A DNA stretch of 23,092 nt, taken from positions 1 through 23,092 of the IMG/VR virus record IMGVR_UViG_3300027734_000327; one strand, 5' to 3'. Within the stretch, counting starts at the first letter, position 1, and every line of letters starts with the position of its first letter. The position numbers were made by a program, and so were the translations under genes. The notes below the pieces were generated by a model that saw only the letters and a list, made by a program, of their open reading frames with translations, did not search any database and was not told the DNA's origin. This stretch comes from a virus. This document shows, piece by piece, positions 1 to 23,092 of this stretch.

Positions 1-345
1 TATCCATTGTCATACAAAGGATTAACACAATCAGCTACAGATGCACTAGCTGGTGTCGGTGCAAGTTATAACTTTGGCCGTGTTGTTGGTTATATATCAG
101 GTGGTGTTGTACAAAACCTAAGTTACACAGCAGGTAGTCTACGTGGTACTAGCGGTATTGTTAATCTCGGTACATACAATGTGGCATTGCCAGGAAGCAA
201 TTACACTAGCTTGGCATTTGGTGCAGGGCTAACTATCGACGTAGCACGTAATCAATACTTAAACTTGGGCATTGGTTGGCAACAAAAGAGCCTAGTTAAT
301 ACCAACGTGGGTTCGTTTAATGCCAGTTACACAGTAGGCTTCTAA
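1..345 (+). CDS. Outer-membrane beta-barrel protein, C-terminal part
   Basis: The reading frame is open from the first base, so the N-terminus lies outside the window; about 114 residues are visible. They alternate polar and hydrophobic residues in short strands separated by Gly/Asn/Ser turns (GVGASYNFGRVVGYISGG, LAFGAGLTIDVA, NLGIGWQQ) and the chain ends in ASYTVGF. A final strand with a terminal Phe is the usual recognition signal of outer-membrane proteins for the BAM machinery. The family cannot be named from this fragment; an OmpA/OmpW-like or Lom-like small barrel is possible. In a phage such a protein could alter the infected cell's surface, for example to exclude other phages, but that is inference. 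No terminator follows it, and the next gene has its own late-promoter-like box and ribosome binding site. Confidence 0.6.
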   Translation, partial: YPLSYKGLTQSATDALAGVGASYNFGRVVGYISGGVVQNLSYTAGSLRGTSGIVNLGTYNVALPGSNYTSLAFGAGLTIDVARNQYLNLGIGWQQKSLVNTNVGSFNASYTVGF

Positions 346-406
346 ACAAGCTGACTCATCAAAGCGGCTTCGGTAATGAATTCCGTGGCAAAAGTATTAA
401 ACAGTT

Positions 407-414
407 AATAAATA
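407..414 (+). promoter_or_regulatory. Late-promoter-like box (AATAAATA)
   Basis: AATAAATA matches the T4 late promoter consensus TATAAATA at seven of eight positions and ends 20 nt before the ATG of the 52-aa gene, as at other genes here. Confidence 0.4.
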
Positions 415-434
415 ACGTATAGGAGGACACAACC

Positions 435-593
435 ATGAAACAGCAAAAGCTATTAGCTAAACTGTACAGGGCTTGCGTCGACGGAGATGCCGAGAAAGTA
501 CAAGAACTCAAGATGATTGAGTTTAAGAAAATCTTGAAACACAAAGCCGAAGGCAAACCGTTTAACAGAAAATGGACTTTGGTTAGGATTTAA
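435..593 (+). CDS. Small basic hypothetical protein (52 aa)
   Basis: An ATG with a strong AGGAGG ribosome binding site (421-426, 8 nt upstream) opens a 52-residue frame that ends right before a rho-independent terminator. The product is Lys-rich and predicted helical, with an N-terminal [14 protein letters not shown] and a C-terminal [12 protein letters not shown]. It has no membrane segment or recognisable motif. The arrangement of late-promoter-like box, ribosome binding site, frame and terminator makes it a convincing single-gene unit despite its size. I do not recognise the family; the function is unknown. Confidence 0.7.
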
Positions 594-602
594 CACACAG
601 CA

Positions 603-628
603 GGGCTACTCAGGTAGCCCTTTCTTTT
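603..628 (+). terminator. Rho-independent terminator
   Basis: A perfect 7-bp stem, GGGCTAC/GTAGCCC with a TCAG loop, is followed by TTTCTTTT. It ends the 52-aa gene and insulates the fibre gene downstream. Confidence 0.9.
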
Positions 629-629
629 G

Positions 630-637
630 GCTAAATA
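630..637 (+). promoter_or_regulatory. Late-promoter-like box (GCTAAATA)
   Basis: GCTAAATA directly follows the terminator T-run and precedes the fibre gene start by about 60 nt. It shares the TAAATA core with the other boxes in the window. Confidence 0.35.
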
Positions 638-697
638 CACGGTATAAACATACTGTGCTTCTTGCAAACTCATTGTATGTCCAACAAGGATAATACA

Positions 698-1825
698 ATG
701 ACTATTAGAAAGCTGGAAAGTAAAGCAGTTCGTGCCGCAATTGGCACATATATAGGAAGAGCAGGTGAAATATCCTTTGATCCCAGCATAGGCGCACTTA
801 AACTATCCGATGGCATAACTCCCGGCGGCATAGCAATAACAGAACCCACTGTAATTAACGTAGCAGATAATCGCTGGTATGTTGACCCCAGCAGAACAGA
901 TATAAATCCAGCATCTGCAACTGGTAATATCACCAATCCATTCCTCACTATCACAGCCGCATTGGCCTACATTGAAGCACGAATAGCAGACGGAACTCTT
1001 GTTATCAACATGTCTGGGACTGTGGTAGATAATCCTCAGTTTGTTGTACTCACCAGTTCAACTACAGAAGATGTAAACCTAACACGCGGACACATTTATA
1101 TTGTAGGTGACACACCAGATGCAGGACATGTGCCAATTTGGATTCACGGACATGTTACCATTACCCCAGGTGGTGCTACCAAAGCCATAAATGACTTTGG
1201 CTTGTTCCATGTAGCTGTATTGCCTACTGGCAACTTCCACGGTGTTAAGGTAACTGGCACCGCGGCGTGTCGTGTGTACTTAGAAAATGTTTATGTTTAT
1301 CAAGGCACCAGCGGTTATAGTTGTGTGTACATGGACAACAGCGATGCTTCTACTAAGTTGGAACTTGTTGACTGTACAGTAGGAAGAGAAGCCGGGTCAA
1401 CATATCTAGTGGATATTCAAAGTGCTTACTGTAAAATTAATAATCTTGAGACTAACGGTCAAGGACAAGCATTGAACTTTGCCAATGCGGCCGCTGGTAC
1501 TATATTGAACAGTGTGATTGATGCGGGCGTTGGCGCAGTTATTACACTGAGCGGAACTGTGCAGTTTGGCATGGGCAACTGTATTCTAAACAATACCAGT
1601 GCCGCGGCAAACACGTATGGAGTTACTATGAGTGGGACAGCCAGTATGCAGTTTGGGGTATGTACATTCAATGTACCTGCCGCACAGGCAACCAATCGTG
1701 CTATCAATGGAGTGGCTGGCAATGTGGTATTGTATGCTGACCCAATATTCCAATATGGTACTTGTGTTAAGATATCCACAGCAATTACTCTACTACCGTT
1801 AACTACAGCGTTCACCGCAGTATAA
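698..1825 (+). CDS. Tail-fibre-like protein with beta-helix character
   Basis: The chosen start is the ATG at 698 because AAGGA sits 8 nt upstream; ATG 677 and TTG 662 are in frame but lack as good a site. This gives 375 residues. The N-terminus (about residues 1-45) contains AGEISFDPSIGALKLSDG, a module typical of phage fibre proteins (GE-aromatic-x-D-x(4-5)-L-x-hydrophobic-x-DG), and a related version opens the tailspike gene at 11999. The rest is rich in Gly, Asn, Thr and Val in short repeats with little charge, as in right-handed parallel beta-helices. No catalytic motif is evident. It is likely a virion fibre or receptor-binding component, expressed late from the TAAATA box after the upstream terminator. 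The adjacent genes are a secreted nuclease and a barrel protein, not obvious tail genes. Confidence 0.65.
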   Translation: MTIRKLESKAVRAAIGTYIGRAGEISFDPSIGALKLSDGITPGGIAITEPTVINVADNRWYVDPSRTDINPASATGNITNPFLTITAALAYIEARIADGTLVINMSGTVVDNPQFVVLTSSTTEDVNLTRGHIYIVGDTPDAGHVPIWIHGHVTITPGGATKAINDFGLFHVAVLPTGNFHGVKVTGTAACRVYLENVYVYQGTSGYSCVYMDNSDASTKLELVDCTVGREAGSTYLVDIQSAYCKINNLETNGQGQALNFANAAAGTILNSVIDAGVGAVITLSGTVQFGMGNCILNNTSAAANTYGVTMSGTASMQFGVCTFNVPAAQATNRAINGVAGNVVLYADPIFQYGTCVKISTAITLLPLTTAFTAV

Positions 1826-1827
1826 TA

Positions 1828-1835
1828 GGTAAATA
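1828..1835 (+). promoter_or_regulatory. Late-promoter-like box (GGTAAATA)
   Basis: GGTAAATA lies between the fibre stop codon and the nuclease ATG and ends 27 nt before that ATG. Only the TAAATA core matches the T4 consensus. Confidence 0.35.
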
Positions 1836-1862
1836 ATAGCACTTAACTACAAAGGTATATAA

Positions 1863-2678
1863 ATGAAGAAATTATTAGCAGTATTATTAGCACTTGTTTC
1901 TTCACAAGTGTTTGCTTGGGAGCAACGTGCCCCTAATCCAGTACAGGCTTGTGCTGTCCATAGTCCATATGGCTTTGCACAAACACAGCGTACAGCACAA
2001 CCAATTTGCCGTGAAGCGTATCTAGTTGCGTATGACGCACCGGTAAAGATTCCAGTGTATGTAGCGTACACACTATTACCACAGAACGCATTAGGTTGTT
2101 TTCCACGCACTAACGCTTTTGTGGCTGACCAGTCATTAGGCGGCACAGGTGCTCGACCAGATGACTATGCAGGAACCGGATATGACAAAGGTCATGCCGC
2201 ACCAGACGGGGATTTGTCTTGGAGCCAGCAGGTCGAGTACGAGTCATTCCTAATGACAAACATGTACCCACAGGCTGGCTCATTAAATCGTGGAATTTGG
2301 AAATTACTGGAGACATCAGTCCGGGGTTGGGCAGTACAAACAAACCAGAGCTACACTATATTCGTGGGCGCATTCTATGGCGCTGGTGATAAGACAATTG
2401 GCAATGGTGTTATTGTACCACATGGTTACTACAAGATTGTTATAAACAACAACACCAAACAAGTAGCAGGTTGGGCATTTCCACACACAGCACCATATCC
2501 TAACTTAGGCAATGACCTGCGTATGTTCCGTAAGCCTATTGCACAAATTGAACAAGAAGCAGGAGTTAAGTATGCACTACCTCCGGGCGCTGTTGAAATA
2601 CAACCTGGCGCAGAGTGGCCAGTAGACTTCGGTGCGCTGACCAACGCAAAGAGAGCCAAGTGTGGAAAAGCTGACTAA
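1863..2678 (+). CDS. Secreted DNA/RNA non-specific endonuclease (NUC1 family)
   Basis: The 271-residue product opens with a Sec signal peptide (MKKLLAVLLALVSSQVFAW, cleavage probably after Ala18). The NUC1 (beta-beta-alpha-Me) active site is readable: DKGH at 108-111 replaces the usual DRGH, with His111 the presumed general base; TNMYPQ at 132-137; Asn142, the expected Mg2+ ligand; and Glu150. The His-to-Asn and Asn-to-Glu spacings (31 and 8) closely match Serratia nuclease (30 and 8). The enzyme should cut DNA and RNA in the periplasm or outside the cell; Cys residues near 30, 49, 79 and 267 could form disulfides. The 3' end overlaps a possible small membrane peptide, and the metallopeptidase gene follows. 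A role in degrading incoming foreign DNA or released host DNA is inference. Confidence 0.88.
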   Translation: MKKLLAVLLALVSSQVFAWEQRAPNPVQACAVHSPYGFAQTQRTAQPICREAYLVAYDAPVKIPVYVAYTLLPQNALGCFPRTNAFVADQSLGGTGARPDDYAGTGYDKGHAAPDGDLSWSQQVEYESFLMTNMYPQAGSLNRGIWKLLETSVRGWAVQTNQSYTIFVGAFYGAGDKTIGNGVIVPHGYYKIVINNNTKQVAGWAFPHTAPYPNLGNDLRMFRKPIAQIEQEAGVKYALPPGAVEIQPGAEWPVDFGALTNAKRAKCGKAD

Positions 2679-2790
2679 TATTGGACGAAGCATACTTACC
2701 GCACTCTTTAACGGGCTTGCGGCTGTTGGATGCGGAATAGCAGGGTTACCTTATGAGATACCGGGAACTGATAGAATCAACAACGACTAA
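2662..2790 (+). CDS. Possible small hydrophobic peptide (42 aa)
   Basis: A GTG start inside the end of the nuclease gene opens a 42-codon frame bridging the gap to the metallopeptidase and overlapping its first 38 bases. The peptide has one hydrophobic stretch (about residues 7-30: IGRSILTALFNGLAAVGCGI), preceded by a charged MEKLTN and followed by a polar tail. This could be a single-pass membrane or amphipathic peptide. The ribosome binding site is weak (GAGAG, about 10 nt upstream), so translation would probably be coupled to the nuclease gene. It fills an otherwise unexplained 74-nt gap with clean protein-like sequence, but a chance frame cannot be excluded. Confidence 0.35.
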   Translation: MEKLTNIGRSILTALFNGLAAVGCGIAGLPYEIPGTDRINND

Positions 2791-3175
2791 AAATCAATTC
2801 ATGCAAATCATGAATGATTTCTTGCCCCTTGCCATGCAAGAACTAGGTGTAGATCAGTTGCCTAAATTTAAACTTATGTCTCAGATAAAAGACGATGTAC
2901 AACCCACATTTGGTAAATTTGACAGTTACGAAAATGTTATATACCTTGCGTTAGAACAACGCCATCCCCTAGACATACTAAGAACACTAGCACATGAGCT
3001 AGTACATTTTAGACAAAATACAGAACATCAATTAGATGATACTTCCGGGCATACAGGCAGTCCAGAAGAGAATGAAGCACATGAAGTAGCAGGCATCATC
3101 ATGAGAAACTTTAATAAAGCGTATCCTGAATATTTTGATGACCATGCTATTCAATTAAAGGACACACTACCTTAG
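2753..3175 (+). CDS. Zinc metallopeptidase-like protein (HELVH)
   Basis: The 140-residue protein has a zincin motif HELVH at 81-85 (two His ligands, catalytic Glu82) in a helix preceded by LDILRTLA. A downstream EENEAHE at 105-111 could supply the third zinc ligand. The layout resembles SprT/IrrE-like small metallopeptidases; the exact family is uncertain. The N-terminus MRYRELIES resembles T4 capsid-targeting sequences and contains L-I-E, a fit to the (L/I)-x-E prohead protease consensus, so the enzyme may be packaged in the capsid and injected. That is inference. No clear Shine-Dalgarno site precedes the ATG; coupling to the overlapping 42-aa frame is possible. The gene ends just before a GC-rich foldable region and a bidirectional terminator. 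Confidence 0.7.
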   Translation: MRYRELIESTTTKNQFMQIMNDFLPLAMQELGVDQLPKFKLMSQIKDDVQPTFGKFDSYENVIYLALEQRHPLDILRTLAHELVHFRQNTEHQLDDTSGHTGSPEENEAHEVAGIIMRNFNKAYPEYFDDHAIQLKDTLP

Positions 3176-3182
3176 GACCTTA

Positions 3183-3253
3183 TGGTTACTCGTGTGCGCC
3201 GGGTGCTGGCGCGGGAAACTAGGCCGGGAATCCTAGAATTCCGAAAGTGACCA
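3183..3253 (+). ncRNA. Possible structured RNA, three-way junction
   Basis: This short GC-rich stretch lies between the metallopeptidase stop codon and the terminator. An 8-bp closing stem pairs TGGTTACT (3183-3190) with AGTGACCA (3246-3253), one G-U pair. Inside are two hairpins: GCGCC (3196-3200)/GGCGC (3208-3212), and an arm with GGGA (3213-3216)/TTCC (3239-3242) plus CTAGG (3219-3223)/CCTAG (3232-3236). The second arm stacks directly after the first. I do not recognise a known riboswitch or ribozyme core. It may be a 3'UTR element or a small RNA ending at the terminator at 3263. Strand is assumed from the upstream gene. Confidence 0.4.
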
Positions 3254-3262
3254 CTAATCAAG

Positions 3263-3290
3263 AAAACAGGGACATGTAAGTCCCTGTTTT
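3263..3290. terminator. Bidirectional rho-independent terminator
   Basis: An 11-bp perfect stem, AAAACAGGGAC/GTCCCTGTTTT with a 6-nt loop, carries a T-run on one side and an A-run on the other. It lies between convergent genes and can serve both strands. Confidence 0.9.
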
Positions 3291-3342
3291 GCTTTACTGT
3301 CTAGTATGTAAACTTATATTGTGCTATGCACCGATAATATAA

Positions 3343-3618
3343 TTATTTTTTAGATGTAGTACTACCGGCATTAACAAATGCGTACATTTTTTCCGCAGTT
3401 TCTAGAACTTTATCAAGTCCTGGAAACTCTGGCATTCCTACTGTGGTTACCAACTGGCCTGTCTTTTCATCACGGGCAGTTGACATTTCCCAACCTTGGA
3501 ACTTAGAGTGAAATTCTTCACTAACTAGGCTCTTTGCCATATCCAAGATATCTGTACGGATCTCGTAACCGTTTTTGTTGAATTTAACTTCTGGTAGCTT
3601 TGGTGTAAAATCTGACAT
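3343..3618 (-). CDS. Conserved-type phage hypothetical protein (91 aa)
   Basis: The 91-residue product has no signal peptide or membrane segment. It contains FNKNGYEIRTDILDMAKS, a central FQGWEMSTARDEKTG, and a C-terminal PGLDKVLETAEKMYAFVN helix. I recall similar small proteins in T4-like marine phages, without an assigned function. The start at 3618 has AGGAGAAT about 6 nt upstream on the minus strand. A TTGCTT-N17-TATAAT promoter at 3678-3706 can transcribe it separately from the hydrolase gene behind it. It ends toward the bidirectional terminator. Confidence 0.75.
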   Translation of the reverse strand: MSDFTPKLPEVKFNKNGYEIRTDILDMAKSLVSEEFHSKFQGWEMSTARDEKTGQLVTTVGMPEFPGLDKVLETAEKMYAFVNAGSTTSKK

Positions 3619-3677
3619 TGTAATTCTCCTTGTGTGTAATGTCTGTGTTAATAGGTACTTCTTTTTCCCTATGTACT

Positions 3678-3706
3678 ATTATATATGCTTTGCGATATAA
3701 AAGCAA
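3678..3706 (-). promoter_or_regulatory. Sigma70-type promoter for the 3343-3618 gene
   Basis: On the minus strand, TTGCTT (3701-3706), a 17-nt spacer and a perfect TATAAT (3678-3683) lie about 60 nt upstream of the start at 3618. The -35 box begins just beyond the stop codon of the hydrolase gene. The same TTGCTT box occurs at 5130-5135. Confidence 0.75.
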
Positions 3707-4282
3707 CTATTTCTTGAACTTTTTTATTCGTTCTTTAATAATGCCTATAATTTTATCACTGAGCACAACTTCGTAGTGGTTGTAATCTACTTCCACTAAT
3801 TCCATATCAGCATGATGTTTCATACTGGCTATGGTTACAACTCCATCATTAGGTTCAACAATGAATGGACTTTGTCCTTGTACAGTAACCACGTTAGTCC
3901 ATGGATGCTGTATCTTAATCTTATCTGCTTGCCGCATTACCCAACTGCTTGGACCAATGTCACGCATTAGACGGCTAAATGGTAAAAAGAACTTGGCAAA
4001 TTCTGCTACTTCTGCACCACCATACGGTGTGCTTAGTGTGACAGCGCCTTTAACCTGTTCTGGCATGGCATTGGCAATATGCAATGAATATATGCCGCCT
4101 AAGCTATGTGCTACAAACGCTATGTCTTTAACATCTTTCAACTGCTCAATCATGTCGTTTAGGTTTTTTTCAAACCCGTTACGACTATCGTAGTTGATAT
4201 CTATACCATCACCAATTTTGCTTCGAATATAATTGAAGCTTTCACTAGTCGCACTTGCTCCGTGGATATAAACCAAAGTCAT
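3707..4282 (-). CDS. Alpha/beta hydrolase (lipase/esterase-like)
   Basis: The 191-residue protein carries alpha/beta-hydrolase hallmarks: VYIHGAS at 4-10 (oxyanion-hole HG), a nucleophile elbow AHSLGG at 58-63 (Ser60; canonical GHSLGG), Asp146 in EPNDGVV and His169 in NHYEVV, a complete Ser-Asp-His triad. It lacks a signal peptide and so acts in the cytoplasm, or in the virion. The substrate is unknown; the DGVV-type acid loop is common in lipases and PGAP1-like esterases. The gene lies 3 nt from the cupin gene upstream, so the two are probably co-transcribed. Such hydrolases are not core T4-like genes, so acquisition from a bacterium is plausible. Confidence 0.85.
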   Translation of the reverse strand: MTLVYIHGASATSESFNYIRSKIGDGIDINYDSRNGFEKNLNDMIEQLKDVKDIAFVAHSLGGIYSLHIANAMPEQVKGAVTLSTPYGGAEVAEFAKFFLPFSRLMRDIGPSSWVMRQADKIKIQHPWTNVVTVQGQSPFIVEPNDGVVTIASMKHHADMELVEVDYNHYEVVLSDKIIGIIKERIKKFKK

Positions 4283-4285
4283 GAT

Positions 4286-4702
4286 TTACGCCCAAGCTGA
4301 TGGGGGTGGTATTTCGCAAGGACCTTCTGCAGGTTCTGTTCCGTAATCAGCTGGCGTAATGATTTCCAAATACTCCATATCTGGGCTATAGTCGTACAAG
4401 TAATGTACAATGCCTGGACGTTGCTGTACGCAATCGCCTGCTTCAACTAAATGGATTTTATCTTCATACATGAACTTAGCCCAACCCTTTAACATATAAA
4501 CGATTTGGAACTCAGCTACGTGAATGTGCCAACCTGTACCACCCGAATTCTCTGGGGGTAAGTTTGCTTTTGTGATGTGTGCTAGAACACGACCGTCTGT
4601 AGCGTCTGCTACTCCTAGGTCTTTGTATAGGAAAAAGTCACGGAGACCTCCACCTTTAAATTCTACTTCTGAACCTTTAACGTGCGAAAACTTAGTAGTC
4701 AT
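4286..4702 (-). CDS. Cupin-domain protein
   Basis: The 138-residue protein is a single-domain cupin. Motif 1 is visible as GWHIHVAEFQIVYMLKG (His59, His61, Glu64 as metal ligands) and motif 2 as GDCVQQRPGIVHYL (His100). Those four residues usually bind Fe, Mn, Zn or Ni, so it may be an enzyme (dioxygenase or isomerase) rather than a pure binding protein; the reaction is not readable. The start at 4702 has AGGAGTAG 6-10 nt upstream. A perfect TATAAATA box on the minus strand (4726-4733) lies 23 nt from the start. It is followed closely by the hydrolase gene, suggesting a two-gene unit. Confidence 0.85.
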   Translation of the reverse strand: MTTKFSHVKGSEVEFKGGGLRDFFLYKDLGVADATDGRVLAHITKANLPPENSGGTGWHIHVAEFQIVYMLKGWAKFMYEDKIHLVEAGDCVQQRPGIVHYLYDYSPDMEYLEIITPADYGTEPAEGPCEIPPPSAWA

Positions 4703-4725
4703 TGCTACTCCTTTCTGTGTGTGTA

Positions 4726-4733
4726 TATTTATA
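4726..4733 (-). promoter_or_regulatory. Late-promoter-like box (TATAAATA)
   Basis: A perfect match to the T4 late consensus on the minus strand, ending 23 nt before the cupin ATG. It would give the cupin-hydrolase pair late expression. Confidence 0.55.
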
Positions 4734-4756
4734 TTTGCACCTTGCGGTGCAACAAG

Positions 4757-4876
4757 TTACTTAGTCATTAATGCTTTTGCTTCTTCGTATCGACCCACGC
4801 GAGCCAATGCACATGCCGCTCTAGTTTGTCCAATTTGGATGCAAACGTTGTACAATGTGTTTAAAATTGTTTTCAT
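4757..4876 (-). CDS. Small hypothetical protein (39 aa)
   Basis: This 39-residue frame starts with ATGA, overlapping the stop codon of the 58-aa gene upstream, and has AAAGGAA as ribosome binding site about 9 nt before it. The sequence MKTILNTLYNVCIQIGQTRA continues into a helix ending RVGRYEEAKALMTK, protein-like, with alternating hydrophobic positions typical of an amphipathic helix. The overlap and the good ribosome binding site argue for a real gene. The function is unknown. Confidence 0.65.
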   Translation of the reverse strand: MKTILNTLYNVCIQIGQTRAACALARVGRYEEAKALMTK

Positions 4877-5049
4877 AGATATTGTTCCTTTTGATAGTTA
4901 AACTGACGGATATAGTTTTCTAGTTGTGCGGCATCGGTAATGCCTTTGTCTGCTAGATATGCATCTAGACTTCCTTGATATGATGAACCTGGGAACATTT
5001 CTGATAAACGTTCTAGGATAGACTGCATCTTTTCTGATAGGTATTTCAT
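4873..5049 (-). CDS. Small hypothetical protein (58 aa)
   Basis: The start at 5049 has AGAGGAAA about 8 nt upstream; the stop overlaps the next ATG as ATGA. The 58-residue product is helical and charged (MKYLSEKMQSILERLSEMF, then SLDAYLADKGITDAAQLENY), ending in a Gln/Tyr-rich tail. There is no membrane segment or Cys motif. It is the first gene of the minus-strand block and is served by a TTGCTT-N17-TACAAT promoter and a GATAAATA box. The function is unknown. Confidence 0.75.
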   Translation of the reverse strand: MKYLSEKMQSILERLSEMFPGSSYQGSLDAYLADKGITDAAQLENYIRQFNYQKEQYL

Positions 5050-5097
5050 TTTGTGTTTCCTCTGTATGTGTGTAGAGACTCATGGTTTCTACTTAGT

Positions 5098-5105
5098 TAT
5101 TTATC
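5098..5105 (-). promoter_or_regulatory. Late-promoter-like box (GATAAATA)
   Basis: On the minus strand GATAAATA lies immediately downstream of the sigma70-like promoter and 48 nt before the start at 5049. Confidence 0.35.
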
Positions 5106-5106
5106 T

Positions 5107-5135
5107 ATTGTATACTGCGACTGCACAAAAAGCAA
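5107..5135 (-). promoter_or_regulatory. Sigma70-type promoter, minus strand
   Basis: TTGCTT (5130-5135), a 17-nt spacer and TACAAT (5107-5112) face the minus-strand genes from 5049. The -35 box is identical to that at 3701-3706. Confidence 0.6.
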
Positions 5136-5137
5136 GT

Positions 5138-5166
5138 TTGCTCTTAACCAAAGATTACTGTATAAT
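5138..5166 (+). promoter_or_regulatory. Sigma70-type promoter, plus strand
   Basis: TTGCTC (5138-5143), a 17-nt spacer and a perfect TATAAT (5161-5166) lie upstream of the gene at 5212. Its -35 box is 2 bp from the -35 box of the divergent minus-strand promoter. Confidence 0.7.
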
Positions 5167-5180
5167 TACACTTAACCGCT

Positions 5181-5188
5181 ACTAAATA
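5181..5188 (+). promoter_or_regulatory. Late-promoter-like box (ACTAAATA)
   Basis: ACTAAATA ends 23 nt before the GTG start at 5212, the same spacing as several other boxes; only the TAAATA core matches. Confidence 0.35.
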
Positions 5189-5211
5189 TTAAACAAGAAT
5201 AAGGAAATGAC

Positions 5212-5520
5212 GTGAAACGCCATACTAGAAGTCTTTTAGAAGAACTTAATGATATTGCAGTCCGCAAAGACTCCGAGAGTGTCATCGAAAGTAGAGCACA
5301 GCACATTATTGATAGTGCTATTAATCTACTGCATCTTATTCGTGAAAACTTTGATCCAGAACAGGCCTACGAATTAGAACGCAGGTTATTGAATTCTATC
5401 AAAGCAGGAGATCCTGCTAAATTTACCCGTGGCATCCGCAAGCTACGCGACTCAAAACAAACTTCAAACAGTCTAAAAATCATAGAAGGTGATTTAAAAG
5501 ACGACGAAGATGACCTATAA
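5212..5520 (+). CDS. Conserved-type phage hypothetical protein (102 aa)
   Basis: A GTG start is used: AAGGA lies 7 nt upstream, and the ATG at 5206 is followed at once by a stop. The 102-residue product is all-helical and charged, with LLEELNDIAVRKDSESVIESRAQ-type helices, a central ENFDPEQAYELERRLLNSI and an acidic tail (DLKDDEDDL). The N-terminus MKRHTRSLLEEL includes an L-L-E that fits the T4 prohead protease consensus. I recall similar proteins in T4-like cyanophages, without a function. A sigma70-like promoter and a TAAATA box precede it, so it may be expressed both early and late. Confidence 0.75.
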   Translation: MKRHTRSLLEELNDIAVRKDSESVIESRAQHIIDSAINLLHLIRENFDPEQAYELERRLLNSIKAGDPAKFTRGIRKLRDSKQTSNSLKIIEGDLKDDEDDL

Positions 5521-5552
5521 TTCAGCCATTTGATACGGTTTTTCCTAAACTA

Positions 5553-5560
5553 GATAAATA
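5553..5560 (+). promoter_or_regulatory. Late-promoter-like box (GATAAATA)
   Basis: GATAAATA lies 54 nt before the ATG at 5615, with a hairpin and an AAGGAG site between them. Confidence 0.45.
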
Positions 5561-5570
5561 TTACTACCGA

Positions 5571-5587
5571 TACCCCAGAGTGGGGTA
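5571..5587 (+). promoter_or_regulatory. 5' leader hairpin
   Basis: A perfect 7-bp hairpin, TACCCCA/TGGGGTA with a GAG loop, would lie near the 5' end of a transcript started from the box at 5553. No T-run follows, so it is not a terminator. It may protect the mRNA end or set translation of the gene at 5615. Confidence 0.5.
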
Positions 5588-5614
5588 CGACATATCGAGA
5601 ACAAGGAGATTATT

Positions 5615-6070
5615 ATGTCAGCAGGAATTACAAGAGTAAACGGCAACGCCGAATACGGCACATCACGTAACGTTACTGGTACAAAAGGTACGTTTTTTGG
5701 CGGATATCAACCGCTATATGTTAAGATACAAACTGTATCTGCAAAAAATGATTTCACTTCTGGTGATATCAACGGCTCATTGGAGCAATTAGTACGTGCC
5801 GCCGAAACAGTTGGTACAGTTACTGGTTATGGTACTCCAACTACCGCCGCATCAAGCTCATCAGTAGTTTTGATTTTTGATGCAGGTACATTGAATCAAG
5901 GTGACGGCACAGCTGGACAAGCTGGTGCAACATCCGGTTTAGCTTTATTAAAGGCTAACATTGCTTCAGCATTAACAGCTGGTTCAGTGATTGATGGTAA
6001 CTCAGCAACTATCGCTACTACAGATTTTGTATGTGCAGTAGTTTCAATTAGTGGTATTACGTTTGCTTAA
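5615..6070 (+). CDS. Probable virion structural protein (151 aa)
   Basis: The ATG at 5615 is preceded by AAGGAG 7 nt upstream. The 151-residue product is low in charge and rich in Gly, Thr, Ser and Ala (GNAEYGTSRNVTGTKGTFFGG; a long TTAASSSSVVLIFDAGTL segment), with almost no Lys or Arg after residue 50. That composition is typical of beta-rich phage surface proteins such as head decoration or small tail proteins. There is no signal peptide and no catalytic motif. It forms a single-gene unit: late-promoter-like box, leader hairpin, strong ribosome binding site and its own terminator, as expected for a highly expressed late structural protein. The exact role is not assigned. Confidence 0.65.
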   Translation: MSAGITRVNGNAEYGTSRNVTGTKGTFFGGYQPLYVKIQTVSAKNDFTSGDINGSLEQLVRAAETVGTVTGYGTPTTAASSSSVVLIFDAGTLNQGDGTAGQAGATSGLALLKANIASALTAGSVIDGNSATIATTDFVCAVVSISGITFA

Positions 6071-6092
6071 TTAGTTTTTAACTAATACGATC

Positions 6093-6122
6093 AAGGGCAT
6101 CTTTTTTAAGGTGCCCTTTTTC
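6093..6122 (+). terminator. Rho-independent terminator
   Basis: An 11-bp stem (AAGGGCATCTT with AAGGTGCCCTT, one T-G pair), a 4-T loop and a T-rich tail end the 5615 transcript. A weaker hairpin (TTAGTT/AACTAA) lies just upstream. Confidence 0.88.
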
Positions 6123-6127
6123 TTTGG

Positions 6128-6135
6128 CTTAAATA
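6128..6135 (+). promoter_or_regulatory. Late-promoter-like box (CTTAAATA)
   Basis: CTTAAATA follows the terminator directly and ends only 11 nt before the ATG at 6147, implying a very short leader if used. Confidence 0.35.
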
Positions 6136-6146
6136 CCCGTAATATT

Positions 6147-6563
6147 ATGCCAAGAATTTTAATCCAAACCCTCATTGATGTTACCTGTTCTAAAGCCAAG
6201 AGACCCGGACAAGGTGACGCAACAGAAATAAACCAGTATCGAAATTACACCACGCTACTACAGGCGGTTGGTCTACGTACCAATATTAATTTTGATAGTC
6301 CGCCTGAGGTAAACAAGGAAAAGTTAAACAGTGATAAATTTGGATCCGCATACGGCGGCAAATCTCACCAGCTGTGGACATTTGAATTCGAAACTGATAG
6401 ATCTGATGTATATTACGAACAGGAAGACCCTTTGTTTTTGCTCAAAGAAGATTTACACAATGTTCCAGTAGTTAAAAATCTACAAGAATCAATAAATATA
6501 GTTAACGCTGTTTTTGACTTAAAGAGCGACAAATATAAAAACACATCCGTCTCAATAGTATAG
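6147..6563 (+). CDS. Hypothetical phage protein (138 aa)
   Basis: The start is placed at ATG 6147 (MPRILIQTLIDVTCSK); the frame opens earlier, at GTG 6111, but that lies inside the terminator hairpin. The 138-residue product is mixed alpha/beta and acidic in its second half (EFETDRSDVYYEQEDPLF). It contains RPGQGDATEINQYRN near the N-terminus and ends NAVFDLKSDKYKNTSVSIV. There is no Shine-Dalgarno site in the 11-nt leader after the TAAATA box. No family is recognised; its setting among late genes suggests a virion or assembly role. Confidence 0.65.
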   Translation: MPRILIQTLIDVTCSKAKRPGQGDATEINQYRNYTTLLQAVGLRTNINFDSPPEVNKEKLNSDKFGSAYGGKSHQLWTFEFETDRSDVYYEQEDPLFLLKEDLHNVPVVKNLQESINIVNAVFDLKSDKYKNTSVSIV

Positions 6564-6615
6564 GCATATTAGGCAAAGAATAAGATTAGAGCAAACTTAT
6601 TAGGAGAAATGCTAA

Positions 6616-6852
6616 ATGTCAAAAACCACGGACATCGAAAAAGAAAATTTAGAAACCCACGTAGAGCTATGTGCTTTGCGTTATTCACAGTTAGAAAGTC
6701 GACTAGAGTCTATCGAAGACAAAGTCGGCAAATTGGCCACCGCTATTGAAGAAAGTCGTGGTAGCATGATGAAAGTCCTCATTGGTACAGCAGGTACCGT
6801 TGTAACAGGCGTATTAACAACATTGGTTGTTATTTTAACTAAGGGAATCTAA
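6616..6852 (+). CDS. Small coiled-coil membrane protein (78 aa), holin-like candidate
   Basis: TAGGAG lies 9 nt before the ATG. The 78-residue product has an N-terminal coiled coil (about residues 8-45, LETHVELCALRYSQLESRLESIEDKVGKL) and a single C-terminal hydrophobic segment (about 51-75, MMKVLIGTAGTVVTGVLTTLVVIL) closed by TKGI. This is the layout of XhlA-like accessory holins and of some tail-membrane proteins. Assignment to lysis is tentative; no lysis cassette is visible beside it. Its stop overlaps the next ATG (TAATG), coupling it to the 6852 gene. Confidence 0.7.
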   Translation: MSKTTDIEKENLETHVELCALRYSQLESRLESIEDKVGKLATAIEESRGSMMKVLIGTAGTVVTGVLTTLVVILTKGI

Positions 6853-7334
6853 TGCGTATCAATGAAGTGCTAAGTACAGAAGGTGTTTTAGGAAACATTG
6901 GCAATAACATTGGCAATACACTTAGTGGTGTCGGCCAGACCTTCGCACAAAAAGCGGGCGTGGGCGGTGCAACAAGCTTCAAACAGGCTTTACTAAGTAA
7001 AGGACTCGGAATGATCAGTCCAAGTGCCCAAGCGGCATATAATAAAAATAATGCCATTGGAGACTATAGCTATGACAACGCCAGTGACATTATTAAAAAG
7101 TTAGGCATTAAACCAGGAATAGACTTTGAAATAAATCCTGGAGAAAAAGTAAAAATAACAAAAGTTGATGGTACAGGTGCTACATATATGGATCGCAGAT
7201 CTGGCCTACCATTACAACTCGGAAAAGATGCATTGATAGGTATTGCACAACGTCAACAACAACAACAAGCTGTGCAAACAGTAGCACAAATGGGCAAGAC
7301 TGGTGCATCAAATGCACCTGCAACTGCTCCCTAA
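6852..7334 (+). CDS. Hypothetical phage protein with Gly-rich N-terminal half (160 aa)
   Basis: The gene starts in a TAATG overlap with the coiled-coil gene. The N-terminus MRINEVLSTEG resembles a T4 capsid-targeting sequence with a possible cleavage Glu-Gly. It is followed by a Gly/Asn/Ala-rich region (residues 11-60), a compact domain around KKLGIKPGIDFEINPGEKVKI (about 85-105), a poly-Gln stretch (RQQQQQ, near 135) and an Ala/Pro tail. The composition suggests a packaged internal or structural protein rather than an enzyme. No family is recognised. Confidence 0.7.
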   Translation: MRINEVLSTEGVLGNIGNNIGNTLSGVGQTFAQKAGVGGATSFKQALLSKGLGMISPSAQAAYNKNNAIGDYSYDNASDIIKKLGIKPGIDFEINPGEKVKITKVDGTGATYMDRRSGLPLQLGKDALIGIAQRQQQQQAVQTVAQMGKTGASNAPATAP

Positions 7335-7335
7335 T

Positions 7336-7554
7336 ATGAGAATACATCACCTTATAGACGAGCCGTCTATAATACTTACAAATGAAGAAAAAGATTTCAT
7401 TGACTACATGGGCGATGAAATAAGATTACCTGCCCTTAAAGAACGCGACCAAGTTCTAGCTCACAACCTAGTGCGCAAAGGCATTTATTCTATAAGTAAA
7501 AACAACGAGACACTTCATTTAAGCCATGCCAAAAGTCCAAAAAAATTTAGTTAA
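7336..7554 (+). CDS. Small hypothetical protein (72 aa)
   Basis: ATG 7336 follows the preceding stop by one base. The N-terminus MRIHHLIDEPS contains I-D-E, matching the (L/I)-x-E processing consensus of T4-like prohead proteases and the MRxx start of its neighbours. The rest is helical and charged (NEEKDFIDYMGDEIRLPALKE), ending in a basic KSPKKFS. Its last 29 bases overlap the next gene in another frame, so the two are coupled. The function is unknown. Confidence 0.65.
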   Translation: MRIHHLIDEPSIILTNEEKDFIDYMGDEIRLPALKERDQVLAHNLVRKGIYSISKNNETLHLSHAKSPKKFS

Positions 7555-7987
7555 CACAGTTAAAACCCTTGCAGATACTGTAAAGCAAGACCTCTTTAAA
7601 AAGGGTGTTATTGTTCCTGTAAAAAATAAGGATGGTTCTGTAAACTTCGGTGATTACACAATGACCAGACGTGGATTAAACTACTGGATTTCAAAACGTG
7701 GGCACGATTTAATTGGACCCATTAATCTAGCGCAAACAGCCATTGTTACTGCAAATTACCTAGCCCTAGGAAAAATGGCAGATGACAGATTATTAGAAAG
7801 TGATCGGTGGTACGGATTTAAAAACTTTGATGAAGAAGTTTACACAAACTCAGCTAATAATAGTTTAAAAAACAAGAATTATGACCGAGCTGATTGGTGT
7901 TTTACCAAGGCAAGCATTGCAAAAGTGCAGAAAGAACAATACAGATCTAGCATAATGTCTAGTTTCAACCGGTTGAAACTGTCATAA
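7526..7987 (+). CDS. Hypothetical phage protein (153 aa)
   Basis: ATG 7526 lies inside the end of the previous gene. The 153-residue product is basic (start MPKVQKNLVNTVKTLADTVK) with a hydrophobic helix at about 78-92 (INLAQTAIVTANYLALG), too interrupted for a clear membrane segment, and a C-terminal helical part with RADWCFTKASIAKVQKEQY. No motif is recognised. It is the last gene before the TATAAATA box at 8003. Confidence 0.7.
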   Translation: MPKVQKNLVNTVKTLADTVKQDLFKKGVIVPVKNKDGSVNFGDYTMTRRGLNYWISKRGHDLIGPINLAQTAIVTANYLALGKMADDRLLESDRWYGFKNFDEEVYTNSANNSLKNKNYDRADWCFTKASIAKVQKEQYRSSIMSSFNRLKLS

Positions 7988-8002
7988 AATGACGCAGGGT
8001 AG

Positions 8003-8010
8003 TATAAATA
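8003..8010 (+). promoter_or_regulatory. Late-promoter-like box (perfect TATAAATA)
   Basis: An exact match to the T4 late consensus, ending 28 nt before the ATG at 8039, with AGGGAAA as the ribosome binding site in between. Confidence 0.6.
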
Positions 8011-8038
8011 ACATTACTATTAATTTAGGGAAACCTTC

Positions 8039-9478
8039 ATGAGAACAAACGACTTTACATCACCTATATCTAGCAAACAATTGAACGAAAGCATGTTCAA
8101 GAAGTTTGGCGTCAAAGTAAACTTTGACAAATACGACCGCGCACAGTTAGAAAACTTTCGAAACCTGTTACGCACAAAACTTCATCAAACTGAAACATCA
8201 AGCAACTTCAATGCCCTGTTAAACAACGAATCTTATCAGAAAGATAAGTTTATGGTTGACTTACTAAACACACGCATTAAAGAAATGCTAGGTGAAGGCA
8301 AGATGCCAATGAAAACTGTTAACGGTAAGAAAGTTCCAGCATTCGCGGCAGACGGTAAAGTTTCTAAGAACAAGAAAACCAAAGAAGGGCTTGATCCAGT
8401 TGGCAAAGAAGATGATGATGTTAACAATGATGGTAAGAAAAATAAAAGTGATGACTACTTAACAAAACGTCGTGCCGCAGTGGCAAAAGCCATTGCTAGT
8501 AAGAAAGGTACTAAAGTCAAAGAAGGTAAAGCCAGTGCGGCTGAGATGGCCCACCATCACGCAATGGAATACGCAAAACATCACAAGATGGGCAATTTAG
8601 AAATGGCGCAACATCACCGTGATGCTTGCGAGTCATGCGGTGGCAAAGTAACTCACAGTGACATGGGTGAAGCATTCCACTCACATCAGGGCATGAACAA
8701 CGGGCAACCATACAAGTGCGAAGAAGGTGTATTCGGCGGCATTGCCGGCGGCCTGGCTGGACTTGCATTTGGCGGTCTCCCGGGCGCGGCTGTGGGTTAT
8801 ACGGCTGGCAGTAAAGCCGGGGACGATCTTGCAAGTGAAAGCCGTGGCGTTAAAGAAGGTAAAAAATTATCTGCTAAACAAAAGAAAGTTATGGACAAAG
8901 ACCATGACGACGACATCGACGCAAAAGATTTAGCAAAATTGAGAAAAGAAAATATGTCTAGAAAACAAAAAGCAGGTATTACTGAATCAATTGCTCGCTA
9001 CATCACAGAAGATGAAGAAGGCAAAGCAAAATCAATCACAGCCGGTCTTGATATGGTCAATGACTTTACAAGCTGGATGCAACGTATTGCTACGTATCAA
9101 ACAAAATCAATGATTGAATTAAGTGATGAGATCCGTGCCCACTTCGGTGATGCAGAAGCTCAAACCTTCAAACAAGAAACTTATGCGGCTTTAGAGCAAT
9201 CATTAACAGCATTAACACAAAGTCGTGAACAGTTAAGCAACGCTGTTGCTGTTCTAGCAGGCGAAGCTCCTGCGCAAGAGCCTATGGGTTCAGATCCAAT
9301 GGCAAGCCCAGATGATATGTCCATGCAAGAGCCAGGAATGGAAGAGCCAGAAGCACTACCAGCACCGGACGAGTTTGCCAGTGCCGATGCGGCCGCAGGC
9401 GGACCAGAAACTACAGGACGTATGAAGCGTGAAAGCATTGAGCGTGGTAATCGCTTGATGAAAATCTTAGGCGCATAA
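8039..9478 (+). CDS. Large modular virion/head-associated protein (479 aa)
   Basis: A chain of modules: a helical N-terminal domain (1-85, with LENFRNLLRTKLHQ and NNESYQKDKFMVDLLN) like those in T4-like cyanophage virion proteins as I recall them; a basic linker; an Asp/Asn-rich loop (124-138); a His/Cys-rich region (172-227, with CESC at 197-200); a Gly-rich hydrophobic stretch (231-258); a second Asp-rich loop (286-297); a helical domain (332-405) around VNDFTSWMQRIATYQTK; and a Pro/Met/Glu-rich tail ending in a basic helix. Glu-Gly pairs recur near the module boundaries (86, 116, 162, 229, 273, 327), which may be prohead protease sites. A perfect late-promoter-like box precedes it. It is probably a head core or internal protein; the role is inferred. 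Confidence 0.7.
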   Translation: MRTNDFTSPISSKQLNESMFKKFGVKVNFDKYDRAQLENFRNLLRTKLHQTETSSNFNALLNNESYQKDKFMVDLLNTRIKEMLGEGKMPMKTVNGKKVPAFAADGKVSKNKKTKEGLDPVGKEDDDVNNDGKKNKSDDYLTKRRAAVAKAIASKKGTKVKEGKASAAEMAHHHAMEYAKHHKMGNLEMAQHHRDACESCGGKVTHSDMGEAFHSHQGMNNGQPYKCEEGVFGGIAGGLAGLAFGGLPGAAVGYTAGSKAGDDLASESRGVKEGKKLSAKQKKVMDKDHDDDIDAKDLAKLRKENMSRKQKAGITESIARYITEDEEGKAKSITAGLDMVNDFTSWMQRIATYQTKSMIELSDEIRAHFGDAEAQTFKQETYAALEQSLTALTQSREQLSNAVAVLAGEAPAQEPMGSDPMASPDDMSMQEPGMEEPEALPAPDEFASADAAAGGPETTGRMKRESIERGNRLMKILGA

Positions 9479-9847
9479 ATGAGGTTACTAGAGTTTTCAA
9501 ACACCGTAGCAGACGATGTCGAAACGGTGTTGCGTAACCTTCAAGGCCAAGTTGACTCTCGTCCAGAAATAGGCGCACCTCCTCCGATTACATATCAAGA
9601 ACTAAGCTCATTGTTAAATCCCTTAGGATATGGTGATATGGACTACAGAGCGTTTGATGCTATCGTAAAACAAATTAAAAAAACCAGTCCTGACACATTT
9701 GATGAACTAGTTAGTAACTACGATGAAACTGGTGTTACCTTAAACACTAAAGCAGAAGATCCCAAAGCACAATTAACAACTACAGGGTCCAGTGGTAAAA
9801 GCGTTGACCAAATGGCACATAATGTAGTTTCCAAAGAGTTGTCCTAA
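9479..9847 (+). CDS. Hypothetical protein, probably head-associated (122 aa)
   Basis: The ATG abuts the stop codon of the 479-aa gene, so the two are co-translated. The N-terminus MRLLEFSNT again resembles a capsid-targeting sequence. The protein has helices with VADDVETVLRNLQGQVD, a Pro-rich loop (APPPITYQEL) and a second helical part with RAFDAIVKQIKKTSPDTFDEL, then a polar Thr/Ser/Lys tail. No enzyme motif is visible. A role with its larger neighbour in the head is inferred from position and the shared start motif. Confidence 0.7.
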   Translation: MRLLEFSNTVADDVETVLRNLQGQVDSRPEIGAPPPITYQELSSLLNPLGYGDMDYRAFDAIVKQIKKTSPDTFDELVSNYDETGVTLNTKAEDPKAQLTTTGSSGKSVDQMAHNVVSKELS

Positions 9848-9867
9848 CTCGAAAAAGGTAGTATAAT
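9839..9867 (+). promoter_or_regulatory. Sigma70-type promoter for the exonuclease operon
   Basis: TTGTCC (9839-9844), a 17-nt spacer and a perfect TATAAT (9862-9867) lie just before the exonuclease ATG at 9877. The -10 box ends 9 nt from the ATG, so the leader would be about 3 nt long. That is unusual and weakens the call. Confidence 0.4.
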
Positions 9868-9876
9868 TAGTTGTAT

Positions 9877-10608
9877 ATGACTACAACTATAATTAATCCG
9901 CCCGCATTCGTAGAACGTTTTCAATACAAATCTTGTAAACAAATTAACGATCCAGTTACACGTAAACGTGTATATCTTACTCCAGACGGAGAACAACTTC
10001 CGTCTGTTACGACAATCCTTAGTGCAACAAAAGATATGACCGCTCTTAACGAGTGGAGAGATCGTATCGGACACGCAAAGGCTCAGGCTATTACAACCGA
10101 AGCCGCAGGTGTTGGTACTGCAATGCACAATAATCTAGAAAGATTTATTGCAGGCATCGAGCGACAGCCAGGCAACAATGCAGTTCATGTACAAGCACAT
10201 AAAATGGCAGATGTTATTATTGAAAAAGGACTTGCCGATGTTAATGAAGTTTGGGCAATTGAACAAAGTTTATACTATCCGGGATTATATTCAGGTACTA
10301 CTGACTTAGTCGGAGTATACAAAGAAAACCCGTCAGTAATGGATTATAAACAGACAAACAAGCCTAAAAAAGAAGAATGGATTGACGATTATAAAATTCA
10401 GTTAGTAGCATACATTCTAGCACATAACGCTGTTTACAAAACAGATATCCGTGAAGGACATGTATTCATGTGTTCTAGAGATTTTCAATACCAACAATTT
10501 GACCTATGGCCAAGCGACTTTGCCAAGTACGAAGACATGTGGTTAGCTAAAGTAGAAGAATACTATACCACAGGCATGCAAGGTTTTAAACAGCTTTTAA
10601 CACAATGA
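9877..10608 (+). CDS. PD-(D/E)XK exonuclease (RecB/MGME1-like)
   Basis: The start is set at ATG 9877 (MTTTIINPPAFVERF). The 243-residue protein has the ordered motifs of RecB-type nucleases: GTAMH at 80-84, Glu129 in an AIEQSLYY strand, SGTTDLVG with Asp143, the metal-binding MDYKQT (Asp156, Lys158), and Q-x3-Y (Gln175, Tyr179). Together they match the MGME1-like single-strand exonuclease group common in aquatic T4-like phages. It probably trims DNA ends in recombination or breaks down host DNA. It is the first gene of a three-gene unit in which stop and start overlap as ATGA, followed by a glycosyltransferase and a methyltransferase. Confidence 0.85.
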   Translation: MTTTIINPPAFVERFQYKSCKQINDPVTRKRVYLTPDGEQLPSVTTILSATKDMTALNEWRDRIGHAKAQAITTEAAGVGTAMHNNLERFIAGIERQPGNNAVHVQAHKMADVIIEKGLADVNEVWAIEQSLYYPGLYSGTTDLVGVYKENPSVMDYKQTNKPKKEEWIDDYKIQLVAYILAHNAVYKTDIREGHVFMCSRDFQYQQFDLWPSDFAKYEDMWLAKVEEYYTTGMQGFKQLLTQ

Positions 10609-11249
10609 CATACGCTATAGTATCTATTCATACTCCAAATTTTAAAGAACTATCCGACGTTACTTGGCCAAACAAGGTTGAATATGCTAATCGACATAGT
10701 TATAAGTCACAAGCAAAAACAGATGGTTTTTTACTAGAACATGCTAGTGGAGAAAAGATTCCTTTTATTAGAGAATATTTAAAAGCAAATCCTGATGTCG
10801 AGTGGGTATGGTGGTTAGATACTGACACGCTCATTACTAACTATACAAAGAAAATAGAAGAATTCTTAGATAACGATTATCACTTTATTATTACTACAGA
10901 TAACAATGGCATCAATGCTGGAAGTTTCTTTGTACGTAATAGTCCAGAAAGTTTAGCATACCTAGATTATATGTTGGAGCAATACCCAACATTTAAAGAA
11001 CAGCATGGATTTTTTGCTGAACAAGAATGTATGGTCGCTACATATAAAATGCCCGAGTGGCAACCGTTAATTAAAATTATTCCACAGAAGCTGATCAATG
11101 CGTACGATGTGTGGCCAAATACTTGGATAGACTTTAGCACATTTGCTTCGTGGGAGCCGGGCGACTTTGTAGTACACTGGCCAGGATCAACAATGGAAAC
11201 TAGGTTAACTAGACACATACCTTTTTATCGAGATAAGATTATAAAATGA
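10605..11249 (+). CDS. Glycosyltransferase, GT34-like (galactosyl/mannosyl type)
   Basis: The 214-residue protein opens with YAIVSIHTPNF and carries the metal/nucleotide-sugar DxD motif as WWLDTDTLI (Asp72, Asp74). It then has NNGINAGSFFVRNS (about 101-114), an acidic FFAEQECM, and a C-terminal GDFVVHWPGSTMETR with the conserved His of the GT34 (GMA12/MNN10) fold. It should transfer a hexose from a nucleotide sugar; the acceptor is unknown (fibre protein, DNA or cell envelope). No signal peptide or membrane segment is seen, so it is probably cytoplasmic. It overlaps its neighbours by ATGA on both sides. Confidence 0.85.
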   Translation: MTYAIVSIHTPNFKELSDVTWPNKVEYANRHSYKSQAKTDGFLLEHASGEKIPFIREYLKANPDVEWVWWLDTDTLITNYTKKIEEFLDNDYHFIITTDNNGINAGSFFVRNSPESLAYLDYMLEQYPTFKEQHGFFAEQECMVATYKMPEWQPLIKIIPQKLINAYDVWPNTWIDFSTFASWEPGDFVVHWPGSTMETRLTRHIPFYRDKIIK

Positions 11250-11962
11250 CAATAAGTTTTGGACACGAAACACGAAAGCAATGGATTGGTGAAATTGCTA
11301 GACGTACAGACGGCAGAGTATATCAAGGTCCTTTCAAAGGAATGAAACTCATACACGAAGCAAATTGGGGTGACGGCGATACAGCCAGCAAGTTCTTAGG
11401 TATGTATGAGGATGAGCTACATCCTTACGTAGAACAGGCTCTTGCTACAAATCCAGATTTAATTATCAACTTTGGTTGCGCCGAAGGATACTACGGCATT
11501 GGATGTGCCCTGCGCACAGGTAGTCCTGCTATATTAATAGACATCGATCTAGTAACATTGGGACTAGCAGAGCAAAATGCTAAAATTAATGAAGTTAGCA
11601 ACATTGAATTTACTACAGATAATAGTATCACAAACTTTCAAAAAATCTTAGATAAAGCAAATAACCCATTTGTAGTTATGGATTGCGAGGGATTTGAAGA
11701 CACTATTCTCAACGTCGATCTTGTACCAGCATTGGCTAAAACTACACTATTAGTTGAAAGTCATGATTGTAACATTCCTGGGTTAACTGAAAAACTAATT
11801 AAAAGACTATCAGAAACGCATAATATTGTTAAAATCAAACAAGGTGCTAAAAATCCTTACATTGATGTTATTGATGATATAAGTGAGGAATTCAAATGGT
11901 TGCTAGTTTGCGAATTTAGACCAGGCACAATGTACTGGATATACTTAGTACCTAAAACTTGA
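11246..11962 (+). CDS. SAM-dependent methyltransferase, FkbM-like
   Basis: The 238-residue protein has a Rossmann-type core: PDLIINFGCAEGYYGIGCAL (about 70-90) is the SAM-binding motif I, AILIDIDLVTLGLAEQNAKIN the acidic motif II, and VVMDCEGFEDTIL (about 147-160) the D-x-E-G-x-E-like signature of FkbM-type O-methyltransferases. Such enzymes often methylate sugar hydroxyls, and the gene overlaps a glycosyltransferase by ATGA, so the pair may build a methylated glycan. The acceptor could be the fibre encoded next or the host surface; this is inference. The N-terminus GHETRKQWIGEIARRTDG lacks a signal peptide. Confidence 0.8.
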   Translation: MTISFGHETRKQWIGEIARRTDGRVYQGPFKGMKLIHEANWGDGDTASKFLGMYEDELHPYVEQALATNPDLIINFGCAEGYYGIGCALRTGSPAILIDIDLVTLGLAEQNAKINEVSNIEFTTDNSITNFQKILDKANNPFVVMDCEGFEDTILNVDLVPALAKTTLLVESHDCNIPGLTEKLIKRLSETHNIVKIKQGAKNPYIDVIDDISEEFKWLLVCEFRPGTMYWIYLVPKT

Positions 11963-11968
11963 AACCCA

Positions 11969-11976
11969 GATAAATA
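11969..11976 (+). promoter_or_regulatory. Late-promoter-like box (GATAAATA)
   Basis: GATAAATA ends 22 nt before the ATG of the tailspike gene, with AAAGAGGA as ribosome binding site in between. A good match to the T4 late consensus. Confidence 0.55.
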
Positions 11977-11998
11977 TCCTTACAAAGAGGATATTTAC

Positions 11999-13633
11999 AT
12001 GGCTGTTTTACAAATAAGCAAGATACAAGTACGTCGTGGACAAAAATCACAAACAGGAATTCCTTCATTATCTGCAGGTGAGTTTGCCTGGGCAGTTGAT
12101 TCACAGGAACTATACATTGGTAACGGTTCAGTATCAGAAGGTGCTCCTGCTGTTGGAAATACCCGTTTATTAACTGAATTAGATGCAAATAACATTTTTA
12201 AACTTGCATCAACATACATCTACAGAGATTACGACGGCAGTCCTATACAAACTGGTATTGATGCTAATAATCCTGTACGCAGAACATTACAATCTAAATT
12301 AGATGATTTTGTTAGCTTATCTGATTTTGGAGTAATTGGTGACGGTGTTACTAACGATACTAAAGCATTTCAAACAGCAGTAGATCAAACATTCCTAAAC
12401 ACATCAGAAAAGAATACCCCTAACAGCAGGAAAAAATTGCGCATCCCTGCTGGAACATATCTAATCACCGGGACAATTTATGTTCCTAGCTATGCTACAT
12501 TAGAAGGCGATGGCATAGATAGAGTAATCATAAAACAGTCTACCTCTAGTACTGCTATATTTCAAACAATTGATTTTGGGTCAACTCCTACTAATAAAAT
12601 AATATATCCTAATATTCAATCGGGCTTAAATCACCAACCTAGATTAATAAAAATGTCTGGAATGACTCTAAGATATGCATTATCAAATCAACAAGGCGAA
12701 GGCCCGATGATTGCGGTCGATTGCGCAAAAGACATAGATATTTCTGAAATTAAAATACTCGGCCTTGCAACAAGCCCTACTAGTGATACACAGCAAGGTA
12801 TACTATTAAGAGGTGAAGGTGCATTAACTACAGAAGACGTAACTATTAAAGACTGTAAATTTGAAAATATTAATATTGCAATACAAAGCGACTTTGACGT
12901 AGAAGATGTTAAAATCTCTAATACAGAATTTAAGACATTATATCGAGGTATAGAATTTAATACTGCACTAACTGGTGTGACTCCGAAAAAATACGGACCA
13001 AGAAAAGTAGTAGTAAAGGACAGCAATTTTGATAATGTGTATGCGGAAGCTGTTTACATTGGTCCTAACGCTTCAAATGAGTCTACACAATTTGTTAGTG
13101 AAGGTAATCGCTACAACAATGTAGGAAATAGATTAAGTTTAGACAGTGACCAGGATCAATATTATTCACCATTGAGTTTTTATACACCAAATAATCAAAG
13201 TATTAATGATTGGTTCAGTCGAACAGACGCAAATGATTCTGGACTACCTGGAACATCTCTCCCAGAGATTGAAGGTCACGGCCGTTTATCACCAAATATA
13301 GCAAACTCTATGAGTTTAGCTGTGGTAAGTTTTAATCAGCCAATTCTTACGGTATCAAAGGTACCTACCATTGATCAAACAATTAGCATTGACTATGTTG
13401 CCCAACAACCGAGTGTTAATAATACTCGAGCTGGTAGATTACAGGTGTTAGCAGGAAACTATACTGCTACGATTTATGACAGCTACCAATACGCAGGTAC
13501 CAATGCTGTAATTAATACTTTAGAATTTTTTGTATCATTAAATACAGGTACAAATTATTTAGAAATCAGTGCTTACAATCCATCAGGAAGTGTAGTCACA
13601 AATTTGACTTATTCATATAACATATTGTTTTAA
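11999..13633 (+). CDS. Tailspike/tail fibre with pectate-lyase-like beta-helix
   Basis: The 544-residue protein begins with a fibre attachment-type module (QVRRGQKSQTGIPSLSAGEF, then AVDSQELYIGNG), related to the N-terminus of the gene at 698. It continues with the classic start of a pectate-lyase_3 beta-helix, VSLSDFGVIGDGVTNDTKAF (about 100-120), followed by RIPAGTYLITGTIYVPSYATLEGDG and repeated Asn/Asp/Val strands (IKDCKFENINIAI, VEDVKISNTEFKTL). The C-terminal 110 residues are beta-rich and may be the trimer tip. Such proteins bind and often cut host polysaccharide; catalytic residues cannot be assigned by eye. The stop overlaps the next ATG (TAATG). The glycosyltransferase and methyltransferase genes just upstream raise the possibility that the fibre is modified. 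Confidence 0.85.
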   Translation: MAVLQISKIQVRRGQKSQTGIPSLSAGEFAWAVDSQELYIGNGSVSEGAPAVGNTRLLTELDANNIFKLASTYIYRDYDGSPIQTGIDANNPVRRTLQSKLDDFVSLSDFGVIGDGVTNDTKAFQTAVDQTFLNTSEKNTPNSRKKLRIPAGTYLITGTIYVPSYATLEGDGIDRVIIKQSTSSTAIFQTIDFGSTPTNKIIYPNIQSGLNHQPRLIKMSGMTLRYALSNQQGEGPMIAVDCAKDIDISEIKILGLATSPTSDTQQGILLRGEGALTTEDVTIKDCKFENINIAIQSDFDVEDVKISNTEFKTLYRGIEFNTALTGVTPKKYGPRKVVVKDSNFDNVYAEAVYIGPNASNESTQFVSEGNRYNNVGNRLSLDSDQDQYYSPLSFYTPNNQSINDWFSRTDANDSGLPGTSLPEIEGHGRLSPNIANSMSLAVVSFNQPILTVSKVPTIDQTISIDYVAQQPSVNNTRAGRLQVLAGNYTATIYDSYQYAGTNAVINTLEFFVSLNTGTNYLEISAYNPSGSVVTNLTYSYNILF

Positions 13634-14067
13634 TGTTCAAAACCCAAACAGACGAGAGATTGCATCTCTGGTTTGAATTTAGAAAAAATCTAGAGGTCAG
13701 TCAAGATCCGTTACAGGATGTGGTTGACTTTTGGGAACAAGCCCCACGCATTCCCCACAATCATCTAATCGATCCGTACTTTGATCGCGAATGGCCAACA
13801 CCCTGGGAAATAATAGAGCGCAACAAATACGATGATTTTACCTTAAGCCTCATGATTGGTTGGTCATTATTAATGACCGATCGATTCAAAACAACTCCTC
13901 TAGAAATTAAAATGCTCATTGACGACGGGTCAAAAAGAGCGTATAATGTTTTATGCGTAGATAATAAATGGGCATTAAATTTCCAAGATCACGAGGTTGT
14001 ACCAATTAATTCTATACCGAGTTTATACAGGGTAGAAAATGTTGTACCTCTAAAAAGGCCAAGGTAA
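13633..14067 (+). CDS. Conserved-type phage hypothetical protein (144 aa)
   Basis: Translationally coupled to the tailspike gene by a TAATG overlap. The 144-residue protein is rich in Trp, Pro and aromatic residues: LWFEFRKNLE, VDFWEQAPRIPHN, DREWPTPWEIIERNKYDDFTLS and a final NSIPSLYRVENVVPL. I recall similar proteins in T4-like cyanophages, without a known role. Its place after the fibre suggests a fibre chaperone, tail or baseplate-related function, which is inference. No catalytic motif is visible. Confidence 0.75.
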   Translation: MFKTQTDERLHLWFEFRKNLEVSQDPLQDVVDFWEQAPRIPHNHLIDPYFDREWPTPWEIIERNKYDDFTLSLMIGWSLLMTDRFKTTPLEIKMLIDDGSKRAYNVLCVDNKWALNFQDHEVVPINSIPSLYRVENVVPLKRPR

Positions 14068-14144
14068 ATATCAGTTCCAGCAAAAAGAATAATCGTCCGA
14101 GGCCGTGCCTTTGGCAAAATAATAATTAAAAATATAGGTGAAGC

Positions 14145-16478
14145 ATGATTACAGTTGTTAAACGAAGTGGGGAAAGAGTTCCACTAGATATTAGCAAAAT
14201 ACAGAGACAGGTAGCACACGACTGTAAGGGCATAGATGGAGTAAGTCCGTCAATGATCGAAATCAAAGCCCAGATCGAATTACACGACGGCATGACTACT
14301 GAAACAATCGATGAGCTATTGTTAAAGGCAATGGTTGACTTAATCGACGAAGCAGAAAATCCAGAAATAAACAACACAAACTATCAATACGTAGCTGGGC
14401 GACAAAAGGTGTCTATGTTACGGAAAGAAGTGTATGGATCTTACACCCCTCCACGTTTATACAACATAGTTAAGAAAAATGTGGACGCCGGTATGTACAC
14501 TACCGAGCTTTTAAATTGGTATACTGAAGAAGAATGGAACATTATAGATCTATTCATTGATCATGCTAAAGATGAAGAGTATACCTATGCGGCTATTGCA
14601 CAGCTAGCAGAAAAATATCTAGTGCAAAATCGTGCCACCGGACGAATTTACGAAACACCTCAAGTACGTTACGCAGTTGCCGCGGCAACAGCCTTCCATA
14701 ACGAACCTAATGATAAGAGATTAAAATATGTTAAAGAATACTACGAGTGTGCAAGTGCTGGACACTTTACACTTGCAACACCGGTGCTTGCTGGCCTGGG
14801 TACTACCACTAAACAGTTTTCTAGTTGCGTACTCATTAGCTCAGATGACACTCTTGACTCAATATTTGCCGCCGGGGAGATGATGGCAAAATATGCTAGC
14901 AAACGTGCTGGCATAGGATTAGAGATTGGACGCATCCGCCCACTCGGCGCCCCTATACGAAATGGAGAAATCAAACATACAGGTATGATTCCATTCTTAA
15001 AGAAATGGTTCGCCGACCTGCGTAGTTGCAGTCAAGGCGGAATCCGTAATGCAAGCTGTACAGTTACTTTTCCCGTCTGGCATTATCAATTCGAAGACCT
15101 TATTGTACTAAAGAATAATCAAGGTACTGAGGAAACTCGTGTGCGTCAAATGGATTATAGTGTAGTAGTTAATAAGATGTTTTGGAATCGTTATCGTAAC
15201 GGTGAAACAATGTCACTGTTTGATCCAGCAGAAGTTCCAGACCTCTACGAAGCATACTACAGAGACAGCAAAGAGTTTGAAACGTTATATTTAAAATATG
15301 AACAAGATAAGACAAAGAAAAAGAAAGTCGTATCTGCAGATGAGATATTCAAGAATGGTATCCTTAAAGAACGCACTGACACAGGTAGGATATACCTCGT
15401 TAACATTGACAACGTTATTAACCAAGGCCCGTTTGATACCCGTCTTGATCCGATATATCAAAGCAACCTCTGCCAAGAAATCTTATTGCCGACGAAGCCA
15501 TTCCAAAGAATTGAAGACCCTGAAGGCCGGATTGCTCTTTGCACTCTTGGGTCAATAAATTGGGGCGCATTCCGTAACCCACAAGAGATGCGCAAAGCGT
15601 GTCGTGTGTTAGTGCGTAGCCTAAGCAATCTATTACAGTATCAAGACTTCTTGAGTATTCAAAGTAAACTTGCCAATACAGATTTTGAACCTCTAGGTGT
15701 TGGCATAACTAACCTAGCTTATTGGCATGCCCGCAAAGGTTACAAGTACGGGGAAGCTGATGCATTAGCAGAAGTTAAAAGATGGATGGAACATCAAGCG
15801 TATTTCTTAACTGAAATGAGTGTCGAGCTTGCCCAAGAAAAAGGGCCATGCGGACGTAGTCAGTACACTTATTATGGTAAAGGTGTATTTCCGTGGGAAC
15901 GCCGTGCTATAGGATCAAACGAACTAACTGACTTTACTCCTAGTGGTAATTTAGATTGGGAAGGGTTACGTGCTAAACTTTTACAATACGGAATACGCAA
16001 CGCTACATTGATGGCTGTTGCACCAGTTGAATCTAGCTCAGTAGTTTTAAACAGTACAAACGGTATTGAAATGCCAATGGAACTTATTAGTGTGAAAGAA
16101 TCTAAAGCAGGATCCTTTGTACAGGTTGTACCGGAATATCATAGATTAAAAAACAAATATCAAATGATGTGGGATCAAACGGACTGTGTTGCATACTTAA
16201 AAACATCTGCGGTATTAGCGGTGTATATTGATCAGAGCTTATCCACAAATACATTTTACAATCCAGCACATTTTTCAGGAGGCAAGGTTCCTGGAACTTT
16301 AATTGCTAAAAATTTAATGTTAGCCTATAAGTGGGGTTTAAAAACTGTATACTACAGTTTAATTAACAAGGTTGGTGCAAAATTAAGTGTAACTGCAACT
16401 CAATCTATTCCAATCCTGCATGGCGAACCTATAACTATATACACAGACGAAGAAGACTGCGAGGCATGTAAATTATGA
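14145..16478 (+). CDS. nrdA: Ribonucleoside-diphosphate reductase, large subunit (class Ia)
   Basis: At 777 residues it matches full-length NrdA (761 in E. coli). An N-terminal ATP-cone (VVKRSGERVPLDISKIQRQV) for allosteric control is present. The catalytic features are all visible: Cys228 in FSSCVLI and Cys466 in ALCTLGS as the redox pair, NLCQE at 441-445 with the thiyl-radical Cys443, Asn441 and Glu445, the radical-transfer Tyr pair in KTVYYSLIN, and a C-terminal CEACKL tail that exchanges electrons with glutaredoxin. It reduces NDPs to dNDPs with NrdB. AGGTGA precedes the ATG, and the stop overlaps the nrdB start (ATGA). A fully functional enzyme is likely; no intron or split is seen. Confidence 0.98.
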   Translation: MITVVKRSGERVPLDISKIQRQVAHDCKGIDGVSPSMIEIKAQIELHDGMTTETIDELLLKAMVDLIDEAENPEINNTNYQYVAGRQKVSMLRKEVYGSYTPPRLYNIVKKNVDAGMYTTELLNWYTEEEWNIIDLFIDHAKDEEYTYAAIAQLAEKYLVQNRATGRIYETPQVRYAVAAATAFHNEPNDKRLKYVKEYYECASAGHFTLATPVLAGLGTTTKQFSSCVLISSDDTLDSIFAAGEMMAKYASKRAGIGLEIGRIRPLGAPIRNGEIKHTGMIPFLKKWFADLRSCSQGGIRNASCTVTFPVWHYQFEDLIVLKNNQGTEETRVRQMDYSVVVNKMFWNRYRNGETMSLFDPAEVPDLYEAYYRDSKEFETLYLKYEQDKTKKKKVVSADEIFKNGILKERTDTGRIYLVNIDNVINQGPFDTRLDPIYQSNLCQEILLPTKPFQRIEDPEGRIALCTLGSINWGAFRNPQEMRKACRVLVRSLSNLLQYQDFLSIQSKLANTDFEPLGVGITNLAYWHARKGYKYGEADALAEVKRWMEHQAYFLTEMSVELAQEKGPCGRSQYTYYGKGVFPWERRAIGSNELTDFTPSGNLDWEGLRAKLLQYGIRNATLMAVAPVESSSVVLNSTNGIEMPMELISVKESKAGSFVQVVPEYHRLKNKYQMMWDQTDCVAYLKTSAVLAVYIDQSLSTNTFYNPAHFSGGKVPGTLIAKNLMLAYKWGLKTVYYSLINKVGAKLSVTATQSIPILHGEPITIYTDEEDCEACKL

Positions 16479-17575
16479 GTAAAGCACAATACAATTTAAC
16501 AAAACAAACAAATTACCTCAAACGTAAGATGTTTCTAGATCCAGAAGGTCCAGTAACAGTACAACGCTTTGAAGAAGTTAAGTATCCAAAGATTGCTAAG
16601 TTTGAAGAACTTGCACGTGGCTTCTTCTGGGTACCGGAAGAGATTAGTCTTACTAAAGATAAGATGGATCACAAGGATTCAAGCGATGCTGTTAAACACA
16701 TCTTTACTAGTAACTTGCTTAGACAAACTGCATTAGATTCAATCCAAGGCCGAGCACCCAATCAAGTGTTTAGTCCAGTTATTAGTATTCCAGAACTTGA
16801 AGCCCTAGTAAGCAATTGGAGCTTCTTCGAAACTAACATTCATAGTAAGTCATACAGTCATATTATTCGTAATGTGTATGGTGTGCCTAAAGAAGAATTC
16901 AACAAGATTCACGACACTAAAGAAATTGTAGAGATGGCCGCTAATATTGGTCAGTATTACGAAGACCTTCATGTACTAAATTGTAAAAAAGAATTAGATA
17001 TTGAAGTACCACTACACGAACACAAAAAAGCAATTTGGTTGGCATTACATGCGAGCTATGCGCTTGAGGCCCTCCGGTTTATGGTATCATTTGCTACTAG
17101 TTTAGCAATGGTTGAAAATAAAATCTATATCGGTAACGGCAATATTATTAGTTTAATCCTACAAGATGAAATCCTACACGCAGATTGGACAGCTTGGTTG
17201 ATTAATAACGTAACCAAAGACGATCCAGATTTTCTATCTATCGAAGAAGAATGCAAAGAAGAAGTATATGCAATGTACTTAGATGTTATACGTGAAGAAA
17301 AAGAATGGGCAGACTACTTGTTTATCAAAGGACCAGTAATTGGTCTTAATGCTACTATTCTAAAAGACTTTGTTGATCATACAGCATTTATTCGTCTTAA
17401 AGAAATTGGTATTAAGTATGCCGAAGAACATCCACGTAGTAGTCCAATCCCGTGGTTTAATAAACATGTGAATATTAATAAAAAACAATCAGCACTACAA
17501 GAAACCGAATCAACAAATTACGTTATTGGTGTTATGAGTGATAGTGTGTTGTACGACGAATTACCAGAACTATAA
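16475..17575 (+). CDS. nrdB: Ribonucleoside-diphosphate reductase, small subunit (class Ia)
   Basis: The 366-residue protein is a class Ia R2. The di-iron and radical residues are readable: Asp in ALDSIQGRAPNQ, Glu and His in FFETNIHSKSY with the radical Tyr at the end, Glu in YALEALRF, and Glu/His in LQDEILHAD. One oddity is that the first Glu-His pair is spaced E-x3-H, against E-x2-H in E. coli (SETIHSRSY). It provides the tyrosyl radical for NrdA. The start overlaps the nrdA stop by ATGA, and the gene is followed 9 nt later by glutaredoxin, its likely electron source, making a compact nrdA-nrdB-grx unit. Confidence 0.97.
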   Translation: MSKAQYNLTKQTNYLKRKMFLDPEGPVTVQRFEEVKYPKIAKFEELARGFFWVPEEISLTKDKMDHKDSSDAVKHIFTSNLLRQTALDSIQGRAPNQVFSPVISIPELEALVSNWSFFETNIHSKSYSHIIRNVYGVPKEEFNKIHDTKEIVEMAANIGQYYEDLHVLNCKKELDIEVPLHEHKKAIWLALHASYALEALRFMVSFATSLAMVENKIYIGNGNIISLILQDEILHADWTAWLINNVTKDDPDFLSIEEECKEEVYAMYLDVIREEKEWADYLFIKGPVIGLNATILKDFVDHTAFIRLKEIGIKYAEEHPRSSPIPWFNKHVNINKKQSALQETESTNYVIGVMSDSVLYDELPEL

Positions 17576-17584
17576 GGAAACAAA

Positions 17585-17809
17585 ATGAAAGCAACTGTAT
17601 GGTCAAAATACAACTGCCCTTATTGCGATCAAGCAAAGGCATTGTTAACACAGCGAGGTATCTCATTTGAAGAGAAAAAGATTGGAGACGGATACACTAA
17701 AGAGGATTTATTAGAGGCAGTTCCAACTGCTAGAACCGTCCCTCAAGTATTTTTAGATGAAGAATTAATTGGTGGATTTAATGAACTCAAAAGACACCTT
17801 AATTCTTAA
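17585..17809 (+). CDS. Glutaredoxin
   Basis: The 74-residue protein has the dithiol active site YNCPYCDQAK (Cys11, Cys14) after a first strand (ATVWSK), the cis-Pro loop RTVPQVFLD and the GGFNEL glutathione-binding segment, all in normal order for a small phage or bacterial glutaredoxin such as T4 NrdC. It should reduce the C-terminal Cys pair of NrdA. AAGGAAA lies about 5 nt before the ATG. Its last 29 bases overlap the start of the next gene in another frame. Confidence 0.95.
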   Translation: MKATVWSKYNCPYCDQAKALLTQRGISFEEKKIGDGYTKEDLLEAVPTARTVPQVFLDEELIGGFNELKRHLNS

Positions 17810-18218
17810 TGCTCCTGATACAGTAGATGAAAATACTGTAACTATCAACAGCGGACCGTATATTATTGATAATACTACTGCTATCGGAGGCTATTATTCA
17901 ACAGCTTCCATGAACTATGGAAATATTACTATCAGCAATGGTGGCTCATCAGCTTCTCCGTGGAGTAGCGGTTATTCAAATATAACAACGTCTGGAAGTC
18001 AGTCTAGCTTACACGTAACAGGTGATGCCGAGTTTGAAAGCGACATTAAAATAAAAGGTGTTAGCATAGTCAAGACCTTGAATGAAATTAATAAACGTCT
18101 TGCAATACTTGTACCAGATCCCGAAAAATTAGAACATTTTGAAGCACTTAAAAAAGCATACGATCACTACAAAACTCTAGAAGCCCTTTGTCAATTACCT
18201 ACGAAAGAAGAAGATTAA
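17781..18218 (+). CDS. Probable virion structural protein (145 aa)
   Basis: The start is taken as ATG 17781 (MNSKDTLILNAPDTVDEN); an in-frame TTG lies further upstream, inside the glutaredoxin gene. The first 80 residues are Ser/Gly/Asn/Thr-rich beta-type sequence (NGGSSASPWSSGYSNITTSG). The C-terminus is a conserved-looking charged part: VTGDAEFESDIKIKGVSI, then LNEINKRLAILVPDPEKLEHF and an Ala/Lys/Tyr-rich helix. I recall that this C-terminal segment recurs in several T4-like cyanophage structural proteins. It is an odd neighbour for nucleotide-metabolism genes, but tight coupling (29-nt overlap with grx, stop abutting thyX) keeps it in the same transcript. Confidence 0.65.
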   Translation: MNSKDTLILNAPDTVDENTVTINSGPYIIDNTTAIGGYYSTASMNYGNITISNGGSSASPWSSGYSNITTSGSQSSLHVTGDAEFESDIKIKGVSIVKTLNEINKRLAILVPDPEKLEHFEALKKAYDHYKTLEALCQLPTKEED

Positions 18219-18899
18219 ATGAATGTTAAACTTGTATCATACAGTCAGCCCACCGACGAATTTAGATCTAATGGTGTCGGAGACGCTCAGGAACTCATTG
18301 CGTATTGCGCCCGTGTCAGCAATCCCGCCAATCAGTACAACATGGAGACGGCAGACAAACTCATCAGATACTTGGTCAAACACCAACACTGGAGTCCTCT
18401 TGAAATGGTCTCAGCCTGTCTCGAAATTACTACAACTAGAGACATTGCCAGACAAATCTTGCGACACAGAAGTTTTAGTTTCCAAGAATTTTCTCAACGC
18501 TATGCTGACCCAACGAAAGATCTCAATTTCGTTACAAGAGAAGCAAGACTGCAAGACACTAGCAATAGACAAAACAGCGTCACCGTGGATGATCAATTGT
18601 TACAAAATGAATGGTACCGTGCTCAACAACGAGTTATCTATGCGGCCAAGCGAGAATACGAATGGGCTATCGCTAACGGTATAGCTAAAGAACAAGCCCG
18701 TGCTGTACTACCAGAAGGTCTTACAGAAAGTCGTTTATATATGAATGGTACACTTCGCAGTTGGGTACATTTTATTGAACTTCGTACAGGCAATGGAACA
18801 CAAAAAGAACACATGGAAATTGCTCGTGAATGTGCTTGTGCCATCCACGCAATATTTCCGATGGTGGAAGAATATGTCCAACCTATTGAAGGGTCGTGA
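18219..18899 (+). CDS. thyX: Flavin-dependent thymidylate synthase
   Basis: The 226-residue protein carries the ThyX signature RHRxxSx4SxR exactly: RHR at 82-84, Ser87, Ser92 and Arg94 (RHRSFSFQEFSQRY). Further family features are HWSPLEMV (57-64) and, near the C-terminus, a RSWVHFIELR block for dUMP/FAD binding. It makes dTMP from dUMP using methylene-tetrahydrofolate, FAD and NADPH, completing the dNTP supply started by the nrd genes. The ATG directly follows the previous stop. The last 26 bases overlap the DUF2452-like gene. T4 itself uses ThyA (td); ThyX is common in marine phages. Confidence 0.97.
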   Translation: MNVKLVSYSQPTDEFRSNGVGDAQELIAYCARVSNPANQYNMETADKLIRYLVKHQHWSPLEMVSACLEITTTRDIARQILRHRSFSFQEFSQRYADPTKDLNFVTREARLQDTSNRQNSVTVDDQLLQNEWYRAQQRVIYAAKREYEWAIANGIAKEQARAVLPEGLTESRLYMNGTLRSWVHFIELRTGNGTQKEHMEIARECACAIHAIFPMVEEYVQPIEGS

Positions 18900-19341
18900 T
18901 AGTTACGACTCGACTAGTACAGGAGCATTAATTCCGTTTCTTAATCGAAACGTTACTCCTTATGCTACAGAAGCAGGAAGTGTAAAGTTTGATTTAGTCC
19001 CTGTTACTAAACAGAAAGACTTAATGATCAATCATGCTAGGATGTATGCCCAGCAAGAGTACGATCGTATTATAGAATTAGTTGCTGTGCTGGAAAAGCA
19101 GGCACAACAAATTAAACGCAGACTTGAAGTTACTGATGCAGTTCATGGTGCTGTTTATCAGTTCCAGCCAGTGATGGGGAATAAGTATTGGTTAGTATGG
19201 GACAAGCGAAAGCAACATACCTTACTAACACAGAATGGACCTAATGATTGGTCAAGTAGTGCTCCGGAAGACTATGAGTATATGGCAAATGTTAAGTATA
19301 TGGGCGACCATACTTGGTTAGAATTAAACGAAAAGGAATGA
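18874..19341 (+). CDS. DUF2452-like protein (155 aa)
   Basis: The preferred start is ATG 18874, inside thyX, giving MSNLLKGRDSYDSTSTGAL. The 155-residue product has an N-terminal NRNVTPYATEAGSVKFDLVPV, a helical middle (HARMYAQQEYDRIIELVAVLEKQ) and a C-terminal beta part with MGNKYWLVWDKRKQHTLLT and GPNDWSS. This pattern fits DUF2452, found in bacteria and T4-like phages, with unknown function; I make the match from memory. The frame is open further upstream but overlaps thyX extensively, so the short start is more likely. Confidence 0.75.
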   Translation: MSNLLKGRDSYDSTSTGALIPFLNRNVTPYATEAGSVKFDLVPVTKQKDLMINHARMYAQQEYDRIIELVAVLEKQAQQIKRRLEVTDAVHGAVYQFQPVMGNKYWLVWDKRKQHTLLTQNGPNDWSSSAPEDYEYMANVKYMGDHTWLELNEKE

Positions 19342-19342
19342 T

Positions 19343-19636
19343 ATGTTATTAAATTTAAAGAAAGATTTCTCCAATGGGGATGTAGTAAGTATTAAGCTGA
19401 TCAACGGTGATGAAATTATTGCCCGTTTTGAATCAGAGGATACGGATACGATTACAATTAGTCGCCCATTGGCACTAACTATGAGCGGACAGGGATTGGG
19501 TATGATTCCGTGGGTATTTTTGGGCAAAGAAGACTCTATTACAATACGTAAGAAAAACACGTTTTTTGTGGTGGCTAGCAAGGGCGAAGCCGCAAAGCAG
19601 TATACTGAAGGAACCACCGGGATTGCGTTAGGTTAA
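19343..19636 (+). CDS. Sm-like small protein (97 aa)
   Basis: AAAGGA lies 7 nt before the ATG, and the previous stop is one base upstream. The product has an N-terminal beta-rich part, GDVVSIKLINGDEIIARFESED followed by TITISRPLALTM, which has the look of an Sm/LSm-like barrel strand pattern (G-x-x-V-x(n)-NG-x-E). The C-terminal half ends KGEAAKQYTEGTTGIAL. Similar proteins occur in T4-like phages as hypotheticals, as I recall. RNA binding is possible from the fold resemblance but not shown. Confidence 0.7.
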   Translation: MLLNLKKDFSNGDVVSIKLINGDEIIARFESEDTDTITISRPLALTMSGQGLGMIPWVFLGKEDSITIRKKNTFFVVASKGEAAKQYTEGTTGIALG

Positions 19637-19644
19637 ATAATAGT

Positions 19645-20700
19645 ATGACACATATAACAATACCTGCTAGTATATCAATTGATTTAAATGCCCCATTTTC
19701 ACAACAGGGAATTTATAATATTATTCGATCGGCATATACTCCAGTTCCTGGATATAGCATAGTTGGTATTGATATTCCTCTCCTAAACATTGCTTGCAAA
19801 GAGTTTGGAGTAATAGACCCGATAAATGAACTTAAAAATGCGGCCATAAAGGTGTATGACCTTATGGTAAGATATTACATAGAGCCGGTATGGTATGCAT
19901 TAAAAGCATTATACGATGTTCTTAAAAGTTTGGGGCTAGGATTATTAAACATTGATATTCCGGTCTTTAATTTAAAAATTGAAGATTTATTCGACACTAA
20001 TTTAGGCCAGCGAGTAAAAGAAGCCGTTTTAGATTTATATTATAATGCAAAACAGCAGTTAATTGATTTACTAGATTTGTTAGGTATTACTTGGCCTCCG
20101 TTTGCTGGGTTTAGTTCAGCTGAACTTGAGATAGAATATATTGTTGATTCTATACGACATAGCCTATGGGGATATTTAATTAGAGCAATCAAACAGATCT
20201 GGGGCTTAATTGCTACAGGATTAAAATTGTGGGAAGCGATCAACAATCAAGGAATTCCTACCTGGAGCAAAATATGGGACGAGACGCTTGAAACTATAAT
20301 ATTTCAAGTTGCTAATTATCTTACCAATATCCCCACTATTAAACAAATTTATCAGGCTATCTTAGAATATGCAAGACTAGTATATAATAAATTCGAAGTA
20401 ACGTACCAAGAAATCATGAATGCGATGTCAGGATTTACATTTCCAATATTTGGAAAACCATTTGATTGGGACTTGCCGTGGAATCCCAATGTTAATTTTC
20501 CCGAATTAGACTTTAGCAAAATGATGACATCAATTTTAGTTTGGATGAAGAACTTTCTGTTTAACATTATTAATCAATTTAATAATGCTGTAGTTGCAGT
20601 ATTTCAATTTTTTGGTATTAGTTTTGCTGGCCTAGCGGTAATTACGATACCTGTTACATTTTGCGCAATTCCGAACGAACCAACCGAAACAAACGTGTAA
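19645..20700 (+). CDS. Long helical/amphipathic phage protein (351 aa), possible virion protein
   Basis: The 351-residue protein has no signal peptide. It is rich in aromatic and aliphatic residues arranged as amphipathic helices (YYIEPVWYALKALYDVLKSLG; HSLWGYLIRAIKQIWGLIATG) with beta-like segments carrying repeated IDIP or NIDIP motifs (VGIDIPLLNI, NIDIPVFNLKI). The C-terminus is hydrophobic (FQFFGISFAGLAVITIPVTF). I recall comparable proteins in T4-like cyanophages, as structural or unknown. Membrane interaction, for example in genome injection, is a guess. It has no clear ribosome binding site and lies 8 nt after the preceding stop. Confidence 0.65.
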   Translation: MTHITIPASISIDLNAPFSQQGIYNIIRSAYTPVPGYSIVGIDIPLLNIACKEFGVIDPINELKNAAIKVYDLMVRYYIEPVWYALKALYDVLKSLGLGLLNIDIPVFNLKIEDLFDTNLGQRVKEAVLDLYYNAKQQLIDLLDLLGITWPPFAGFSSAELEIEYIVDSIRHSLWGYLIRAIKQIWGLIATGLKLWEAINNQGIPTWSKIWDETLETIIFQVANYLTNIPTIKQIYQAILEYARLVYNKFEVTYQEIMNAMSGFTFPIFGKPFDWDLPWNPNVNFPELDFSKMMTSILVWMKNFLFNIINQFNNAVVAVFQFFGISFAGLAVITIPVTFCAIPNEPTETNV

Positions 20701-20764
20701 ATAACATTATCCGTTAAGCGTACCTGCGTAGCAAGTTCAGATTAGTATCAGGCGAGGATAGATC

Positions 20765-20780
20765 TTGACGGGCTCGTCAA
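20765..20780 (+). promoter_or_regulatory. Palindrome over the tmRNA -35 box (possible operator)
   Basis: TTGACG-GGCT-CGTCAA is a perfect 6-bp inverted repeat that includes the whole -35 element, so a dimeric regulator binding it could control tmRNA transcription. Confidence 0.4.
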
Positions 20781-20793
20781 CTGATAGTATAAT
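20765..20793 (+). promoter_or_regulatory. Sigma70 promoter of the tmRNA gene
   Basis: TTGACG (20765-20770), a 17-nt spacer and a perfect TATAAT (20788-20793) give an excellent host-type promoter. Predicted initiation near 20800 is just ahead of the tmRNA acceptor piece. Confidence 0.88.
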
Positions 20794-20875
20794 GTAAGTT
20801 ATTGCTGTATGAAGCAAAGAGAAAAGTGTTCTGGACGCGGGTTCGACTCCCGCCAGGTCCACCAAAAGGATATTT

Positions 20876-21055
20876 ATGAAGTACACCGCATTGTGCCCAA
20901 ATTGTTTTATTAGATTTAGTTGGGTACCAGGCAAAGGGTTAACAAAACATAAGTGTTTTTCTGATGGGCCTGCCATGGTTTCGACAGGGCAACAAGTAAA
21001 TGAGTGGACAGCTCGGGAAAGCAGAACCCGTAGGATTGGGGTAACTCGGTCGTAG
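20876..21055 (+). CDS. Possible 59-aa zinc-finger-like ORF in the tmRNA precursor
   Basis: An ATG preceded 5 nt upstream by AAAAGGA starts 12 nt after the acceptor CCA. The frame crosses the intervening segment and enters the 5' half of the tmRNA, ending at a TAG before the tag. The first 32 residues look protein-like, with CPNC (7-10) and HKC (25-27), possible zinc ligands; the remainder is forced by tmRNA sequence. It may be a chance frame, a relic of an inserted small gene or a real peptide made from the precursor. It would conflict with tmRNA folding if translated. Confidence 0.25.
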   Translation: MKYTALCPNCFIRFSWVPGKGLTKHKCFSDGPAMVSTGQQVNEWTARESRTRRIGVTRS

Positions 21056-21072
21056 AAGCACAACACGTAAAC

Positions 21073-21105
21073 GCAAACGACGAACAGTTCGCATTGGCCG
21101 CCTAA
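21073..21105 (+). other. tmRNA proteolysis tag frame (ANDEQFALAA)
   Basis: The resume codon GCA and nine further sense codons encode ANDEQFALAA before TAA. The ALAA end is the usual ClpXP degradation signal. By recollection betaproteobacterial tags read very similarly (ANDERFALAA type), which hints at the host. Confidence 0.92.
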
Positions 21106-21147
21106 CAGCCGCCTAGGGTAGGAAATACCTCGTAACAGAAACTCCAG

Positions 21148-21173
21148 AAAGCACCTTCGGGTGCTTTTCTTTT
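21148..21173 (+). terminator. Rho-independent terminator of the tmRNA gene
   Basis: An 8-bp stem AAAGCACC/GGTGCTTT with a stable TTCG loop is followed by TTTTCTTTT; it lies about 40 nt after the tag stop codon. Confidence 0.9.
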
Positions 21174-21240
21174 GAATACTTGTAAACTTTCTGTTGGGCT
21201 ATGGCGTTATATATGTATATGCTAATAGGAGGCATTATGT

Positions 21241-21528
21241 ATGAAACTGCTACACGCAATAGTTCTTGTGAGTCTAGCACTGACAAGTGGGATAAGCCAA
21301 GCAAATCCGAACCATTGGAATCATCATGGCTATCACAATCGATCAAATTGGGTTGCCCCTTTTGTGATCGGAGGCGTAGTGGGTTATGTAATCACCAGGC
21401 CCCAAACAGTAGTAATACAAAATCCGCCTAACATATATTATCCACAACCTGCACCATTGGGTTATCATTACGAAAACATTCTTGATGCTAACTGCCAATG
21501 TTACAGACTTGTACTTGTTTCAAACTAA
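21241..21528 (+). CDS. Small exported/envelope protein (95 aa)
   Basis: A strong AGGAGG lies 8 nt before the ATG at 21241; a second, out-of-frame ATG overlaps at 21237. The 95-residue product begins with a Sec signal peptide (MKLLHAIVLVSLALTSGISQ, then ANPN), followed by a His/Asn-rich patch (NHWNHHGYHN), a short hydrophobic stretch (WVAPFVIGGVVGYVI), a Tyr/Pro-rich segment (NIYYPQPAPLGYHY) and two Cys (NCQC) near the end. Similar small periplasmic proteins with Gly-zipper and Tyr/Pro tails are common in proteobacteria. Function unknown; it is probably accessory. Confidence 0.8.
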   Translation: MKLLHAIVLVSLALTSGISQANPNHWNHHGYHNRSNWVAPFVIGGVVGYVITRPQTVVIQNPPNIYYPQPAPLGYHYENILDANCQCYRLVLVSN

Positions 21529-21544
21529 CCTTAAAGGACATATC

Positions 21545-21745
21545 ATGAAACTAATCGCATCTTTAATCGCAACAATGTTTGCCGCTACCGTATTTGCGGC
21601 TGAGCCAGCTAAGGCTCCTGCAACTCCAGCTTCAGCACCAGCTAAGGCAGAAGTTAAGAAGGACGAGAAAAAGCCTGCAAAAAGTGAGCCTGCTAAGAAA
21701 GACGCACCTAAAGCAGACGCAAAAGCCGCAACTCCAGCGAAGTAA
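21545..21745 (+). CDS. Exported Ala/Lys/Pro-rich protein (66 aa)
   Basis: ATG 21545 has AAAGGA about 8 nt upstream. The 66-residue product is a Sec signal peptide (MKLIASLIATMFAATVFAA, cleaved near Ala18/19) followed by a disordered repeat region of Ala, Lys, Pro and Glu (PAKAPATPASAPAKAEVK, then KKDEKKPAKSEPAKK). Very similar low-complexity exported proteins are frequent in freshwater betaproteobacteria, as I recall, which suggests host origin. The stop overlaps the start-less frame that follows. Confidence 0.8.
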   Translation: MKLIASLIATMFAATVFAAEPAKAPATPASAPAKAEVKKDEKKPAKSEPAKKDAPKADAKAATPAK

Positions 21746-21746
21746 T

Positions 21747-21926
21747 TTTGATTTAGACGATAGTGACCTCATAATAGACGATGAGGTTACTTTTGGCCGT
21801 AATCGAAAAGCTGGCGAGTTTGGTAAGATAGTAGATGAAGATTCAGCACTATCGGATCATGTAAAATTTAGATTATGGCTAGCTAGGCAGTTGGCATTAA
21901 TGAAGTATAGAGAAGTCCATGGTTAA
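21747..21926 (+). pseudogene. ORF fragment without a start codon (about 60 aa)
   Basis: In the +1 frame relative to the 66-aa gene, protein-like sequence begins right at that gene's stop codon: FDLDDSDLIIDDEVTFGRN, then an acidic helix and FRLWLARQLALMKYREVHG. No ATG, GTG or TTG occurs in frame between the 66-aa stop and the Met near its end. Upstream, its frame continues open inside the 66-aa gene, where it is only a Leu/Gln/Arg-rich shadow. It is either a gene whose 5' end was replaced by the exported-protein genes, or a product of +1 frameshifting at AAG-TAA. It ends inside a terminator. Confidence 0.45.
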
Positions 21927-21944
21927 GTCCGTGGACTTTTTTTT
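21914..21944 (+). terminator. Rho-independent terminator
   Basis: A 9-bp stem AGTCCATGG/CCGTGGACT (one T-G pair) with a 6-nt loop is followed by eight T. It overlaps the stop codon of the preceding frame. Confidence 0.9.
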
Positions 21945-21997
21945 GGAAAATCGTTATAGATTTTTTCAATAAGCGTTATTAAAATAATTATTGTAAA

Positions 21998-22014
21998 AAC
22001 CTATTAAATAGGTT
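21998..22014 (+). repeat. Inverted repeat upstream of ahpC
   Basis: AACCTATT-A-AATAGGTT is a perfect 8-bp inverted repeat in an AT-rich spacer; its right arm overlaps the first bases of the -35 box of the ahpC promoter. Possible operator. Confidence 0.4.
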
Positions 22015-22041
22015 GATTTTATTATTAAATACTATTACAAT
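22013..22041 (+). promoter_or_regulatory. Sigma70-type promoter of ahpCD
   Basis: TTGATT (22013-22018), a 17-nt spacer and TACAAT (22036-22041) lie upstream of ahpC; initiation is predicted near 22048. A TAAATA core (22026-22031) lies in the spacer and could serve late transcription. Confidence 0.55.
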
Positions 22042-22047
22042 AACATA

Positions 22048-22063
22048 TCAGTGTAAACACTGA
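22048..22063 (+). promoter_or_regulatory. Palindrome at the predicted ahpC transcription start
   Basis: TCAGTGT-AA-ACACTGA is a perfect 7-bp inverted repeat with a 2-nt centre. It coincides with the predicted +1 region, so it could be an operator; a 2-nt loop makes an RNA hairpin less likely. Confidence 0.45.
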
Positions 22064-22096
22064 AGAGTTAGTTTTCAACACACACAAGGAGAAGAT

Positions 22097-22654
22097 ATGA
22101 AAACAGTTGGTGATAAATTAGAAAAATTCGCAGTCACTGGAGTTAAGCCAGGACAACCAGAAGATGCTTTCTTTGACATTACAGATGAGAGTTTTGCTGG
22201 TAAATGGAAAGTAATCGTTTACTACCCAAAGGACTTTACATTCGTTTGTCCTACAGAAATCGTAGCATACGATAAACTAGCAGGTGACTTTGCTGACCGT
22301 GATGCAGTATTGCTCACAGGTTCAACAGACAATGAGTTCTGCAAAGTAGCATGGCAGATGGCACACAGTGATTTGAAAAAAATTCGTCACACGCAGTTTG
22401 CCGACACACAGCGATGGAATGACGATACAATGGAAGATCTAAGCCTGATCAATCAGCTTGGTGTGTTCTATGCTCCAGCAGGTGCCGCACTTCGCGCAAC
22501 ATTCATTGTTGATCCAGAGAACGTTATCCAACATGTTACTGTCAACAATTTGAACGTGGGTCGTAGCCCAGAAGAAACACTTCGTGTACTCGACGCATTG
22601 CAAACTGGCGAGCTGTGTGCATGTAACCGTACAGTGGGCGGAGAAACACTATAA
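22097..22654 (+). CDS. ahpC: Peroxiredoxin AhpC (2-Cys, AhpD-linked type)
   Basis: AAGGAG lies about 6 nt before the ATG. The 185-residue protein has the peroxidatic site DFTFVCPTE (Cys51) and a C-terminal GELCACNR with Cys174 and Cys176. The double-Cys C-terminus is the form seen in mycobacterial AhpC, which is reduced by AhpD rather than AhpF, and ahpD follows here with a TAATG overlap. It reduces hydrogen peroxide, organic peroxides or peroxynitrite in the cytoplasm. This is a bacterial metabolic gene and rare in phages; a promoter and palindromes just upstream suggest its own control. Sequence is complete and no key residue is missing. Confidence 0.95.
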   Translation: MKTVGDKLEKFAVTGVKPGQPEDAFFDITDESFAGKWKVIVYYPKDFTFVCPTEIVAYDKLAGDFADRDAVLLTGSTDNEFCKVAWQMAHSDLKKIRHTQFADTQRWNDDTMEDLSLINQLGVFYAPAGAALRATFIVDPENVIQHVTVNNLNVGRSPEETLRVLDALQTGELCACNRTVGGETL

Positions 22655-23092
22655 TGGCATTCATAGACGCAGTTAAATCAGCGTTGCCAGACTACGCCAA
22701 GGACACCAAGTTAAATCTTGATGCTGTGCTTGTGCGTAGCACATTGGATGCAGATGTGGCCATGGGATGTGCCGTAGCCGCACTCGCCGCAACTGGTAAC
22801 GGTAAAATATTAAGTGTGATTTTGGCAGATGCGCCAGTACACGCTGAGTCAGCAATGACAGCGGCCAGTATCATGGCACAGAACAATGTTTGGTATCCCT
22901 ACGTTGAGATGGCCGATGATCCTGCTCTAAAAGGATTGCCAGCACAGTTGCGTATGAACGCTATTACAAGTCACGGTGGTACTACCAAATCAAACTTTGA
23001 AGCATTTAGTTTGGCCGCTAGTATTGTTGGCAAATGCCATTTTTGTGTGAAAGCTCATTATGAGACTTTGAAACAAGAAGGCTACTCAGTAG
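22654..23092 (+). CDS. ahpD: Alkylhydroperoxidase AhpD, 3' end outside window
   Basis: The start overlaps the ahpC stop (TAATG), and 146 codons are visible; full-length AhpD is about 175 residues. The active site is complete: Glu117 in NFEAFSLA, and KCHFCVKAH with Cys129, Cys132 and His136, matching the E...C-x2-C-x3-H proton relay of mycobacterial AhpD. It reduces AhpC, taking electrons in bacteria from lipoyl-bearing dihydrolipoamide acyltransferase and Lpd, which here would be host proteins. Coupled translation with ahpC supports a working pair. Confidence 0.93.
   Translation, partial: MAFIDAVKSALPDYAKDTKLNLDAVLVRSTLDADVAMGCAVAALAATGNGKILSVILADAPVHAESAMTAASIMAQNNVWYPYVEMADDPALKGLPAQLRMNAITSHGGTTKSNFEAFSLAASIVGKCHFCVKAHYETLKQEGYSV

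Follow-up and report, generated by a model that had tools for sequence, protein, structure and literature searches.

The locus studied here raises two questions: whether a phage genome encodes a tmRNA in two permuted pieces, and what the sequence lying between those pieces holds. The window, by which we mean the whole stretch of DNA analyzed, is the IMG/VR virus record IMGVR_UViG_3300027734_000327 (23,092 nt, positions 1 to 23,092, one strand), which comes from an uncultured freshwater phage. An earlier note on this DNA had proposed a circularly permuted, two-piece tmRNA gene and had suggested a covariance-model search as the check. ARAGORN called a permuted tmRNA at 20772–21196, and the search gave matches far above the gathering thresholds: Rfam model RF01850 (beta_tmRNA) aligned end to end with 20751–21170 (139.5 bits, E 5.7e-43; gathering threshold 84 bits), and RF04321 (tmRNA_permuted) matched 20803–21105 (119.7 bits; gathering threshold 47 bits). 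The 3’ half, with its T arm and CCA, comes before the 5’ half, the acceptor stem pairs across an intervening sequence (IVS), and the tag ANDEQFALAA has a ClpXP-type C terminus followed by a stop. The end-to-end matches of the two permuted models ruled out an ordinary standard tmRNA or a pseudogene. A chance match was rejected as well, since close relatives have the gene at the same place behind nrdA-nrdB-grx. We concluded that 20751–21170 is confirmed, on sequence grounds, as a permuted tmRNA of the beta type.

The details of the note held up to different degrees (Table 1). Its tag, its strong promoter and its 101-nt insert were all as described. The acceptor pairing had been called perfect; seven of seven positions do pair, but one pair is a G-U wobble (G3-U70), leaving six Watson-Crick pairs. 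The G3-U70 wobble is a known identity element for alanine. Together with the discriminator A73, it suggests that the window tmRNA would be charged with alanine and would serve trans-translation with SmpB. The terminator had been claimed without reserve; a hairpin with a U-rich tail is present, but we counted a single terminator-like hairpin in the region, no more than the one or so that chance would give. Neither the window nor 12 further loci matched a group I intron or any other Rfam intron family.

Table 1. Features of the permuted tmRNA gene and its conserved neighbors in the window.
Feature	Position	Strand	Basis
nrdA and nrdB, conserved phage neighbors	14145–17575	+	PF02867, PHROG 86
thyX, flavin-dependent thymidylate synthase, conserved neighbor upstream of the tmRNA	18219–18899	+	PF02511, 1.2e-42
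Sigma-70-type promoter for the precursor, TTGACG-17 nt-TATAAT	20765–20793	+	Consensus scan, 11/12 bases
tRNA-like 3’ half, encoded first	20800–20864	+	ARAGORN, Rfam
T arm GCGGG-TTCGACT-CCCGC	20837–20853	+	Sequence, covariance-model alignment
Acceptor stem 3’ strand CAGGTCC, U70 at 20858	20854–20860	+	7/7 pairs with 20966–20972
Discriminator A (A73)	20861	+	Sequence
Encoded CCA, end of 3’ half	20862–20864	+	Sequence
IVS, 101 nt, complementary ends extend the acceptor helix	20865–20965	+	Sequence, fold
AAAGGA, ribosome-binding-site-like, within the closing helix	20865–20870	+	Sequence, fold
IVS ORF, 59 codons and TAG, MKYTALCPNCFIRFSWVPGKGLTKHKCFSD then GPAMVSTGQQVNEWTARESRTRRIGVTRS	20876–21055	+	Frame open in 12/12 variants
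tRNA-like 5’ part and mRNA-like domain (5’ half)	20966–21145	+	ARAGORN, Rfam
Acceptor stem 5’ strand GGGCCTG, start of 5’ half	20966–20972	+	Pairs with 20854–20860
Tag frame ANDEQFALAA, stop TAA	21073–21105	+	ARAGORN
Terminator-like hairpin, U-rich tail	21147–21168	+	Scan; last hairpin of RF01850

The carrier had been taken to be a T4-like phage, and the neighborhood agreed: besides nrdA, nrdB and thyX, the window encodes a glutaredoxin, an endonuclease and a beta-helix protein, and its ThyX is 64% identical to that of the methylophage Melnitz. Origin from a bacterial chromosome, which by the note’s own account would have removed the phage aspect, was ruled out, the record being viral and its relatives phages. 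In IMG/VR, 21 of the 80 best relatives of the window’s nrdB had a permuted tmRNA in their stretch, and many of the other stretches stop before the site. Two genes of the window deserve further mention. Downstream of the tmRNA lies an AhpC/TSA peroxiredoxin gene (22097–22651; PF00578, 6.5e-19), a relative of which is present in 33 of 211 tmRNA-bearing loci, and a DNA/RNA non-specific endonuclease with an apparent signal peptide, here in a phage, is encoded at 1863–2678 (PF01223, 1.9e-37).

The insert had been taken as a spacer. We found instead that it opens with a motif resembling a ribosome-binding site, followed by an ATG, and that it is probably one of a class of inserts that code for protein. 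To describe this class we scanned for a T-arm/acceptor pattern and for a 5’-border pattern, which yielded 154 distinct permuted phage tmRNAs with IVSs of 4–273 nt; targeted scans raised the catalogue to 212, and one entry, whose IVS would measure 1956 nt, was regarded as falsely paired. The catalogue, built by sequence patterns of which one selects for ATG, held 88 coding IVSs; the 83 distinct proteins that they encode fall into roughly 35 families, and the largest cargo has 133 codons in an IVS of 415 nt (locus L498). The frequencies that follow come from other scans. In the least biased set, from the T-arm scan alone, a single ORF filled 18 of the 20 IVSs of at least 130 nt, and its stop lay at −1, −9, −12 or −13 relative to the 5’ half in 17. 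When both scans were combined, filling ORFs occurred in 22/26 IVSs of at least 130 nt (0.46 expected from dinucleotide shuffles), in 8/19 of 100–130 nt (1.2 expected) and in 13/47 of 80–100 nt (5.3 expected). IVSs of 60–80 nt showed no coding signal above chance (9/46 filled, 9.7 expected). Cargo is optional, the majority of phage IVSs being non-coding. We found no report of a coding IVS in a tmRNA in the open-access literature, and its use as a protein-coding slot across many related phages appears to be previously undescribed.

Coding IVSs shared a common anatomy. Directly after the CCA comes a purine-rich ribosome-binding site, typically TAAGGAAGTTT, and a Shine-Dalgarno-like motif was seen in 81 of the 88; the ATG follows 6–14 nt past the CCA (12 nt in 48 cases). 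About 30 families have a stop just before the 5’ half. The ORF ended in TGAT immediately before GGG in 50/88, TGA being the stop and T the final base of the IVS, and in another 14/88 the stop was placed 12–13 nt earlier than this border. Most non-coding IVSs and several bacterial ones share the TGAT end, suggesting that this border probably serves RNA processing, with some cargo making use of it as a stop. The two ends of an IVS can pair with each other: out of 10 positions, 9.4 do so in non-coding IVSs versus 7.2 when ends are swapped between genes, and 9.5 versus 8.7 in coding IVSs, the small gap in the latter arising because the consensus of the ends is itself conserved. Three precursors folded with one helix that runs from the acceptor stem into the IVS and encloses the ribosome-binding site, with z scores of −2.6 for the window, −4.5 for a locus with thioredoxin cargo and −3.8 for one with GNAT-like cargo. 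Covariance-model matches spanned the cargo in L161, L470, L498 and L515. Sequences resembling a tRNA T arm, e.g. AGTGGTTCGATTCCACT, were observed within the non-coding IVSs of L067, L150, L171, L131 and L083; these are perhaps remnants of inserted tRNA genes.

Besides a thioredoxin and a GNAT-like protein, the cargo includes about 30 unrelated small proteins; zinc-ribbon-like proteins and membrane peptides are also seen. The thioredoxin is 84 aa long and has the WCGPC active site (PF00085, 4.1e-21). In the GNAT-like family of 122 aa, dN/dS was 0.16 and 349 of 509 differences fell at codon position 3; other families gave dN/dS values of 0.056, 0.076, 0.13 and 0.33. Purifying selection was clear in the GNAT-like, MNIEQ, MKISEL and MILQ families, and the observed conservatism was never reached by shuffles of alignment columns in four cargo families. 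The MSRSS and MKIDI families had dN/dS near 1 on few differences, and coding status is not settled for every family, these two included. A single family merging MKYTALCP with MKLEKV was probably an artefact of shared 5’-half residues, and the two were counted separately for dN/dS and shuffles.

We call the 122-aa cargo GNAT-like from its predicted fold (pLDDT 68.9): nearly all of its top 50 PDB matches were acetyltransferases, none with E below 0.001, and a Pfam search returned no match. All 13 full-length copies at ≥93% identity sit between a CCA and a 5’ half, and no isolate with this cargo was found among 50,697 phage records. Its sole remote relative is a domain, 68% identical, within a phage protein of 961 aa (L568, 36–2921) in which GVAEG motifs recur and which looks like a polyprotein. 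As a separate observation, the cargo of L470, L482, L498 and L481 begins with MRI(T/N/K)E(I/L/V) or MKISEL, and ordinary window proteins at 2753, 6852 and 9479 start alike (MRYRELIES, MRINEVLST and MRLLEFSN). By analogy with T4, this common N terminus might be virion-targeting.

Cargo and tmRNA backbone were found in different combinations. The GNAT-like cargo stands behind three T loops (GGCAGTG, TGCGAAT and TTCGACT), with 5’ halves that differ to match. In one of its loci, L564, the 3’ and 5’ halves are of different acceptor types and leave a U-U mismatch, as would be expected of a recent recombinant. The window’s cargo likewise occurs behind TTCGACT, GGCAGTG and GGCAGTA T loops. The reverse is seen too: the 3’ halves of the window, L002, L007 and L043 are nearly identical, yet the IVSs that follow them are unrelated. 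These sequence comparisons mark the IVS as a probable cargo slot, with cargo and backbone reshuffled.

We then asked whether the window’s own IVS belongs among the coding ones. Its ORF begins within 20 nt of the CCA, behind AAAGGA, and fills the IVS; the first 30 codons lie in the IVS (20876–20965) and a further 29 run into the 5’ half, where the stop is found 90 nt inside. The start of the IVS family was matched by 27 related contigs. Among 12 distinct 101-nt variants, both other frames contained stops in every one, and dN/dS was 0.37 in the ORF’s frame versus 2.35 and 0.73 in the others. Three Cys are invariant, and a KGLT(K/R)HKCF stretch is kept apart from K/R changes. Column shuffles reached the observed score in 20/1000 cases and were stop-free in 42/1000, a modest signal for this family. 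These observations, together with the occurrence of the IVS in different backbones, argue against a reading in which the tmRNA alone is real here and the 101 nt are a structured non-coding spacer with a fortuitous ORF. That reading is doubtful but deserves serious weight, because shuffles of the window IVS alone produced a filling ORF in 199/2000 cases, the ORF has no stop within the IVS and runs on into the 5’ half, the helix ends fix part of the sequence, and many IVSs of 60–110 nt are non-coding, as are more than half of all IVSs in phage permuted tmRNAs. The case for the window’s ORF is therefore weaker than, and well below, that for coding IVSs as a class; all the same, the ORF is probably coding, its candidate product being a 30-codon zinc-ribbon-like peptide without a stop inside the IVS.

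The gene order, the pairing across the IVS, the cargo ORFs, the purifying selection on several families and the same cargo in different backbones were all observed, and from them we consider it quite probable that this is a phage permuted tmRNA gene whose IVS doubles as a small protein gene. By inference from known two-piece tmRNAs, one transcript would run from the 3’ half through the IVS to the 5’ half, and the halves would pair through the acceptor stem, a helix that the paired IVS ends would lengthen. The lengthened helix would present the mature ends to host enzymes, RNase P for the 5’ half and a 3’ endonuclease for the CCA. The product would be a two-piece tmRNA, charged with alanine, that carries out trans-translation together with the SmpB of the host. 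A small phage protein would also be translated from the precursor or from the IVS after its excision, and the anatomy suggests that the closing helix, which holds the ribosome-binding site, may damp translation initiation. The IVS would thus act as a cargo slot that unrelated proteins occupy in different phages.

A different account may be given of those IVSs that lack an internal stop, as in the window family, MKIDIT, MKLEKV, L476 and Melnitz, set against the 30 or so other families that have a stop at −1 or −12/−13. Such an IVS, once excised by the RNase P cut, would be a non-stop mRNA, and the ribosomes stalled on it would be rescued by the tmRNA from the same precursor. ArfA accumulates only when tmRNA is inactive. 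The cargo might behave in the same way: with tmRNA active it would be tagged and degraded, and it would build up only in the absence of tmRNA activity. Phage permuted tmRNAs would then be dual-function RNA/protein genes with an exchangeable cassette, whose non-stop subclass (the window, Melnitz) would serve as a sensor of trans-translation in infection. We judge both the loop and the sensor role to be improbable. The C-terminal parts past the IVS vary with the backbone in the window family, in keeping with the loop, but translation of the uncut precursor reaches stops in the 5’ half, and the ArfA comparison draws on general knowledge and on parts of one source (PMC10107115).

We consider it very unlikely that the two halves are separate RNA genes flanking an ordinary small gene, with no single precursor. 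Cargo of up to 133 codons (L498) is long for a spacer and would fit that arrangement; however, in the window a single promoter precedes the locus and a single terminator follows it, the two ends of the IVS can pair in coding and non-coding IVSs alike, and the spacing between the stop and the 5’ half is fixed.

A permuted tmRNA in a T4-like genome had been called unusual, which is only partly right. A two-piece ssrA close to thyX was described for Melnitz in 2022, and of 133 unique phage tmRNAs, 53 had been called two-piece, 50 of the 53 aquatic (PMC9004378). Permuted tmRNA in phages is thus previously known and the window adds another member; what appears to be new is the protein-coding IVS. 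We found permuted tmRNAs also in phage isolates on Stenotrophomonas, Xanthomonas, Alcaligenes, Acinetobacter, Erythrobacter and Pelagibacter; those in Stenotrophomonas, Xanthomonas, Alcaligenes and Acinetobacter phages (L463–L466, L580, L581) are partly unannotated in their records. Several hosts of phages that carry permuted forms have a one-piece tmRNA themselves. The earlier note had entertained a host with permuted ssrA as one source. Recent capture of a host ssrA with no phage-specific feature is most improbable: the best-fitting Rfam model is the beta one, and some beta bacteria (L410, L413, L414) share the TGAT border and the closing helix in their IVSs, but the nearest bacterial sequences align with the window tmRNA only over the T arm/acceptor and tag region, beta bacterial IVSs measure 3–42 nt, and there are hundreds (at least 200) of diverged phage copies with odd tags. 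Because the nearest bacterial matches are so limited, we regard the window tmRNA as belonging to an old phage lineage.

The tags and ends of these genes varied in ways worth recording. Many phage permuted tmRNAs (L094, L124, L092, L131, L161, L112 and others) encode tags of 25–31 aa, e.g. ANADTFDFSAMSFTGNTVRGAANESRFALAA, versus the usual 10 aa, and several of the long tags have a common DTFDFSAMSFTGN core. Other tags depart from the LAA degron at their ends (ANDSQFRMVA, ANDEAFLMAA, ANDELYSIAA, ATAPKAMAAHA and ANDNIVSAPMKAMGAAAGR; L043, L041, L045, L059, L116, L138, L162, L113), possibly changing host proteolysis. Three phage loci (L041, L042, L065) and the beta bacteria L405–L407 have a hairpin IVS of 23–24 nt and encode CCU in place of CCA, so that CCA would need to be added after trimming.

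Until now the segment between the halves of permuted tmRNAs has been regarded as waste. If the IVS is a coding slot in many phages, gene finders that mask RNA genes have been overlooking small phage proteins by the dozen, including a thioredoxin and a GNAT-like enzyme, and tmRNA maturation would compete with translation of a phage protein on one transcript. Permutation itself may then bring a benefit by opening up a site that can take in a gene while leaving the mature RNA unharmed. The cultured phage Melnitz, with an ORF filling its IVS, makes the idea testable now.

Compared with the bacterial beta-type permuted tmRNA (RF01850; RF04321), the window has the same gene order, acceptor, T arm, tag frame and terminal hairpin, but its IVS is 101 nt long and holds an ORF, whereas IVSs in the permuted beta bacteria examined span 3–42 nt. 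In 115 alphaproteobacterial genomes, most matches span about 290–460 nt; among some 20 readable alpha loci, the three IVSs above 100 nt (115, 232 and 333 nt) had no filling ORF. The notion that bacteria carry cargo as well was not borne out by these beta and alpha IVSs, and in this limited bacterial sample, where IVSs are shorter or non-coding, coding IVSs look like a phage feature.

The two-piece ssrA of Melnitz resembles the window’s in being phage-encoded, permuted, near thyX and with an ORF-filled IVS, but it is of the alpha type (T loop GGCAGTA, tag ANDNYVPVDYALAA), whereas the window’s is beta-type. Its IVS of 142 nt holds the ORF MFKWLSKTRLVVITRDYFRERNRKADAKIPKYLSGTRSVYD, preceded by GGAGAAG, in a frame that continues into the 5’ half; shuffles of the IVS gave a filling ORF in 26/2000 cases. 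The record annotates only the tmRNA at this site, and the ssrA section of the Melnitz paper makes no mention of a coding IVS (PMC9004378).

The passages considered here of a 2025 tmRNA survey (PMC11915505) contain no protein-coding IVS, and they describe three arrangements that may be set beside ours. One IVS has a repetitive element. Some tmRNAs carry a group I intron with a possible gene for a LAGLIDADG homing endonuclease; as in coding-IVS tmRNAs, a protein-coding segment is removed from a tmRNA precursor, but the intron is self-splicing and sits in the T loop, whereas the phage IVS lies outside the mature halves and matches no Rfam intron. Lastly, one nominally archaeal permuted tmRNA has an intact tRNA-Ala gene in its IVS, likewise a functional cargo, but an RNA and a single case, whereas the cargo of the phage slot is protein.
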